Source: Asanoa ferruginea (lineage in GTDB: Bacteria > Actinomycetota > Actinomycetes > Mycobacteriales > Micromonosporaceae). Taken from it: a stretch of 64,000 nt of DNA. Under the pieces are notes generated by a model. The model worked only from the letters and a program-made list of their open reading frames with translations. It did not search any database and was not told where the DNA came from. The stretch lies in the NCBI RefSeq assembly GCF_003387075.1, contig NZ_QUMQ01000001.1:1054001-1118000 (forward strand). The letters run 5' to 3'. This document shows, piece after piece, positions 1 to 64,000 of this stretch; within the stretch, counting starts at the first letter, position 1; every line of letters starts with the position of its first letter. The position numbers and the translations under genes were made by a program.

Positions 1-564
1 GAGACCTACCGCTCGCTGGCGATCGCTCCCTATTGGAGCCGGATCGAGAGTGCGGTCGAAGCCGACCGTGGCCTGCGGGCCCGGGCCATGCTCGCCGACG
101 GCGCCGACGGGTTGCTGGCCAGTTTGCGGCCGGCCATGCGGTGGGACGGGCGCGTGCTGGAGGTACGCCACTACCCGGTCAGCCGGGAACTGCACCTCGA
201 CGGGCGCGGGCTGCTGCTGGTGCCGGCGTTCTTCTGTGCGCGTACCCCGGTGACGCTCGTCGATCCGGATCTTCCTCCGGTTCTGGTCTATCCCGTCGAG
301 CGGCTCGGTGGGCTCGACCAGCCGCCCGAACCCGGCCGCCAGCGGGCGCTAGCCGCACTGCTCGGCCGCACCCGGGCCCGCGTGCTGGAAGTGGTCGGCG
401 ACGGCTGCTCGACCAGCGAGATCGCCCGCCGGCTCGACATCTCCCTCGCCGCCGCCAGCCAGCACACCGCCGTGCTCCGCGACGCCAACCTGCTGGCCAG
501 CCGCCGCGACGGCAACACCATGCTGCACACCCTCACGCCGCTAGGCCGGGCAATGCTCGAATAG
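1..564 (+). CDS. ArsR-type winged-helix transcriptional regulator (5' partial)
   Basis: The frame is open from base 1, so the N-terminus lies outside the window; 187 residues remain. The last ~75 residues form an ArsR/SmtB-like winged helix: a recognition region reading STSEIARRLDISLAAASQH is followed by a wing around SRRDGNTMLHTLTPLG. The preceding ~110 residues are a non-HTH domain of the kind found in long actinobacterial ArsR-like regulators. I see no cysteine-based metal site, so the ligand is unknown. The TAG stop at 562-564 directly abuts the stop of the convergent next gene. Regulator class is well supported; target is unknown. Confidence 0.8.
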   Translation, partial: ETYRSLAIAPYWSRIESAVEADRGLRARAMLADGADGLLASLRPAMRWDGRVLEVRHYPVSRELHLDGRGLLLVPAFFCARTPVTLVDPDLPPVLVYPVERLGGLDQPPEPGRQRALAALLGRTRARVLEVVGDGCSTSEIARRLDISLAAASQHTAVLRDANLLASRRDGNTMLHTLTPLGRAMLE

Positions 565-1602
565 CTAGTCGTGCCACAGGGCGATGCGGTGGTCCTCGTC
601 AGTCACGTAGGTGCGTTCGCCATCCACCACCGCGAGGCCCTCGACGTTGTGGAACGGCGCCAGGTCGTCGACGACCTCGCCGGCGACCGCCGCATCGGGG
701 CCCAGCGTGAAGCGCACGTGGGTGCAGGTGACCTCGCCGCCGGTCGGGTGGTCGTCGAGCAGCACCGAGCCCTTGCCTAGCGCGTCGATGGACCCCACGA
801 CCGCCTCGAAACCGGACGGGGTTGCGGTCAGCGCGCGGAAGCCAGTGAGCGAGCCGGGCGGGGTGACGCCGGTCAGGGCGTACGCGCGGACGACCGACGG
901 CCAGGTTCGCGGGTCGGCGTCGAACATGCCCTCGACGCCCTCGATCTCGACCATGATCGGCTCGCCGGCCGTGGTCACCGGGAAGCGCAGGCCGAGCAGC
1001 AGCGTCCCAGCGGGCGTGAATGCCGCGGCCTCGACGTTGAGCGGCAGGTCACCGGCTAGGAGACGGGAAACCCAGCCCTTCGCCTTCTCCGTGCCGCGGG
1101 TCTGGGTTTCCAGGATGAAGCGCTGGTGCACCCGCTCGCCCGGCGGCAGCGGGTCGATGTCGGCCGCCGCCAGCGCGTCGTTGATCGCCCGGTGCAGCCG
1201 GAACTGGTTGCGCACCACGTTGAGCTTGACCACGCCGTGGGCGGCGTCGGCCTCGCGGAATCGGGCGAAGAACGCGCGCTTGGGGCGCAGCGGGCCCCCT
1301 TTGGAGCCGAAGTGGGAGCCGATCACGTAGACCCAGCCGTCGCGGTGTGCGAGCGCCTCGCCGTCTTCGGTCCGGCCGGCCTCGTGGCCGGCGTCGAAGC
1401 CCTGGTGGTGCGCCGCCCAACTGCCGTCGTTCAACTGCACGAGCAGCGCCACGCAGGCCTCGACCGGGCCCTCGTCGAGCACCGTCCACAACCCACGCCG
1501 GGCGCCGTGCGCCGCCAGCAGGTCGGGCGAGAGGACGGGCAGCAGGTCGCTCGCCTCGTTGCCGGCGACGGTCAGCTCCACATGGCGCAGCGGTGCGGTC
1601 AT
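565..1602 (-). CDS. conserved protein of unknown function, DUF3616-like
   Basis: 345 residues, no signal peptide or membrane segment. The sequence has recurring strand-rich blocks (AFTPAGTLLLGLRFPV near residue 200, HNVEGLAVVDGERTYVTDE near the C-terminus) that suggest a beta-propeller fold like DUF3616 or esterase-like phytase proteins. That family assignment is from memory of motif style and is weak. It starts 28 bp downstream of the manC stop on the same strand, so it could be the last gene of the glycosyltransferase-manC unit. Its stop abuts the stop of the convergent ArsR-type gene with no base between them. Confidence 0.6.
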   Translation of the reverse strand: MTAPLRHVELTVAGNEASDLLPVLSPDLLAAHGARRGLWTVLDEGPVEACVALLVQLNDGSWAAHHQGFDAGHEAGRTEDGEALAHRDGWVYVIGSHFGSKGGPLRPKRAFFARFREADAAHGVVKLNVVRNQFRLHRAINDALAAADIDPLPPGERVHQRFILETQTRGTEKAKGWVSRLLAGDLPLNVEAAAFTPAGTLLLGLRFPVTTAGEPIMVEIEGVEGMFDADPRTWPSVVRAYALTGVTPPGSLTGFRALTATPSGFEAVVGSIDALGKGSVLLDDHPTGGEVTCTHVRFTLGPDAAVAGEVVDDLAPFHNVEGLAVVDGERTYVTDEDHRIALWHD

Positions 1603-1629
1603 GCGATCAGCCTAGGGACAACGCTCCAG

Positions 1630-2772
1630 TCAGCAGAAGCCTTCGTCGCCACGGGCCTTGAGGTCGTCTACCAGCGCTTTGACCTCTTGGGAGCGTTCGC
1701 GGGAGCAGACCAGCACCACGTCGGGCGTGTCGACGATCACCAGGTCGCTGACGCCGAGCGCGGCCACCAGGCGGCCCGAGTTGGGCACGACGACCAGGCG
1801 GTCGGTGTCGCGGAGCAGCACGCCGGGCTTCTCGCCGGGGTGGTCGTCGTTGCCGCCGAGCACCACGTTGCCGCGCGCGTCGCCGGGCAGCACCTCGCCC
1901 AGGGTCTGGAAGTCGCCGACGTCGGTCCAGCCGAAGTCGCCAGGGACGGTGCCGACCCGGCCGGCCGCGGCCGCGCCTTCCATCACCGCGTAGTCGACCG
2001 AGATCTTGGTCAGCGTCGGCCAGGTGACCGTCAGGACCTCGTCGCGGGACGGAGAATCCCACGCGGCGGCGACCCGGCACAGGCCCTCGTGCAATGCGGG
2101 CTGCTGACGCGAGAGCTCGGCGAGGAACGCGTCGACCCGCCAGACGAACATGCCGGCGTTCCACAGGTAGTCGCCGGACTCCACATACTGCTTGGCCAAC
2201 TCGTAGGCCGGCTTCTCGGCGAACGCCTCGACCATCCGCACCGGGCCGGGACCAACCGAGTCGCCGCAGCGGAGGTAGCCGTAGCCGGTCTCCGGCCGGG
2301 TCGGCGTGATCGCGATGGTCATCAGGAGCCCCTGCGACGCACCGGCAACCGCTGAGCGCACCACGTCGACGAAGCGCGCCGGGTTGGTGATCAGGTGATC
2401 GGCCGCGAAGGCGCCCATGATCGCTGTCGGGTCGTGCCGGGCGATCAGGGCCGCCGCCAAGCCGATCGCCGCGCACGAGTCGCGGGCCGAGGGCTCGACC
2501 AGGATGTTTTCCTCGGGCAGCGCGGTCAGTTGCCGGGCCACGGCGGCCGCGTGGGCGGCGCCGGTCACCACCATCGTGTGCTCGGGGCCGGCCAGTGGCG
2601 CGACCCGCTCGACCGTCGCCTGGAGCAGCGACAACGGGCTGCCGGACAGCGGATGGAGGAACTTCGGCTGGTGGAGCCGGGACAACGGCCACAGTCGGGT
2701 GCCGCTGCCGCCGGCCAGGATGACGGCGCGCATCGCGACATCATGCCGGACGTCGGGTGAGGCCTCGGTCAT
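1630..2772 (-). CDS. manC: mannose-1-phosphate guanylyltransferase (GDP-mannose pyrophosphorylase)
   Basis: Makes GDP-mannose from mannose-1-phosphate and GTP, supplying mannosylation of lipids and wall glycans. The nucleotide-binding signature LAGGSGTRLWPLSR lies near the N-terminus, followed by the sugar-nucleotide segments AADHLI, GYGYLRCG and EKP, and WNAGMFVWR near residue 205. At 380 residues it has the pyrophosphorylase domain only, without the isomerase half of bifunctional ManC/AlgA. The 2772 start overlaps the upstream glycosyltransferase stop as ATGA, implying translational coupling; the internal ATG at 2733, just before RAVILAGG, is the alternative. M. tuberculosis calls the equivalent gene manB (Rv3264c). 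Confidence 0.93.
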   Translation of the reverse strand: MTEASPDVRHDVAMRAVILAGGSGTRLWPLSRLHQPKFLHPLSGSPLSLLQATVERVAPLAGPEHTMVVTGAAHAAAVARQLTALPEENILVEPSARDSCAAIGLAAALIARHDPTAIMGAFAADHLITNPARFVDVVRSAVAGASQGLLMTIAITPTRPETGYGYLRCGDSVGPGPVRMVEAFAEKPAYELAKQYVESGDYLWNAGMFVWRVDAFLAELSRQQPALHEGLCRVAAAWDSPSRDEVLTVTWPTLTKISVDYAVMEGAAAAGRVGTVPGDFGWTDVGDFQTLGEVLPGDARGNVVLGGNDDHPGEKPGVLLRDTDRLVVVPNSGRLVAALGVSDLVIVDTPDVVLVCSRERSQEVKALVDDLKARGDEGFC

Positions 2773-3911
2773 GCCCGGGCCCGCTGCCAGGCCGCGATGT
2801 GCACCTCGGCACTCGACTCCCAGGTGAACTCCTTCGCCCGGTCGAAGCCGGCCTTGGCCAACGCCTCGCGGCGGGGCTCGTCATCGAGGAGTGCGGCGAG
2901 GTCGATCGCGATCTGGTCGGGGTCTTCGCTGGTGTAGGCGACCGCGTCGCCACCCACCTCGGGCAGCGACAGCCGCGGCGTGGTGAGCACCGGCACCGCG
3001 CACGCCATCGCCTCGAGGATCGGCAGGCCGAAGCCCTCGCCGAAGGACGGGTAGGCGGCCACCAGCGCGCCGCCGAGGAAGCCGGGCAGGTCGGCGTAGC
3101 GCAGGTAGCCCGGGCGCAGCAGGCGCAGGTGGCCCGGCACGTCGGCGACCGCGCGGTCGATGTCGTCGTCGTGGCCCTGGCCGCCGGCGATCACCAGCGC
3201 GGGCGGGTTGGGCCGGTCGTGCACCGCCTTGACCCAGCCGCGGATCAGGCTCGGCACATTTTTGCGCGGCTCCTTGGCGCCGAGGAAGGCGATGTAGTTG
3301 GTGCCGGCGAGGCCCAGCCGGGCTGCCACCCGGGCCTTCTCGTCGGGCGTCGGCGGGTGGAACGCGATCGGGTCGACGCCGTGGTAGGCCACGTCGACGC
3401 GGGTCGGGTCGGCGTCGAGCAGGCGGATCAGCTCGTCGCGGGTGGCCTTGCTCGGCACGATCACCCGGTGGGCGCGGCGCAGCGAGGTCTTGATCGCACT
3501 GCGGAAGAACGTGCGGCGCGACTTGTCGTAGTGCTCGGGCTCGGTGAAGAACGTGGCGTCGTGGACGGTCACCGTCACCGGGCAGCCGGCCCGCAGCGGG
3601 CAGGTGTAGAACGGCGAGTGCAGCACGTCGGCGCCGACCTGCTGGGCCAGCAGCGGCAGGCCGGTCTGCTCCCAGGCGAGGCGGGCGGGCCGGTGCGCGA
3701 CGGCGGCCGGCGCGGCGACCACCTCGGCCGCCGGCAGCATCCGGGTGTAACGCTCCGCATCCGTCCGTAGGCCCACGACGGCCAGCTCCACCTCGGTGCC
3801 GATGACCTTGCCGAGCGCTCCTAGCAGTCCGTCGACGTAGCGGCCTACTCCGCCGCGGTCGGCGGGCACGCTGGTGGCGTCGACGAGTACGCGGGGCGGA
3901 CCGGAAGTCAC
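2769..3911 (-). CDS. GT4-family glycosyltransferase
   Basis: A 380-residue GT-B fold enzyme. The N-terminal half has the GGVGRYVDGLL acceptor-side loop. The C-terminal half has FLGAKEPRKNVPSLI and the donor-binding E-x7-E motif in GEGFGLPILE near residue 290. No membrane segment, so it is cytosolic or peripheral. Coupling to manC by a 4-bp ATGA overlap suggests GDP-mannose as donor, but WbbL-type rhamnosyltransferases occupy the same position in mycobacteria, so donor specificity is open. The start is GTG at 3911 with GAGGAG eight bases upstream. Confidence 0.88.
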   Translation of the reverse strand: MTSGPPRVLVDATSVPADRGGVGRYVDGLLGALGKVIGTEVELAVVGLRTDAERYTRMLPAAEVVAAPAAVAHRPARLAWEQTGLPLLAQQVGADVLHSPFYTCPLRAGCPVTVTVHDATFFTEPEHYDKSRRTFFRSAIKTSLRRAHRVIVPSKATRDELIRLLDADPTRVDVAYHGVDPIAFHPPTPDEKARVAARLGLAGTNYIAFLGAKEPRKNVPSLIRGWVKAVHDRPNPPALVIAGGQGHDDDIDRAVADVPGHLRLLRPGYLRYADLPGFLGGALVAAYPSFGEGFGLPILEAMACAVPVLTTPRLSLPEVGGDAVAYTSEDPDQIAIDLAALLDDEPRREALAKAGFDRAKEFTWESSAEVHIAAWQRARA

Positions 3912-4047
3912 GGTGCGGGCTCCTCAAGGGTGCGGTGTGTGCCAGGCCACTATGGCGCAAGCCTACGCTGGGCCTGCGACGGCCCGGAGCCGGTGACACC
4001 GTCACGACACGGCAAACGATCGATGGCTAGTGGGTAAGGTGCGAACA

Positions 4048-4737
4048 ATGCCAGAGGAAAATGCGGTGCCCAGCGGGGGCGAGATCGCCAGGATGTTCGC
4101 CGCCGCTGTCCGGCGAGATCCGACAAGACCGCTTTTGACCTGGTACGACGACGCGTCCGGTGACCGCACCGAGCTGTCCGGCACCACGCTGAACAACTGG
4201 GTCGAAAAGACCGCCAACCTGCTGGTCGACGGCTCCGGACTGGGCGAGGGCGACCGGGCCGGGGTGCTACTCCCGCCACATTGGCAGAGCGCCGCCGTGC
4301 TGCTCGGCTGCTGGGCGGCCGGCGTCGAGGTGGCCACCTCGCCGGAGCCGGTCGACGTGCTGTTCGCCGCGACGGGCCGGGTCGCCGAGGCGGAAGGCTG
4401 GCCGGCCGGCGACCGCTACGCGCTGGGGCTGGCCCCGCTCGCCCTGCCGCTGCGTAACGTGCCGCCCGGTTGGCAGGACTACGTGATCGCGGTCCGCGCG
4501 TTCGGCGACGTCTTCGGCGGGTATCCAAGAGGTGCCGCCAACGAGACCGTCGAAGACCCTTTTGACCTCAAGCCCGGCGACCGGGTGCTGATCGACACCG
4601 CCACCCGGCCCGACCCGCGCGAGTGGCTGCTCGCCCCGCTGGCCGCCGGCGCCAGCATCGTGCTGTGCGGCAACCTCGACCGGGCGAAGCTGCCCGGCCG
4701 GATCGAGAGCGAGCAGGTCACCCGCGACCTCAGCTGA
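4048..4737 (+). CDS. TIGR03089 family protein (truncated AMP-ligase-like)
   Basis: 229 residues resembling only the N-terminal part of an AMP-dependent synthetase (LTWYDDASGDRTELSGTTLNNWVEKTAN split across the region; GDRAGVLLPPHWQSAAVLLGCW) and lacking the ATP-binding and C-terminal domains, so it is unlikely to be an active ligase. This matches the actinobacterial TIGR03089 family, typically found beside envelope-glycan genes; from memory Rv3268 is the mycobacterial member. I chose ATG 4048 over the in-frame GTG at 4030 because an AAGG lies upstream at suitable spacing. The 3' end overlaps the convergent acetoacetyl-CoA synthetase gene by 8 bp. Confidence 0.8.
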   Translation: MPEENAVPSGGEIARMFAAAVRRDPTRPLLTWYDDASGDRTELSGTTLNNWVEKTANLLVDGSGLGEGDRAGVLLPPHWQSAAVLLGCWAAGVEVATSPEPVDVLFAATGRVAEAEGWPAGDRYALGLAPLALPLRNVPPGWQDYVIAVRAFGDVFGGYPRGAANETVEDPFDLKPGDRVLIDTATRPDPREWLLAPLAAGASIVLCGNLDRAKLPGRIESEQVTRDLS

Positions 4738-6685
4738 CACCCTCGCGGGCCAGCTTCTCGAACGCGGCCAGCGTTTCCGGGTTGGCTAGCGCGCCCCTGG
4801 CGGCGGCGTCGTCGACGGCTGAACCGGTCAGGATCTTCTTGACCGGCACCTCGAGCTTCTTGCCGCTGAGCGTGCGCGGCACGCCCGGGACGCGGTAGAC
4901 GGAGTCGGGCACGTGCCGCGGCGACAGGGCGGTGCGCAGCTCCTTGGCGATCTTGGCCGTCAGGTCGCCGTCGAGATCGCGCCCGTCGGTGGTGACCACG
5001 AAGAGCAGCAGCTCACCGGCGCCGCCTTCAGAATCTTCGAGGTGGACGACCAGCGAGTCGGCGATCTCCGGCAGCGACTCGACAACCGAATAGAATTCGG
5101 ACGTTCCCAGGCGTACGCCACCGCGGTTGAGCGTCGCGTCGGAGCGCCCGGTGATCACGCAGCCGCCGTGGCCGTTGATGGTGATCCAGTCGCCGTGTCG
5201 CCAGACGCCCGGGTAAACGTCGAAGTAGGCCTCGCGATAGCGGCTGCCGTCGGGGTCGTTCCAGAAGCTGACCGGCATGCTCGGCATCGGCTCGGTGATC
5301 ACCAACTCGCCGAGTTGGTTGACCACCGGGATTCCTTCGGGACCGAAGGATTCGACCGCCGCGCCGAGCGCCCGGCAGGCGATCTCACCGGAGCGCACCG
5401 GGAGCAGCGGAACGCCGCCCACGAAGCCGGTGCAGACGTCGGTGCCACCGGACAGTGACTGGAGTTGCAGGGTGTCGCTGACGGCCGCGTACACCCAGGC
5501 GAAGCCCTCTGGTGGCAGTGGCGCACCGGTCGAGCCGAGCCCGCGCAGGGCGCTCAGGTCGTGGTCGGCGCGGGGCAGCAGGCCGCCGTTGCGACAAGCC
5601 AGCAGGAACGGCGCAGAAGTGCCGAAATACGTCATTCGGGTGTCTTCCGCGAGCGCCCACAGCGTGTCGAGGCTCGGTGCCGCCGGGTTGCCGTCGAACA
5701 GCACGATCGTCGCGCCCACCGCCGGGCCCGAGACGAGGAAGTTCCACATCATCCAGCCGGTCGTGGTGAACCAGAAGAACCGGTCGGCCGGGCCGAGGTC
5801 GTGGTGCAGCGCCAGCATCTTGAGGTGCTCGAGCAGGATGCCGCCGTGCCCGTGCACGATCGGCTTGGGCAGGCCGGTGGTGCCCGACGAGTAGAGCACG
5901 TAGAGCGGGTGGTCGAACGGCAGCGCCGCGAAGGTCAGCGGCTCGTCGGTGGGCGCGGTGAGGTCGGCCCAGCCCGACTCGCTGCCCGGCTCCAGATAGT
6001 CGATCAGCACCAGGTGCTCGACCGACGGCAGCGCGTCGCGGATCGCCTTGACCTCGGCGCGGCGGTCGACCGGCTTGTCGCCGTAGCGATAACCGTCGAC
6101 CGCGACCAGGACCTTGGGCTCGATCTGCTGCCAGCGGTCGCACACGCTGCGAGTGCCGAACTCCGGCGCGCACGACGAGAACACGGCACCCAGGCTGGCG
6201 GTGGCCAGCATCAGCACGTAGGTCTCGGGGATGTTCGGCGCGTATGCCGCGACCCGGTCACCCTGCCCGACACCGAGCCGGCGCAGTCCCGCGGCGCAGC
6301 GGCGTACAGCGTCACGAAGTTGATCTTTGGTCAGGGTCTGTGGCGCACGCGTCTGGCCGTGCGCGATCACCGCGGGGTCGTCGCCGGCCCGGCCGGGCAT
6401 CCGCAGCACGTTCTCGGCGTAGTTGAGCGTGGCGCCGGGGAACCAGCGGGTGCCGGGCATCTTACGTTCGGTGAGCGTGGCGGTCGGCGGGGTGTGGCTG
6501 ACCACCTCGAAGTAGTCCCAGATCGAACCCCAGAAAGCGGGCAGATCCCGGACCGACCACTGCCGGAGCGCCTCGTAGTCGGCGAAGGTCAGCCCGCGCT
6601 CGCGTTCGAGCCAGCGCAGGTAGTGACCGATCCGGCTGGTCTCGCGTACGTCGGACGGCGGCGTCCACAAAACCTCGTTGCTCAT
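4730..6685 (-). CDS. acetoacetate-CoA ligase (acetoacetyl-CoA synthetase)
   Basis: Activates acetoacetate to acetoacetyl-CoA at the expense of ATP, feeding ketone bodies into thiolase reactions. 651 residues, the normal family length. An ACAS-type N-terminal domain (FWGSIWDYFEVVS) precedes the AMP-binding signature YSSGTTGLPKPIVHGHGG near residue 265, the WMMWNFLVSG block specific to AacS-type enzymes, and a C-terminal GRSDATLNRGGVRLGTSEFY hinge. Lysine in LSGKKLEVPVKK is the expected adenylation lysine. The start at 6685 is set by GGAGG eight bases upstream; the frame stays open further 5' but without family similarity. Confidence 0.92.
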   Translation of the reverse strand: MSNEVLWTPPSDVRETSRIGHYLRWLERERGLTFADYEALRQWSVRDLPAFWGSIWDYFEVVSHTPPTATLTERKMPGTRWFPGATLNYAENVLRMPGRAGDDPAVIAHGQTRAPQTLTKDQLRDAVRRCAAGLRRLGVGQGDRVAAYAPNIPETYVLMLATASLGAVFSSCAPEFGTRSVCDRWQQIEPKVLVAVDGYRYGDKPVDRRAEVKAIRDALPSVEHLVLIDYLEPGSESGWADLTAPTDEPLTFAALPFDHPLYVLYSSGTTGLPKPIVHGHGGILLEHLKMLALHHDLGPADRFFWFTTTGWMMWNFLVSGPAVGATIVLFDGNPAAPSLDTLWALAEDTRMTYFGTSAPFLLACRNGGLLPRADHDLSALRGLGSTGAPLPPEGFAWVYAAVSDTLQLQSLSGGTDVCTGFVGGVPLLPVRSGEIACRALGAAVESFGPEGIPVVNQLGELVITEPMPSMPVSFWNDPDGSRYREAYFDVYPGVWRHGDWITINGHGGCVITGRSDATLNRGGVRLGTSEFYSVVESLPEIADSLVVHLEDSEGGAGELLLFVVTTDGRDLDGDLTAKIAKELRTALSPRHVPDSVYRVPGVPRTLSGKKLEVPVKKILTGSAVDDAAARGALANPETLAAFEKLAREGVS

Positions 6686-6761
6686 CCCGCCATCCTCCCC
6701 CATCCGGGGCGGCGGGCATGTGGGTGCCGCGCACACATTCACGGTCCGCAACCCCCTCCGG

Positions 6762-6767
6762 TACGGT
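6762..6767 (+). promoter_or_regulatory. -10-like box of a probable leaderless gene
   Basis: TACGGT is separated from the GTG start at 6774 by six bases, so transcription would begin at or next to the start codon. A TTCACG 18 bases further upstream (6738-6743) could serve as -35. No Shine-Dalgarno is visible. Confidence 0.45.
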
Positions 6768-6773
6768 GCTCGC

Positions 6774-7424
6774 GTGCGTCATCTCTGGAGCCTGCTCGCC
6801 GGCATCGTCGCCGCACCGCTGGTCTGGATCCTGCTCGCGCTCGGCCAGGACGGATCGACCTCGACGATCACCACGTGGGCGGATACGTCCACGTTCAACA
6901 CGGCCCGGCTCATCGAGCCCGCGGTCTACCTCGGTGCCGCCGGCATCGCCCTCGGCGTGCTCGCCACCCTGCGCTGGTCGCCGCTCGGGCCACTGGTCGC
7001 CGGGCTGCTGCTGATGGCGCCCTACGTCGGCATGTTCATCGCACCGCTGCGGGTCCGGTCGGCGGTGCCGGGTGGCTGGCGGCTGTTCGGCGACCCGCTG
7101 CCGCTGCGCCTGCCGCTCGACAACGGCACGCTGTTCTTCCTCGGCCTGCTGCTCGCGATGGCGGCGTTCAGCCTGCAACGCTGGCGGCGCTGGCCGGTCG
7201 CGTTCGCCGGCACGCGCGGCGGGTCCGGTTTGGACGACACCGACCCCGACCTGTTCACCGGGCTGCCGGCCGACCCCGACACCCGGCCGCCGACGCTGGC
7301 CTACCCGCCCGCCGAACCGCCGGCATCCTTCGGCAGTCCACGCCCTGGTGACGTGCCGACCGCCGGACAGTCACCGTGGTCGTCACCGCCGGCTCCCTAC
7401 CGGCCGGACGGTACGGCCGAATAG
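6774..7424 (+). CDS. polytopic membrane protein with proline-rich tail, paralogue of the next gene
   Basis: 216 residues with about four predicted membrane helices in the first ~150 (LWSLLAGIVAAPLVWILLAL; VYLGAAGIALGVLATL; PLVAGLLLMAPYVGMFIA; LFFLGLLLAMAAF), then a hydrophilic Pro-rich tail. The N-terminus RHLWSLLAGIVAAPLVWILL aligns with the next gene's RHLGSLVLSLVLAPAIWVL, so they are tandem paralogues. GTG 6774 is chosen for that reason; a TACGGT box ends six bases upstream, so translation is probably leaderless. Function unknown. Confidence 0.8.
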   Translation: MRHLWSLLAGIVAAPLVWILLALGQDGSTSTITTWADTSTFNTARLIEPAVYLGAAGIALGVLATLRWSPLGPLVAGLLLMAPYVGMFIAPLRVRSAVPGGWRLFGDPLPLRLPLDNGTLFFLGLLLAMAAFSLQRWRRWPVAFAGTRGGSGLDDTDPDLFTGLPADPDTRPPTLAYPPAEPPASFGSPRPGDVPTAGQSPWSSPPAPYRPDGTAE

Positions 7425-7486
7425 GCGACAGAGTTCGGAACTCTCCCGGGGTACGGTGCGGATCACCTACCCCGTAGGGAGGCCCG

Positions 7487-8914
7487 ATGCGTCATCTCGG
7501 ATCACTGGTCCTGTCGCTCGTCCTCGCACCGGCCATCTGGGTCCTGTCCGGCTACGGGACGAGCGAGGTCGGCCGCGGCGTCGGCGATGTCGGCCTGCGG
7601 CTGCTCGGCGGGTTCGCGGCGCTGGCCGCCGCCGGCGTGCTGCTCACCCTGCTCGTGCTGACCCGGCTGTCGCCGGTCGGGCCGGGCGTCGCCGGGCTGG
7701 CCTTCATCGGCCTCAGCGTGTGGGCGGCGCTCGACCAGGGCTTGTTCGCCGACCTGCTCGGGGTCAACGTCTTCGACCGCTCGGCCGGGCTGGTCAACCC
7801 GATCCTCGCGGTCGGGCCGGTGGTCGGCACGCTGCTGCTGCTGACGGTGACCAGTCCACGGCGGTGGCGGCGATATCCCACGCCGGTGCCGGTGCCACAT
7901 CAGGTGGTTTATCCGGGTGCTCCGGTCGGGCCGCCGGCGGCATATCAGCCGGCGCATTCCGCCTATCCGACCTCACCCGGCTTCGGCGCGGCGCCGGGCT
8001 CGCCGGCGGCGCCGTTCGCGCCGCCCGGGCTTTATGGGCAGGGGTACGGGTCGCCGGTCGCGCCCACGTCCGGGACGCCAGCAGCGCCGACGTCAGGGAT
8101 GCCCGCAGCGCCCACGTCGGGGATGCCGGCCTCGCCGCCCATCGCCCATCCGGGGCCGCCGGCGCCGATCGCGCAGAGCGGGTCACCGCCCAACGCGCCG
8201 TTCACGCCGCCGCCGGTCGGGCAGACCTGGCCGCCGCCAGGCCCGGCGTTCACCCCGCCGCCCATCGCGCAGAGCGAGCCGCCGCCCAACGCGCCGTTCA
8301 CGCCGCCGCCCACCGCGCAGACCGGGCCTCCGCCTGGACCGGCGTCCGCACCGCAGCCCGGGATGAGCCTGTCCAGTCCACCGGTGCCACCGCCCCGCGC
8401 GGGCGCGCCTGGTACGCCTCCGCCTCCGCCGCAGTTCACCCCGCACGTGCCGCGCCAGCCGGACGCCAGCGAGGCGGCCGACGCCACGACCCGGCTCTCG
8501 CCAGCGCCGGCGACCGACGAGACGACCCGGCTCGCGCCACCACCGCCGAAACCGACCGCGACCGGCGACGAGACCACCCGGCTCGCGCCACCGCCGCCGA
8601 AACCGACCGCGGCCGCGGCCGGCGACGAGACCACCCGGCTCGCGTCGCCACCGCCGGAGCCGACCGCGGCGCCGGCCCCGACCGGCGACGAGACTACGCG
8701 GCTGACTGCCGGCGACGAGGAGACCACGCTGCTGAGCCCGCGCGAGGACGAAGGCGACGAGGAGACCACCGTGCTGCGCGACCGATCCGACGACAACGAC
8801 GGCGCGACCCGGTCGCTGAGGGGCTCGCCGCCACCACCGGCGGCCTACCCGCCACCCGGGCACAGCACGCCGACCACGCCGCCCACCGACCCCGACGCGA
8901 CCCGCCGGCTGTAG
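7487..8914 (+). CDS. membrane protein with Pro-rich C-terminus carrying repeated TTRL motifs
   Basis: 475 residues. The first ~130 hold about four membrane helices paralogous to the preceding gene. The rest is a low-complexity cytoplasmic or extracytoplasmic tail: a Pro/Ala-rich stretch with NAPFTPPP-type repeats (residues ~230-290), then at least five copies of a (D/E)(A/E/D)TTRL unit spaced by PPPPKPTA linkers (residues ~330-410), and variants ETTLL, ETTVL, GATRSL and DATRRL to the end. The acidic-TT-hydrophobic repeats resemble FHA-binding phosphothreonine sites. A GGGAGG Shine-Dalgarno precedes ATG 7487. No known function. Confidence 0.85.
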   Translation: MRHLGSLVLSLVLAPAIWVLSGYGTSEVGRGVGDVGLRLLGGFAALAAAGVLLTLLVLTRLSPVGPGVAGLAFIGLSVWAALDQGLFADLLGVNVFDRSAGLVNPILAVGPVVGTLLLLTVTSPRRWRRYPTPVPVPHQVVYPGAPVGPPAAYQPAHSAYPTSPGFGAAPGSPAAPFAPPGLYGQGYGSPVAPTSGTPAAPTSGMPAAPTSGMPASPPIAHPGPPAPIAQSGSPPNAPFTPPPVGQTWPPPGPAFTPPPIAQSEPPPNAPFTPPPTAQTGPPPGPASAPQPGMSLSSPPVPPPRAGAPGTPPPPPQFTPHVPRQPDASEAADATTRLSPAPATDETTRLAPPPPKPTATGDETTRLAPPPPKPTAAAAGDETTRLASPPPEPTAAPAPTGDETTRLTAGDEETTLLSPREDEGDEETTVLRDRSDDNDGATRSLRGSPPPPAAYPPPGHSTPTTPPTDPDATRRL

Positions 8915-8941
8915 CGCCGGCGGGACGCGGCCAGATCGCGG

Positions 8942-10108
8942 CTAGATGACGCCCTTGAGGAGTTGGCGCGCCAGGACGATGCGCTGCACCTGGTTCGTAC
9001 CCTCGTAGATCTGGGTGATTTTGGCGTCGCGCATCATCCGCTCTAGCGGGTAGTCGCGGGTGTAGCCGTAACCGCCCAGGAGTTGGACCGCGTCGGTGGT
9101 GATCGCCATGGCGGCGTCGGAGGCGAAGCACTTGGCCGCGGCACCGAAGTAGGTCAGGTCGGCGTCACCGCGCTCCGAGCGACCGGCGGCGGCGTAGGTG
9201 AGCTCGCGCGCCGCGGTCAGCTTCATGCCCATGTCGGCGAGCATGAACTGCACGCCCTGGAAGTCGGCGATCGGCTGGCCGAACTGGTGGCGCTCCTTGA
9301 CGTAACCGAGGGCGTAGTCGAGAGCACCCTGCGCGATGCCGACGGCCTGGGCGGCGATGGTGACGCGGGTGTGGTCGAGGGTGCGCATCGCGGTGGCGAA
9401 GCCCGTGCCCGGCTCGCCAATAAGGCGCGAATCCGGAATATGCACATTGTCGAAGTAAACTTCGCGAGTCGGGGAGCCCTTGATTCCGAGCTTCTTTTCC
9501 GGCGCGCCGAACGAGACGCCGGCATCCGACTTGGACACCACGAAGGCGGAGATGCCGCGGGAGCGCGCGGTCGGTTCGGTGACCGCGAAGACCGTGTAGA
9601 ACTCCGACACGCCGGCGTTGGTGATCCAGCGCTTGACGCCGTTGAGCACCCAGCCGGTCGCCGTGCGTTCGGCCCGGGTTGTCATCGACGCGGCGTCGCT
9701 GCCCGCCTCGGGCTCGGAAAGGCAGTAGGAGAACATCGCCTCGCCGCGGGCGACCGGCGGCAGGAACTCGGCCTTGACCGCGTCGGAACCGGCCAGCAGC
9801 AACGGCATCGTGCCCAGCTTGTTGACCGCGGGGATCAGCGATGACGCCGCGCAGGCGCGGGCCACCTCCTCGATGACGATCGCGGTGGCGAGGGCGTCGG
9901 CGCCGGCACCGCCGTATTCGACCGGAATGTGCGGCGCGTGGAAGTCGGCGGCGCGCAACGCTTCGTAGGACGCTTTGGGAAACTCGCCGGTTTCGTCCGC
10001 GTCAGCCGCGTTGGGCGCCACCTTGGCGTCGCACACTTCGCGTACCGCTGCCCGGATGATCCCGTGCTCTTCGGGTATTTGGTAAACATCGAACGAAGTG
10101 TCTGTCAT
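8942..10108 (-). CDS. acyl-CoA dehydrogenase, FadE25-like
   Basis: FAD-dependent alpha,beta-dehydrogenation of an acyl-CoA. 388 residues, full family length. Signature blocks: FSYCLSEPEAGSDAASMTTRAE (split over ~residues 130-150), KRWITNAGVSEFYTVFA, GYGYTRDYPLERMMRDAKI and the catalytic-base segment IYEGTNQVQR near the C-terminus (Glu in YEGT). Start 10108 is supported by GGGGAGGG about ten bases upstream; the frame extends 44 codons further without homology. Position between the glycan genes and purEK matches the M. tuberculosis fadE25-purE-purK order, which suggests orthology to fadE25. Confidence 0.93.
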   Translation of the reverse strand: MTDTSFDVYQIPEEHGIIRAAVREVCDAKVAPNAADADETGEFPKASYEALRAADFHAPHIPVEYGGAGADALATAIVIEEVARACAASSLIPAVNKLGTMPLLLAGSDAVKAEFLPPVARGEAMFSYCLSEPEAGSDAASMTTRAERTATGWVLNGVKRWITNAGVSEFYTVFAVTEPTARSRGISAFVVSKSDAGVSFGAPEKKLGIKGSPTREVYFDNVHIPDSRLIGEPGTGFATAMRTLDHTRVTIAAQAVGIAQGALDYALGYVKERHQFGQPIADFQGVQFMLADMGMKLTAARELTYAAAGRSERGDADLTYFGAAAKCFASDAAMAITTDAVQLLGGYGYTRDYPLERMMRDAKITQIYEGTNQVQRIVLARQLLKGVI

Positions 10109-10244
10109 GATTGCGGCCCTCCCCTTGGCCGGCGGTGAGCGCCACCGGTAGCGTGCGTCGGGCATGTGACTATCCGGCCCAGCCTTGAGAATACCGGCCG
10201 GTAACCTTGGCTCGGATGCACGGTGGGTAGGCTCACGCACTATC

Positions 10245-10322
10245 CTCGCCTGCGCATGCAGGCGAGCCCGCTCCGGCGGGCGACAAGAACAGATGTCCTA
10301 ACTGACGCGCCACGCTGGCGCG
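10245..10322 (+). promoter_or_regulatory. leader region of UDP-glucose dehydrogenase gene with three consecutive hairpins
   Basis: Three stems follow each other: 10245-10253 pairs with 10258-10266 (9 bp, GCAT loop); 10266-10271 pairs with 10276-10281 (TCCG loop); 10306-10311 pairs with 10317-10322 (ACGCT loop). None is followed by a T tract. They lie 60-140 bp upstream of the GTG start of the UDP-glucose dehydrogenase gene and could be an RNA leader or protein-binding sites. Confidence 0.4.
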
Positions 10323-10384
10323 ACCAGCCCCGACAACGACGTGGCGCACAGTAGCGCCGCCGAGCGTGAGCGGAGAACCAAGGC

Positions 10385-11812
10385 GTGACGATCCCGTACC
10401 CGAACACCCAGCCCATGCCGGCGATCGCGGCGGTGACGCCCCCGTCCGGAGCCGCCCGCCCGCGGCTGACCTTCCTCGGCACCGGTTACCTGGGTGCGAC
10501 GTACGCCATCTGCTACGCGGAGCTCGGCTACGAGGTGCTCGGCTTCGACGTCGACGAGGCGAAGATCGCCGGCCTGTCCGCCGGCGTCGTCCCGTTCCAC
10601 GAGCCCGGCCTCGACGAGCTGCTCCGGCGCAACATCGCCGCCGGTCGGCTGCGCTTCTCCACCGACTACAAGGAAGCCGCCGACTTCGGCGACGTCCACT
10701 TCATCTGCGTCGGCACCCCGCAGCGGGCCGACGGCATGGGCGCCGACCTGACCTACGTCGAGACCTCGGTCGTCGGCCTGGCCCAGCACCTGAGCCGCAA
10801 GGCGCTGATCGTGGGCAAGTCGACCGTGCCGGTGGGCACCGCCGAGTGGATCGAGCAGCTCGTCGGCAAGCACGTCGCGCCGGAGTTGGGTGTCGAGGTC
10901 GCCTGGAGCCCCGAGTTCCTGCAGGAGGGGTTCGCCGTCGAAGACGTGCTGCGCCCCAACCGCATCGTCGTCGGTGTGAAGAGCGATTGGTCAAACGGCC
11001 TGTTGTACGCCGCGCACAAGGGCGTTTTCGACCTCGCCGCCACCGAGGACCGCGAGGTCCCGCTGGTGATCACCGACTTCGCGACCGCTGAGCTCGTCAA
11101 GGTCGCCGCCAACGCGTTCCTGGCCACCAAGATCTCGTTCATCAACGCGATGGCCGAGGTCTGCGAGGTCGCCGGCGGCGACGTCACCCAGCTCGCCCGG
11201 GCGATCGGCTACGACCCGCGGATCGGCAACCGGTTCCTCCAGGCCGGTGTCGGCTTCGGCGGCGGCTGCCTGCCCAAGGACATCCGCGCCTTCCAGGCCC
11301 GGGCCCAGGAGCTGGGCGCCGGCGAGGCGCTGCGCTTCCTGCACGAGGTCGACCTGATCAACCTGCGCCGCCGCACCCGGGTGCTGACCCTGGCCGCCGA
11401 CCTGCTCGGCCGCCGCTCCGGCCCGGCCGGCCCCGACCTGTCCGGCGCCAAGATCGCGGTGCTGGGCGCGACCTTCAAGCCCAACTCCGACGACATCCGC
11501 GACGCGCCGTCGCTGGCCGTCGCCGGGCTGCTCCAGAAGGCCGGCGCCGACGTGCGGGTCTACGACCCGGAGGGCATGGACAACGCGAAGAAGGCGTCGC
11601 CCGACCTGACCTACGAGCCGAGCCTCAACGACGCCGTCACCGGCGCCGACCTGGTCTGCGTGCTGACCGAGTGGGCCGACTTCCGCAACGCCGACCCGGT
11701 CGCCCTCGGCGAGCTGGTCGCCGGCAAGAAGGTCATCGACGGCCGCAACTGCCTCGACGCCACCCTGTGGAGCCAGGCCGGCTGGGTCTACCGCGGGATG
11801 GGTCGCCCGTAA
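10385..11812 (+). CDS. UDP-glucose 6-dehydrogenase
   Basis: Oxidises UDP-glucose to UDP-glucuronate in two NAD-dependent steps, giving precursor for glucuronate- or xylose-containing glycans. 475 residues with an N-terminal Rossmann domain (FLGTGYLGATYA), KSTVPVGTAEW, the central helix, and catalytic Cys295 in GFGGGCLPKDIRAF; the C-terminal domain has GATFKPNSDDIRDAPS. The GTG start has GGAG nine bases upstream. Sits alone between a divergent acyl-CoA dehydrogenase gene and its own terminator. Confidence 0.95.
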   Translation: MTIPYPNTQPMPAIAAVTPPSGAARPRLTFLGTGYLGATYAICYAELGYEVLGFDVDEAKIAGLSAGVVPFHEPGLDELLRRNIAAGRLRFSTDYKEAADFGDVHFICVGTPQRADGMGADLTYVETSVVGLAQHLSRKALIVGKSTVPVGTAEWIEQLVGKHVAPELGVEVAWSPEFLQEGFAVEDVLRPNRIVVGVKSDWSNGLLYAAHKGVFDLAATEDREVPLVITDFATAELVKVAANAFLATKISFINAMAEVCEVAGGDVTQLARAIGYDPRIGNRFLQAGVGFGGGCLPKDIRAFQARAQELGAGEALRFLHEVDLINLRRRTRVLTLAADLLGRRSGPAGPDLSGAKIAVLGATFKPNSDDIRDAPSLAVAGLLQKAGADVRVYDPEGMDNAKKASPDLTYEPSLNDAVTGADLVCVLTEWADFRNADPVALGELVAGKKVIDGRNCLDATLWSQAGWVYRGMGRP

Positions 11813-11828
11813 GGCGTCTTTTCTGCCG

Positions 11829-11867
11829 AAGGGCGCTCCGGGGGTTCCATTCCCCGGGGCGCCCTTT
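11829..11867 (+). terminator. intrinsic-type terminator after UDP-glucose dehydrogenase gene
   Basis: A 15-bp stem (11829-11843 with 11852-11866, one T-G wobble) closes an 8-base loop, starts with AA and ends with CTTT. It lies 17 bp after the stop codon. Confidence 0.75.
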
Positions 11868-11992
11868 CACATTGGAGGGACGTCACCGATTTCGGGTGTC
11901 GCGTCCGGACACGCCCAAAGGGACTGTTCAATCGACGTCCGCTATGGGCATGCTTCGGTATAGGCGTCACTGTCCTGCCGCGGAGAGGTGCG

Positions 11993-14900
11993 ATGGAAAG
12001 GTATCCGTGTCCCTCCTGCGGCCGGGAGATAGATCCCGCGCCCCGCTGCCCCTACTGCAACGCTGAGCAGGGCAGATGGGCCGACGAGGTGGCCCGCATC
12101 GAGCGCGAGATCGCCGAGATCCGCAAGCAGGACATCCAGGTCGCCCGCGAGCAGCGGCTGCTCGCGCAGCGCATGCAGGCCGCACAGTTCCAGCGCGACA
12201 TCCTCAACGCCGCCAACCAGGAACGGCTCAAGCAACAAATCGGCAAGCCGCGCCGGGTGCTACGCCGCCGGGTTTTCCGCCGGCCACCCACCGCTGGTGC
12301 CGAGACCGGCGTCCCGCCCACCGCCGCACCGCGCGGCCCACGCGGCCCGGGCGGCCCGGGCGGTTCGCGCATCCCGCGGCAGCAGGCCGGCGCGGCCGCG
12401 CCGCCGGAGCCGCCCCCGCCACCCCGGGTGATGGACCTCGACGACGACGGGCCGCCCCCAGAGGCGTCCACGCGCGAGATCCAGAACGTCTACCTCGGCC
12501 TCGGCGCCCTCCTCCTCGGCGCCGCGGCCGTCGTCTTCGCGGGCGTCACCGAGGGCGCGATCAGCCGGCTCGCGATCCTGATCGGCGCCACCGGCCTGAT
12601 GCTGGGCGTCGCACCGTTCATCGGCGCCCGCCGGCTGAGCTCCACCGCCGAGACCATCTCCGCGGTCGGCCTCATGCTGGTGCCGCTGATCGGCTACGCG
12701 TTCTACCTGGTGCCCGACGTGCGCCACGGCCCGGTGCCCGGCGAGGTGTTCGCCGGCATCGTGTTCGCGGCGACGGCCGCGGTCGCCGCGGTCTACGCCG
12801 GCGCCACCGGGCTCAGCGTGCCCCGCTACGCCACGGTGCTGGCGCTCCAACCGGTGATACCGCTGCTCACCCACGGCTGGATCACCGGGTCGACGGGGTG
12901 GGCATTCTCGCTCGCGGCCGTGGCCGCCCTCGACGTCTGGCTGGCGCGGCAATACGCGGCCTTCGGCGCCCTGGTCCCGCCGGCCTGGTCGGGCCGCCTG
13001 GTGACACCGCCGCTCGCCGACGACCCACCCACCGACCGGCCGGGCGCGTTCAACCGGCCTGGGCTGTTCAACCGGTCAGCCACCTCAAGCAGGTCTGGCG
13101 GCATGGCAGGGCCGCGCGATGCGGCCGCTTCCGACCGCGCGGCCGGCGCCGGCGGGGCCGCAGGCCCGCGTGGCACTGACGCGCCCGGCGGCGCGGCCGG
13201 GCCGAGCGGCGCAGCAGGGCCCGGCGGGACGGCAGGGTCGGCCGGCACAGCCGCTTCCGGAGGATCTGAGGGCGCCGGCGACCCGGCGGGGTCCGGCAGC
13301 CCGACAGCCGCCGGTGGCCGAGCGGCGGGCGGCACGGCAGCGCAAGGAGACGACGAGTCCGAGGCCATTGCGACGGACACCGACGAGAGCGGCTTCGGCG
13401 TGGGCTCGCGCTCGGGTGCGGTGCCGGCCAGCGGCGGACCGAAGGTCGCCCGGATCGTCTCGACGCCGATCCCGCCACACCAGCGCACCGACGACGACCC
13501 GGGCCCGAGCCCCCGCCCCGAGGCCGCGGCCGAGGAAGCGGAAGTGCTGCTCGACTCCGGGCCGGCCGACGCCCCCGTCTCCGGCCCCCCGCCGCAGACT
13601 GCCGTCACCGCCCGCTGGCTCCGCGAGATGTCGTGGGTGCTGTTCGGCATCGCCATCGGTGCCGCGCTCATCTACGCCGTCGCCGGGCTGGTCGACGCGC
13701 GTACCGTGCCGACCGCGACCGTCGCCGGTCTCGGCCTGGTGGTCGCCGCCGCCGTTGGCCTGATCGGTTCGCTGTCGCTGCGTCGCCGGCCGTTGCCCGA
13801 CGTCGCCGGCGGGATCATGACGCTGGCCATCATCGGTGCCGCCGGTCGGGTCGCCTCGGTCGCGCTGCCCGGGCACGCGCTGGTCGTGGTCGCCACGATC
13901 ATCGCGCTGATCGGCCTGGCGGTCCGGGCGCTGCCCGACGACTCGCGCCGCGGGCCGCAGCTCGCCTCCACGGCGGCGCTGCTGGTGATCGGCATGGTGA
14001 TCGCCGGCAACACGCTGCGCGCGGCGCTGGCGCCGATCGACGCCGCGCTGCCGATGTGGCGGGCGGATCTCACCGGGTACGAGGCCCGCCTCGACGCCGC
14101 CATCGGCAGCGCGCAGTGGCAACTCGCCGTCGCCGCCGCCCTGCTGACCATCGGGGCCGTGCTGGCCGCGCCGCACGAGATCCGGCGCGAGCTCGCGGTT
14201 GCCGGCGCGGCGCTGACCGCCCTGGCCGCACCCGCCTCCTTCGACCTCAACTGGGCCGCCGCGCCGTGGCCCGCCGCCATCGCCGCCATCGCCATCGCCG
14301 TCGCCGGGCTGTGGGCCCGCACCCCGCGGGCCGGCATCGCGCACGCGGTCGGCGCCGCCCTGGTCGGGTTGGCCGCCGCCGGGGCCTCCGCCGCCCGGCC
14401 CTCGCTCAGCGCCGCGGTGCTGTTCGTGATCGCCGCGAGCGGTGCGCTGATCGCGGGCGCCGCCCGCACCACCACCCTGCGCGCCAACGCCGGCGCGGAG
14501 CCGGTCGGCGAGTGGGCGGCCGGCGGTGCCGCGTTCGCCTTCCCGGGCGCGGTGGCCAGCTTCGTGGCCGCGACGGTGCCGAGCGCCACCGCGACCGTGC
14601 CGATCCTCGCCACCGCCTTCCTCGCGGTCTGCGCGACGCTCAGCTTCGCCGCGCTCAACCGGGTCGCCGAGCGCCACCTGAGCGTCCCGCTGACCGTGGG
14701 CACGGTGCTGGGCACGATGGGCGTGTCCGCCGCCGCGTTCGCCGCCGGGCAGGCGACCGTCGCCGACAAGCTGGTCGGCGCGCTGATGCTGGTCGCGGCC
14801 GTGCTGCTGTTCCTGGCTCCGTCGATCGACCACGGCCGCCGGGCCGACCGGGTGCTCGACGGCGCCGACTACGCGTCGGCGGCGGCCACCACCGCACTGA

Positions 14901-17566
14901 TCGGCGCGCTGGCCCGGATCGCCGCGATCCTCGCGCCGGGCGGCGAGATCGCCACGGTGGCCGCGCTGATCCTGGTGGTCGCGATCGGCGTACGCGCGCT
15001 CCCCGAAGACTGGCGGCGCGGTCCGGCGCTGGGCATCGCGGTGGGCGGCGGGGTCATCGCCGCGATCGCCGGCTACCAGTCGCTCGCCGGCGGCCTGAAG
15101 ATCCTCGCGACGCCGGGCGCCCTGTGGGACGCCGACCTGACCCGCTGGCCGGGCAGCGTCGACGCGGGCAGTTCCTGGCAGGCACCGGTCGCACTCGTGC
15201 TGCTCGCCGGCGCGGCCGCGATCGTGTTGCCCCGACCCTGGTCCTACGACGTCGCCGGGGTGTTCGTCGGCCTGGCCACGATCGGCGCGCCGGCGGCCCT
15301 CGGCCTGCCCTGGTACTCCCCGATCGTGGTCGGCGGCGCGGTGGCCACGATCTACGGCGTCGCCGCGGTGATGGCCGCCGACCCGCGGGCCGGCCTGGCC
15401 CGGATCTGGGTGGCGGCCGCCGTCGCCCTGCACGCGGTCGGCGCGAGCGTGGTCCGCCCGTGGACCACGGCGGCGGCACTCGGCATCATCGTGCTGATCG
15501 GCGCCGTGGTCGCCGCGCTCGCCTCGACGATCGTGGCCGGCCCCGACGGCGGGCCCGCGACCGCGGGCTGGCGCAACCCGCTCTCCCCGCGCACCGACGG
15601 CGAGCCTCCGAGAGAAGCACCAAGCGGAGAACAGGCCGACGTCGGTGCGCCGACCGGCGGCGGCACCGCCACCGCGACGATGACCCGGCCGCGGGTGACC
15701 CGGGTGACCGCGCCGGTCGAGTCGTTGGCCGACGTGGCCGCGCCGCCACACCTCAGCACGATTGGCGGGCTCGCCCTCGGCGGCGCACTTCTCGCCCTGC
15801 CGGGCGCGCTGGCCGGCTTCTCCGCCTCCGTGGGCAGTTCGGCACCGGTGGTGCTGACCGCCGCCCTGGCCGGCTCGAGCCTGGGGATGGCGGTGCTCGC
15901 GCTGGCGCGTACCCGGATGGCGCCCTTCCTGCCCTATGCCACCGTCGGCCTCGCCGGCGGTGCCACGGTGACCGCCGGCACCGCGCTGGCCACCGGAGTC
16001 TCACCCGGTGTGTACGCGGCCGCGGCCGCCATGCTCGGCATCCTCGCCGAGTTGCTCCGGGCCACCGTCTCCCCGGGCGGCGAGGCCGAGCGGGTCCGCC
16101 GGTGGAGCACGTTCGGCGGCACGCCGTGGCGCCGGAGCCCGGGGCTGTCCGGCCGGCGGTGGTCGGTCGAGCCGGCGATGGGCGCGCTGCTGGTCGCCGT
16201 ACCCGGGACGCTCTTCGCGCTCTATGCCCTTGGTCCGGCCCTGGTCGAAGCGTTGTTCGCGCCGCTCCAAGTGGTCAACCACATCTGGGCCGGCCCGCCG
16301 GAGGCGCTGCTCTCGCCGCCACCCGACGCGGTCGAGCCGTCCAATGTGCTCTCCGCGCTGCTGCTGACCAGCGCGGCCGGCCTCGCGGCGCTGGCGTTCT
16401 CCCGCGGCCGGCCGCTGCGGGCGATCCCGGTCGTGCTGCCCGGCATCGCGGTGACCATCCTGATCACGCCGGTGTCGCTCGGCTTCGGCTGGCCCAACAG
16501 CATCCGGGCGGCGCTCGCGGTGTTCGCGGTCGCCATGATCGGCCTCGCGCTGACCCCGCCGCCGCCGGAGTCGGAGCTCGCGCAGTCGCTGCGGTCGGCC
16601 CGGATCGCGACGTTCGTGATCGGCCTGGCCGCCGGCAACGCCGGGCTGTCCGGCAGCCTCGCCACCCGGCCGATGACGCTGCTGACGCTCGGCAGCGCGG
16701 TCCTGGTCGGCGCGGTCGCCGCGTTGTACGGGCGGACCCAGCGCGCCCGCATCCTCGGCTGGCTGTTCGCCGCGATCATGGCGCAGGCGTTCGTGCTGAC
16801 CGTCGGCCTGGTCGCCGGCCTGCCCCGCACCACGTCGGCGTTCGGCGTGCTGGCGGTCGGCGCGGCCCTGCTGGTCGGCGCCGCGCTGGTGCCCCGGCTG
16901 CGCCGCCCCGAGGCGCTGCAAGAAGCGACCACAGTGGAGTGGAGTGGCTACGCCGCCGGCCTGATCGCGTTCGCTCTCGCCTTCGACTCGCTGCCGCACC
17001 TGGCCGGCCTGCTCGCCGCCTGGGGCGCGGTGCTCGGCATCGCCGCCGGCCGCCCGGGCCGCCGCGCGTCGCGCCGCCGGGTCATCTTCTACACGGCGCT
17101 GAGCTGCGAGGTCGTCGCCTGGTGGCTGCTGATGAACCTGGTCGACGTGCGGCTGTTGGAGGCCTACACGCTGCCGTTCGCGGCGGTGGCGCTGCTGGCC
17201 GGCATGATCGAGCTGCGGCAGCGGCCGTCGCTGGGCAGTTGGCTGGCCTACGGCCCGGCGCTGGTGGCGGCGTTCCTGCCGACCACCGTGCTGGTGCTCA
17301 CCCGCGACACCACCGACACCCGCGAGTTGCTGCTGCTGGTCGGCGCGGCCGCGACGCTCATCTTCGGCGCGATGGTCAAGCAGCAGGCGCCGGTCATCGT
17401 GGGCGCGGTGGTCACCGGCATCTCCGCGATCCACTTCACGGTGACCCGGGTCGGCCCCTACTACGTGGTGCTGCCGATCGGCCTCATCCTGATCGTCCTC
17501 GGCGCCAACAACGAAAACCGCCGCCGCGCCCAGGAACGCATCCGCAGCCTGCGCGGCATGCGCTAG
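11993..17566 (+). CDS. giant polytopic membrane protein with N-terminal zinc ribbon (SCO7613-like)
   Basis: 1857 residues. An N-terminal zinc ribbon (CPSCGREIDPAPRCPYC: two CxxC knuckles) is followed by a predicted coiled coil (~residues 25-80), a Pro/Gly linker, and then a very long series of hydrophobic helices, probably more than 40. Helices are interrupted by two soluble inserts: residues ~350-540, including a Gly-Ala-Pro collagen-like tract at ~365-455, and ~1190-1250. The layout resembles actinobacterial proteins named after the SCO7613 C-terminal domain; function unknown. GGAGAGG precedes ATG 11993. Stands alone with no obvious operon partner. Confidence 0.85.
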   Translation: MERYPCPSCGREIDPAPRCPYCNAEQGRWADEVARIEREIAEIRKQDIQVAREQRLLAQRMQAAQFQRDILNAANQERLKQQIGKPRRVLRRRVFRRPPTAGAETGVPPTAAPRGPRGPGGPGGSRIPRQQAGAAAPPEPPPPPRVMDLDDDGPPPEASTREIQNVYLGLGALLLGAAAVVFAGVTEGAISRLAILIGATGLMLGVAPFIGARRLSSTAETISAVGLMLVPLIGYAFYLVPDVRHGPVPGEVFAGIVFAATAAVAAVYAGATGLSVPRYATVLALQPVIPLLTHGWITGSTGWAFSLAAVAALDVWLARQYAAFGALVPPAWSGRLVTPPLADDPPTDRPGAFNRPGLFNRSATSSRSGGMAGPRDAAASDRAAGAGGAAGPRGTDAPGGAAGPSGAAGPGGTAGSAGTAASGGSEGAGDPAGSGSPTAAGGRAAGGTAAQGDDESEAIATDTDESGFGVGSRSGAVPASGGPKVARIVSTPIPPHQRTDDDPGPSPRPEAAAEEAEVLLDSGPADAPVSGPPPQTAVTARWLREMSWVLFGIAIGAALIYAVAGLVDARTVPTATVAGLGLVVAAAVGLIGSLSLRRRPLPDVAGGIMTLAIIGAAGRVASVALPGHALVVVATIIALIGLAVRALPDDSRRGPQLASTAALLVIGMVIAGNTLRAALAPIDAALPMWRADLTGYEARLDAAIGSAQWQLAVAAALLTIGAVLAAPHEIRRELAVAGAALTALAAPASFDLNWAAAPWPAAIAAIAIAVAGLWARTPRAGIAHAVGAALVGLAAAGASAARPSLSAAVLFVIAASGALIAGAARTTTLRANAGAEPVGEWAAGGAAFAFPGAVASFVAATVPSATATVPILATAFLAVCATLSFAALNRVAERHLSVPLTVGTVLGTMGVSAAAFAAGQATVADKLVGALMLVAAVLLFLAPSIDHGRRADRVLDGADYASAAATTALIGALARIAAILAPGGEIATVAALILVVAIGVRALPEDWRRGPALGIAVGGGVIAAIAGYQSLAGGLKILATPGALWDADLTRWPGSVDAGSSWQAPVALVLLAGAAAIVLPRPWSYDVAGVFVGLATIGAPAALGLPWYSPIVVGGAVATIYGVAAVMAADPRAGLARIWVAAAVALHAVGASVVRPWTTAAALGIIVLIGAVVAALASTIVAGPDGGPATAGWRNPLSPRTDGEPPREAPSGEQADVGAPTGGGTATATMTRPRVTRVTAPVESLADVAAPPHLSTIGGLALGGALLALPGALAGFSASVGSSAPVVLTAALAGSSLGMAVLALARTRMAPFLPYATVGLAGGATVTAGTALATGVSPGVYAAAAAMLGILAELLRATVSPGGEAERVRRWSTFGGTPWRRSPGLSGRRWSVEPAMGALLVAVPGTLFALYALGPALVEALFAPLQVVNHIWAGPPEALLSPPPDAVEPSNVLSALLLTSAAGLAALAFSRGRPLRAIPVVLPGIAVTILITPVSLGFGWPNSIRAALAVFAVAMIGLALTPPPPESELAQSLRSARIATFVIGLAAGNAGLSGSLATRPMTLLTLGSAVLVGAVAALYGRTQRARILGWLFAAIMAQAFVLTVGLVAGLPRTTSAFGVLAVGAALLVGAALVPRLRRPEALQEATTVEWSGYAAGLIAFALAFDSLPHLAGLLAAWGAVLGIAAGRPGRRASRRRVIFYTALSCEVVAWWLLMNLVDVRLLEAYTLPFAAVALLAGMIELRQRPSLGSWLAYGPALVAAFLPTTVLVLTRDTTDTRELLLLVGAAATLIFGAMVKQQAPVIVGAVVTGISAIHFTVTRVGPYYVVLPIGLILIVLGANNENRRRAQERIRSLRGMR

Positions 17567-17616
17567 CCGGCCCGGCCGGCAACGCCGGAGGAGGACGCAC
17601 CCGGGACCGACGCGCG

Positions 17617-18066
17617 TCAGCCGCCGAGCCGGTAGTGGCGCAGGGTGACCGGCCCGCCATCAGGCCCGGTCCAGTCGGCCGGCTCGGTGTGCGTGTGCCG
17701 CCACCCGGTGGCCTCGTAGAAGGCGACAGCGGCCGACCGCTTCTCGTCGGTGACGTTGAGCGTCAGCGGGAGGTCGCGCGCGGCGGCCCACGCGGTCGCT
17801 TCGGCAACCAGGTCCCGGCCGACCGACCGGCGCCGAGCCGCAGGCGTCACGAACAACCGGCACAACTCCCCGGGCTGCTGGACCGCGAGATGACCGGCGA
17901 TCGCGCCATCGGAGTCCACGTGGACCCAGGCCGCCAACAGCCCCGCCGGATTCAGCCAGGAGCCAGGATCGGAGGGCCAGTTCAGCGGGTACGCATCAGC
18001 CTCGTGCACCGCCCGCAGCGCCGCGACGCAGCCGTCGAGGTCGGCCGCCTGCCGGAACCGGATCAC
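17617..18066 (-). CDS. GNAT family N-acetyltransferase
   Basis: 149-residue single GNAT domain. The acetyl-CoA pyrophosphate loop is [21 protein letters not shown] near residue 75, with R-R-x-x-G-R rather than the canonical Q/R-x-x-G-x-G/A, and the C-terminal [13 protein letters not shown] segment is typical. Its ATG overlaps the purE stop by 4 bp (ATGA), so it is cotranslated as the third gene of a purK-purE-acetyltransferase operon. Substrate unknown; no purine link can be read from the sequence. Confidence 0.88.
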
Positions 18067-18563
18067 GGAGCCGGGCGCAGCGACGCTTTGAGGGCGGCTT
18101 CCTTCTCGGCGACCAGCACTTCGAGGCCGGCCTGAAACTCGATCATCTTTTGCCGCAAGGCCGGATCCGCGGCGGCCAGGATGCGCACCGCGAGCAGGCC
18201 GGCGTTGCGCGCGCCGCCGATCGACACCGTCGCCACCGGCACGCCGGCCGGCATCTGCACGATCGAGAGCAACGAGTCCATGCCGTCGAGGTATTTGAGC
18301 GGAACCGGCACCCCGATCACCGGCAGCGGGGTGGCCGACGCGACCATGCCGGGCAGGTGGGCGGCGCCGCCCGCCCCAGCGATAATCACCTGGAGGCCGC
18401 GCTCGGCGGCGGTCCGGGCGTACGCGATCATCTTGTCGGGTGTGCGGTGTGCGGAGACGACACCGACCTCATAGCCGACGCCGAACTCGTCGAGGGCCTC
18501 CGCCGCGGCGCGCATCGTCGCCCAGTCGGAGTCGCTGCCCATGATCACGCCGACGGCCGTCAC
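18063..18563 (-). CDS. purE: 5-(carboxyamino)imidazole ribonucleotide mutase
   Basis: Converts N5-CAIR to CAIR in de novo purine synthesis. 166 residues; [13 protein letters not shown] at the N-terminus, [14 protein letters not shown] with the conserved His, and [14 protein letters not shown] are PurE hallmarks. I set the start at GTG 18563, because it overlaps the purK stop as GTGA and has AAGGGA about seven bases upstream; the upstream ATG at 18587 would add eight residues. Cotranslated with purK and the downstream acetyltransferase gene. Confidence 0.95.
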
Positions 18564-19711
18564 GGATGTGTCCCTTCGCGGAGCCACCAGGCCGCGCGCG
18601 CCGCACGGGCGCGGACGGAAACCAGGTCGTCACCCAACACCGTCACATGCCCGATCTTGCGGCCGGGCCGGGACTGCTTGCCATAGAGATGCACCCGCGC
18701 GCCCGGATCCTCGGCGAAGAGGTGGTGCAGGCGCTCGTCGGTGGACATGCCGCCGGCCGGGCCACCGAGCACGTTGGCCATCACCACCACCGGCGCGGCC
18801 AGCGCCGTGTCGCCGAGCGGATAGTCGAGCACGGCTCGCAGGTGCTGCTCGAACTGCGACGTGCGGGCGCCCTCGATGGTCCAGTGCCCCGAGTTGTGCG
18901 GGCGCATCGCGAGCTCGTTGACGACCAGGCCGCCGGGCGTCTCGAACAGCTCGACGGCGAGCAGGCCGACCACGTCGAGCGCGGTGGCCAGGTCGATCGC
19001 CAGCTTCTGCGCCTCGACCGCGAAATCCTCGGGCAGCAGCGGCGCCGGCGCCAGCACCTCGACGTTGATGCCGTCGCGCTGCACGGTCTCGACGACGGGG
19101 TAGACCGCGACCTGGCCGAACGGCGAGCGCGCCACCTGCACGGCCAGCTCGCGGCGCAGCTCGACCAGCTCCTCGCCGATCAGCTCCGTGCCGCTGGCCA
19201 GCACCTCGGCGGCCGCCTCGGGCGAGTCGACGACCCAGACGCCGCGCCCGTCGTAGCCGCCGCGGGTCGCCTTGAGCACCAGCGGCCAGCCGACCCGCTC
19301 GCCGAACGCGGCCAGCTCGTCGGCCGAGGCCACCGGCTGCCAGCGCGGCACGGGCGCGCCGAGCTCAGTGAGACGTTCCCGCATGCGCCGCTTGTCCTGC
19401 GCGAAGACCAGCGCGTCGGCGGACGGGAAGACCTTCACGCCCTCGGCGGCCAGCGCGCGGATGTGTTCCTGCGGCACGTGTTCGTGGTCGAAGGTGACCA
19501 CGTCGCAGCCCTTGGCGAAGGTGCGCAACGCGGTCAGGTCAGTGTGCTCGCCGATCTGCACGTCGGCGGCGACCATGGCCGCGCCGTCGTCGGGATGGGC
19601 CGCGAGCACGTGCAGCGACTGGCCGAGGGCGATGGCGGCCTGGTGGGTCATGCGGGCCAACTGGCCAGCGCCCACCATGCCGACGACAGGCAGTCCGGTC
19701 CGGGAATCCAT
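18560..19711 (-). CDS. purK: 5-(carboxyamino)imidazole ribonucleotide synthase
   Basis: ATP-grasp enzyme making N5-CAIR from AIR, bicarbonate and ATP, directly before PurE in the purine pathway. 383 residues: the N-terminal [16 protein letters not shown] Rossmann-like motif, the ATP-grasp core with [16 protein letters not shown] near residue 155, and EVLAP plus the metal-binding [14 protein letters not shown] near residue 270. First gene of the purK-purE-acetyltransferase operon and overlapping purE by 4 bp at the chosen start. Confidence 0.96.
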
Positions 19712-19734
19712 GGCGCGAAAAGCCTATCCCGGCC

Positions 19735-21732
19735 TCATCGGCGGGTGAGCTGCGCGGTGAGGTCTGCCACCGCCGTCGTCGGACGATCACAGACGAAACC
19801 GCGGCAGACGTACGCCGTGGGCGCGCCGTCGAGCAACGGGCGATCAGCCAGCAGGGGTACGCCCGGCGCGTCCGGCGCACCGACCAGCACGACGGCGCCG
19901 GGCGGGGCCAACTCGTAGGCGGTCGAGACCAGCGGGTCGCCGGTCGGGTCGGTCTGCGTGGCGATCACGATCTCGTAGGGGCCGGAGAGCAGGGCCTCGC
20001 CGGTCGCGGCCGCGTACCCGCTGAATCTCGGGTGTTGACCGACGATCGGGCCGACCGTGCCGAGCGCCGCCTCCGCCGCCTCGCGATAGCGGGGCTCGCC
20101 ACGCAGCGCGGTGTAGCTGGTCAGCGCCGCCGCCAGCGCGGAGAGCCCGCTCGGCGTCGCGTTGTCGGTCGGGTCGGCCGGCCGGGTGACCAGCCGCTCG
20201 GCGTCGTCGGCGGTGTCGTAGTAGCCGCCGCTGCCGGTCGGGAAGTGCGCCAGGGCCGCGTCGAGCAGGGTGCCGGCGAGGTCGAGCCAGCGCCCGTCGA
20301 GGGTGGCCTGGTGCACGGCGCAGAACGCCTCCGCCACCGCGCCGTAGTCGTCGAGCACCCCGGCCGGGTCGCCGACCACGCCGTCGCGGGACACCCGGCG
20401 CAACCGCCCGTCGACCACGTGCAGGTCGGCCAGCAGCGTCGCCGCCCGCACGGCCGCGTCGAGCGACTCGGCGCCGCCGGTGGCGAAGTAGTGCTCGACC
20501 AGCCCGGTGATCGCCAGCCCGTTCCAGGAGGCGACCACCTTGTCGTCGCGGGCCGGCTGGGGCCGCTCGTTTCGCTTGGTGAGCAGCCGATCGCGCACGT
20601 CGGACCAGCGGTCGACGACCGGCGGGTTGGCGTCGTCGATGTCGCGGGCCAGCCGCAGGACGCTCGCGCCCTTCTCGAACGTGCCGGCCGCGGTCACCTC
20701 GAACACGCCGGCGGCGTAGGCGCCGTCTTCCTGGCCGAGGGCGTCGACGAGTTGGGCCGGCGTCCACGAGTAGGTCAGCCCCTCGACCCCGTCGGTGTCA
20801 GCGTCCAATGCGGACGCGAAGCCGCCCTCCGGCGTGCCGAGGTCGCGGACGATGAACTGCGCGGTCTCGTCGGCGATCCGGCGGGCCAGCGGGTCACCGG
20901 TCAGCCGCCACAGGTGGGTATAGACGCGCAGGAGCAGGCCGTTGTCGTACAACATCTTCTCGAAATGCGGCACGATCCAGCGCGCGTCGACCGAGTAGCG
21001 CGCGAAGCCGCCGGCGAGCTGGTCGTAGATGCCGCCGCGGGCCATCGCCTCGCAGGTGTGCCGCACGATCTCCAGCGCCTGCGGGTTGCCGGTGCGCTGA
21101 TATTGGCGGAGCAGGAAGAGCAGGTTCATCTGTGGCGGAAACTTGGGCGCGCCACCGAAGCCGCCGTTCTCGCCGTCGTAGTCGGTTGCCAATTGTGCGG
21201 CGGCGGCGTCGAGCAACTCCGCGGTGAGCGGTGCGCTGACCCCGCCGAGGGCCTGTGCCCCACCGATCGCCTCGACGACGGCGGCGCCCTGCCGCAACAC
21301 GCCGTCGCGCTGCTCGGCCCAGGCCGTGGTGACCGACTGCAACAGGCGGGTGAAGTTGGCCTTCGGGAAGTAGGTGCCGCAGAAGAACGGCGTGCCGTCG
21401 GGCGCGGCGAACACCGTCATCGGCCAGCCGCCCTGCCCGGTCATCGCCTGCGTCGCGGTCATGTAGACGGCGTCGACGTCGGGCCGTTCCTCACGGTCGA
21501 CCTTGATGCTGACGAAGTTGTCGTTCATCAGCCGCGCCACACCGGCATCTTCGAAAGACTCGTGCGCCATCACGTGACACCAGTGACAGGCCGCATAGCC
21601 CACCGAGATCAACACCGGCACGTCACGGCGTTTGGCCTCGTCGAAGGCGGCGCTGCTCCACTGCCACCAATCAACCGGGTTGTTGGCGTGTTGCAGCAGG
21701 TAGGGCGAGGTGGCGTCGCCGAGCCGGTTCAC
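19735..21732 (-). CDS. YyaL/SSP411-type thioredoxin domain-containing protein
   Basis: 665 residues. An N-terminal DUF255 thioredoxin-like domain carries YAACHWCHVMAHESFED with the CxxC motif near residues 49-52, and a C-terminal (alpha/alpha)6-barrel-like domain similar to sugar epimerases/N-acylglucosamine 2-epimerases covers ~200-560. Family function is unresolved (the human homologue is SPATA20). GTG start. From memory Rv1084 of M. tuberculosis is the homologue and lies by the mca neighbourhood, as this gene does. The phosphotransferase gene upstream is 12 bp away, so they probably share a transcript. Confidence 0.9.
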   Translation of the reverse strand: MNRLGDATSPYLLQHANNPVDWWQWSSAAFDEAKRRDVPVLISVGYAACHWCHVMAHESFEDAGVARLMNDNFVSIKVDREERPDVDAVYMTATQAMTGQGGWPMTVFAAPDGTPFFCGTYFPKANFTRLLQSVTTAWAEQRDGVLRQGAAVVEAIGGAQALGGVSAPLTAELLDAAAAQLATDYDGENGGFGGAPKFPPQMNLLFLLRQYQRTGNPQALEIVRHTCEAMARGGIYDQLAGGFARYSVDARWIVPHFEKMLYDNGLLLRVYTHLWRLTGDPLARRIADETAQFIVRDLGTPEGGFASALDADTDGVEGLTYSWTPAQLVDALGQEDGAYAAGVFEVTAAGTFEKGASVLRLARDIDDANPPVVDRWSDVRDRLLTKRNERPQPARDDKVVASWNGLAITGLVEHYFATGGAESLDAAVRAATLLADLHVVDGRLRRVSRDGVVGDPAGVLDDYGAVAEAFCAVHQATLDGRWLDLAGTLLDAALAHFPTGSGGYYDTADDAERLVTRPADPTDNATPSGLSALAAALTSYTALRGEPRYREAAEAALGTVGPIVGQHPRFSGYAAATGEALLSGPYEIVIATQTDPTGDPLVSTAYELAPPGAVVLVGAPDAPGVPLLADRPLLDGAPTAYVCRGFVCDRPTTAVADLTAQLTRR

Positions 21733-21744
21733 CCTGCCAGCCTT

Positions 21745-22734
21745 TCACACGCGTGCGCCCACGGCCGCGAACGCCTTGGCGATGTTCCACTCGGCCAGGT
21801 CGAGCATCCATTGCCGATCGGGAAAGTCGGTGGTTGCGATCCGCAGCGGCCCCTCGATCAGTGAGAGCACCTGGGCGTAGCGGTAGAACTCGAGCCGGTC
21901 TTGGTCGCACTCGACGGGGTTGAGCCGCTGGTAGTGCTGCTCGCCGAAGCGCATCTCGAGCCAGGCGTGGTCCCACTCGATGTCGAAGTAGGCCAGGCCC
22001 TCGAAGTCGATCATCACGGGCTCGTTGTCCTTCGTCACGAGCACGTGGTCGGGGCCGAGTTCGCCGTGCACCAGCGCGTAGGTCTGCCGTGGTTTTATCG
22101 CCGCCCAGAGGCGGTCGACGTGGGTGACGATCTGGTCTCTCGCCCTGGCCAGCCTGGGGTCGCGCTCAGCGGCCGCGTCGAGGTCGGCCAGGGCGCGGTC
22201 ACGGATGATGTCCTCGGTGCGGCGGGTCTGGATCGCTGGTTCGGTGGCTTTGGCGGCCAGCTTGCCGTAGTGCGGGCTTTCGGTGGTGTGCATCCTGCGC
22301 AGGGCGTCGCCGAGCTCGGCCAGGGGTGGGTGGTCGCTGTCGAGCAGGTCTTCCAGCTTGGTCTCGCCGGCGTCTTCGACCAGGGCCACGTCGGCGTCGA
22401 GGTGCTGCCGGCTGCGGTCGAGGAGGATCAACTCCGGCACGCGTACGCCGGCGGCGGTGAGCGCGGCATGGTTGACGGCGAAGAGGTCGGCGCCGGTGGC
22501 GTCGGTGAACGGGTCGTCCGGCACGGTGGCCGCTGGCGGCCAGTAGTTTTCGGTCTCTGCCCAGACGTAGCCGATGACGGTGGTGCCGTCGTCGAGCCCG
22601 AGCCGGTAGACGCCCTTCTTGGTGCCGCCGGTCAGCCTTTGGAGCGTCGTGAGCCGTCTTTCGCTCCCGAACTTTTCGGCCACGAAATAACGCAGGTCGT
22701 CAGCTTGCAGAAAGGTCCGCACCACGCGCGCCAT
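21745..22734 (-). CDS. phosphotransferase, aminoglycoside/choline kinase-like
   Basis: 329 residues with a protein-kinase-like fold. Catalytic loop LVHGELGPDHVLV (usually HGDxxxxN; here HGELGPDH, so the conserved Asp and Asn are replaced by Glu and Asp) and the metal-binding segment MIDFEGLAYFDIEWDHAWLE, which keeps the D of the DxD-like motif. The substrate cannot be inferred. I chose ATG 22734; an earlier start at 22806 would overlap the upstream SDR gene. It lies in line with the SDR gene (32 bp) and the YyaL gene (12 bp). Confidence 0.78.
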   Translation of the reverse strand: MARVVRTFLQADDLRYFVAEKFGSERRLTTLQRLTGGTKKGVYRLGLDDGTTVIGYVWAETENYWPPAATVPDDPFTDATGADLFAVNHAALTAAGVRVPELILLDRSRQHLDADVALVEDAGETKLEDLLDSDHPPLAELGDALRRMHTTESPHYGKLAAKATEPAIQTRRTEDIIRDRALADLDAAAERDPRLARARDQIVTHVDRLWAAIKPRQTYALVHGELGPDHVLVTKDNEPVMIDFEGLAYFDIEWDHAWLEMRFGEQHYQRLNPVECDQDRLEFYRYAQVLSLIEGPLRIATTDFPDRQWMLDLAEWNIAKAFAAVGARV

Positions 22735-22766
22735 GCTTCGCCGGTGCGGCTGTGCCCGCAAACGAG

Positions 22767-23624
22767 TTAGTAGCTGACCTTGGTCAGCTCCTCGGAGCCG
22801 TCCCAAAGGCGTTTCCGCACGGCGGGGTCGAGCGCGGCGGCGGGGACTTTGGCTGGTCCAGGCAGGCCGCGGCCTTCGAAGGGCCCGGTGGGGGCGTAGT
22901 AGCCGCCGCTCTGGACGTCTGCGTCGGTGGCCGCGTAGAGCGATGGCCGCGCGGCGTCCTCGACCGACTGCCCGATGAGCCCGATGAGCCGCTCGGCGAA
23001 GAACCGGACCACCGGAGTGACGTGCCGCTGAATCCCGGTGGTGGCGGTGCCCGGGTGCACGGCGACGCTGCGCACCTGCTCGTAGCGCGCCGCCAACTCG
23101 ATGGCGAAGGCGACGTTGGCCAGCTTGGCGGCGCTGTAGGCCCGCATCGGCCGGTAGTCGCGGTGCTGGTCGAGGTTGTCGAACTCGAGGCGGCCACGCC
23201 TGGCGATGGCGGCGCTGACGGTGACCACCGGGGGCGCGTCGGCGGCGAGCAGCGCCGGCAGCAGCAGCCCGGTGAGCGCGAAATGCCCGAGATGATTGGT
23301 GCCAAAGGTCACCTCGAACCCATCGACGGTCAACCGCCGCTCCGGCACAGCCATCACCCCGGCGTTGTTGATCAGCAGATCAACCCGGGGGTGTTCGCCC
23401 TTGATCCTTTCGGCGAAGTCCCGCACCGAGCCCAGCTCAGCAAGATCTAACTCTCGGGTCGAAACGCTGCAGCCCGGCCGTGCGGCCCGAATCCTTCTGG
23501 CGGCGTCGTCGAGCGCGGCGGCTCGCCGTCCAGTGATGATCACGTGCCGCCCGGTGCCGGCCAGTGCTTCTGCCGTTTGGTAGCCGATCCCGCCACTGCC
23601 CCCGGTAACGATCGCGATCTCCAT
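22767..23624 (-). CDS. short-chain dehydrogenase/reductase
   Basis: 285-residue classical SDR: TGGSGGIG nucleotide loop at residues 7-14, LINNAGVMAVPE, and the catalytic YSAAK motif near residue 160. Like retinol dehydrogenase/WWOX-type SDRs it has FGTNHLGHFALTGLLLPALL. Substrate unknown. GGAGG lies seven bases before ATG. Divergently paired with a TetR regulator whose likely operators overlap this gene's -10 and -35 boxes, so its expression is probably repressed by that regulator. Confidence 0.92.
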   Translation of the reverse strand: MEIAIVTGGSGGIGYQTAEALAGTGRHVIITGRRAAALDDAARRIRAARPGCSVSTRELDLAELGSVRDFAERIKGEHPRVDLLINNAGVMAVPERRLTVDGFEVTFGTNHLGHFALTGLLLPALLAADAPPVVTVSAAIARRGRLEFDNLDQHRDYRPMRAYSAAKLANVAFAIELAARYEQVRSVAVHPGTATTGIQRHVTPVVRFFAERLIGLIGQSVEDAARPSLYAATDADVQSGGYYAPTGPFEGRGLPGPAKVPAAALDPAVRKRLWDGSEELTKVSY

Positions 23625-23648
23625 GACGGGGCCTCCGTTCTGGTTGAC

Positions 23649-23662
23649 TAACTAGATAGTTA
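23649..23662. promoter_or_regulatory. candidate TetR operator 1
   Basis: TAACTA-GA-TAGTTA is a perfect 6-bp inverted repeat around a two-base centre. It covers the -10 region of the minus-strand SDR promoter. The half-site recalls operator 2 (CTAAC/GTTAG). Confidence 0.65.
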
Positions 23663-23686
23663 ACTCCGGTTCTGCTGGGTCGTCAA
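23657..23686 (-). promoter_or_regulatory. promoter of the SDR gene
   Basis: On the minus strand, TTGACG (plus 23681-23686) and TAACTA (plus 23657-23662) are separated by 18 bases. Both boxes are touched by the two palindromes, which supports operator function. Confidence 0.55.
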
Positions 23687-23699
23687 CTAACCGGTTAGT
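23686..23699. promoter_or_regulatory. candidate TetR operator 2
   Basis: ACTAACCGGTTAGT is a perfect 14-bp palindrome touching the -35 box of the SDR promoter and lying just upstream of the TetR gene's -10-like box. Autoregulation plus repression of the divergent SDR gene is the expected arrangement. Confidence 0.7.
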
Positions 23700-23716
23700 C
23701 AAGTAGCCTGAAACAC

Positions 23717-24283
23717 ATGCCGCCCGGAGACGCCCAGGAAACCCGCCGCCGCCTGATCGAGGCCGCCCACGAGGAATTCGCGGCGCATGGCATAGCCGGC
23801 GCCCGGGTAGACCGCGTAGCGGCCACGGCAGGCATCAACAAGGCGCTGATCTACTTCCACTTCGGCAACAAGGAAGGCTTGTTCGAGGCCGTCTTCAACC
23901 GCATCGTGGCCGAGACGCTGGCGGCAGCGCCGCTGGACGCGACAAACCTCCCGGACTACGCGGGCCGCCTCTTCGACGCAGGCCAAGCCCACCCGGAAGT
24001 CCTCCGCCTGGTCACCTGGCACCGCTTAGAACGCGCCGACAGCGAGCCCCCACTGAAAACGGTCCTGACCGCCAACCAGTCGAAAGTCGACGCCATAGCC
24101 GCAGCCCAAGCCGCCGGCCAGGTAACGACCCGCTTCACCGCGGCAGAGATCCTCGCGCTGATCCTAACGATCGCGAACATGTGGACAGTCATGTCCCCGG
24201 AGGCCCACCTGTCCGCGCCCCAAGACCCAGCCACCCGCCGAGCCCTGGTCGTCGCCGCAGTAGCCACCCTCGTCAAGCCCTAG
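23717..24283 (+). CDS. TetR/AcrR family transcriptional regulator
   Basis: 188 residues. N-terminal TetR HTH: RRLIEAAHEEFAAHG, then VDRVAATAGINKALIYFHFGNKEGLFEAV at residues ~30-60, a near-consensus recognition helix. The C-terminal ligand domain is of the TetR_C type and has no identified ligand. A TAGCCT box ends seven bases before ATG 23717, so the gene is probably leaderless. Divergent from an SDR gene with two palindromes between them; the regulator most likely controls that gene and itself. Confidence 0.93.
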   Translation: MPPGDAQETRRRLIEAAHEEFAAHGIAGARVDRVAATAGINKALIYFHFGNKEGLFEAVFNRIVAETLAAAPLDATNLPDYAGRLFDAGQAHPEVLRLVTWHRLERADSEPPLKTVLTANQSKVDAIAAAQAAGQVTTRFTAAEILALILTIANMWTVMSPEAHLSAPQDPATRRALVVAAVATLVKP

Positions 24284-24453
24284 CCCCACGCACCCCGACC
24301 CAATCGCCGGCCACGCTTCACCCAGACCCTGGAGCGCCCCGGCCCAGTTCCTCAGCGACCAGCAGGTCGCCTCGTCGCCTTTGACTCAGCTCCGCAGCAA
24401 GCCGTCGCGCGAGCTTTCACTCCACGAAACCGCCCAACACCGGCGCCTCTTCA

Positions 24454-24778
24454 GCGACCAGCAAATCGCCGCGTCACGCCTGACCCGGCACCCCGCGACA
24501 CCGCCCCACACCGGCCCTCCCCCGGGCGAACAGCAGATCACCTCGCCCAGCCTTCACCCAAGACCCCACGACACCGCCCCACACCGGCCACTCCCCGGGC
24601 GAACAGCAGATCACCCGCCAGCCTTCACCCAAGAACCCGCGACACCGCCCCACACCGGCCACCCCCGGGCGAACAGCAGATCACCCGCCAGCCTTCACCC
24701 AAGAACCCGCGACACCGCCCCACACCGGCCACCCCCGGGCGAACAGCAAATCGCCGCGCCAGGCTTCACCCAAGACCC
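24454..24778. repeat. tandem array of ~70-bp repeats
   Basis: A unit containing GGCGAACAGCAGATCACC, GCCTTCACCCAAGA and GCGACACCGCCCCACACCGG recurs with spacing 73, 70 and 70 bp (the GAACAG landmark at 24528, 24601, 24671 and 24741), with a degenerate copy near 24454 and another near 24353. Units change reading frame relative to one another, and a 157-codon frame crossing them has no protein-like features. Non-coding. Confidence 0.85.
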
Positions 24779-24967
24779 TGGGGCGCTGCCCCAGACCCCG
24801 GCCGCTCGAAGAAGATGCCGGGAAGGGCGGATCTCCTCGTCGGGCTTCGCTTAGGGCACCAGGATCTCCGGATGGGGACAAGGTCGTTCGTCCAGTAGGG
24901 CGCTCCACCTTGTCCCCATCCGGAGATCCTGGTTTGTGGGCTACGCCCGACGAGGAGATCCGCCCTT
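24775..24967. repeat. nested palindromic dispersed element, copy 1
   Basis: Outer arms 24823-24845 and 24945-24967 are perfectly complementary (23 bp). Inner arms 24858-24884 and 24907-24933 are also perfect (27 bp) around a 22-base loop. A GGGGCGCTGCCCC hairpin and a CCGCTC(G/A)AAGAAGATGCC segment precede the arms. The same element, same orientation, is at 54258-54456. Sits between the 3' ends of a TetR gene and an EAL-domain gene. Confidence 0.9.
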
Positions 24968-25096
24968 AGGTTGCGGTTGGCTAGTGGGCGCTGCCACTGC
25001 CGCAAGAGAAGATCGCCGGGCCTACTGCAGGGCAGGCAAGATTCGGCCGACGCGGCGAGCCGCGTCCGGCGGCCGCGCGGGCAGGCGCCTCGGGCG

Positions 25097-25144
25097 GATC
25101 TAGGAAAAAGGATGTCGCTATAGCTACATCGGTTTACCTAGATC
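25097..25144. repeat. A+T-richer nested palindrome
   Basis: GATCTAGG (25097-25104) pairs with CCTAGATC (25137-25144); inside, GATGT pairs with ACATC around the palindrome GCTATAGC (25117-25124). The surrounding stretch 24968-25534 otherwise holds no gene or site that I can support. Confidence 0.5.
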
Positions 25145-25534
25145 TCTCAGCCACGGGTGCCGGCGGTTTGATTCGCCAGTTTTGCAGGGATTTGGCCGGC
25201 GCAAGTGCGGTGCCAGCCAGGAGCAGCCGCTCACAGATCGATCTACACCCGGCAGGCCCGCGTCGCCGCGGCCGAGGGCCGCTGACAGGACGCACGCACC
25301 ACAGAAACCCGGGCCAACCCAGGCGAGCAATGGTCAACCGGCCCACCCACGCAGCGCAGCGCAGCCCGGCGATCAGCCCCGGCGACTCGGTCTCGGCCCA
25401 CGGCGACAGCCGTTCTCCGACCGACCAGCCGCAGCGCGCCCCCATAGGCAGACTGCGACCGCACAGCGGAGATCAACCAATGGACTGTGGCCCGGCGACC
25501 TGGCATCGGAGTCGATCGACGCCGCGCTGGGTCA

Positions 25535-25614
25535 GGGCGGGGAGGATTTTGTGCGAAAAGCCATAAGAGGCGCGCTTTTTGCGACTAGGCCCTCGCGCAA
25601 AATCCTCCCCGCCC
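25535..25614. repeat. long hairpin element A
   Basis: Stem 25535-25556 with 25593-25614 (22 bp, one T-G wobble). The loop carries TAAGAGGCGCGCT...CGACTAGG at 25564-25589, identical to element B but for one base. Flanked by GACGCCGCGCTGGG on the left and GACCGCAACC on the right, as in element B. Confidence 0.85.
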
Positions 25615-25798
25615 CGGACCGCAACCAATGTGCGAAGCGACATCCTGATCAGCGACGAGCGCCCGATCGTGGGACGGCCGCTTGAAAGCCGCCGCCGACC
25701 CACCAGCCCAGCCACCCACAAAGGCCAACAGCGGGAGATCAACCATTGGACTGTGACCCACGAGCCGGAACGGAAGTCACCCAACGCCGCGCTGGGGA

Positions 25799-25883
25799 AG
25801 GGCGGGGGCGGGTGTGGTGTGCCCTGCCGTAAGAGGCGCGCTCTTTGCGACTAGGCAGGGCACACCACACCCGCCCCCGCCCT
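25799..25883. repeat. long hairpin element B
   Basis: A perfect 30-bp stem (25799-25828 with 25854-25883) around a 25-base loop that matches the loop of element A. The middle of the arms differs completely from element A yet is perfectly paired. Left and right flanks match those of element A, 266 bp apart, so the whole unit (about 25466-25630 and 25732-25895) looks duplicated. Lies 36 bp past the stop of the EAL-domain gene and may help terminate it. Confidence 0.88.
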
Positions 25884-25918
25884 AGACCGCAACCGACCCA
25901 CGACCGGAAATCAACCGA

Positions 25919-28444
25919 TCAGGCTGACCCATCAGCCCGAAGAGGAAAGACCTGAGCCCGAGCCGAGTCAGTGAGCTGACTAAGCACGGCCACGATCTTG
26001 TCGGCAGGCATCGGCTTGAAGAAGTGATAACCCTGCGCCGCCCCGCACCCGAGAGTCTCAAGAGCAGCCCGCTGCGCGGCCGTCTCGACGCCCTCGGCGA
26101 CGACCCGCAGCCCAAGCTCTTGCCCCAGCCCGATCGTGAACCGCACGATCGCGGCCGCCTGGGGAGACTCGGCCATGCGCATCACGAAGGAGCGGTCGAC
26201 CTTGACCTCGTCGACCGGCACGCGGGCCAGGAAGGCCAGCGACGAGTAGCCGGTGCCGAAGTCGTCCAGGGCGATCCGCACGCCCATCGACCGCAGCCCG
26301 GCCAGGACCTCGTCGATGACGTCCTGCTCGCTCATCACGACGGTCTCGGTGATCTCCATGACCAGCCGGTCGGGGGTGACGTTGTGCTGGCGGAGCAACT
26401 CGGCGACGGCGTTGGGCAAGTGCTGGTCGAGCAGGTTGTGCGCGGACAGGTTGACCGCGATCGGCACGTCCATGCCGTGGGCGGCCACGTCGGCGGCGAC
26501 TTGCAGGGCCTTGTCGATCACATACAGAGTGAAGGCGCCCAGCAGGTCGCTCTCCTCGGCGGCCCGTACGAAATCGCCGGGCTTCAAAACGCCTCGCCGG
26601 GGGTGCTTCCAGCGGATCAGGGCTTCGACGCCGGTCGGTGCGCCGGTCGTCAGGTCTACCGCCGGTTGCAGCGCCAGGACGAGCTGGTCGTCGACCAGCA
26701 ACGCCTCGCGCAACTCGGCCAGCAGGGTGAGTTGGTCGGTGCTGCTCTCGTCGCGGCTGGGGTCGTAGCAGGCGGTGTTGCCGCCGCCGCCCTCCTTGGC
26801 CTGGCGCAGCGCGATGTCGGCGCGCCTGAGCAACTCGGGCACGTTGGCGCTGCCCGCGGCCGAGACCACGACGCCCGCCGAGGCGTCGACGGCCACCTGG
26901 ATGCCCTGGACCTCGGTCGGTGCGGCCACCGCGTCGGCCAGCTCGGCCGCCCGGTCCAGGGCGCGGGAGGTGCTCATCCGCTCGACCCCGGCGATCAGGA
27001 GCGCGAACTGGTCGACGCCGAGGCGGCCGAGTAGCTCGCCTGGGCCGGTCAGCGTGTTCATCCTGCTCGCCGCCGCCGCCAGCAGTTCGTCGCCCGCCGC
27101 GTGGCCCAGGGTGTCGTTGACCGTGCGGAAGCGGTTGATGTCGACGACCACCAGCGCGACCGGGTGGTCGCGGCCGAGGCGGCGCAGCGCGGCGTCGCCC
27201 TGTGTGATCACCGCGGCCCGGTTGAGCAGGCCGGTGGGTGCGTCGTGGACCGCGTCGTAGGACGAGCGTTCGCGCAGCAGCGACCAGGCGCGGTGGGTGA
27301 CGGCGTCGTGCAGGGCGACCGCCAGGGTGTCGCCGAAGGAGCGCAGCGCGAACTCGTCGCGGGCCGATGGCAGCGTCGGGCGCGGGAGCGCGACGCGGAT
27401 CTGGCCGACCAACTGGCCGCGCACGGTCAGCTCGCGGACCAAGGTCGACTCGCCGCCCTCGGTGGCCGGGCGCTCGTCGAGGTCGGCGACGCCCTCACCG
27501 CCGTCGGCGTCGCCGTGGTAGCGGCGCCAGCCGCCGTCCATCCTCACCACGTCGAGGTCGACGCGCTCGGCGACCAGCAGGCGCAGCGCGCCCGCTACGC
27601 CGGCCGTGGCCACCTCGTCTTCGTCGAGCTTCTTGAGTGCGCTGGTCGCGCCGGCGAACTCTTCCCAGGCGCGGCGTTCGTCGGCGGCGCGCAGCCGCTG
27701 GCCGTAGGTCTGCTGGAGCAGCCACAGCGCCGGCGGGAGGAGCAGCAGCCAGCGCGGGTCCTGGTGGACCATCGCGACCACGGCCAGGCCCACGACCACG
27801 TTGCCGACGAACATCAGCAGTTTGTCGTTGAGCGCGCGGAGCAGGGTGGCGAACAGCGGCACGCCGTGCACGAGGCGCAGCGTCACGACCGCGAGCAACG
27901 CGCCGACCAGCAGGTAGGTGAGTGCGCCGAGGATCAGTGCGAAGGCCAGCGGCGGGGTGAGCGGCGAGCCGATCGGGTCGGCCAGGCGGCACGCGACCGT
28001 GACCGCGGCGGCGACCGCGACCGTCTGGCACGCCGCGATGTGGACGACCTCGAGCGGCGTGCGGAGCTTCGCGAAGATGGAGAGCAGGAGCCAGGCGGCG
28101 CCGGCGCCGGCGAAGGTCGCAGCGGGCAGCCAGCCCGAGGGTGCGGTGTAGAGGCCGATGATCAGCGCGGCCTCGCCCCAGTTGACGGAGAGTCGACCGG
28201 AGCCGATGCGTAGTCGGAGGCTGGCGAGCTGGGCCAGGGCCATCACGCCGCAGGCGATCCCAAACCGGGCGACGGCGGGCACCTGGTCGTCGCTGGGGAC
28301 GGTCGCGGGCAGCAACAGGCCGGCGGTCGTGGCGACGACCGCGAGCACGATCAGGATGCCGGTGTAGGCGTGTGCCCGCGCGGGCACCTCGGTGGCCCCG
28401 GAACCTCGGGCCACCCGCCCCAGACCGGCACGCAGCGCGCTCAC
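25919..28444 (-). CDS. membrane-anchored c-di-GMP phosphodiesterase with degenerate GGDEF and intact EAL domain
   Basis: 841 residues. An N-terminal membrane domain of about 6-8 helices (residues ~25-240) is followed by a GAF-like region, a GGDEF domain and an EAL domain. The GGDEF site reads GRLGVDQFALL, so the catalytic G-G-D/E-E-F is lost and cyclase activity is unlikely. The EAL domain keeps the expected residues: GVEALIRWKHP, AVNLSAHNL, MEITETVV, DDFGTGYSSL, VKVDRSFV, VAEGVET and AQGYHFFKPMP. It should hydrolyse c-di-GMP to pGpG. GTG 28444 with GGGAG upstream is preferred; a TTG at 28486 is the alternative. Confidence 0.92.
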   Translation of the reverse strand: MSALRAGLGRVARGSGATEVPARAHAYTGILIVLAVVATTAGLLLPATVPSDDQVPAVARFGIACGVMALAQLASLRLRIGSGRLSVNWGEAALIIGLYTAPSGWLPAATFAGAGAAWLLLSIFAKLRTPLEVVHIAACQTVAVAAAVTVACRLADPIGSPLTPPLAFALILGALTYLLVGALLAVVTLRLVHGVPLFATLLRALNDKLLMFVGNVVVGLAVVAMVHQDPRWLLLLPPALWLLQQTYGQRLRAADERRAWEEFAGATSALKKLDEDEVATAGVAGALRLLVAERVDLDVVRMDGGWRRYHGDADGGEGVADLDERPATEGGESTLVRELTVRGQLVGQIRVALPRPTLPSARDEFALRSFGDTLAVALHDAVTHRAWSLLRERSSYDAVHDAPTGLLNRAAVITQGDAALRRLGRDHPVALVVVDINRFRTVNDTLGHAAGDELLAAAASRMNTLTGPGELLGRLGVDQFALLIAGVERMSTSRALDRAAELADAVAAPTEVQGIQVAVDASAGVVVSAAGSANVPELLRRADIALRQAKEGGGGNTACYDPSRDESSTDQLTLLAELREALLVDDQLVLALQPAVDLTTGAPTGVEALIRWKHPRRGVLKPGDFVRAAEESDLLGAFTLYVIDKALQVAADVAAHGMDVPIAVNLSAHNLLDQHLPNAVAELLRQHNVTPDRLVMEITETVVMSEQDVIDEVLAGLRSMGVRIALDDFGTGYSSLAFLARVPVDEVKVDRSFVMRMAESPQAAAIVRFTIGLGQELGLRVVAEGVETAAQRAALETLGCGAAQGYHFFKPMPADKIVAVLSQLTDSARAQVFPLRADGSA

Positions 28445-28542
28445 CGCCGACTCCCGCCCACGGGACGGTCGGCGGGACCTCGGCAATGATCGCCAAACGA
28501 CAGATCGCGCCGGGAGCGGCCGGCGATCGTCATCGGCGGCCC

Positions 28543-28590
28543 CCTTCCGCGCACGCCACGGAAACCCATGTGGGTCCCCACGGCGGAAGG
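28543..28590. promoter_or_regulatory. hairpin upstream of the EAL-domain gene
   Basis: CCTTCCGC (28543-28550) pairs with GCGGAAGG (28583-28590), enclosing the palindrome ACCCATGTGGGT. It lies ~100 bp upstream of the gene's start. I could not fit it to the GEMM c-di-GMP riboswitch consensus. The rest of 28445-28704 shows nothing else. Confidence 0.3.
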
Positions 28591-28704
28591 CTAAGCCAAA
28601 CGGAGTGGGCGCAACAGGGGGCAGACGTCTGGTTTGACCGTCAATGAATGGTGTCGTGCCTGGTCAACACCGGAATGACCAGTCTGGAACGAATCCAGTG
28701 CTGG

Positions 28705-28953
28705 TCAGGAACGGTCAATCGGCTCGGCGGGTTTCGCCGTGACAGATTTCGCGACGGTCGGATCCACGACACTGTCATCCTGACCGGGGAACCGCTCCGG
28801 CAGCCGCTTGAGGCGCTTGTTCATGTTGCGGATCAACAGGACCGTCGCGGTGCCCAGCAGGATGATGAGGAACAGCCCGGTCGGACCGGCCAGGCCGCCC
28901 TCCCTGGTGTCGCCGAAGTTGTTGACCGCGAGCACGCCGGCAACCGACAACAT
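28705..28953 (-). CDS. small single-span membrane protein following mca
   Basis: 82 residues with a hydrophobic helix around residues 25-42 (TGLFLIILLGTATVLLI) followed by a basic stretch (RNMNKRLKRLPERF), so the C-terminus is probably cytoplasmic. It follows mca in the same orientation by 47 bp. From memory M. tuberculosis Rv1083 is a small membrane protein in the same position beside mca (Rv1082), which supports this as a real conserved gene. GAAGGAGTGTC precedes the ATG. Function unknown. Confidence 0.8.
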   Translation of the reverse strand: MLSVAGVLAVNNFGDTREGGLAGPTGLFLIILLGTATVLLIRNMNKRLKRLPERFPGQDDSVVDPTVAKSVTAKPAEPIDRS

Positions 28954-29000
28954 GGCGACACTCCTTCGAACGGGGGGAACCCCACGCTACGCCCGCGCGC

Positions 29001-29882
29001 TCAGGCGGCGCGCACCGCCTCCCGGATGCCCGCGAACAGGTCGGATTCGGGCAGCGGGCTGTCGACCAGCGACTTGACCAGCTCGAAGTCTTCGGTCGGC
29101 CAGACCTTGCGCTGGATCTCGAGCGGAACCCGGAACCAGAAGCCGTCGGGGTCGACCTGAGTGGCGTGCGCCCGCAGGGCGTCGTCGCGCACCTCGAAGT
29201 ATTCGCCGCACTCGACCCGGGTGGTGACCCGGTCGCCCTTGTCTTCGCGGGTGTCCCACTCCTTGAGCCAGTCGGTGTAGGGCGACTCGAGCCCGGCCGC
29301 CAGCATCGCCTCGTGCATCGCGAGCACCTTGGACTTGCTGAAACCGAGGTTGTAGTAGAGCTTGAGCGGCTGCCAGGGCTCGCCGAGCTCGGGGTAGCGC
29401 TCCGGATCGCCGGCGGCCTCGAACGCGGCCACGCTGATCTTGTGGCACATGATGTGGTCGGGGTGCGGGTAGCCACCGTTTTCGTCATAGGTGGTGACGA
29501 CGTGCGGCCGGAACTCGCGAATCAGCCGCACCAGTGGTGCCGCGGCCTCCTCGACGGACTGGAGGGCGAAACAGCCCTCGGGCAACGGCGGCAGCGGGTC
29601 GCCCTCGGGCAGGCCCGAGTCGACGAAGCCTAGCCAGGCCTGCTTGACACCGAGGATCGCGCGGGCCGCGTCCATCTCCGCCCGGCGGATCTCGCTGATG
29701 TTCTCCCAGACGTCGGGTCGGTCGAGCTTGGGGTTGAGGACACTGCCGCGCTCACCGCCGGTGCAGGTCGCGACCAGGACGTCGACCCCCTCGGCCACGT
29801 AACGCGCGGACGCCGCCGCGCCCTTGCTCGACTCGTCGTCGGGATGTGCGTGCACCGCCATCAGACGCAACTGCTCAGCCAC
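29001..29882 (-). CDS. mca: mycothiol S-conjugate amidase
   Basis: Zinc amidase that cleaves mycothiol S-conjugates of toxins and antibiotics, releasing a mercapturic acid for export. 293 residues of PIG-L/LmbE type; the zinc site is [12 protein letters not shown] at residues ~12-23 together with [10 protein letters not shown]. Start GTG 29882 gives the typical N-terminus [16 protein letters not shown] and has GGGGGAG seven bases upstream; the frame is open for 48 further codons without homology. Presence implies a mycothiol-producing actinobacterium. Neighbours (DUF4307, greA, small membrane protein) match the mycobacterial mca locus. Confidence 0.94.
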
Positions 29883-30004
29883 GAACCTGCTCCCCCTCAT
29901 ACCTGCCGTGGGCCTGGTCATCCTCGGCTGCGAGGATGGAACCCTGCCATTCTGGCCGATCGCACCGACAAGAAATCGTCGGGCCAGCCTGAGGGGTGCC
30001 CCCG

Positions 30005-30439
30005 TTGACCGAGACGCATTCAGCAACCACGCCGGCCGCTCCGGTGTTCCCGCCCGGCCGATATGGCCGCCGGCGTGGACCGCAGCGTCGCCGACCGTGG
30101 CTGGTGGCCGGGCTTGCCCTGGTCACCCTGATCGTCGGCGGGCTGGTCGCGGTCCGGCTATATAAAAACTACGGCGACCCGGCGTACGACGCACAGGTAG
30201 TGACCTATACGGACATCGACGACACCGGCCTCACGCTGGTGTTCCGGGTGACCGTCCCAGAAGGTGGGCAGGCGACCTGCGTGCTGCGGGCCCGCTCCCG
30301 CGATGGCGCCACGGTCGGCACCCGGGACGTGCTGGTCAGGGACGAGCCCGGCGACGGGACCACGCAGGTCACAGAGCGGATGACGACGACCGGCAAGGCC
30401 ATGATCGGCGAAGTGCTGCGCTGCGTACCGGCTCAATAA
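30005..30439 (+). CDS. DUF4307 domain-containing membrane protein
   Basis: 144 residues: a Pro-rich N-terminus with a [10 protein letters not shown] motif, one membrane helix ([21 protein letters not shown], residues ~30-50) and a C-terminal extracytoplasmic beta-rich domain. The layout matches DUF4307 proteins that sit between mca and greA in actinobacteria (from memory, Rv1081c). TTG 30005 has GAGGGG eight bases upstream; GTG 29996 is possible but is too close to that Shine-Dalgarno. Divergent from mca with ~120 bp between starts. Function unknown. Confidence 0.82.
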
Positions 30440-30526
30440 ACGGGTGTTTCGGGCGCGACACCTGTTCGTCGATCGCTGGTAAGTTGGAAGTTCGTACTTG
30501 TCACCCGCCACCCAAGGAGATCGTCT

Positions 30527-31027
30527 GTGTCCACGACCGACCGCGGGGCTCCCGTCACATGGTTGTCCCAGGACGCGCATGACCGGCTCCAGGCGGAGCT
30601 CGACGAGCTGATCGCGGCCCGGCCGGTGATCGCCGCCGAGATCAATGCCCGCCGCGAGGAAGGCGACCTGCGCGAAAACGGTGGCTACCACGCCGCCCGT
30701 GAAGAGCAGGGCAAGCAAGAACACCGGATCAGCTACCTCAAGGAGCTGTTGCGCACCGCGCAGGTCGGCGACCGGCCGAGCGCTGACGCGGTCGCGCCCG
30801 GCACGGTGGTGACCATCCACTTCGACGACGACGCCGCTGACACCGAGACGTTCCTGCTCGGTTCGCGCGAGATCGCCGCGACCACCGACCTGACCGTCTA
30901 CAGCCCCGAGTCGGCGCTCGGCAAGGCCATCCTGGGCGCGCACAACGGCGACACCGTGACCTACACGGCCCCGAGCGGCGCCGACATCAAGGTCACCGTG
31001 GTCACGTTCGCGCCGTTCGAAGGCTAG
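30527..31027 (+). CDS. greA: transcription elongation factor GreA
   Basis: Rescues backtracked RNA polymerase by stimulating transcript cleavage. 166 residues: an N-terminal coiled-coil finger with the acidic tip GDLRENGGYHAAREEQG near residues 45-60, and a C-terminal FKBP-like domain (VTIHFDDD; YSPESALGKAILGAHNGDTVTY). GTG start with AAGGAG about six bases upstream. The 3' end overlaps the convergent ilvA gene by the 4 bp CTAG. Confidence 0.95.
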   Translation: MSTTDRGAPVTWLSQDAHDRLQAELDELIAARPVIAAEINARREEGDLRENGGYHAAREEQGKQEHRISYLKELLRTAQVGDRPSADAVAPGTVVTIHFDDDAADTETFLLGSREIAATTDLTVYSPESALGKAILGAHNGDTVTYTAPSGADIKVTVVTFAPFEG

Positions 31028-32235
31028 GCGAAAGACACCACATAACCGTTGGCCCGCAGCGCACCGACCACCAGGTCCGAGTGCTCCGCGCCGCGGGTCT
31101 CGACCGACAGCGCGACCTCGACTTCGCCGAGCCGCAGGTGCGGGTTCTGCCGCTGGTGCACCACGTCGACCACGTTGGCCTGCTGGTCGGCGATCTGCCC
31201 CAGCAGGTTGGCGAGCTGGCCGGGCCGGTCGGTGCAACGCACCGTGATCTGCAGGAAGCGGCCGGCCGCCGCGAGGCCGTGCTCGATCACCCGCCGCAGC
31301 AGCATCGGATCGATGTTGCCGCCGGAGAGCACCGCCACCGTCGGCGGCTCGGCCTCGACCACGCCGGCGAGCAGGGCCGCGACGCCCGCCGCGCCGGCCG
31401 GCTCGACCACCAGCTTGCCGCGCTCGAGCAGCATCAGCAGCGCCCGGGAGATGTCTTCCTCGGTGACCGTGACGATCTCGTCGACCAGCTTCTCGACGTG
31501 GGCGAAGGTGATCTCGCCCGGGCAGCCGACCGCGATGCCGTCGGCGATCGTCGAGAAGCTCGGCAACCGGGTCGGCTCGCCCGCGGCCAGCGAGGCCGGG
31601 AAAGCGGCGGCGTTGGCGGCCTGCACACCGATCACCCGCAGGTGGGGGTTGATCGCCTTGGCGGCCACCGCGATCCCGGAGACCAGCCCGCCGCCGCCGA
31701 CGGCGGTCACGATGGTGCGCACCTGTGGGCACTGCTCGAGGATCTCCAGCGCGACAGTGCCCTGGCCGGCGATCACGTCGGGGTGGTCGAACGGGTGGAT
31801 GAACACGGCGCCCGTGCGGTCGGCGAACTCCTTGGCCGCGACCAGCGACTCGTCGACCGTGGCGCCGACCAGCTCGACCGCGGCGCCGTAGCCCTTGGTG
31901 GCGGCGACCTTCGGCAGCGGTGCGCCCTCGGGCATGAAGACGGTCGAGCTCGTGCCGAGCATCTCGGCGGCCAGCGCGACGCCCTGCGCGTGGTTGCCGG
32001 CGCTGGCCGCGACCACGCCGCGGGCGCGCTCGGCGTCGGTCAGCCGGGCGATCCGGACATAGGCACCCCGCACTTTGTACGAGCCGGCGCGTTGCAGGTT
32101 TTCGCACTTGAGCCAGCCCGGCCCGCCGAGCTGCGCGCTCAGCGGGCGGGACGGTTCGAGGGGGGTGGTGCGCACGACGCCGGCCAGGAGTTGCCGCGCC
32201 GCCTCGACGTCGGCGAGGCCGACCAGGTCCGTCAT
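31024..32235 (-). CDS. ilvA: threonine ammonia-lyase (threonine dehydratase)
   Basis: PLP enzyme deaminating threonine to 2-oxobutanoate for isoleucine synthesis. 403 residues: the PLP lysine is Lys54 in GSYKVRGA, with [10 protein letters not shown], the glycine-rich phosphate loop GGGGLVSG and a C-terminal ACT-like domain (~residues 325-400: [19 protein letters not shown]). One ACT domain and ~400 residues match the actinobacterial IlvA form. It stands alone, convergent with greA by a 4-bp overlap. Confidence 0.93.
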
Positions 32236-32293
32236 GCCCCGATCGTCGCACTCCTGGCAGCCCCTGGCGCGGCGGGCCGGGTTGTAACCCGCG

Positions 32294-33028
32294 TCACCCG
32301 CCGATAACCGGGCTCGGGTCGACGGGCGGCGGGGGCGTGCCGAGGGCGCGGTTCTGCGCCTCGTACCAGCCTCGGTGCATCCGCTCCTCCTGCGCCGCCG
32401 ACACCCGCGGCACGACCAGGGCGAAGGCGGTCGCGGCCAGGACGGCCGCGACGGCGGAGACGGTCTGCGTGACGGCGACGCTCTGGTAGTGGTCGACCAG
32501 TGAGTCGAGGTCCGTCGCCACGGACTGGTTGTCGACCAGCACGCCGGCCAACTGGTCGGCCAGGTTGGCGGCCAGGAGCGCGATCCACCAGACGACGGCG
32601 AGGGCGCTGACCCACCGCTCGCGGCTGCTCTGCCGCGCCACGTTGGCCATCAACCTGCCGGGGATGACGGCGTTGGCGAACGGTAGGAACCAGCCGCCGA
32701 TGGCCCAGCCGGGGCTGAGCACGGGTTGGGTGTCCGGGAAGGCGTCGAGGTTCTTCCGGGCGCGCCAGAGCCAGATGATCGTCAGCACCAGCGCGCCGAT
32801 CTGGACGCCCGCCACCACGAACGAAAACGCCGGCGTCAGGTCTTCCAGGGCGATCGCGTCGTCGAGGTCGTTCAGGCCGGCCGCCGCCGCGACGCTGGCC
32901 CGGATCGCCCACACCAACGCGGCGAAGGCCACGTAGGCCAACGCCGCCAGCGCGACCATCGCGACCGCGGCGATGCCGACGCCGCGTACCCGATATGTCT
33001 TATGCCCTTCGTAGACCGCCTGGCTCAT
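32294..33028 (-). CDS. DUF4328 domain-containing membrane protein
   Basis: 244 residues with about six membrane helices. The hallmark segment WLWRARKNLDAFPDTQPVLSPGWAIGGWFLPFAN (residues ~90-120, given here as landmark pieces WLWRARKNLD and SPGWAIGGWFLPFAN) matches DUF4328. ATG 33028 has GGGGAGAG upstream; the open frame beyond it lacks homology. Function unknown. The nearest same-strand gene upstream (amidase) is 94 bp away. Confidence 0.87.
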   Translation of the reverse strand: MSQAVYEGHKTYRVRGVGIAAVAMVALAALAYVAFAALVWAIRASVAAAAGLNDLDDAIALEDLTPAFSFVVAGVQIGALVLTIIWLWRARKNLDAFPDTQPVLSPGWAIGGWFLPFANAVIPGRLMANVARQSSRERWVSALAVVWWIALLAANLADQLAGVLVDNQSVATDLDSLVDHYQSVAVTQTVSAVAAVLAATAFALVVPRVSAAQEERMHRGWYEAQNRALGTPPPPVDPSPVIGG

Positions 33029-33122
33029 GGCTCTCTCCCCGCTTGGTTGATCTTGGACCGGATGATTCTGCGGTCCGCGCCCGAGCGGGGAGGTCAACCA
33101 TGCGGCTCGATATCGACGCCGA

Positions 33123-34523
33123 TCAGGGGGTGCCGGCGGGGTCACCGACCCGCGGCCAGGAGGTGGCGTGCCGGGGCCAGGGCGCGGCAATTTCGAACTG
33201 GCCGGCGACGGCGAGCAGCAGCATCTCGCTGCCGGGCGGGCCGACGAGCTGCACGCCCAGCGGCAGGCCGTCGGGGCGGATGCCGACCGGCACGACCAGC
33301 GCGGGCAGGCCGGCCAGGTTCCACGGCGCGGCGTAGGGCGCGTAGCGCAGGCTGGTCATCGCGTTGGCCCGCCAGGAGCGCGCCGACCACCGCTCGGCCG
33401 CCGGCGGTGCCGCCGCCAACGCGGGGGTGATCAGCACGTCGACGCCGTGGTCGGTGAAGAAGTCGACGGAGCGCTGGCGCCAGGCGTCGCGGTCATCCTG
33501 GCGCACGTAGCCGCGGCGGGTGACCCAGTCACCGAGCGCGGCGTGCCGGCGCGTGCGCGGCTGGAGCGTGCCCCGGTCGAGCGCGTCGAAGTCGGCGTCG
33601 CTCGCGGCCGCGGCGAACCAGTGCGCCATCCCCTTGAGGCCCAGCGACATCGGATAGACCGGGTCGATGCCGGCGACGTCATGCCCGGCGTTGACCAGCA
33701 GCTTCGACGCCGTAGTGATCGCATCCCGGTTGGGCGCGTCGGGGCGGATGCCGGCCACCGGGGAGCGGGTCGACACCGCGAACCGCAGCCGGGCCGGCTC
33801 GACCAGCTTCTCCGGGCGGCGACCGGCGAGCACCGCGAAGACCAGCGCGGCGTCGGACACGCTGGTGGCGAACACGCCGTGCTCGCTGAGCCCGAACCAG
33901 CCGTCGGCGCCCAGCTCGCGGGGCACCACGTCGCGGCCGGGCTTGAGCCCGACCAACCCGCAGCACGCCGCCGGGATGCGCACCGAGCCCAGGCCGTCGG
34001 TGCCGTGCGCGACGGGCACCATGCCGCTGGCGACCGCGGCTGCCGCACCGCCCGACGAGCCGCCCGGGGTGCGGTCGGTGCGCCACGGGTTGCGGGTCAC
34101 GGCGGTCTCGTCGTCGGTCATCGCGAACAGCGCCAGCTCCGGCATCCGGGTGATGCCGACGGCGACCGCACCGGCACCGCGCAGCCGGCGGACCACCTCG
34201 TGGTCTTCGGCCGCGACCGGCGCCCGGGCGGCGGCCGAGCCGTTCCAGATCGGCGCGCCGGCGATGGCGGTGTTCTCCTTGATCGCCACCGGGACGCCGG
34301 CCAGCGGGAGGCTGGACAGGTCTTCCAGGACGTCGACCTCTTCGGCCTCGACGATCGCCGCGCCGGCCCGGATGGTCCGGAACGCGGACACGACCGGGTC
34401 GGCGGCGGCGATGTGGTCGAGATGATCGGCGACGACGCGCGTGGCGGTGGTGTCACCACGACGCACGGCGCGCGCGATCTGGCGCGCGGTCGCGCCGACC
34501 CAGCTCGGCACAGTCTCTGGCAC
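33123..34523 (-). CDS. amidase-signature family hydrolase
   Basis: 466 residues of the amidase-signature family. The Ser-cisSer-Lys triad is visible: Lys in GVPVAIKENT (~residue 81), the serine loop PGGSSGGAAAAVASG (~155) and the nucleophile in GTDGLGSVRIPAACCG (~180). Substrate unknown; not GatA, since no gatB or gatC lies nearby. GTG start with GGGGAGG seven bases upstream. Between a DUF4328 gene and metB on the same strand but with gaps that do not demand an operon. Confidence 0.9.
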   Translation of the reverse strand: MPETVPSWVGATARQIARAVRRGDTTATRVVADHLDHIAAADPVVSAFRTIRAGAAIVEAEEVDVLEDLSSLPLAGVPVAIKENTAIAGAPIWNGSAAARAPVAAEDHEVVRRLRGAGAVAVGITRMPELALFAMTDDETAVTRNPWRTDRTPGGSSGGAAAAVASGMVPVAHGTDGLGSVRIPAACCGLVGLKPGRDVVPRELGADGWFGLSEHGVFATSVSDAALVFAVLAGRRPEKLVEPARLRFAVSTRSPVAGIRPDAPNRDAITTASKLLVNAGHDVAGIDPVYPMSLGLKGMAHWFAAAASDADFDALDRGTLQPRTRRHAALGDWVTRRGYVRQDDRDAWRQRSVDFFTDHGVDVLITPALAAAPPAAERWSARSWRANAMTSLRYAPYAAPWNLAGLPALVVPVGIRPDGLPLGVQLVGPPGSEMLLLAVAGQFEIAAPWPRHATSWPRVGDPAGTP

Positions 34524-34569
34524 GGGCCACCCTCCCCATCGGGCCTACGCACCGCATCGTCTCAAGTGG

Positions 34570-35712
34570 TCAGCCGAGCGCGCGCTCCAGGTCGGCCAAC
34601 AGATCGTCAGCGGTTTCGATGCCGACCGACAGTCGCACAAGATCCGCTGGAACTTCAAGCGGGGACCCGGCCGCGCTGAGGTGCGTCATCCGGCCGGGGT
34701 GCTCGATCAAGGACTCGACCCCGCCCAGCGACTCGGCCAGGATGAACAGCTTCGTGCTCTCGCAGATGCGTACGGCCGCCTCTTCGCCGCCGGCGGCGCG
34801 GAACGAGACCATCCCGCCGAACCGCTTCATCTGCTTGGCGGCCGTCTCGTGCCCCGGGTGGCTGGCCATGCCCGGGTAGAGCACCTCGGCGACCGCCTTG
34901 TGCTGACGCAGGTAGTCGACCACCCGCTCGGCGTTGTCGCAGTGCCGATCCATCCGCACGCCGAGCGTCCGGATGCCCCGCAGCGTCAGCCAGGCATCGA
35001 ACGGCCCGTTGACCGAACCCATCGCATTCTGGTTGTAGGCGAGCCGCTCACCGAGCTCGTCGTCGGAGACGATCAGCGCGCCGCCGACCACATCGGAGTG
35101 CCCGCCGATGTATTTCGTCGTCGAATGAACCACCACGTCGGCGCCCAGGCTCAGCGGCTGCTGGAGGTAGGGCGACGCGAACGTGTTGTCGACGACCAGC
35201 AGCGCGCCGGCGTCGCGGGCCAGCGCGGCGGTGGCGGCGATGTCGTTGATGCCGAGCAGCGGGTTCGACGGCGTCTCGATCCAGATGACCTTCGTCTGAC
35301 CCGGCCGGATCGCGGCCCGCATCGTGTCGATGTGGTGGATGCTCGCGGCGGTCCAGGACAGCCCCCAGCGCTCGGCCACCTTCGAGAAGAGCCGGAACGT
35401 GCCGCCGTACGCGTCGTCCGGGATCACCACGTGGTCGCCCGGCTGGCAGACGGTGCGCAGCAGGGTGTCTTCGGCCGCGAGCCCGCTCGCGAACGCCAGG
35501 CCGCGGCGGCCACCCTCGAGCGCGCGCAGGCACTCCTGGAGGGCGTCGCGGGTGGGGTTGCTGGAGCGGCTGTATTCATAGCCCTCGCGGGGCACACCGA
35601 CGCCGTCCTGGGCATACGTGCTGGTCTGGAAGATCGGTGGCACGACCGACCCGGTGCGCGCCTCCGGATCCTGGCCGGCGTGGATGGCGAGCGTCTCGAA
35701 ACCGTAGGTCAT
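34570..35712 (-). CDS. metB: cystathionine gamma-synthase
   Basis: PLP enzyme of the Cys/Met-metabolism family; condenses an O-acyl-homoserine with cysteine (or performs gamma-lyase chemistry). 380 residues: YEYSRSSNPTRDALQECL at ~45-60, the Tyr/Arg region, and the PLP lysine in STTKYIGGHSDVVGG near residue 200. From memory metB (Rv1079) and cbs (Rv1077) are close together in M. tuberculosis; here they are 13 kb apart with unrelated genes between. The gene starts 23 bp from a divergent HIT gene. Synthase versus lyase cannot be decided from sequence. Confidence 0.9.
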   Translation of the reverse strand: MTYGFETLAIHAGQDPEARTGSVVPPIFQTSTYAQDGVGVPREGYEYSRSSNPTRDALQECLRALEGGRRGLAFASGLAAEDTLLRTVCQPGDHVVIPDDAYGGTFRLFSKVAERWGLSWTAASIHHIDTMRAAIRPGQTKVIWIETPSNPLLGINDIAATAALARDAGALLVVDNTFASPYLQQPLSLGADVVVHSTTKYIGGHSDVVGGALIVSDDELGERLAYNQNAMGSVNGPFDAWLTLRGIRTLGVRMDRHCDNAERVVDYLRQHKAVAEVLYPGMASHPGHETAAKQMKRFGGMVSFRAAGGEEAAVRICESTKLFILAESLGGVESLIEHPGRMTHLSAAGSPLEVPADLVRLSVGIETADDLLADLERALG

Positions 35713-35723
35713 TGGATGGAGGC

Positions 35724-35729
35724 TAGTCT
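35724..35729 (+). promoter_or_regulatory. -10-like box of a probable leaderless HIT gene
   Basis: TAGTCT ends six bases before the GTG start at 35736, so the transcript would start at the initiation codon. The whole divergent intergenic region with metB is only 23 bp, leaving no room for a usual leader. Confidence 0.5.
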
Positions 35730-35735
35730 TCGTCG

Positions 35736-36146
35736 GTGGCGGACTGCGTGTTCTGTGGCATCGTGGCGGGTGAGGTGCCCGCGTTCGGGGTCGGATCGAC
35801 CGACGATTGCGTAGCGTTCCTCGACACCCGGCCGGTGTTCAAAGGCCACACGCTGGTCATACCCCGTCAGCATTTAGTGGTTTTGTCTGATTTGCCAGCT
35901 TCTGCTTTGCCGGGTTATTTCGGATTCGTGCAGGCCGTCGACCGCGCCGTGCAGTCCGCGCTCGAAGCCGGCGGCTCGTTCGTGGCGATCAACAACCGGG
36001 TGTCACAGTCGGTGGCGCACCTGCACACGCATGTCGTGCCGCGTACCAAGGGTGACGGTTTGCGCGGTTTCTTCTGGCCACGGACCAAATACGCGTCCGA
36101 CGACGAGGCCCGGGACTACGCCAAACGTGTCGGTGCCGCGCTGTAG
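35736..36146 (+). CDS. HIT family nucleotide hydrolase/transferase
   Basis: 136 residues. The histidine triad is H95-H97-H99 in SQSVAHLHTHVV; N-terminal CVFCGIVAGEVPA has a CxxC that may bind zinc together with H residues, as in HINT/Fhit-like proteins. Likely hydrolyses AMP-linked or dinucleoside substrates. GTG start inferred from a -10-like box directly upstream. Followed at 11 bp by an NAD-dependent epimerase-like gene, so an operon is plausible. Confidence 0.9.
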   Translation: MADCVFCGIVAGEVPAFGVGSTDDCVAFLDTRPVFKGHTLVIPRQHLVVLSDLPASALPGYFGFVQAVDRAVQSALEAGGSFVAINNRVSQSVAHLHTHVVPRTKGDGLRGFFWPRTKYASDDEARDYAKRVGAAL

Positions 36147-36157
36147 GTTCTGCGGAC

Positions 36158-37009
36158 ATGACAACACGCGTCGTCGTCACCGGCGGCAGCGGCAAACTGG
36201 GCCGCGCCGTCGTGCGAGAACTGATCGAGCACGGCTACGAGGTGCACAACATCGACCGGGTGCCGTCGCCTGATCCGGTGGCCCCGTTCACCCGCATCGA
36301 CCTGGGCGACTACGGGCAGGTCGTCGAGGCGCTGGCCGGCATCGAAGACCGCTACGCGTCGATCGACGCGGTCGTCCACCTGGGCGCGATCCCGGCCCCG
36401 GGCCTCACCGCCAACGCGGCGACGTTCACCCACAACATCACCGCGACACACCACGTCTTCGCCGCGGCCCGGGCGGCCGGGATCACCAACGTCGTGTGGG
36501 CGAGCAGCGAGACACTGCTGGGCCTGCCGTTCGGCGAGGTCCCGCCGCCCTACCTGCCGGTCGACGAGGAATACCCGGCGCGCCCGCAGTCGTCCTACGC
36601 GCTGGCGAAGCATCTGGAAGAACAGATGGCGGCGCAGTTCTGCCGGTGGAACCCCGCGCTGAAGATGATCGGCCTGCGGTTCTCCAACGTGATGGAGCCG
36701 GCGGACTATGCGGCGTTCCCGTCCTACGCGGCGGACCCGCTGCTAAGAAGCTGGAACGCCTGGTCCTACATCGACGCCCGCGACGGCGCCCAGGCGGTGC
36801 GGTTGTCACTTGAGCTCGACGCGACCGGCATGGACATCTTCATCATCGCCAACGCCGACTCGGTGATGCCGCAGAAGTCGGCCGACCTGGCGGCGGAGGT
36901 CTTCCCCGACATCCCGGTCACCCGCGACGTCGGCGACCACGGCACGTTCCTGTCGATCGAAAAGGCCCGCCGGGTGCTCGGCTACGAACCCCGACACACC
37001 TGGCGCTGA
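36158..37009 (+). CDS. NAD(P)-dependent epimerase/dehydratase family protein
   Basis: 283-residue extended SDR: VVVTGGSGKLGRAVV at residues 5-19, VHLGAIPAPG in the middle, and the catalytic YALAK motif near residue 148, followed by GLRFSNVMEPADY. The YxxxK and Rossmann elements are intact. It resembles uronate-dehydrogenase-like actinobacterial proteins, but the substrate is not determined. Starts 11 bp after the HIT gene and ends 5 bp before a small membrane protein gene: a likely three-gene operon. Confidence 0.88.
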   Translation: MTTRVVVTGGSGKLGRAVVRELIEHGYEVHNIDRVPSPDPVAPFTRIDLGDYGQVVEALAGIEDRYASIDAVVHLGAIPAPGLTANAATFTHNITATHHVFAAARAAGITNVVWASSETLLGLPFGEVPPPYLPVDEEYPARPQSSYALAKHLEEQMAAQFCRWNPALKMIGLRFSNVMEPADYAAFPSYAADPLLRSWNAWSYIDARDGAQAVRLSLELDATGMDIFIIANADSVMPQKSADLAAEVFPDIPVTRDVGDHGTFLSIEKARRVLGYEPRHTWR

Positions 37010-37014
37010 TCGTC

Positions 37015-37470
37015 GTGACGGTTGAGCAGGAGGCCCAGGGTGAATGGCTCGAGCGGGCAGCAACGGAGCCGGAGCAGCAGCGGGAGTGGATCCGGCAGAA
37101 CAACCTGATCTACGGCGGCCTGACCGCGATCGCCTTGGTGTTCGTGCAGCCGTTCCTTTCAGAAGCGACCCTTGACTGGTCGGCGAGGGTCTGTGTGCTC
37201 GCCTTCTCGGTGGCGATCCCGCTGCTGGCAGCCCTGCTTCTGGTCAACAGCCAGGAGAGCTTCCGTCGGCGGGCGACGGACTCCCGGGTGGTGCGGGTGA
37301 GCCAGTCGATCGCACTGCTGCTCGCGTTCGTCGGCGTGGTCGCCGGCTTCTGGCACATCATGTGGATCGCCGGGGCCGCGATGCTGGTCAGCGGCTTCGC
37401 GGCGATGATGGTCCACTCCGCCGGCTATTTCCGGCTGGAGCGTGCCGCCAAGGCCACGGAAACCCCGTGA
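37015..37470 (+). CDS. four-helix membrane protein of unknown function
   Basis: 151 residues: an acidic N-terminus (~30 residues), two helices at ~33-50 and ~58-77 (VCVLAFSVAIPLLAALLLV), a polar loop with SQESFRRRATDSR, and two more helices at ~95-135. The GTG start is 5 bp after the upstream gene's stop, implying translational coupling. Its TGA stop directly abuts the TCA (minus-strand TGA) of the convergent DUF899 gene. No recognisable family. Confidence 0.75.
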   Translation: MTVEQEAQGEWLERAATEPEQQREWIRQNNLIYGGLTAIALVFVQPFLSEATLDWSARVCVLAFSVAIPLLAALLLVNSQESFRRRATDSRVVRVSQSIALLLAFVGVVAGFWHIMWIAGAAMLVSGFAAMMVHSAGYFRLERAAKATETP

Positions 37471-38226
37471 TCAGTGGTGGGGCCCGTGCCGCCCGAGGGT
37501 CGTCACCGGGCCCGCGCCCGGGCGGGTCCACTCGGCCGTCGGGCGACCGGTTTCACCCCAGGTCGAGTTGCCGTCGGCGTCGGTGCGCCAATACCAACAG
37601 GCGTGCTGGCCCTCGGGCCAGCCCTCCGGGTTGTCTTCCCAGGCTTCGCCGCGGCCGTAGACGGTCCGATCCAGCAGGCCGAAGGACCCGTTGATCGGCT
37701 CGTTGCCGCGGCCTGTGGTGCGGTAGGTCAGAAACGCGCGGTCGCCGTCGCGCAAGTAGCTGGTGAGGTAGCCCATCTCGCCACCGATCGGCTCCGGGAC
37801 GTCGCGCACCGAATACCAGGGCAGGGTGTAGCCCATGAAGCCGACGAAGTCGGCCACCTCCGGCCACACGCCGGTGGTCAGGAAGGCGAACGAGACCCCG
37901 CGGGCGTTGAGGTAGGAAGCGTCCTTCAGGTTCCACGCCGTGAAGGTGCAGCCCTCGCACTGGCCCTGGTGGGGTGTGTCGTCATACCACATGTGCTTGT
38001 AGACGACGAGCTCGTCGTGGCCCTGGAACAGGCTCAGGAACGGCACCGGACCGTCGGGCCCGACCACCTCGACCGTGCCGTCGAACTCGACCATCGGCAG
38101 CCGGCGACGCGCCGCGGCGAGGGCGTCGCCTTCGCGGGTGTGCGCCTTCTCCCGGACCAGCAGCTCGTCGCGAGCGGCCTGCCAGGTGGCCAGGTCGACG
38201 ATGGGCGGGCGCGCGTCGCTGCTCAT
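37471..38226 (-). CDS. DUF899 family (thioredoxin-like) protein
   Basis: 251 residues. N-terminal WQAARDELLVREKAHTREGDALAAARRRLP-type segment (here pieces WQAARDELLVREK and RRRLPMVEF), then QCEGCTFTAWNLKD with a CxxC near residue 90 and the typical LPWYSVRDVPE region. DUF899 proteins are AhpC/thioredoxin-like and uncharacterised; the CxxC hints at redox activity. ATG 38226 chosen as family-like N-terminus. The stop abuts the convergent membrane protein gene. Confidence 0.86.
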   Translation of the reverse strand: MSSDARPPIVDLATWQAARDELLVREKAHTREGDALAAARRRLPMVEFDGTVEVVGPDGPVPFLSLFQGHDELVVYKHMWYDDTPHQGQCEGCTFTAWNLKDASYLNARGVSFAFLTTGVWPEVADFVGFMGYTLPWYSVRDVPEPIGGEMGYLTSYLRDGDRAFLTYRTTGRGNEPINGSFGLLDRTVYGRGEAWEDNPEGWPEGQHACWYWRTDADGNSTWGETGRPTAEWTRPGAGPVTTLGRHGPHH

Positions 38227-38443
38227 ACCGTCCAGTCTGGCGCGGATCCGTGGACCCACGCCAGCGCCACGGCGAGGTCATCCGCCGATCTCGGGCCGCC
38301 GCGGTCAAACGCCAAGGCCGCCGGGGTGTGATCGGTACGTCCGCCGTGGGCGATTGACGGGCCGGACCGGCCTGGCAAGACTGGTGTGGTGATCAAGACG
38401 TTAGGTCCGGACGCCGCGCCGCTCGTGGCCTGAGGACCGGGTT

Positions 38444-38800
38444 GTGGACGCGCGTAGGCACGCGGACCGGTGGCTCGCCGCCTGGAACGCGCATGACCTG
38501 GACGCCATCATCGCCTGCTACGCGGAGGACGTGGATTTCGCGGCCCCGACGGTGGTCCGCCGGTGGGGGCGGCCGGACGGCCGGCTGGCGGGCCGGGCCG
38601 AGCTCCGCGAACACTTCTCCCGTGGCCTCGCCCTGGCGCCGGGGCTGCGGTTCGACGAGGAGACGCTGCTGACCTCGCCGGGCGGCTACGCCCTGCTCTA
38701 CCGGCGGGAGAACGGCAACCGCGTGCTCGACGTCGTCGAGCTGGACGATCGTGGCGAGGCCGCCCGCGTTCGCGCCTTCTACGCCGCCGAGCAGCCGTAA
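38444..38800 (+). CDS. NTF2/SnoaL-like protein
   Basis: 118-residue single alpha+beta domain: ADRWLAAWNAHDLDAIIACYAEDVDF at the N-terminus is the NTF2-like signature (WNxHDLDAIxxxYxxDVxF), followed by GRAELREHF. These domains act as small-molecule isomerases, hydrolases or ligand-binding proteins; nothing here fixes the role. GTG start with GAGGACCGG upstream. No operon partner. Confidence 0.85.
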   Translation: MDARRHADRWLAAWNAHDLDAIIACYAEDVDFAAPTVVRRWGRPDGRLAGRAELREHFSRGLALAPGLRFDEETLLTSPGGYALLYRRENGNRVLDVVELDDRGEAARVRAFYAAEQP

Positions 38801-38866
38801 CCGCTGCGCGGCAGACGAACGCCCTGGCACGGATCCCGGGGACCCGCGCCAGCGCTGTCTCGAGGG

Positions 38867-39526
<660 letters not shown>

Positions 39527-39594
39527 GTGGAACTCCTCTCGTTCTGCCAGATGTAACACCGACGGAACGACAACCCTTACCGCACGGGGGCAGA

Positions 39595-39633
39595 ACGAAG
39601 GGGCCCACCCAGGACGGAAATGGGCCCCTTCGT
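39595..39633 (-). terminator. terminator after the GH16 glucanase gene
   Basis: A perfect 13-bp stem (39595-39607 with 39621-39633) with a 13-base loop lies 24 bp past the minus-strand stop. There is no long T tract, as is common in actinomycetes. Confidence 0.7.
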
Positions 39634-39657
39634 CAGAAGCGGTCGGGCGGGCAGCGT

Positions 39658-40911
39658 CTAGCTGCGCGACCACTTCTGGTTGGCACCGCCGCCGCAGTCC
39701 CAGATCTGCAGTCGGGTGCCGTTCGCTGAGCTGTTGCCGGTGGCGTCCATGCACTTGTTGGACTGCGGGTTGACGATGTCGTTGGCCCCGCTGAACGTCC
39801 ACCGCTGCGCACCACTGCCGTTGCAGTCCCACAACTGGAGCTTGGCGCCGTTGGCGGTCGAACCGGACGGCACGTCCAGGCACTTGCCGAGCGCCCGCAC
39901 CGAGCCGTCGCCGGCCCAGGTCCACTGCTGCGCGGTCGTGCCGTTGCAGTCCCAGAGCTGCACCGCGGTGCCGTTTGCCGGGTTCGCGCCGGCGACGTCG
40001 ACGCACTTGCCGCCGATGCCGGTGATCCGGCCACCGCCGCCGGTCGGTGGCGGGGTGGTGCCGCCGGGCTGGGCGTACGCGCGGACGTAGTCGACCGTCA
40101 TCGTCTGCGGGTAGGTGCTCGAACCGTCGGGGTAGCCCGGCCAGTAGCCGCCGACCGCCACGTTCATGATCATGAAGAACGGGTGGTCGAAGACCCAGCG
40201 GTCGCCGCCGAGGTCGGCGGGCGTGCGGCGCTGGTATTCATTGCCGTCGACATACCAGATGAGCAGGTTGGGCGACCAGTCGACGGCGAAGGTGTGGAAG
40301 CCGTCGGCGAACGGCTGGCCGATGGAATAGCCGGCGCCGATGCCTTCCGCGCCCGAGTAGCCGGGGCCGTGGATGGTGCCGTGCACCTGGTTGGGCTCGC
40401 GGCCGATGTTCTCCATGATGTCGATCTCGCCGCTGGTCGGCCAGTTGACCGGCGTGCCCAGCATCCAGAACGCCGGCCAGATGCCCTGGCCGCGGGGGAT
40501 CTTCATGCGTGCCTCGAACCGGCCGTACGTGCGGGTGAACGTCGCCGCCGTGAGCAGCCGGGCCGACGTGTATTGGCAGGTGCCGTAGTGGCACTGGTAG
40601 TTGGCCGGGTTCTCCCGGCGCGCGGTGATCACCAGGTTGCCCGCACCGTCCATGGCGGCGTTGCGGGTGCTGTTGGTGTAGTACTGCTGCTCGTTGTTGC
40701 CCCACCCGCTGCCGCCGATGTCGAAGCGCCACTTCGACTGGTCGACGGCGCTGCCGGAAGGTCCGTTGAACTCGTCGGACCAGACCAGTGGCCCGGGTGC
40801 TGGTGCCGCGCTCGCGGGGCCGGCGAAGAGTGGCACGGTCAACGCCGTTGCCACTAACGCGGCGGCCGCCGCGGCCGCGATCAAGGTGCGGGGACGGAGC
40901 ACGACGATCAC
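39658..40911 (-). CDS. secreted GH16 family beta-glucanase with C-terminal ricin-type carbohydrate-binding domain
   Basis: 417 residues. A signal peptide (residues 1-35, cleavage near PASA-AP) leads a GH16 domain to ~275 with the catalytic signature [10 protein letters not shown] (E162, D164, E167), as in endo-1,3-beta-glucanases. After a [10 protein letters not shown] linker a CBM13/ricin beta-trefoil carries three QxW repeats (QQWTW, QRWTF, QKWSR). Likely degrades fungal or plant 1,3-beta-glucan. GTG 40911 is used; a GTG three codons later has better spacing to GAGG. A LacI-type operator candidate lies upstream at 40982-40993. Confidence 0.94.
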
Positions 40912-40981
40912 CTCATCAGGCGATAGATAGAGACAGACGTAACTGTCTGGAAACCTGTCAGATAGATGAACGTCGTGTCAA

Positions 40982-40993
40982 GAGAGCGCTCTC
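40982..40993. promoter_or_regulatory. candidate LacI-family operator upstream of the glucanase gene
   Basis: GAGAGCGCTCTC is a 12-bp perfect palindrome with the central AGCGCT core seen in actinobacterial LacI-family sites such as CebR/CelR operators. It lies ~70 bp upstream of the secreted glucanase start. No LacI gene is present in the window. An inverted repeat CAGAC-N6-GTCTG lies nearer the gene. Confidence 0.5.
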
Positions 40994-41043
40994 AGAGATT
41001 GCCAGAATATTTCGGACCCAGACCCGAGCTTCGGGGGTACGGC

Positions 41044-42720
41044 TCAGCCGTGCAGGCCGCCGGCCGCGACGTGGATGAAGACCGCCGACACCTCATCGGC
41101 CGTCGACAATGTGTCGACGTAGCCCTGCGCCGGCTCGAGGGCCTTCTCCAGCTTGGCCGAAGATTCCTTGGTGGACTCGCCCGCGCCGAAGACGACCACG
41201 CTCAGGCTGACCGGGCGCGTCTCGTCGGCGGTCGACTTCAGCGCGGCGGACAGGCCGTCGAGGGTCAGTTTCGAGCCCTTGTCGTCGTTGCGGCCGTCGG
41301 TGAACAGCAGCACCCGGTTGGGCACGTCCTTGCGGGCGTTGTCCTGCGCGCTCTTGTAGGCGGCCAGGATCGTCTCGTACAAACCGGTGCCGCTGGAATG
41401 GGTGTTGAGCTTCTTGCACGCCTCGAGCGTCGCGTCCCGGTGCGACGGGGTGAGCGACTCCGCCGGCAGCAACTCGTGGTAGTCGCGCGGCGGGTCGAGT
41501 TGGGTGCCGAACTCCCAGAGGCCGAGCCGGCTGTCGTCGGGGAGCAGGCCCTCCAGCGACTGGCAGCCCTCGGCGACCAGCTTGATCAACGGTTGCTTCG
41601 AGCCCGGTGCCGGGTCACCCATCGAGCCGGACACGTCGACCACCACGAGCAGGTCGGTCTGGCGGTCCTCGGCATACCAGGTGGCCAGCACGTGGTCGAC
41701 GTGGTGCGCGCCGAGGAAGGGCATCGGCCGGCTCGCCAGCGTCGGGAGTTCCTCGGCCCCCGGCGGCGGCTCGTCGGGCTCGGCGGAACGCGGCGCGCGC
41801 AGCCCGGCGGCGGTGATCGCCTCGGTGCCGTCGGCCGAACCCAGCGCCTCGAGCAGCCGGGCCAGCGCGGCGGCCCGGTCGTCGTCGGCGAGGGCCGCGG
41901 TGGTCGGGAACCAGGTGTAGCGCAGCGCCACCCGCCAGTCCTTGCCGGCGAGCACCGCGCCGCCGGCGGCGACCTTGGTGAGCTGTGGCACCAGCGAGTA
42001 TTCGGCGACCAGGCCGACCTCGCCGGGCAGCCGGGGCAGCGCGAGGTCGCCGCCGCGCACCGTGCGGGTCTTCTTGAACGCCCGGGACAGCACCTGCGCG
42101 GAGGCGTCCATGCCCTGCCCGGTCCAGATCGTCTCGGCCATCGACCCGGCGCCGACCATGCCGTCGCCCGAGGTGCCGGGCTCGCGGACGGCCAGCCGTA
42201 CGGTCGGATCCTTGTCGAGAAGGGTGGCCAGCGCGAGCCAGGAGTCGCCGGCGGTGCGCAACTTCGCCGCGGTCGGTGCGTCGGTGACCATGTAGATCGG
42301 GCTGTCCGCGAGCACGGTGCCGGCGCCGCCGGTGCCGATCGTGTTGTCGGGGCCGAGCCGGGCCAGGCCCAGGTCGGGCGCGGTGCCGACCCACGAGGTG
42401 TCGTCGGGGATCCAGAGGTCGGCGCCGGTCTGCCGGACGGTGTCGGGTGCGGCCCGGCCGTCGGCGACCACGATGTCCATCCGGACGCAGCTGTCGGTCT
42501 TGGCGAGCCGCGCCGACAGGGCGGACAGCACCGGGGCGAACGACGACGCGGTGACCACCTTGAGCTTGCGGTCGCACGCCGAGTTGCCCGGCGACAGAGC
42601 CGACCACCCATCGCCGCGCACCACGATCAGGCCGGCGGCGACCAGCGCCGGCAGCCCGAGCAGCAGAAGCGCGAGCACGGTCCAGCGAGCCACCCCGATG
42701 CGGGCCGCGTGCTTCCCCAT
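41044..42720 (-). CDS. membrane-anchored solute-binding and VWA domain protein
   Basis: 558 residues. An N-terminal membrane helix (WTVLALLLLGLPALVAAGLIVV, ~15-35) is an uncleaved anchor or signal. Residues ~50-340 are a periplasmic-binding-protein-like domain (KLKVVTASSFAPVLSALSARL; MVGAGSMAETIW); ~365-550 are a von Willebrand factor A domain with an intact MIDAS DVSGSMG and DGRNDD. Such fusions occur in actinobacteria; role unknown, probably a metal-dependent adhesion or assembly factor outside the cell. ATG 42720 chosen over the adjacent GTG. Confidence 0.9.
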   Translation of the reverse strand: MGKHAARIGVARWTVLALLLLGLPALVAAGLIVVRGDGWSALSPGNSACDRKLKVVTASSFAPVLSALSARLAKTDSCVRMDIVVADGRAAPDTVRQTGADLWIPDDTSWVGTAPDLGLARLGPDNTIGTGGAGTVLADSPIYMVTDAPTAAKLRTAGDSWLALATLLDKDPTVRLAVREPGTSGDGMVGAGSMAETIWTGQGMDASAQVLSRAFKKTRTVRGGDLALPRLPGEVGLVAEYSLVPQLTKVAAGGAVLAGKDWRVALRYTWFPTTAALADDDRAAALARLLEALGSADGTEAITAAGLRAPRSAEPDEPPPGAEELPTLASRPMPFLGAHHVDHVLATWYAEDRQTDLLVVVDVSGSMGDPAPGSKQPLIKLVAEGCQSLEGLLPDDSRLGLWEFGTQLDPPRDYHELLPAESLTPSHRDATLEACKKLNTHSSGTGLYETILAAYKSAQDNARKDVPNRVLLFTDGRNDDKGSKLTLDGLSAALKSTADETRPVSLSVVVFGAGESTKESSAKLEKALEPAQGYVDTLSTADEVSAVFIHVAAGGLHG

Positions 42721-42854
42721 CACGTCGTCCTATCCCCCTCGACGCGGCACGACCGTCCCCCAAAACCGGTCACATCGGCCGCAGTCCCGTGATTGCTAGC
42801 AAAATTCGATCTCTGTGCTGGCGCCAAAAGTGGCATATGACCCAGAAAAAACCG

Positions 42855-42884
42855 TTGCTCGGCACCTCGCTGCGTGGATAGCGT
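42855..42884 (+). promoter_or_regulatory. promoter candidate for the leader region
   Basis: TTGCTC (42855-42860) and TAGCGT (42879-42884) with an 18-base spacer. Start of transcription is expected near 42891, leaving a short 5' end before the Shine-Dalgarno of the small ORF. The preceding stretch 42721-42854 shows nothing else. Confidence 0.45.
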
Positions 42885-42890
42885 GGCCAT

Positions 42891-43083
42891 ACACGGGAAA
42901 GGAGGTGGTCCAGCTTTGTATAGCACTGGGACTCGTGAGGTGGCTGCCCGCTAGCCGCTGTCCTTGACAGTTTCCGATCGTCGAGACCGTGTGGCAGCGG
43001 TGCGGCGAAACCGAAGCAGCCACCCGGCCCCCGAGGTTCCGGCCCAGTCCAGCCGGTCCGTGCAAGCACGGAAGCCTCGGGGG
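42891..43083 (+). ncRNA. structured leader RNA candidate
   Basis: Plus-strand fold seen by eye: P1 42939-42947/43016-43024 (9 bp) encloses P2 42955-42960/42995-43000 and a small CGG-CCG hairpin at 43003-43013. Then P3 43028-43036/43075-43083 (9 bp) encloses P3a 43039-43043/43052-43056 and P3b 43058-43062/43067-43071 (CAAG loop). The 3' strand of P1 contains CCACC, which could alternatively pair with the Shine-Dalgarno GGTGG. An acetyltransferase gene starts 107 bp downstream. No known Rfam family comes to mind. Confidence 0.55.
42916..42954 (+). CDS. 12-codon leader ORF with near-perfect Shine-Dalgarno
   Basis: AAAGGAGGTGG (42898-42908) is almost fully complementary to the 16S 3' end and lies ten bases before TTG 42916. 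The ORF reads (M)YSTGTREVAAR and ends at TAG 42954. Its last codons form one strand of stem P1 of the predicted leader fold. It is too short to be a normal product and looks like a regulatory leader peptide. I do not recognise the peptide as a characterised leader. Confidence 0.6.
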   Translation: MYSTGTREVAAR

Positions 43084-43190
43084 TCGCTGCTATTCCGGGG
43101 CATAATCACGAAGATCTAACGTGATCCGTACGTACGACCAACTTCGATCCGATCAGTCAATCGGCTGACAGCCGTTCTGGAGCCATTTCC

Positions 43191-43715
43191 GTGACGCTCT
43201 CACTACGACCCGCAGTTGCCGATGACATCGAGGCCATTGGTCGCCTCCATTACGACTCGCGCATTGCCGCCTACCGCGATTTCGTGCCGATGGCCGGGCT
43301 GAGCGCCCTCTCGCCGGAGTCGCTCAGTGCCTGGTGGCGGGAACGGTTCGCCTACGAGGCCGACACCCATCGGCTGACCGTCGCCGTCGACGACGGGGCG
43401 GCGGTGGGCTTCAGCTACGTCGGTCCCGAGGAGGAGTTCACCCCTTCGACGGGCCAGCTCTACGCGATCCACCTCGACCCGGCGGCGCAGGGCCGGGGCA
43501 TCGGCCGGGCGCTGATGCGCGACGCGCTCGCCACGATGAGCGGCAGGGGCTGGCGCCAGGCGGTGCTCTGGGTGCTCGACGGCAACGCGCACGCCCGGCG
43601 CTTCTACGAGCGGGGCGGCTGGCTTCCCGATGGCCGGGAGCGCGAGGAACTCATGGGTGCGGCGCCCACCCGCCAGCTGCGCTATTCGCGAAGCTGGCTG
43701 GGCGAGAGTGCGTGA
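43191..43715 (+). CDS. GNAT family N-acetyltransferase
   Basis: 174-residue GNAT protein. Acetyl-CoA loop LDPAAQGRGIGRALMRDAL (canonical Q-x-x-G-x-G) near residue 100 and a C-terminal NAHARRFYERGGWLPDGR motif. Similar to amino-group acetyltransferases acting on small molecules or rRNA-acting antibiotics, but no substrate can be assigned. GTG start with GGAG about nine bases upstream. A structured leader with a short ORF precedes it, which raises the possibility of inducible expression. Confidence 0.92.
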   Translation: MTLSLRPAVADDIEAIGRLHYDSRIAAYRDFVPMAGLSALSPESLSAWWRERFAYEADTHRLTVAVDDGAAVGFSYVGPEEEFTPSTGQLYAIHLDPAAQGRGIGRALMRDALATMSGRGWRQAVLWVLDGNAHARRFYERGGWLPDGREREELMGAAPTRQLRYSRSWLGESA

Positions 43716-43781
43716 CCTAGATATGCGGGGGAACCGATTGGTCACGCACCCTCGCCCGCCGTACCCAACCGCTGCCCGGTA

Positions 43782-43799
43782 ACGCCTGGCCGGAGGCGT
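43782..43799 (+). terminator. short hairpin after the acetyltransferase gene
   Basis: ACGCCT (43782-43787) pairs with AGGCGT (43794-43799) around GGCCGG, 67 bp past the stop. Weak and without a T tract. Confidence 0.35.
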
Positions 43800-43905
43800 C
43801 GTGACCGGCGGAGGCTAGCCGGTCCGGACCGCAGGTGGGTGTTTGCGGGAATGTCGCAGTGCTGGCGGAGCACGCGACGGTCACCGCGGGTGCGGTTGTC
43901 TTCAG

Positions 43906-44205
43906 TTAGCTCACGGCGACCCGGCGTCGGTCGGCGCGAGCGACCACGCGCACGCTGTTGAGGTCGTGCCGGGCCGTCCAGCCTTCACGCCAGGGGCGAC
44001 GGGATGCCGCCAGGGCGTGCTCGGCGGCGCGCCGGGAGTGGCAGGGCCAGGCCCCACCGCACCAGTCGCAGCCACCGTCGCGGCCGGGTCGTGCGTGTCG
44101 CCCGAGAATCTCCCGGGCGTGTTGCCAGAGGAGCCGGTCGACAACGTCTTCCGGCGCGGTTTCGCGGCCCGATGTGGCCCGCACGGTATGGTCGACGCTG
44201 ACCAT
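43906..44205 (-). CDS. small cysteine-containing conserved protein
   Basis: 99 residues. The central CDWCGGAWPCHSRRAAEHAL (residues ~46-65) has CxxC and a further Cys/His, a possible metal site, and resembles short actinobacterial proteins with a C-x2-C-x4-WPC pattern. The ends are basic. GAGGGGG precedes the ATG with good spacing, and codon use is that of a real gene, unlike the longer opposite-strand frame at 43843-44349. Divergent from the class V aminotransferase gene, with a palindrome between. Function unknown. Confidence 0.65.
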   Translation of the reverse strand: MVSVDHTVRATSGRETAPEDVVDRLLWQHAREILGRHARPGRDGGCDWCGGAWPCHSRRAAEHALAASRRPWREGWTARHDLNSVRVVARADRRRVAVS

Positions 44206-44296
44206 CGGTCCCCCTCGTTCGCGGCGGCCCGCCGGCCGCCGTACGCATATGGAACCGTCTCTCGGTCGCCCGCAATCGGACAGTCTGTGCGACTTC

Positions 44297-44310
44297 CCGG
44301 ATTAATCCGG
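44297..44310. promoter_or_regulatory. perfect 14-bp palindrome in a divergent promoter region
   Basis: CCGGATTAATCCGG is perfectly palindromic and lies between the small Cys-protein gene (minus) and the aminotransferase gene (plus). A dimeric regulator site is likely; the regulator is not identifiable here. Confidence 0.5.
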
Positions 44311-44391
44311 TTTGTTGGGCTCTGGGGTGCCGCCGGGGCGGGTCCCTGACAATCCCAACCGCAAACCCGTGCCGCGCTCGCATAATGAGCC

Positions 44392-46143
44392 ATGAGCAGG
44401 GCAGTGCCGCCTATGCCGCCGGGACCTCCGGTCGGCGCAAGACCCGATGACGGGGATGAGCCGCCGCTGCTGCGCCTGATCCGCGAGGGCGTCATCGGCG
44501 ATGACCAGGTGATGTGGGGTCCCTACGGGCCCCGCCGGGTGACCTACGCCGACTACACCGCGTCCGGCCGGTCGCTGAGCTTCGTCGAAGACTTCATCCG
44601 CGACGAGGTGCTTCCCCGCTACGCCAACACGCACACAGAGTCGTCCGGGACCGGGCGGCAGACCACCCGGCTGCGCGAAGACGCCCGCGCGGTGATCCGG
44701 GACGCGGTCGGCGGCGACGACGACACCGTGGTGATCTTCGCGGGCTCCGGCGCCACCGGCGCGATCGACAAGCTGGTCCGGATCCTCGGCATCCGCATCC
44801 CGGCCGAGCTCGACGACGGCTACGACCTGCGCTCACTGATCCCGCTCGAGCACCGCCCGGTGGTCTTCATCGGTCCCTACGAGCACCACTCCAACGAGCT
44901 GCCCTGGCGCGAGACGATCGCCGACGTCGTGGTCGTGCCGGAAGACGCCGACGGCCACGTCGACCGCGCGGCCCTGGCGTCAGCGCTGGCCAGCTATGCC
45001 AACCGGACACTCAAGATCGGCTCGTTCTCGGCCGCCTCCAACGTCACCGGGATCATCACCGACACCGCGGCGATCTCCGCGCTGCTCCACGAGCACGGCG
45101 CGCTGGCCTGCTGGGACTACGCCGCGGCCGGCCCCTACGTCGACATCGACATGGCCGGCAAGGACGCGATCTTCCTGTCCCCGCACAAGTTCGTCGGCGG
45201 CCCCGGCACGCCCGGCGTCCTGGTGGTCCGCCGCCACCTGCTGCGCAACCGGGTCCCGACGGTGCCCGGCGGCGGCACGGTCGACTACGTCAACGGCTTC
45301 ATGCACCACTACATGACCGACCCCGCACACCGCGAGGAGGGCGGCACGCCGGCGATCGTCGAGTCGATCCGCGCCGGCCTGGTGTTCGCCCTCAAGCAGG
45401 CCGTCGGCACCGCCGTGATCGGCGAGCGCGAGGAGCGGTTCCGCCGGATCGCGATGGACACCTGGGCCGCCAACCCGGCGATCGAGGTGCTCGGCAACCC
45501 GCACGCCGACCGGCTCTCCATCCTGTCCTTCGTCGTCCGCCGCCCGAACGGCCGCTACCTGCACCACAACTTCGTCGTGGCGCTGCTCAACGACCTCTTC
45601 GGCATCCAGTCCCGGGGCGGCTGCTCGTGCGCCGGCCCCTATGGGCACCGCTTACTCGGCATCGACCTCGATCACTCCCTGCGGTTCGAGCAGGAGGTGA
45701 TGTCCGGCTGCGCCGGGATCAAGCCCGGCTGGGCCCGGGTCAGCTTCAACTACTTCCTGTCCGAGGCGGTCTGCCGCTACATCGTCGAGGCCGTCGACCT
45801 GATCGCCCGCGACGGCTGGAAACTGCTGCCCGACTATCGCTTCGACCCCTATTCCGGGCTGTGGCGGCACCACCGCGGCCTCGCTGAGCCGGCGCTGCGG
45901 CTGACCGAGGTCACCTTCGACAGCGGCGGGGTGCGCTGGGCCGGGGCGGTGCCGGCCGACCGGGCGCCCGAGGCCGCGCTGCCGGGCTATCTGGCGGAGG
46001 CCCAAACGATCTTCGACGCCTACGACGGGAGCGGCTGCGCCGAGACCACCGGCGACAACGCGCTGTCACCCGGTTTCGAGGGGCTCCGCTGGTTCGACCT
46101 GCCCGCTGTCTGCCTGAGTCCCGCGGAGCCGCTTCCGCTCTGA
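44392..46143 (+). CDS. class V aminotransferase-fold PLP enzyme, cysteine-desulfurase-like
   Basis: 583 residues, longer than SufS/CsdA (~410). The N-terminal VTYADYTASGRSLSFVEDFI and NTHTESSGTGRQTT blocks, HHSNELPWRE, WDYAAAGPYVDID and PLP lysine Lys266 in LSPHKFVGGPG are class V features. RGGCSCAGPYGHRLLG (~residue 410) holds cysteines where desulfurases have the reactive Cys. A ~120-residue C-terminal extension begins with a KPGWARVSFNYFLSEAV segment. Desulfurase, selenocysteine-lyase-like or unrelated eliminase activity is open; no isc/suf genes lie nearby. Confidence 0.85.
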   Translation: MSRAVPPMPPGPPVGARPDDGDEPPLLRLIREGVIGDDQVMWGPYGPRRVTYADYTASGRSLSFVEDFIRDEVLPRYANTHTESSGTGRQTTRLREDARAVIRDAVGGDDDTVVIFAGSGATGAIDKLVRILGIRIPAELDDGYDLRSLIPLEHRPVVFIGPYEHHSNELPWRETIADVVVVPEDADGHVDRAALASALASYANRTLKIGSFSAASNVTGIITDTAAISALLHEHGALACWDYAAAGPYVDIDMAGKDAIFLSPHKFVGGPGTPGVLVVRRHLLRNRVPTVPGGGTVDYVNGFMHHYMTDPAHREEGGTPAIVESIRAGLVFALKQAVGTAVIGEREERFRRIAMDTWAANPAIEVLGNPHADRLSILSFVVRRPNGRYLHHNFVVALLNDLFGIQSRGGCSCAGPYGHRLLGIDLDHSLRFEQEVMSGCAGIKPGWARVSFNYFLSEAVCRYIVEAVDLIARDGWKLLPDYRFDPYSGLWRHHRGLAEPALRLTEVTFDSGGVRWAGAVPADRAPEAALPGYLAEAQTIFDAYDGSGCAETTGDNALSPGFEGLRWFDLPAVCLSPAEPLPL

Positions 46144-46188
46144 GCGAACCCCGCCGAAGGCCGGCATTCCCGGCGGGGGCGGCGTGTT

Positions 46189-47154
46189 GTGGGTGACGTG
46201 GATACCGAACGGACCCGACCGGAGCGCGACGAGACCGCCGCGCTCGACGCGTACTCGCGGATCGTCACGACGGTCGCCGCGCAGATCCTGCCCAGCGTGG
46301 CCGCGGTGTCGGTGCGCACCGGCCGGGGTGCCGGCGCGGGCTCCGCCGTGACCTTCACCGACGACGGCTTTCTGCTCACCAGCGCCCACGTGGTCGAGGG
46401 CGCGCAGGGTGGCACGGCCACCTTCGGCGACGGCGCCGAGGCCGGCTTCGACGTGGTCGGCCGCGACGCCCTTTCTGACCTGGCGGTCCTGCGGGTCCGC
46501 GACGCCGGCGCCCGCCCGGCCCCGCTGGGCGACGCCGACCGACTCAAGATCGGGCAACTCGTGGTCGCGGTCGGCAACCCGATGGGGCTGGCCGGCTCGG
46601 TCACCGCCGGGGTGGTCTCCGGGCTCGGCCGGTCGCTGCCGGCCCGCGAGGGGCGCGCCCTCCGGTTGATCGACGACGTGATCCAGACCGACGCGGCGCT
46701 CAACCCGGGCAACTCCGGCGGCGCCCTGGTCGACTCGTCCGGCCAGGTGATCGGGGTCAACACCGCGGTCGCCGGCTACGGGCTCGGCCTCGCGGTGCCG
46801 ATCAACCGCAACACCCGCCAGATCATCGGCGACCTGATCAAGGACGGCCGGGTACGCCGCGCCTGGCTCGGCGTCGCCGGCGTCCCGGTGCCGTTGCCGC
46901 CGCCGGTCGCCGAACGCGCCGGCCAGCGCTCCGGGCTGCGGGTGGTCGAGGTCGTGCCGGGCAGCCCAGCCGGGGTCGCCGGCATCTACCTCGGCGACAT
47001 CCTGCTGACCGCGGGCGGGCAGCAGGTGCAAAACGTGCAGTCGCTGCAACGCCTGATGCTCGGCCCGGCGATCGGCACCCGCATGTCGGTGACCCTGCTG
47101 CGTCGCGGCGCCTACGTCGACGTGGTCACGGTGCCGGCCGAGCTACGAACGTGA
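46189..47154 (+). CDS. HtrA/DegP-like trypsin-fold protease with PDZ domain, apparently cytoplasmic
   Basis: 321 residues with an intact S1C triad: His67 (TSAHVV), Asp97 (DLAVL), Ser176 (NPGNSGG), and a PDZ domain from ~225 (GLRVVEVVPGSPAGVAGIYLGDILL). No signal peptide or membrane helix is visible at the N-terminus, unlike typical HtrA proteins. A Glu/Arg-rich first ~25 residues precede the domain. GTG start 45 bp after the aminotransferase stop, so the two could be cotranscribed. Followed by a strong terminator. Confidence 0.9.
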   Translation: MGDVDTERTRPERDETAALDAYSRIVTTVAAQILPSVAAVSVRTGRGAGAGSAVTFTDDGFLLTSAHVVEGAQGGTATFGDGAEAGFDVVGRDALSDLAVLRVRDAGARPAPLGDADRLKIGQLVVAVGNPMGLAGSVTAGVVSGLGRSLPAREGRALRLIDDVIQTDAALNPGNSGGALVDSSGQVIGVNTAVAGYGLGLAVPINRNTRQIIGDLIKDGRVRRAWLGVAGVPVPLPPPVAERAGQRSGLRVVEVVPGSPAGVAGIYLGDILLTAGGQQVQNVQSLQRLMLGPAIGTRMSVTLLRRGAYVDVVTVPAELRT

Positions 47155-47223
47155 CCGAGCGGGCCGTGATGCGCCGAGCGGGCTGACCTGCGAACGTGAA
47201 CGAGCCGCCCGGGCTGCGAACGT

Positions 47224-47264
47224 GGCCGAGCCGGCTCCCTCTGCCGAAGGGAGCCGGCTCGGCC
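47224..47264. terminator. strong bidirectional terminator
   Basis: A perfect 17-bp stem (47224-47240 with 47248-47264) with a seven-base loop, followed by CTTTT on the plus strand. It lies between the convergent HtrA-like and choice-of-anchor A genes and could serve both. Confidence 0.85.
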
Positions 47265-47288
47265 TTTTGGTGCCGGGTCAGTAGATGC

Positions 47289-48971
47289 TCAGTGCGCGGC
47301 CAGGTGGCGGCGGCGGCGCCGGCGGCCGAGCAGCAGCAACGTGCCGCTGACGACCAGGATGGACAGCGCCGCGATCAGCAGTCGGGAGGTCGGCGGCCGG
47401 CTGGAGACCAGCTCACCGGGGCCGGCACCACCCTGGCCGGGCAGCGGGCCGTAGTTGGCGACGACCGCGGGCTCGCTGCTGGCCGACGCGACGGCCGACA
47501 GCGTCACCGACGGGCTCGCCGACGGTGTCGTGGGCCAGAACTGGATCGTGTCGTCGTCGCCGGGCAGTTCGGCCGCTGGATCCCCGTCGGCCGGCGGCTC
47601 CTCCGCGACCGCGGCGCCACTCGGGTCGACGGCCGGCGCGTTGGTCGGATCAGCACCCGGCGCGTCGGTCTGGTCGAAGATCGGTAGGTCGGTTGCCGGC
47701 GCCGACGGCGGCTGCTCGGTCATCCAGGCCCAGGGCAGGTTGGAGTCGAGCGGGGCCGGGTCGGTCGTCGGCCACATCGGGGGTGCGACCACGCCGGGCA
47801 CCTCGGTAGTCGTCGGCTCCGGCGTGCCCAGGTCGGGCCGCACGGTCGCCGTCGCCGGCTCGGTGGCGGCGTCCAGGGTCGCGGTCACGGCCGGGATCTC
47901 GGTCGTCGTGCCGGTCGCCGGTGGCGCCGCGACCGGGGTGCTGTCCGGTGCCGCGCCACATTGGATCGTCGTGTTGAACGGCAGGTCGTGTGTCTCACCG
48001 CCGTTGGTGGCCGCGGTGCCGTGCGTGTAGCTCTTCACGACCAGGTTCCCCTCGTTGTTGGCGGTGTTGACGTCGGTGAAGTCCGCGTTCGGGGCGTAGA
48101 TCGTGCCCTCGGCGGTGTCGGCACCGACCTGCGTGATCGCGGTGGTGTCCGGGAAGTTCATCAGGATGTACGGCGCCTGGTTGTCGCTGATCCCGGCGAA
48201 GTTGGCGGTCCGCCACTCGTAGGAGTCGCTGGTCCGCACGTTGACCAGCAGCGGCGTCGCGGCGCCGGGCTGCGTGTTGAAGGTCAGGTCGGACAGGTTG
48301 TTGAACTCGTCGCCGCTCAGGTTGAGCACGTTGGTCTGGTTGGGCGTCAGCGAGACGTAGGCCTTGGTTCCGGCCTCCCGCAGGGGCCGGGCCAACTCCC
48401 GGCCGTCGGAGCTGCGCAACGTCGCCGTCTCGCCGCAGGTCCCGAACTGCTGCGACCGCTCGCGGAAGGTGGCGAACACGCCGGCGAAGTCGAGCGCGTC
48501 CTGCTCGGCGAGGCTGGCCTTGCGGGCGCCGGCACCGGATTCGCGCGGCGGATCGGTGGCCCGGAGCAGCACGCCCAGTCCCCCGTCCGCACCGGCCGCG
48601 GCTCCGACCCCGTCGCCGTCCGCCGCGGTTTCGCCGGCGTCGAGCACCGTGGCGTCGACCACCGGAGGTGCGCCGAGCAGCGCCCGGCCGCCGATGATCA
48701 GCGGGCTCTCGCCGTCGCCGAGGCGTACGCCGCGTTCGGCCGCGATCCGGTAGTCGCCACCGAAGGTCAGGTCACCGCCGACCGCGACCGGGCCTTCGCT
48801 CTCGGAGCCGGTCAGCGTCGCGTTGCCCTCGACGAGCACGAGGAAGCCGAGCCCGCCCTCGACCGGATTGACCGGCCCGGTCGCCGACGCCGGCGTCAAC
48901 ACCCACAGCGACGCGGCAGCGGCGACGGCTCCCACCGCCGCCGCGGCCGCCCATCTCGCTTTCCTGGCCAT
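47289..48971 (-). CDS. choice-of-anchor A family surface protein
   Basis: 560 residues. Signal peptide (residues 1-31), then a choice-of-anchor A domain to ~330 (LVEGNATLTGSESEGPVAVGGDLTFGG; NLVVKSYTHG), a Thr/Pro/Asp-rich stalk (~335-510) and a C-terminal hydrophobic helix (LLIAALSILVVSGTLLLL) ending in a poly-Arg tail. There is no LPxTG; LPGQG at ~516 is about 20 residues before the helix and does not fit a sortase signal. Attachment is therefore probably by the C-terminal membrane helix. Function unknown beyond surface display. Confidence 0.88.
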   Translation of the reverse strand: MARKARWAAAAAVGAVAAAASLWVLTPASATGPVNPVEGGLGFLVLVEGNATLTGSESEGPVAVGGDLTFGGDYRIAAERGVRLGDGESPLIIGGRALLGAPPVVDATVLDAGETAADGDGVGAAAGADGGLGVLLRATDPPRESGAGARKASLAEQDALDFAGVFATFRERSQQFGTCGETATLRSSDGRELARPLREAGTKAYVSLTPNQTNVLNLSGDEFNNLSDLTFNTQPGAATPLLVNVRTSDSYEWRTANFAGISDNQAPYILMNFPDTTAITQVGADTAEGTIYAPNADFTDVNTANNEGNLVVKSYTHGTAATNGGETHDLPFNTTIQCGAAPDSTPVAAPPATGTTTEIPAVTATLDAATEPATATVRPDLGTPEPTTTEVPGVVAPPMWPTTDPAPLDSNLPWAWMTEQPPSAPATDLPIFDQTDAPGADPTNAPAVDPSGAAVAEEPPADGDPAAELPGDDDTIQFWPTTPSASPSVTLSAVASASSEPAVVANYGPLPGQGGAGPGELVSSRPPTSRLLIAALSILVVSGTLLLLGRRRRRRHLAAH

Positions 48972-49063
48972 GCGAAAACCGCCCCCCGAAGCGAATAAAC
49001 CTCCAAGGAGCAGTATTCACCGCGAATGGGACAGAGTTCGCGTTTTAGGTTAAGTGGGTCGGA

Positions 49064-50434
49064 TCATCGCGAACCGAGGTGCGCCAGCAGGTCTTGCCTG
49101 GTGATCACGCCCTTGGGCTTGCCGTCGATCAGCACCAGCGCCGCGTCGGACTTCTCGAGCAGCGCGACCGCCTCGCTGACCGGCTGGCCGCCGCCGATCA
49201 TCGGCAACGGCGAGTGCATGTGCTTCTCCACCATGTCGTGCAGGTGTGCCTGACCGGTGAACAGCGCGTCGAGCAGTTCCTTCTCCACGATGGAGCCGGC
49301 GACCTCGCCGGTCACCACGGGCGGCTCCGCCTTGAGGACGGGCACCTGCGACACCCCGTACTCCCGCATCCGGTCGATCGCCTCGCGGACCGGATCGGTC
49401 GGGTGCACGTGGACGAGTTCGGGCATCTGACCGCTCTTGCCGGCGAGCACGTCGCGCACCGTCGGCTCCTCGCCGCCGGTCGACAGGAAGCCGTAGCGGG
49501 CCATCCAGTCGTCGTTGAAGATCTTCGACAGGTAGCCGCGGCCGCCGTCGGGCAGCAGCACGACGATCACGTCGTCGGGGCCGGCGCGGTGCGCCACCTC
49601 GAGCGCGGCGGCGACCGCCATCCCGCACGATCCGCCGACCAGCAGGCCCTCTTCGCGGGCCAGCCGCCGGGTGATGTCGAACGAGGTCTTGTCGGAGACC
49701 TCCACGATCTCGTCGCAGATCTCGCGGTCGTAGGTCTCGGGCCAGAAGTCTTCACCGACACCCTCGACCAGGTAGGGCCGGCCGGTGCCACCGGAGTAGA
49801 CGGAGCCCTCCGGGTCGGCGCCGATCACCTTGACCCCGCCGCCGGACTGCTCCTTGAGGTAGCGGCCGACGCCGGAGATCGTGCCGCCGGTGCCGACGCC
49901 CGCGACGAAGTGGGTGATCCGGCCGCCGGTCTGCTCCCAGATCTCCGGGCCCGTCGTCTCGTAGTGCGAGCGCGGGTTCTCCGGGTTGGCGTACTGGTTG
50001 GGCTTCCAGGCGCCGGGGATCTCGCGGCTGAGCCGGTCCGACACGCTGTAGTAGGAACGCGGGTCCTCGGGCGCGACGGCGGTCGGGCAGACCACCACCT
50101 CGGCGCCGTAGGCACGCAGCACGTTGCGCTTGTCCTCGCTGACCTTGTCAGGGCAGATGAAGACACAGCGGTAGCCCTTGAGCTGGGCCACCAGCGCCAG
50201 CCCGACCCCGGTGTTGCCGCTCGTCGGCTCGACGATCGTGCCGCCGGCCTGAAGCAGGCCGGACTTCTCGGCCGCCTCGACCATCCGCAGCGCGATGCGG
50301 TCCTTGACCGAGCCACCGGGGTTGAAATATTCGACCTTGGCCAGCACCGTCGCGTCGATGCCGGTGGCGACGTTGCGCAGCCGGACGAGCGGCGTGTTAC
50401 CGATGAGGTCGACGACGTTGTCGTAGTAGCGCAC
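49064..50434 (-). CDS. cbs: cystathionine beta-synthase
   Basis: Condenses serine (or activated serine) with homocysteine in transsulfuration. 456 residues: PLP lysine Lys44 in NPGGSVKDRIALRM, SGNTGVGLALVA, the phosphate loop GVGTGGTISGVGR, and C-terminal paired CBS domains (~335-450: VHPTDPVREAIDRMREY; QPVSEAVALLEKSDAALVLIDG). GTG start with AAGGG nine bases upstream. Together with metB at 34.6-35.7 kb it covers both transsulfuration directions. Confidence 0.93.
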   Translation of the reverse strand: MRYYDNVVDLIGNTPLVRLRNVATGIDATVLAKVEYFNPGGSVKDRIALRMVEAAEKSGLLQAGGTIVEPTSGNTGVGLALVAQLKGYRCVFICPDKVSEDKRNVLRAYGAEVVVCPTAVAPEDPRSYYSVSDRLSREIPGAWKPNQYANPENPRSHYETTGPEIWEQTGGRITHFVAGVGTGGTISGVGRYLKEQSGGGVKVIGADPEGSVYSGGTGRPYLVEGVGEDFWPETYDREICDEIVEVSDKTSFDITRRLAREEGLLVGGSCGMAVAAALEVAHRAGPDDVIVVLLPDGGRGYLSKIFNDDWMARYGFLSTGGEEPTVRDVLAGKSGQMPELVHVHPTDPVREAIDRMREYGVSQVPVLKAEPPVVTGEVAGSIVEKELLDALFTGQAHLHDMVEKHMHSPLPMIGGGQPVSEAVALLEKSDAALVLIDGKPKGVITRQDLLAHLGSR

Positions 50435-50499
50435 GGCGTTGTGCCCTTCTGGTCCGCCCCGCCGGGCCGGCGGGTCGAATCCCAGCCTACGTGCGCAGG

Positions 50500-50856
50500 T
50501 CAGGACAGCACGGTGCCGGGTATTGTCGCCCTCCGCTTGGCCTCCCAGGCCAGGAACCGGTCGGTTTCGGCCAGCACGCTGCCGGCCAGCCAGGTCACCA
50601 TCACCAGGTCGTCGACCAGCCCAAAGACCGCCAGGAACATTTCGGGTACGAAGTCCAGCGGCGAAACCACGTAGATCGTCGCGGCGGTCATCAGGGCCAG
50701 TCGCATGCCACCGTCGTACTCACCGCTGGCCGATGCCTTGATCATTCGAGGCAGGGCACCCAGCCGCGCGCCGAGACCCGGGCCGCCCCGGGCACCGGCG
50801 GTCAACGCCCGGCCCAGTGCGACGAATGCCGCGGTGCGTTTCAAGGTTCTCGCCAT
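50500..50856 (-). CDS. DUF1232 (YkvA-like) membrane protein
   Basis: 118 residues. The DUF1232 signature ATIYVVSPLDFVPEMFLAVFGLVDDLVMV (given in pieces ATIYVVSPLDFVPE and GLVDDLVMV) spans ~57-85 with one or two membrane helices. ATG 50856 with GGAGGTGG upstream; the frame is open 26 codons further. Function unknown; often found beside envelope genes. Confidence 0.88.
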   Translation of the reverse strand: MARTLKRTAAFVALGRALTAGARGGPGLGARLGALPRMIKASASGEYDGGMRLALMTAATIYVVSPLDFVPEMFLAVFGLVDDLVMVTWLAGSVLAETDRFLAWEAKRRATIPGTVLS

Positions 50857-51013
50857 CGGCTTTCCACCTCCTGGGCACCATGATGCCCAGAACGCGCCAC
50901 CCTGAACCGTCGCGAGGTTTGTTCCCCGGAACACCTACGGCGGCGTGAAGCACCTTTTCGACGCCAACGGAGTTAGCCTCGTAGCCGTACATCACGCATG
51001 GGGGGCACAGCCA

Positions 51014-52117
51014 ATGGGGGCAGCCGAGGCAGCGGCCTGGCGCACCGCCGCCCGGACGGTCGCACGGTTCACGGCGGTCGGCGCGGGCGTCACAGCGTTC
51101 GGAGCGGTGGCGGGGGCCGCGCTCATCGTCGGCCAGGCCGAGCAGGCCCGCCGGCGGATCCCGCAGGCACAGGAGCCGCCGCCGCGCGGTGACGGCGTCT
51201 ACGGCACCCGGTTCCCGGGCGAGCCGATCGAGATGGTGGTGGTCGGCGACTCGTCGGCGGCCGGCTACGGCGTCCACAAGCCTCGGGAGACCCCCGGCGC
51301 GCTGCTCGCGACCGGCGTGTCCCGCCGGCTCCAGCGCCCGGTCCGGCTGCACCGGCACGCGGTGGTCGGCGCCCTGTCCGCGGGCCTGCCACACCAGGTC
51401 GAGGCCGCGCTCGAGCGCACGCCACACCCCGCTCTCGCCGTGATCATCATCGGCGGCAACGACGTCACCCACCGCACCAGCACCCACATCGCCGTGCGCC
51501 ACCTGGTCAACGCGGTCCGCAAGTTCCGCGCCGCCGGTGCCCGGGTGATCGTCGGCACCTGCCCCGACCTCGGCACGATCCAGCCGATCCAGCCGCCGCT
51601 GCGCTGGCTCGCCGGCCGCTGGAGCCGCCAACTCGCCGCCGCGCAGACCGTCGCCAGCGTCGAGGCCGGCGCCTGGACGGTCTCCCTCGGCGACCTGCTC
51701 GGCCCCCGCTTCGCGGCCGAGCCGGCCCGGATGTTCAGCCTCGACCGCTTCCACCCCTCCGCCGACGGCTACGCACTGGCCGCGGCGGCGATGTTGCCCT
51801 CCGTGCTGGCCGCGCTCGGCGCGCCCGAGGAGCCGGTGGCGCTGTCGGCCGGCGAGGGCGTCCGCTCGCTGCCCCAGGCCGCGCAGGAAGCCGCCCGCCA
51901 GCCCGGCACCGAGGTCAGCGGCACCCAGGTCGCGGGCCGCGACCGGGGCCCGGCGGGCCGCTGGGCCACGCTGCGCCGTCGCCCGACCGCGTGGTTCACC
52001 CCCGGCCCGGGTGGCGCTCGTCGCCTGTTCGGGAACCTGCGCGGAGCGGCGCCGACGTTACCCTTGGAACCGGAGCGCGAAGACGCGCATCCGTCCACGG
52101 TGGAGGAGTTGGCATGA
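51014..52117 (+). CDS. SGNH/GDSL hydrolase with N-terminal membrane anchor
   Basis: 367 residues. An N-terminal hydrophobic segment (FTAVGAGVTAFGAVAGAALIV, ~15-38) is followed by an SGNH fold: block I VVVGDSSAAGYG with the nucleophile Ser, block III GGNDVTH, and block V FHPSADGY with the catalytic His. The C-terminal ~60 residues are a disordered Arg/Pro-rich extension. Overlaps the next SGNH gene by ATGA, so the two are cotranslated. From memory Rv1075c of M. tuberculosis is an exported GDSL protein beside fadA3, as here. Confidence 0.88.
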   Translation: MGAAEAAAWRTAARTVARFTAVGAGVTAFGAVAGAALIVGQAEQARRRIPQAQEPPPRGDGVYGTRFPGEPIEMVVVGDSSAAGYGVHKPRETPGALLATGVSRRLQRPVRLHRHAVVGALSAGLPHQVEAALERTPHPALAVIIIGGNDVTHRTSTHIAVRHLVNAVRKFRAAGARVIVGTCPDLGTIQPIQPPLRWLAGRWSRQLAAAQTVASVEAGAWTVSLGDLLGPRFAAEPARMFSLDRFHPSADGYALAAAAMLPSVLAALGAPEEPVALSAGEGVRSLPQAAQEAARQPGTEVSGTQVAGRDRGPAGRWATLRRRPTAWFTPGPGGARRLFGNLRGAAPTLPLEPEREDAHPSTVEELA

Positions 52118-52908
52118 CGTCACGCGGTCTGGTCGGCTGGGTTGGCCGAACGGCCGCGATGACCCTGGCCGCCGGCACCCTCGGTGGTGCGGCCCTGCTG
52201 GCCGGCGAGTTCATGGCCGCCCGCAACCGCCGCTACGCCCAGCCGCAACTTGGCCTGGCCCTGCGCACGAGCGTCGGCCGCGAGGGCGCCCCCGAGGTCC
52301 GCCTGGTGCTGCTCGGCGACTCCACCTCGCTCGGCGTGGGCGTCGACGACGTCAACGACACGGTCGGCGGCCAACTCGCCCGCCTGCTCGCCGAGGAGGG
52401 CGGCCTGCGGGTGCACCTCTCGTCGGTCGGCGTCTCCGGCTCCCGCTCGACCGACCTGGCCACCCAGGTCGCCCGCGCGCTGCTCGGCGAACGCCCCGAC
52501 CTGGCGGTGATCCTGATCGGCGCCAACGACGCGACGGCGCTGCGCCGGCCAGGCGAGTCCGCGGCCTATTTGGCGGCCGCGGTGCGCCGGCTGCGCGACG
52601 CCGGTGTCGAGGTCGTCGTCGGCACCTGTCCCGACCTCGGTGCGGCGCGCGCCATCGACCAGCCGTTGCGCGAGATCGCCGGCTGGTGGGGCCGGCAGAC
52701 GGCGGCCGCGCAGGGCCGGGCCGTGCACGCCGCCGGCGGCGCCGTGGTCGACCTGGCGGCGGAGACAGGCGCGGTCTTCCGGGCCGACGCCGGCACGCTG
52801 TGTTTCGACGGCTTCCACCCGTCGGCCGACGGCTACCGGGTGTGGGCGCATGCCCTGCTGCCCGCCGTCTCGGCCCTGGCCGGACTGGGCCGTTCCCCCG
52901 CGTCCTAG
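52114..52908 (+). CDS. second SGNH/GDSL hydrolase
   Basis: 264 residues with the same layout as the preceding gene: a membrane segment (AAMTLAAGTLGGAALLAGEF, ~14-33), block I LLGDSTSLGVG, block III GANDATAL and block V FHPSADGYRVW. The pair probably arose by duplication; both share GTCPDLG and a HPSADGY. Secreted or membrane-anchored lipase/esterase acting on cell-envelope esters is likely. Overlaps the upstream gene by 4 bp. Confidence 0.9.
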   Translation: MTSRGLVGWVGRTAAMTLAAGTLGGAALLAGEFMAARNRRYAQPQLGLALRTSVGREGAPEVRLVLLGDSTSLGVGVDDVNDTVGGQLARLLAEEGGLRVHLSSVGVSGSRSTDLATQVARALLGERPDLAVILIGANDATALRRPGESAAYLAAAVRRLRDAGVEVVVGTCPDLGAARAIDQPLREIAGWWGRQTAAAQGRAVHAAGGAVVDLAAETGAVFRADAGTLCFDGFHPSADGYRVWAHALLPAVSALAGLGRSPAS

Positions 52909-52960
52909 CTGCCTCTCGGATTGAGAGGAATCGCATCCTCGCGGTCGGCGGGTCGCGGGT

Positions 52961-52966
52961 TAACGT
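52961..52966 (+). promoter_or_regulatory. -10-like box of a probable leaderless thiolase gene
   Basis: TAACGT ends five bases before ATG 52972 and no Shine-Dalgarno is present, suggesting a leaderless transcript. The SGNH stop is 63 bp upstream. Confidence 0.5.
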
Positions 52967-52971
52967 GGGAT

Positions 52972-54234
52972 ATGGCCATCCAGTCGGACCGCGACGCCGT
53001 CATTGTCGCTACCGCTCGTTCCCCCATCGGTCGGGCTGTCAAAGGGTCGCTGCGGGAGCTGCGGGCCGACGACCTGACCGCCACCATCGTGCGCGCCGCT
53101 TTGGACAAGGTCCCCGCGCTGGATCCCACGACGATCGACGACCTCTACCTCGGTTGCGGCCTCCCGGGCGGCGAGCAGGGCTTCAACATGGCCCGCGTGG
53201 TCGCGACGATGCTCGACCTCGACGGCCTGCCGGGCGCGACGATCACGCGCTACTGCTCGTCGTCCCTCCAGACCACCCGCATGGCATTCCACGCGATCCG
53301 GGCCGGCGAGGGCGACGTCTTCATCTCGGCGGGCGTCGAGTGCGTGTCCCGCTTCGCGCGCGGCTCGTCCGACGGGCTGCCCAGCGAGGCGCAGGAACTC
53401 GTCGGCGGCTCGTGGGACAACCCCCGGTTCTCTTCGGCGCGGTCCCGCTCCAAGCAGGCCGCCGCAGGCGGCGGCGAGGTGTGGCACGACCCGCGCACCG
53501 ACGGCGAGCTGCCGGATGTCTACCTGGCGATGGGTCAGACCGCGGAAAACCTGGCCCAGGTCAAGGGCGTGAGCCGGGAAGAGATGGACGAGTTCGGCGT
53601 ACGCAGCCAGAACCTCGCCGAGAAAGCCATCGCCGACGGTTTCTGGGCCCGCGAGATCACACCGGTGACAACGCCCAGTGGTGCCGTGGTCTCCCAGGAC
53701 GACGGGCCGCGTGCGGGTGTGACCCTCGAAGGGGTCGCGGGGCTCAAGCCGGTCTTCCGCCCCGATGGCCGGGTGACGGCCGGCAACTGCTGCCCGCTCA
53801 ACGACGGTGCGGCGGCCGTGATCGTGATGAGCGCGGGGCGGGCCCGCGATCTGGGCATCACGCCGCTGGCCCGGATCGTGTCGACGGGTGTTACCGCGCT
53901 GTCGCCGGAGATCATGGGTCTCGGACCGGTCGGGGCGTCGTTGCAGGCGCTGAAGCGGGCCGGGATGACCATCGACGACGTCGACCTGGTCGAGATCAAC
54001 GAGGCGTTCGCCGCTCAGGTGATCCCGTCCTACCAGGACCTAGGCGTTCCGATCGACAAGCTCAACGTGATGGGCGGAGCGATCGCGGTCGGCCACCCGT
54101 TCGGCATGACCGGCGCCCGCATCACCGGCACGCTGATCAACTCCCTGGACTGGAACGACAAGACCATCGGCCTCGAGACAATGTGCGTCGGCGGTGGCCA
54201 GGGGATGGCGATGGTCCTGGAGCGGCTTAGCTGA
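52972..54234 (+). CDS. acetyl-CoA acyltransferase (thiolase), FadA3-like
   Basis: 420-residue thiolase. Catalytic Cys95 in TRYCSSSLQTTRMAF, His in NEAFAAQ region and GHPFGMTGAR, and the second cysteine in ETMCVGGGQGMAM near the C-terminus. Biosynthetic versus degradative direction is undetermined; with the AacS gene in this window a ketone-body or acetoacetyl-CoA role is possible but only inferred. From memory fadA3 (Rv1074c) lies in the corresponding mycobacterial block. Start at ATG 52972 because a TAACGT box sits directly upstream. Confidence 0.93.
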   Translation: MAIQSDRDAVIVATARSPIGRAVKGSLRELRADDLTATIVRAALDKVPALDPTTIDDLYLGCGLPGGEQGFNMARVVATMLDLDGLPGATITRYCSSSLQTTRMAFHAIRAGEGDVFISAGVECVSRFARGSSDGLPSEAQELVGGSWDNPRFSSARSRSKQAAAGGGEVWHDPRTDGELPDVYLAMGQTAENLAQVKGVSREEMDEFGVRSQNLAEKAIADGFWAREITPVTTPSGAVVSQDDGPRAGVTLEGVAGLKPVFRPDGRVTAGNCCPLNDGAAAVIVMSAGRARDLGITPLARIVSTGVTALSPEIMGLGPVGASLQALKRAGMTIDDVDLVEINEAFAAQVIPSYQDLGVPIDKLNVMGGAIAVGHPFGMTGARITGTLINSLDWNDKTIGLETMCVGGGQGMAMVLERLS

Positions 54235-54257
54235 GGGTGTTTCGGGGCCTTTGCCCC

Positions 54258-54456
54258 GGACCCCGCCGGGGCGCTGCCCCGGCCCTGGCCGCTCAAAGAA
54301 GATGCCAGCCCGTGGGGGCGGATCTCCACGTCGGGCTTCGCTTAGGGCACCAGGATCTCCGGATGGGGACAAGGTCGTTCGTCCAGTAGGGCGCTCCACC
54401 TTGTCTCCATCCGGAGATCCTGGTCGTTGGGCTACGCCCGACGAGGAGATCCGCCC
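54258..54456. repeat. nested palindromic dispersed element, copy 2
   Basis: Second copy of the element at 24775-24967, same orientation. Outer arms 54316-54336 and 54436-54456 (21 bp, one mismatch), inner arms 54349-54375 and 54398-54424 (27 bp, one mismatch), with the same 22-base loop sequence region. A CCGGGGC-GCT-GCCCCGG hairpin at 54266-54282 precedes it and may terminate the thiolase transcript. Confidence 0.9.
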
Positions 54457-54600
54457 ATTCCTGCGGGAGGGGTGTGGTTCTGCTCAGCCCCGCAGGGAGA
54501 TCCGCACCGATCCGCGGTGTCCGAGCCGGTGGGCAGCGACCGCCGCCGTCCTGGATGGACGCGAACACCAGTCGGGCGCCGACTCGCCTTAGGGTCCTCG

Positions 54601-55400
54601 GTCGCCGCAGTCAGCGCGGTCGCCACGGTCACCCCTGGCGGAGCGGGCAGCGCGGTCGCCGCGGGGCGGAGCGATCAGCCCGGCCAGCGCGGGCGGCGCG
54701 GCCAGCGCGGGCGGCGCGGCCAGCGCGGCCAGCGCGGGCGGCGCGGTCGCCGCGGGGCGGCGCGGCCAGCGCGGTCAGCGCGGCCAGCGCGGTCGCCGCA
54801 GGGCGGAGCGGTCAGCCCGGCGAGCGCGGCCAGCGCGGCCAGTGCGGGCGGCGCGGCCAGTGCGGGCGGCGCGGTCGCCGCAGGGCGGAGCGGTAGCCGC
54901 AGGGCGGAGCGATCAGCCCGGCCAGCGCGGCCAGCGCGGCCAGCGCGGGCGGCGCGGTCGCCGCGGGGCGGCGCGGCCAGCGCGGTCAGCGCGGCCAGCG
55001 CGGTCGCCGCAGGGCGGAGCGGTCAGCCCGGCCAGCGCGGCCAGCGCGGCCAGCGCGGCCAGTGCGGGCGGCGCGGCCAGTGCGGGCGGCGCGGTCGCCG
55101 CAGGGCGGAGCGGTCGCCGCAGGGCGGAGCGGTCAGCCCGGCCAGCGCGGCCAGCGCGGCCAGCGCGGCCTGCGCGGGCGGCGCGGTCGCCGCGGGGCGG
55201 CGCGGCCAGCGCGGTCAGCGCGGTCGCCGCGGGGCGGAGCGGTCAGCCCGGCCAGCGCGGCCAGCGCGGGCGGCGCGTCAGCGCGGCCAGCGCGGGCGGC
55301 GCGGTCAGCCCGGCCAGCGCGGCCAGCGCGGGCGGCGCGGCCAGCGCGGGCGGCGCGGCCAGCACGGACGGCGCGGTCGCTGCGGTCGCCGCGGGCGGCA
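54601..55400. repeat. G-rich 9-bp-based minisatellite with ~110-bp higher-order period
   Basis: About 800 bp built from GCGCGGCCA, GCGCGGGCG, GCGCGGTCG and GGGGCGGAG variants. The landmark GTCAGCCCGG (or GATCAGCCCGG) recurs at 54675, 54812, 54913, 55023, 55133, 55243 and 55305; three consecutive intervals are 110 bp. Since 110 is not a multiple of three, the reading frame rotates between copies, and several long frames in all phases are compositional artefacts. Non-coding. Confidence 0.85.
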
Positions 55401-55492
55401 TTCGCGGCGTGCCTGCGCGGACGATGCAGCGCGCGATGCGCCGAGCGGCGGCATCGGCCGGGCGAACAGGTGCCCCGGGACGGGCGGTCCCA

Positions 55493-55597
55493 TGATCGTG
55501 TGCACCAGGTCAGGAGGAAACGAGGGCCCCACCATGATCATGTGTGTCGGGTCTGCATGACACGCCGCGCTGGTTGTTGATGAGGTGCACACGATCA
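55493..55597. repeat. 14-bp inverted repeat pair
   Basis: TGATCGTGTGCACC (55493-55506) and its reverse complement (55584-55597) are separated by 77 bp. The rest of 55401-55809 has only short palindromes such as ATGATCAT and no supportable gene. Confidence 0.55.
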
Positions 55598-55809
55598 AGC
55601 AGGCGGGCCTCGCCTGTGTCGACCAGCCGCACATGATCACCGCCTCTGCCGTCGGCGCGGAAGCGCTCACCCCCCCCATGCCTTGCCGACGGACAGATTG
55701 ACCCTGTCCCAACGAACTCGCCCAGGGCAGAGTCGACCCACTCGACGCCGCGTCCCAGGCCTAACCCCATTCGCACCCGTCCTCCCCGCGGGCCCCCCGG
55801 TCTTCCTCC

Positions 55810-55879
55810 GCTTTGCTCTGCACCCCTGTAGGCAGCACCCGAGCCGTGGGGTGCTGCCTACAGGGGTGCAGAGCAAAGC
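55810..55879. repeat. perfect 31-bp hairpin
   Basis: 55810-55840 and 55849-55879 are perfectly complementary over 31 bp around the 8-base loop GAGCCGTG. Located 110 bp beyond the 3' end of the convergent cobalamin-binding-protein gene; could act as a transcription terminator or be a mobile palindromic repeat. Confidence 0.85.
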
Positions 55880-55993
55880 CTCCGAGAAGGAGGCAAGGGC
55901 AGACGCGTCTAGGCCCTAGTGGTCGGGAAGCTGCCGCGACGGCCGTGGACGACCTCAGCGGCGAGAGGCACCCGGCACTGAGGACGGCGGGGG

Positions 55994-56872
55994 TCAGGCG
56001 ACGCGTGCGACGTGGTTCGTGGGCGGGTGTGGCGTCGTGTCGGGGTGCAGGATCGCGGCCAGGGCTTCGACGCCATCGATTAGGCGGGGGCCCGGGCGGA
56101 CGATCAAGGAGTCGGCGTCGATTGCCCAGACCGGGAGTGACGGGAAGTGGGGCTGCACCGTGCGGGCTTGGTCGATGGCGCCGGGCAGGTCGTAGCCGCA
56201 CGGTGCCACGACCACAAGATCCGGCGACTCCGCCTGGAAGGCCGACCACGTAGTCGCCGATGAACGCGCGCCCGGATGGGCGGCCACCGGGGTGCCGCCG
56301 GCGGCCGTGATCAGGTCCGGGATCCAGTGGCCGGCGCCGAAGGGCGGGTCGACCCACTCGACCACCGCTACCCGGGGGCGGGGCCGGCCTGAGACCGCCG
56401 CAGCGACCGCCGAGAGACGAGCGCGCAAGGACGCCACCAGGTTGACGGCGGTCGCCGACGCGCCGGCTTGGTTGCCGACCGCGAGGATTGAGTCGAGGAC
56501 GTCTTCCAGCGTGTGTGGGTCGAGGGTTAGCACGTCGGCCTGGCAGCCCAGGTGGTTCAGGGCATCGGCTACCCGGCCTGCCGGCAGGGCGCAGACTCGG
56601 CACAGGTCCTGGGTCAGGATCAGGTCGGGGTCCAGGCCGGCCAGGGCGTCGGCGTGCAGTGTGTAGAGGTCGGTGCCGCTCGCGGCGGCCGCACGGACAT
56701 AAGCGTCGATCTCGCCCGGTGTCAGGTTGTGCGTGTCGCGGCCGCCGACTACCACCGCCGGCGAAGAGCCGGGGCGGATCGTGCATTCGAAGGTCACGCC
56801 GACCAGGCTGTCGCCTAGGCCCAAGGCGTAGACGATCTCCGTCGCGGACGGGAGCAGTGAGACGAGGCGCAG
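55994..56872 (-). CDS. cobalamin-binding (BtuF-like) protein without signal peptide, probable CTG start
   Basis: 292 residues of TroA/BtuF substrate-binding fold. The N-terminus from CTG 56872 reads LRLVSLLPSATEIVYALGLGDSLVGVTFEC-style (pieces RLVSLLPSATEIVYALG), the invariant family start; beginning at the internal TTG 56824 would remove it. GGAAGG lies nine bases before CTG. No signal peptide, so it is cytoplasmic, as in many actinobacterial members annotated as cobalamin-binding. The upstream gene's stop ends one base before the CTG. An alternative ligand is possible. Confidence 0.82.
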   Translation of the reverse strand: MRLVSLLPSATEIVYALGLGDSLVGVTFECTIRPGSSPAVVVGGRDTHNLTPGEIDAYVRAAAASGTDLYTLHADALAGLDPDLILTQDLCRVCALPAGRVADALNHLGCQADVLTLDPHTLEDVLDSILAVGNQAGASATAVNLVASLRARLSAVAAAVSGRPRPRVAVVEWVDPPFGAGHWIPDLITAAGGTPVAAHPGARSSATTWSAFQAESPDLVVVAPCGYDLPGAIDQARTVQPHFPSLPVWAIDADSLIVRPGPRLIDGVEALAAILHPDTTPHPPTNHVARVA

Positions 56873-56873
56873 G

Positions 56874-58712
56874 TTAGCCGACCTTCCAGGTGGTCACGTC
56901 GGCGATGCGTTTGCCTGGGCCGAGCAGTTGCTCAAGCGTGGTGCGCAGGGTGGCCTCGTTGAACGTGCCGTCGGCCAGGACTACGCACTGGGCCTTCCAG
57001 AACGCGAAGTCGGCCCTGGCCTGGGCGCGTTGGAAGTCGCCGATGCCTGGGACGATGCCCTCCGTCGCGGCCTGGGTGAAGAGTTGCGATGTGGGCTGCT
57101 TGAAGGTGCCCATTGACGCCTTGCCGTCGGCGCCGTAAGGAGCGATGAAGAAGCCCTCAGGGATCGCGAAGCCGGCGTCGGCCGCGGCCGCCCAGCGCAT
57201 CGGGCCCGGCTCGCGTGGGTTGGCCGCCGGGACCGGGATCATCACGCCGCCTGGGGAGACGCACTCGCGCCAGAGGCCGCTGCTGATGAACTCGGGGACC
57301 GGGGCGCGGTCGATGACCGGCAACGGCTTGGGGAAGATCGGCACCAACGCGAGGGCGACCACGACCGGGACCAACAGGCGGCCCGGCTGCCAGCTCATCT
57401 TGATCGCCGTGTCGACCGCGACGACCAGGATGGTCGCGATCAGCGGGATGAGGGCCAGCGCGAAGCGCATCGGCAGGGCGCCGTCGACGACCGGCAGGCC
57501 GAGCAGCAGGCGGTAGGGGCCCCAGAGCTCGGTGCGGGTGCCGTTGACGACCAGCTCGGGGCCGAGCGACAGCGCCGCCATCACGACCGCCGCGATGGTG
57601 CATGCCAGCACCACCGGGCGGCGGATCAGCCAGATCGCGCAGGCGATGGCGACCAGCAGCAGCGGCCAGCCGAGGAACGTGTTGTATTCGGCGGCGCCGG
57701 TGCTCAACCGGGCGTTTTCGTCTTTGCCGAGCAGTGACAGCGGCGAGATGGTGGTGAAGCTGGCCAGGTCGGCGGAGAAGAAGTGCGGGCTGAACACGCC
57801 GTTGGGCACGCTCTGCGGGCCCTTGAACTGGAACCACAGCGGGTAGAGCAGCACTGCCAGGGAGATCGCGAACGCCACCGCCAGGCCGCCGGCCGCGCCG
57901 GCCAGCACGCGGCGGCTGAAGTGTGGCCGGGCGCCCAGGTAGACCAGCGTCATGATCACCAGGGTGAGTGCACTGAGGAACAGCACCTCTTCGCCGATGA
58001 AGACCTGGATCGCGACGGTGATCGCGAGCAGCACGCCGAAGCCGATGATGCGGCGCCAGTTGCGGCCGCCGGGGCGGTCGGCGTTGGCCGGGTGTCGCGG
58101 GTCGGCGGCGCGCAGGATGCTGACCACCGCCCAGACCAGCACCGGGACCAGCCAGAGCGCGGTCATGTGCAGGTGGCTGTTGTTTTGCGAGATCATGCCG
58201 GGCGCGAAGCCGCAGAACCCGCCGCCGAGCCCCGCGGCCAGCCGGTGTGCGCCGAGCACCCGGCGGAACAGCAGGTAGAACGCGACCGCGGTGAGCCCCA
58301 GGGTCAAGGTGGCCAGCAGCGCGAACGTGACCGGGGCGCCGAAGAGCAGGGTGATCGGCGAGAACAGGGCGCCCAGCGCGATGACCGTGGTGTTGGCCAT
58401 CAGGTTGACCCCGTCGGGCGCGTTGAGCCGGTCGGTGACCAGGGAGAAGTCGCCGTGCAGCACCCGCGAGTCGACGGCCAGGAACCACTCGTAGAGCGTC
58501 TGGTCTTCGGGGTTGAGGCCCAGCGCCCGGTTGGTCGGCGACGGCCAGAGCCCGTGCATGATCCACAGCGCCAGCAGCAGGTAGGCGAGGCAGATGCCGA
58601 GGCCGGGCAAGTGGCTCCGGAACCGGGCGGCGGACCAGCGCGAGGCCCGGGCCGGCACCGGCGTCGGGTCGGCGGGGTCGGCCTGCTGCGCGGCGCGGGC
58701 AGTGCTGGTCAC
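56874..58712 (-). CDS. polytopic membrane protein, GT-C-like
   Basis: 612 residues with about 11-12 membrane helices between ~35 and ~460 and a C-terminal soluble domain. Loop 1 contains Asp/Glu-rich NPEDQTLYEWFLAVDSRVLHGDF, in the place where GT-C glycosyltransferases have their DxD/ExD site, so a polyprenyl-linked sugar transferase is possible. No specific family recognised. GTG start. Its stop TAA is one base from the next gene's CTG start, so they form an operon. Confidence 0.75.
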   Translation of the reverse strand: MTSTARAAQQADPADPTPVPARASRWSAARFRSHLPGLGICLAYLLLALWIMHGLWPSPTNRALGLNPEDQTLYEWFLAVDSRVLHGDFSLVTDRLNAPDGVNLMANTTVIALGALFSPITLLFGAPVTFALLATLTLGLTAVAFYLLFRRVLGAHRLAAGLGGGFCGFAPGMISQNNSHLHMTALWLVPVLVWAVVSILRAADPRHPANADRPGGRNWRRIIGFGVLLAITVAIQVFIGEEVLFLSALTLVIMTLVYLGARPHFSRRVLAGAAGGLAVAFAISLAVLLYPLWFQFKGPQSVPNGVFSPHFFSADLASFTTISPLSLLGKDENARLSTGAAEYNTFLGWPLLLVAIACAIWLIRRPVVLACTIAAVVMAALSLGPELVVNGTRTELWGPYRLLLGLPVVDGALPMRFALALIPLIATILVVAVDTAIKMSWQPGRLLVPVVVALALVPIFPKPLPVIDRAPVPEFISSGLWRECVSPGGVMIPVPAANPREPGPMRWAAAADAGFAIPEGFFIAPYGADGKASMGTFKQPTSQLFTQAATEGIVPGIGDFQRAQARADFAFWKAQCVVLADGTFNEATLRTTLEQLLGPGKRIADVTTWKVG

Positions 58713-58796
58713 GCGCTAGACCCTAGTATGCGCGGCGGCGTGGTAGGTGCCGCCTCCACCGTAGCTGTGGATAACCGGTTACCGTGACAGCAATAT

Positions 58797-58877
58797 GCCC
58801 GGGTGGTGGAACGGCAGACACGGCTGCCTTAAAAGCGGCTGCCGAAAGGCGTGCGGGTTCGAGTCCCGCCCCGGGCA
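58797..58877 (+). tRNA. tRNA-Leu(TAA)
   Basis: Acceptor stem GCCCGGG...CCCGGGC, a D-arm, anticodon stem GCTGC/GCGGC closing the loop CTTAAAA with anticodon TAA, a class II variable arm (TGCCGAAAGGCG) and a TTCGAGT T-loop. CC follows the discriminator A but the third A of CCA is not encoded. Reads the rare TTA (and TTG by wobble) leucine codons, which in actinomycetes often mark regulated genes. Confidence 0.95.
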
Positions 58878-58879
58878 CC

Positions 58880-60016
58880 TCAGACGAAGAGCGCGTTGGG
58901 CGGCAGCCCGAGCCGGGTGCGACCGGCCAACTCATAATGCGCCGCCGACAAGTTGGCATGCTGCGCCGCGGCCTGACCGTCCCGCACGATCCGGCCGAGC
59001 CGGCTCGACTCATACAGCGGGTCGGAGCTGCCGGCCTCGTACATCGTCCGCAGCACCTCTCTGGAGCTCTCCGCCGCGAAGCTGATCGCGCCGCGCAGCA
59101 ACCCGCGCTGTGCGTCGGTGGCCTCCCGGCCGGCGGTCGCCGTGCGATCGAGTTCGCGTGCGGCGTCGAGCAGGAGCAGCCGCGCCGCACCGACCTGCGC
59201 AGTCGCCCGACCCACCGCCGCCTGGAGCCGCGGTTGCCCGGTCAGCGGCGCGCCGTCCATCCCGACCTTGCCCGCCGCGAGCGCCGCGACCTCGTCGACC
59301 GCGGCCTGCGCCATTCCGAGCAGCACCGCCGCACAACCCGGAAAAACCAGATGAATCAGGGGTACGCGGTAGGCCGGCCGATCGATGTGCGGCGTCACGG
59401 TGAACGGCACGACCAGGTCGGCGGGCACCGGTACGTCCTCGGCGACGACCGTGTTGCTGTTGGTGCCCCGCATGCCGGTCACCTGCCAGGTGTCGAGCAC
59501 CGTCACGTCGGCGCGCGGCACCCAGCAGATCCGGACGTCGGGCCCGGCCGGGGTCATCCGGGGCTGGTCACCGTCGAAGACGATCGACAGCAGCGCGACC
59601 CAGTCGGCCGACTCGATGCCGCTGACGATCTTCCAGCGCCCGGACAGGCGATAGCCGGGACCGTCGGCCACCAGCCGACCGGGCTGGCCGGAGTTGGCGA
59701 TCAGGGCGTCGGGCCCGATCCGCCGCATCCCGGATTCGGGCAGGATGGCCGCGCTGAAACCCCAGTTGAGGTTCCACACGACCCACGCCACCGGGCCGTC
59801 GATCCGGCCGAGCCGGTCGAGCACGTCGAGCACGGACGCGAGCGGCAGCTCGAAGCCGCCGAGCTCGCGCGGTGTGGTGAGCCGGAACGCGCCGGCCGAG
59901 CGCAACTGGTCGAGCAGTTCCGCCGGGATCCGGCGGGTCTCGGCGGCCTCGTCGCGGTATTTCTCGATCGCCGGCCGGAGCGCCTCCGGCAGGTCGTCGA
60001 CGGTCAGGTCAGACAT
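58880..60016 (-). CDS. acyl-CoA dehydrogenase-fold flavoprotein (HsaA/hydroxylase-like)
   Basis: 378 residues of the acyl-CoA dehydrogenase superfamily, but lacking the catalytic Glu motif IYEG-TNQ; instead it has WVVWNLNWGFSAAILPE, GYRLSGRWKIVSGIESADW and a C-terminal ...LYESSRLGRIVRDGQAAAQH segment, as in FMN-dependent monooxygenases such as HsaA. A flavin oxygenase or a non-dehydrogenase role is therefore likely. ATG 60016 with GGGGGAACAAG upstream. Overlaps the upstream GNAT gene by 8 bp; ends 2 bp from tRNA-Leu. Confidence 0.85.
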   Translation of the reverse strand: MSDLTVDDLPEALRPAIEKYRDEAAETRRIPAELLDQLRSAGAFRLTTPRELGGFELPLASVLDVLDRLGRIDGPVAWVVWNLNWGFSAAILPESGMRRIGPDALIANSGQPGRLVADGPGYRLSGRWKIVSGIESADWVALLSIVFDGDQPRMTPAGPDVRICWVPRADVTVLDTWQVTGMRGTNSNTVVAEDVPVPADLVVPFTVTPHIDRPAYRVPLIHLVFPGCAAVLLGMAQAAVDEVAALAAGKVGMDGAPLTGQPRLQAAVGRATAQVGAARLLLLDAARELDRTATAGREATDAQRGLLRGAISFAAESSREVLRTMYEAGSSDPLYESSRLGRIVRDGQAAAQHANLSAAHYELAGRTRLGLPPNALFV

Positions 60017-60830
60017 CTTGTTCCCCCATGGATTCGTGGTGCCAGCGCCAGTTCTGCCGGGCATATCGCACCCGCAGGCCGGCGCGCTCGAGGTTGTCAA
60101 GGGACGGGTTGGTGCTGCCCGCGGCCGGTTCGCCGGTCTCGGCGACCACCCACCGGCAGCCGGCTGCCCGGGCCGCCTCGACCCGGGCGGCGATCAATGC
60201 GGACTGCGCGCCCCGGTTGCGGTGACCGGGCAGGATCGCCGCGCCGTTGAGCGCGGCGACCGGGCCGTGCACGAAGAGATTTCCGCCGCCGACCAGGTCG
60301 GCGCCGTCCCAGACGCCAAAGGGCCGGAAGGCCGGGTTGGAGACCGCGGCACCGAGCATCTCGCCGAGCCCTTCGGTGGGCATCCCGAAACCGCGGAGCA
60401 ACACGTCGGCCCACGCCGCCGCGTCACCCGGCGAGATCGGGGCGATCCGCAACGACGACGATGCGGACGCGCGGACGTCCGTGATCGGGACGGCCAGCTT
60501 CACCCACGGCGGGCCCGCCCGCAGCCCGTACGCCGAGCAGATCTCGTCCCAATCCGGCGGCAACACCGACGGCGCGATCTGGATGGTCGCGGCCGGCGTG
60601 CCCGCGGACCGGTAGAAGTCGACGATCCGGCCCACCAGCCGGTGGGTGACCGGCTCGTCGAAGCCGAACCCAAGGGCCTTGCTCCAGTAGCCGGTCGGGT
60701 CGTTGCGCACCGACAGCGCGACACCGCCGCCGATCCGCGCCGCGGCCGCACCCAGCGCCGGCGGTGCCTGCGTCTCGTAAGCGAACATCGATTCCGCCTC
60801 GGCCAACTCGGCCAGGGCGGTCAACTCCAT
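60009..60830 (-). CDS. GNAT-like N-acetyltransferase
   Basis: 273 residues. C-terminal GNAT domain with GAAILPGHRNRGAQSALIAAR (R-x-x-G-A-Q acetyl-CoA loop) at ~190-210 and NLERAGLRVRYAR at the end; the N-terminal ~110 residues are a second, degenerate GNAT-like half, as in tandem-GNAT proteins. Overlaps the flavoprotein gene by 8 bp, so a joint function is plausible. ATG 60830 or GTG 60836 could be the start; neither has a clear Shine-Dalgarno. Confidence 0.82.
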   Translation of the reverse strand: MELTALAELAEAESMFAYETQAPPALGAAAARIGGGVALSVRNDPTGYWSKALGFGFDEPVTHRLVGRIVDFYRSAGTPAATIQIAPSVLPPDWDEICSAYGLRAGPPWVKLAVPITDVRASASSSLRIAPISPGDAAAWADVLLRGFGMPTEGLGEMLGAAVSNPAFRPFGVWDGADLVGGGNLFVHGPVAALNGAAILPGHRNRGAQSALIAARVEAARAAGCRWVVAETGEPAAGSTNPSLDNLERAGLRVRYARQNWRWHHESMGEQDV

Positions 60831-60891
60831 CGTCACACCGGCAGGATGCCGCCCGGCGGGAGAAAGTTCGGGACCTCGGCTGTGTCGCCGG

Positions 60892-61836
60892 TCACGCGGC
60901 GAGCGCGATGGCCGGCGCCGGCCGGCGGGCGTGCACGAGCCGGAACCGCTGCACCCGATCGCCCGCCAGGTGCTGCACCCAGACCGCGCCGGGCGGGCAG
61001 TGCTCCGGGTCGTCCGGCGGGCTGAGCAGGTCGACCTCCCAGAGGGTCAGGTCGCGGCTGGCCACCACGTTGGTCAGCCGCTGCCGCACGCCGGCGGTCA
61101 GGTCGCGCTCCATGCCCCGCAGCAGGGTGTCGCAGCCGGTGGTCCGGTTGCCCTGCGGCCAGACGGACTCGACGGTCGGCGACCAGTGCGCGGCCAGCAC
61201 CGACTCGAAGTCGCCGTGTACCGAGGCGGCCAGCGTCTCCTCCGCGACCCGCCGCCGCGCCGCGGTCAGCGCCGCCGCGTCGTCGTGTGCCGCGTCAGCC
61301 GTGGCCAGCAGCGCGGCGGCCAGCTTGCGGCGGGCCTCGCTGAGCCGGCTGCGGACCGTGCCGACCGGCACGCCTAAGGCCGCCGCGATGTCGGCATAGG
61401 CCGTGATGCCGGTGAAGTGGCGCAGCATGACGACCAGCCGCAGCGAGGGCGACAGGTCGTCGAGGGCGTGCCAGACCCAGTCCCGGGCGGCGTGCTGGTC
61501 GAGCAGCGCAGCCGGGTCGGGCTCGGAAGACGGCAGCCGCTGCGCCAGCGAGTCGTCCAGAGGCGCGGTTTCGGGAGCCCGCAACCGCATCCGGCAGGCG
61601 TTGCGAACCACCATCCGCAACCACGGCCCGACGGCTTCCGGATCGCGCAGGTCGCCGATGCGGCGCAGGGCCGTCACGGCCGCCTCCTGCACGGCGTCTT
61701 CGGCGTCGGGCCCGTAGCCGAGGATGCTGTAGGCCACCGCGAGCTGGCCGGGACGGTGCCGGGTGAGCAGCGAACCGAGGGAGCTGACGTCGCCGGCCTG
61801 GGCCGCGCGTACCAGATCGGTGTCGGTGATTGCCAT
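60892..61836 (-). CDS. ECF sigma factor with C-terminal SnoaL-like domain
   Basis: 314 residues. Sigma-70 region 2 (DAEDAVQEAAVTALRRIGDLRDPEA, ~30-55) and region 4 (ITAYADIAAALGVPVGTVRSRLSEARRKL, ~135-160; pieces IAAALGVPVGTVRSRL) are followed by an NTF2/SnoaL-like domain (~190-300), as in ECF41/ECF56-type sigma factors in which this domain replaces an anti-sigma. Activity may thus be regulated in cis. No anti-sigma gene is adjacent. ATG 61836 with GGGGCAA upstream. Confidence 0.9.
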   Translation of the reverse strand: MAITDTDLVRAAQAGDVSSLGSLLTRHRPGQLAVAYSILGYGPDAEDAVQEAAVTALRRIGDLRDPEAVGPWLRMVVRNACRMRLRAPETAPLDDSLAQRLPSSEPDPAALLDQHAARDWVWHALDDLSPSLRLVVMLRHFTGITAYADIAAALGVPVGTVRSRLSEARRKLAAALLATADAAHDDAAALTAARRRVAEETLAASVHGDFESVLAAHWSPTVESVWPQGNRTTGCDTLLRGMERDLTAGVRQRLTNVVASRDLTLWEVDLLSPPDDPEHCPPGAVWVQHLAGDRVQRFRLVHARRPAPAIALAA

Positions 61837-61940
61837 TTGCCCCAATATACGCGGCTATCGGGGGCGCCGACATTCTCCACTTAGGGGCGCCTGACCAGTA
61901 CCCTTTGGGCACCGAATTTTTCCTCAGGGAGGCCGTAACT

Positions 61941-62741
61941 GTGAAGACGTCCAACCCCGTGCTCGCAGGGCTGGGCCAGGCGGCGGAGCGCGAACGCGCA
62001 GCCGGCCAGCCGGGGTACGCCCAGCCGTACCCGGTGGGCACGGGTGCCTATCCCGCCGCGCCGCCCGCGGTGCGACCGATGTCGATCGATGACGTCGTCA
62101 TCAAGACCGTCGCTCTCCTCGCGATCGTCGGCGTCGCCGGCGCCGTCGCGTGGAACGTGGTCCCGATTTCCTCCACCCGTCCCATCGCGATCGCCGCCGC
62201 GCTGGTCGGCCTGGTCCTCGGCCTGGTCATCTCGTTCATGCGGATGGCCAACCCGGCCCTGATCGTCACCTACGCGCTCGTCGAAGGCGTCTTCGTCGGG
62301 TTGATCAGCAAGTCCTACCAGGTGATCGCCGGCTACCACGGCATCGTCCTCCAGGCCGTGACCGCCACCTTCGGCGTCTTCTTCCTGATGGCGATCCTCT
62401 ACAAGACCAAGGTCATCCGGGCCACGCCGCGGTTCATCCGGTTCATGGTGGCGGCCCTGGCCGGCGTCGTCGCCGTCATCCTGATCAACCTGGTGCTGTC
62501 GCTGTTCGGCTTCGACACCGGCCTGCGCGACAACGGCGCGCTGGGCATCGGCTTCAGCCTCGTCTGCATCGTGATCGCGTCGCTGAGCTTCGTGCTCAGC
62601 TTCCACGAGGTCGAAGAGGGCGTCCGGATGGGCCTGCCCGAGCGCTACTCCTGGGTCGCCGCGTTCGGCATCCTGGTCAGCCTGATCTGGCTCTACCTCG
62701 AGGTGCTGCGCCTGCTCAGCTTCCTACAGGGCGACGACTGA
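61941..62741 (+). CDS. Bax inhibitor-1/YccA family membrane protein
   Basis: 266 residues. The N-terminus KTSNPVLAGLGQAA is shared with the next gene; ~seven membrane helices follow and the BI-1/TMBIM signature region MSIDDVVIKTVALLAIVGVAGAVAW is present. Aspartates in the C-terminal helices that gate Ca2+ leak in BsYetJ are not obvious. GTG 61941 has AGGGAGG eight bases upstream; an earlier frame start lacks homology. A paralogue lies 106 bp downstream. Confidence 0.93.
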   Translation: MKTSNPVLAGLGQAAERERAAGQPGYAQPYPVGTGAYPAAPPAVRPMSIDDVVIKTVALLAIVGVAGAVAWNVVPISSTRPIAIAAALVGLVLGLVISFMRMANPALIVTYALVEGVFVGLISKSYQVIAGYHGIVLQAVTATFGVFFLMAILYKTKVIRATPRFIRFMVAALAGVVAVILINLVLSLFGFDTGLRDNGALGIGFSLVCIVIASLSFVLSFHEVEEGVRMGLPERYSWVAAFGILVSLIWLYLEVLRLLSFLQGDD

Positions 62742-62758
62742 TCCGAGATCGACCGGAA

Positions 62759-62795
62759 TGCGCCCCCGCGTCTCACGACGTCGGGGGCGCACTCT
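62759..62795 (+). terminator. intrinsic-type terminator between Bax inhibitor-1 paralogues
   Basis: A 10-bp stem (62759-62768 with 62782-62791), extended by a 4-bp CGTC/GACG stem across one bulge, is followed by ACTCTTTT. It separates the two paralogues, so they are probably transcribed separately. Confidence 0.75.
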
Positions 62796-62847
62796 TTTGG
62801 TCTTGGGCTAGCAGGGTCCCGGGTTAAAGTCGATCCGGGGGTACGCG

Positions 62848-63609
62848 ATGCGAAGTTCGAACCCGGTCCTCACCCAGCTCGACAACACCGCCCGGACCGA
62901 GCGCCAGGTGCTCGGCCAGGCACCGGCCAACCAGGCGATGACCATCGACGACGTGGTCATCCGCACGGTCGCGCTGCTGCTGCTGACCACCGCCGTTGCC
63001 GCCGTCTCCTGGTTCACCATCCACGGCGGTGCGGCACTGCGCTTCGGCATCATCGGCGGCTCGATCGGCGGCCTCGTCCTCGTGCTGGTGATCAGCTTCA
63101 AGCGGATCACCAATCCGTGGGTGATCAGCCTCTACGCGATCCTCCAGGGCGTGCTGCTCGGCGTGGCCAGCCGCGGTTTCGAGGAGCTCTATCCCGGCAT
63201 CGTGATCCAGGCGGTGATCGGCACGCTCGGGGTGTTCCTCGGCATGGCGGTGCTCTACCGGCTGCGGATCATCCGGGCCACCCCGCGGTTCACCCGCTTC
63301 GTGATCGGCGCGTTGATCGGCGTGGTCGTCCTCGGCTTCGCCAACCTGATCGTGTTCTGGGTCAGCGGCCGGCAGGGGCTCGAGGTCTACACCCAGACCG
63401 GCCACGTGAGCTGGGTGCCCTATGTGTTCGCCATCGTCTGCATCGGCGTCGGCGCGCTGACCTTCATCCTCGACTTCGCCGCCGTCGAGCAGGGCATCCG
63501 CTACGGCCTGCCGCGCCGCTACGCCTGGTATTGCGCGTTCGGCATGCTGGTCGGCCTGATCTACCTCTACTGGCAGATCCTCCGCCTGCTCAGCTACATC
63601 CGGCGCTAG
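62848..63609 (+). CDS. second Bax inhibitor-1/YccA family membrane protein
   Basis: 253 residues, ~seven helices, paralogous to the previous gene: RSSNPVLTQLDNTAR at the N-terminus, MTIDDVVIRTVALLLLTTAVAAVSW and IIRATPRFTRFVIGALIG. ATG 62848 with GGGGG six bases upstream, and a TTAAAGT box further up. Both paralogues belong to the TMBIM superfamily of stress-related membrane proteins; substrate unknown. A 106-residue hypothetical gene follows at 9 bp. Confidence 0.93.
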   Translation: MRSSNPVLTQLDNTARTERQVLGQAPANQAMTIDDVVIRTVALLLLTTAVAAVSWFTIHGGAALRFGIIGGSIGGLVLVLVISFKRITNPWVISLYAILQGVLLGVASRGFEELYPGIVIQAVIGTLGVFLGMAVLYRLRIIRATPRFTRFVIGALIGVVVLGFANLIVFWVSGRQGLEVYTQTGHVSWVPYVFAIVCIGVGALTFILDFAAVEQGIRYGLPRRYAWYCAFGMLVGLIYLYWQILRLLSYIRR

Positions 63610-63618
63610 ATTCTCCGG

Positions 63619-63939
63619 GTGACTGACGAGGATCTCGGGCGGACCGTCGACCTGCTCACCCGGCAGGTTTCGCACTGGGAAGCGCCGCGCTGGGCCGCGC
63701 CCGCGGCGGCCGGCGAGGGCACCCGCGGCGACGCCGTCTACCGCCTGGTGCAGCGCCTCGCCGACCTGGCCGCCGATGTGGAGGGCCGGGTCCGCCAGGA
63801 GGTGCCGCGGCTCGCCAACGACACGGCTCTCCCCGACCAGCTTCGGGTGATGGCCGCCGATCTGATCGCCGCCCACCCCGCGCCGGAGTTGCTGGTGGTC
63901 GCCGCGACCGACGTGGCCGCCGTGCGCACCTTGCTCTAG
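63619..63939 (+). CDS. hypothetical small soluble protein
   Basis: 106 residues, no membrane segment; a helical pattern around AVYRLVQRLADLAADVEGRV and LPDQLRVMAADLIAAHPAPELLVVAATDVAAVRTLL. Begins 9 bp after the Bax inhibitor-1 paralogue and probably cotranscribed with it. Its stop overlaps the stop of a convergent gene (63936-64000) by the 4 bp CTAG. No family recognised. Confidence 0.7.
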   Translation: MTDEDLGRTVDLLTRQVSHWEAPRWAAPAAAGEGTRGDAVYRLVQRLADLAADVEGRVRQEVPRLANDTALPDQLRVMAADLIAAHPAPELLVVAATDVAAVRTLL

Positions 63940-64000
63940 ACCTTGCGATAGCCGCCGTTCCACCAGGTGGTGACCAGGTCGGCGTAGGTGGACGGGGCCT
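63936..64000 (-). CDS. 3' end of a convergent gene (partial)
   Basis: The minus-strand frame reads APSTYADLVTTWWNGGYRKV and stops at TAG 63936-63938. The stop overlaps the preceding gene's by 4 bp, as greA and ilvA do, which supports it as a real C-terminus. No family can be called from 20 residues. Confidence 0.5.
   Translation of the reverse strand, partial: APSTYADLVTTWWNGGYRKV

Follow-up and report, generated by a model that had tools for sequence, protein, structure and literature searches.

The locus described here lies on the forward strand of a 64,000-nt window of the Asanoa ferruginea genome (contig NZ_QUMQ01000001.1), and all coordinates refer to that window. A promoter-like pair of motifs is followed by an extended Shine-Dalgarno (SD) sequence, a 12-codon open reading frame (ORF), a series of helices and the gene of a GNAT acetyltransferase (43191..43715, +; PF00583, 3.5e-15). 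All of the parts that a first-pass annotation had named, when it proposed a leader RNA for this gene, were found where it had placed them, with the GNAT start at 43191, 104 nt after helix P3. The annotation did not recognize the RNA family, whereas a search of Rfam returned a known one: positions 42891..43092 (+) match RF02471, the small RNA Ms_IGR-5, along the full length of the covariance model (1-184 of 184), with 104.1 bits (gathering threshold, 45 bits) and an E-value of 2.3e-22. Ms_IGR-5 was reportedly first described in an M. smegmatis sRNA study, and Rfam files it as an sRNA, the ORF being absent from the name and type of the family. The RNA is thus already catalogued, and its ORF and pseudoknot anatomy were not found described: in the portions of the literature available to name searches, Ms_IGR-5 appears only in catalogue mentions, expression data and one remark on footprints, and the same portions, restricted to main texts, hold no description of the short ORF or of the pseudoknot.

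The covariance search found one copy in the genome of A. ferruginea and matches in all six of the six genomes of its genus, in 106 of 121 genomes of its taxonomic family (103 over the cut-off) and in 249 of the 394 genomes sampled from the class (247 over the cut-off). In the phylum sample, 57 of 296 genomes have a match, and only 26 of these exceed the cut-off, so that the deeper matches are weak ones; the 14 control genomes yielded none. The RNA is intergenic, belongs to Actinobacteria and is usually present in a single copy; of the genomes listed, just G366, G612, G715 and G734 have two matches.

The promoter consists of TTGCTC (42855-42860) and TAGCGT (42879-42884), separated by an 18-nt spacer (42855..42884, +). 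A simple promoter and terminator scan of the window flagged neither element, and the promoter call therefore rests on conservation: of 224 distinct upstream sequences, a count that excludes L093 and L113, 209 have a TANNNT that ends 15-18 nt upstream of GGAGGTG, and 176 have in addition a TTG at a spacer of 16-19 nt. Fifty letter shuffles gave a mean of 11.4 (maximum, 18) for TANNNT and 0.5 (maximum, 2) for the pair. Judging by where this promoter lies and where the Rfam model starts, the RNA probably has its 5' end at or adjoining ACAC (42890-42891). Some 10 nt from the inferred end lies the SD, GAAAGGAGGTGGTCCAGC (42897..42914, +), complementary to the 3' end of the genome's own 16S rRNA; the near-perfect match claimed for it holds, as 17-18 contiguous pairs are possible, one of them G-U, with the last pair depending on the mature 16S end. 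Thirteen letters of this SD, AAGGAGGTGRTCC, occur five times in 9.07 Mb: once at this locus, twice as the antisense of a 16S 3' end and twice elsewhere.

We fetched 143 loci from the genus, family, class and phylum searches, of which 135 fit an anchor pattern made of the SD core and a GAGGTG-like motif; because the anchors include both elements, the conservation of both is partly selected for. The pattern missed eight loci, among them L005, yet the ORF is visible there. The 135 loci represent 120 distinct sequences, including L093, a match at a wrong place, and L113, which is without the usual 3' part. From 112 less-similar sequences, 76 were placed in alignment A3 and 23, from outside the class, in alignment A4, and 13 were omitted by eye (L017, L058, L065, L071, L073, L074, L090, L092, L075, L089, L097, L102 and L143). 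A further set, drawn from named records with a search pattern that specified neither start nor stop, comprises at least 120 stretches, 113 of them distinct, and may have species in common with the fetched loci.

The ORF (42916..42954, +) begins with TTG, ends with TAG and encodes LYSTGTREVAAR, with the first residue read as fMet. We required an NTG codon 5-12 nt after the SD core, a frame open to GAG and a stop no more than six codons from GAG. The predicted frame has both start and stop in 104 of the 120 distinct sequences, compared to 4 and 1 for the other two frames, which excludes alternatives such as VRWLPAS...; in the named-record set, among the matches listed, the corresponding counts are 112 of 113, 0 and 0, the exception being L259. 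The 12-codon ORF of the earlier description is therefore real as a conserved frame. Its stop codon occupies an identical position, at a fixed distance from GAGGTG and within the 5' strand of helix P2, in 117 of 120 sequences (TAG 104, TGA 11, TAA 2); it is lost in L074. The distance from start to GAG in the 105 sequences with an NTG start is 21 nt (91 sequences), 24 nt (5) or 27 nt (9), and that from the SD to GAG falls in all three phases (58, 33 and 29 of 120). Fifteen of the 120 sequences have no NTG: on reading, 12 show an in-frame CTG, ATT or ATC, L022 and L113 show none, and L093 is the wrong match. The short ORF is conserved, and from this pattern we infer that it is translated.

It should be added that CTG, ATT and ATC rarely serve as start codons; the loci where the ORF apparently starts with one of them are L024, L025, L030, L047, L099, L100, L103, L105, L107, L110, L111 and L143. 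Another peculiarity is the use of TAG in 104 of 117 fetched sequences and in 107 of 113 named ones (among the matches listed) despite the GC-rich genomes, in which TGA is usually the predominant stop; dependence on release factor 1 or pairing within P2 could account for this preference.

In the class of 12-codon ORFs (n = 91), codons 2-4 differ freely from one sequence to the next. Codon 5 has the form NGG, in which each of the four bases occurs at the first position (R, W, G). ACN is found at codon 6 in 89 sequences, and residue 7 is mostly R or C, from CGT or TGT in 82. GAG GTG fills codons 8 and 9 in 91 of 91, synonymous sites included, although the search anchor itself contained GAGGTG. 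All 91 have GCN or ACN at codon 10, 90 have GYN at codon 11, and 89 have NGC (R, S, G) at codon 12. Codon pairs separated by one step, as raw counts, are synonymous in 33 and non-synonymous in 109 cases for codons 2-4, versus 17 and 24 for codons 5-12. It is mostly RNA letters that are kept while residues vary, a pattern more indicative of an RNA that needs to be translated than of a peptide that needs to be preserved. GAGGTG (42937..42942, +) is in addition an internal SD-like hexamer, with 6 nt between its end and the last sense codon.

None of 200 dinucleotide shuffles folds as well as the transcript (z = -3.46), in agreement with the claim of a structured RNA. Helix P1 joins GGTGGCTGC (42939..42947, +) to GCAGCCACC (43016..43024, +), and the last codons of the ORF do form one of its strands, so that translation would have to open the fold. 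P1 is paired in 99.0% of the alignment cells, with a two-sided change in one of nine pairs (columns 61-186; CG 45, UG 17, UA 10, AU 1). Outside the class, GGTGRCTGC/GCAGYCACC becomes, by eye, about GGTGNCCGG/CCGGNNCACC in most loci; a simple search for the 3' strand hit other places in some loci. P2 is 88.4% paired in its outer part but poorly supported in its inner part (52.0%). P3 pairs CGGCCCCCGAG (43025..43035, +) with CTCGGGGGTCG (43076..43086, +), after which the window has no T-run; 96.4% of its cells are paired. P3 encloses the hairpin P3a (CCGG...CCGG; 43039..43056, +), 81.9% paired, and the hairpin P3b (CCGTGC...GCACGG; 43058..43071, +). Compensatory changes, proposed earlier as a check, are found in 9 of 11 pairs of P3 and in 4 of 4 pairs of P3a as well as in the single pair of P1, whereas P3b differs between lineages. 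Taken together with the pseudoknot described below, P1, P2, P3 and P3a comprise 36 pairs on the 76-sequence alignment, and 90.1% of their cells are paired; two-sided changes occur in 21 of 36 pairs (shuffled, 13.8), the covariation score is 0.221 (shuffled, 0.129), and all five measures gave 0 of 500 shuffles, with controls that do not preserve the relatedness among the sequences.

The pseudoknot is absent from both the first-pass and the Rfam structures. It connects GGACT in codons 5-6 of the ORF (42929..42933, +) with AGTCC in the loop of P3a (43046..43050, +), or, in general form, GGACN with NGUCC. The four pairs GGAC:GUCC are formed in 100% of sequences (n = 76), with one two-sided change (GGAU/AUCC in L067), and covariation is seen at the fifth pair, between the third base of codon 6 and the base preceding GUCC. 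This pair is Watson-Crick in 50 of 76 sequences, compared to a shuffled mean of 24.4 and a maximum of 39 over 2000 shuffles, which likewise disregard relatedness. The named sequences, among the matches listed, gave 51 of 103 (shuffled, 30.3; maximum, 49), where the reduction from 113 to 103 reflects four sequences cut at a contig end and six without GUCC at the place examined. Pairs further outward show no excess: 2 of 76 at +2 (shuffled, 6.6), 26 of 75 at -1 (23.8) and 16 of 75 at -2 (18.8). Across both alignments, the ORF forms with its own loop a helix of 5.18 Watson-Crick pairs on average, compared to 4.45 with exchanged loops (0 of 300), by a longest-helix measure that is not fixed to the GGAC:GUCC register and for which another helix is the longest in L001, L021 and L114. 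GGACC/GGUCC and GGGACC/GGUCCC are common outside the class.

Several competing pairings involve the SD. The alternative in which it pairs with CCACC of the P1 3' strand, suggested in the first-pass annotation, can form (99.2% of cells paired), but no pair has a two-sided change, and it concerns the SD of the ORF itself, not the GNAT start. A hairpin of the SD with GGAC (also written SD:GUCC) is 98.7% paired, again without covariation. The structure line of RF02471, as we read it, shares with the window the 5' start from ACAC to the SD and the terminal P3, but pairs the SD with GCUGCC and contains neither P1 nor the pseudoknot; this first helix is 50% paired as entered, one column out of register, and 93.9% paired when slid by one column, with no covariation. 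The pairings of the SD with GCUGCC, GGAC and CCACC are possible transient folds.

The surrounding genes bear on the proposal of an acetyltransferase leader, i.e., a cis-acting element in which translation of the short ORF would govern read-through into, or translation of, the following gene (here, GNAT). A GNAT leader as a general rule is not supported by the neighbors: according to a crude script that calls genes from GC by codon position, the nearest downstream gene is on the same strand in 44 cases and on the opposite strand in 57 (n = 101), and the downstream genes represent 82 Pfam families, the commonest with 11 of 101 and none of the 25 commonest a GNAT family; upstream genes represent 58 families (the commonest with 16 of 103). 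U-tailed terminators follow the RNA at 12 of 118 loci, and ten of these are among the 23 aligned loci outside the class, with the stem starting 173-207 nt after the SD core; the remaining two, with short stems, are in L125 and L129 of the window's family. Locally, the proposal fares better. In the window's family, 21 of 32 loci, including all six of the genus, have a close GNAT homolog on the same strand and inside the 1.5 kb fetched, versus 0 of 103 loci outside the family; among the matches listed, such a homolog is found at 9 of 120 named-record loci, often behind RNase Z. RNase Z comes first after the RNA at 9 of 32 family loci and at 12 of 120 named loci (among the matches listed). It starts ~14-66 nt after P3 in the nine family loci, and GNAT starts ~23 nt after P3 in L139 and also in L122, L124, L126 and L131, one clade, the P3 finder having misplaced P3 in the latter four. 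At such short distances from P3, a further promoter would not fit outside the RNA, and the RNase Z or GNAT genes that follow so closely in the window's family are likely reached by a read-through transcript. Same-strand ORFs start no more than 60 nt after P3 at about half of the 32 family loci and, by a crude ORF caller applied where P3 was found, at 23 of 86 loci outside the family. An RNase Z-GNAT unit could be under local cis control in this family. As an account of the RNA itself, the cis-acting leader is nevertheless unlikely, given the mixed strands and many families across the phylum and the terminators outside the class; moreover, the regulator of one gene would hardly hold an identical fold while its partners change.

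A conventional trans-acting sRNA, pairing through its C-rich 3' half and merely stabilized by the ORF, is to our mind even less likely than a leader. The RNA is indeed free-standing and structured, contains the C-rich stretch CACCCGGCCCCCG and has the Rfam type sRNA, but such an sRNA has no need of a conserved start, frame and stop, and the C-rich stretch is already paired in P1 and P3. Least probable, in our estimate, is a mini-mRNA whose product is a peptide of 12-14 residues and whose fold is mere tuning. The conserved start, stop and frame agree with it, as do Glu-Val in 91 of 91 ORFs and the Ala/Thr and mostly Ala/Val that follow; since the GA of codon 8 sits in no helix, Glu-Val could still be kept for the sake of the peptide. 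Conversely, codons 2-4 are free, and residues 5 (R/W/G), 7 (mostly R/C) and 12 (mostly R/S/G) vary because what is kept are the RNA letters NGG, YGT and NGC, as is also reflected in the synonymous and non-synonymous counts given above. The product is probably something other than the peptide itself.

The explanation that we favor, with moderate confidence, is a free-standing, translated, pseudoknotted small RNA that is remodeled by ribosomes. The promoter, the variety of neighboring genes and the terminators point to a free-standing gene, and the conservation of the ORF frame inside a conserved RNA knot suggests that ribosomes probably control the RNA; the SD is conserved jointly with the frame, the stop, the pseudoknot and P1, and the ORF has 12-14 codons. 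During elongation, a ribosome unwinds RNA helices and occupies some 12-15 nt in front of its A site. A ribosome that initiates at the near-full-length SD would melt the pseudoknot when reading codons 5-6, and P1 when reaching the stop codon. It may then pause there, as the 6 nt between GAGGTG and the last sense codon is a spacing that allows contact with the anti-SD; this step is pure conjecture. Depending on ribosome occupancy, the RNA would be a closed knot or adopt an open form with GCAGYCACC exposed. In most genomes, one of the two forms would act in trans, whether through base pairing to its own SD or to other SDs, through a protein or through stability. In the window's family, the RNA would perhaps also act in cis on the closely following genes.

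A bolder version of this model, which we put forward only tentatively and consider doubtful, is a phylum-wide ribosome sensor, in which the full-length SD would capture a ribosome that unpicks the pseudoknot and parks at a stop codon, held by the internal SD. If so, the active form of the RNA would report the capacity of the cell for initiation and termination, and not the state of the gene behind it. The function is open to direct test by single mutants of the start codon, the stop codon and the pseudoknot.

Some features of this RNA are familiar from known systems. In the translation-attenuation leaders of erm and cat, translation of a short leader ORF opens a stem; similarly, the RNA in the window has a conserved short ORF near its 5' end, and its translation would open a stem. 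Unlike these leaders, it has no downstream gene conserved across the phylum and no recognized resistance gene, and Ms_IGR-5 has a promoter of its own and, outside the class, often its own terminator. The GNAT protein scores far below every NCBIfam cut-off, the resistance acetyltransferase models included, and the likeness to leaders of antibiotic-resistance genes drawn in the first-pass annotation is therefore unsupported. The dual-function sRNAs SgrS and RNAIII are, like Ms_IGR-5, free-standing RNAs with an ORF; by contrast, the peptide of Ms_IGR-5 is apparently not conserved as residues, and its codons build the pseudoknot and P1. The frameshift site of prfB has an internal SD about 3 nt before the last sense codon. 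The window ORF likewise has an SD-like hexamer shortly upstream of its stop codon, but at 6 nt from the last sense codon, and no frameshift product is suggested.

Published data are compatible with such an RNA. For M. abscessus and M. smegmatis, ribosome footprints were reported on the Ms_IGR-5 homolog by authors who caution that footprints are seen on many non-coding RNAs (PMC4974804); the footprints in these two mycobacteria fit translation, though they are not specific to it. Other reports include RNA-seq support for Ms_IGR-5 in S. lividans (PMC8079986), an sRNA transcription unit mapped in S. avermitilis (PMC8780764) and an overlap with an sRNA from the cold-stress transcriptome of M. smegmatis (PMC10454040). 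The conserved start, frame and stop, together with codons that lie in a pseudoknot, recast a catalogued sRNA as a ribosome-dependent RNA, which occurs in mycobacteria, in streptomycetes (PMC8079986) and at loci outside the class.

Several minor observations should also be recorded. At all nine family loci where RNase Z comes first, GNAT follows it (L010, L084, L125, L127, L128, L132, L134, L136 and L138), while in the window's genus GNAT stands behind the RNA without RNase Z. All six genomes of the genus conserve the block at 43137-43196, before the GNAT start, which contains CGGCTGACAGCCG and is possibly a regulatory site of GNAT itself. A mobile element was considered and rejected, as blastn of 42860-43100 against plasmids and phages gave no match. 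Fourteen matches of viral contigs to a similar motif pattern were judged to be due to chance, because none of the 14 has both a start and a stop, a result that also shows the chance level. Genus g333 of the window's family has no Ms_IGR-5 match in 7 of 7 listed genomes (G678, G714, G733, G748, G761, G769 and G777), a possible lineage loss. Among the named records listed, L175 is on a contig labeled candidate division Zixibacteria, which is more likely a mis-binned actinobacterial contig than a case of transfer, and the element closest to that of the window, 83% identical, is from Catenuloplanes japonicus. Two adjoining matches, which could be one split match or a tandem copy, are found in two genomes of one genus (G715:C1:2364646-2364966 and G734:C1:5740579-5740894).
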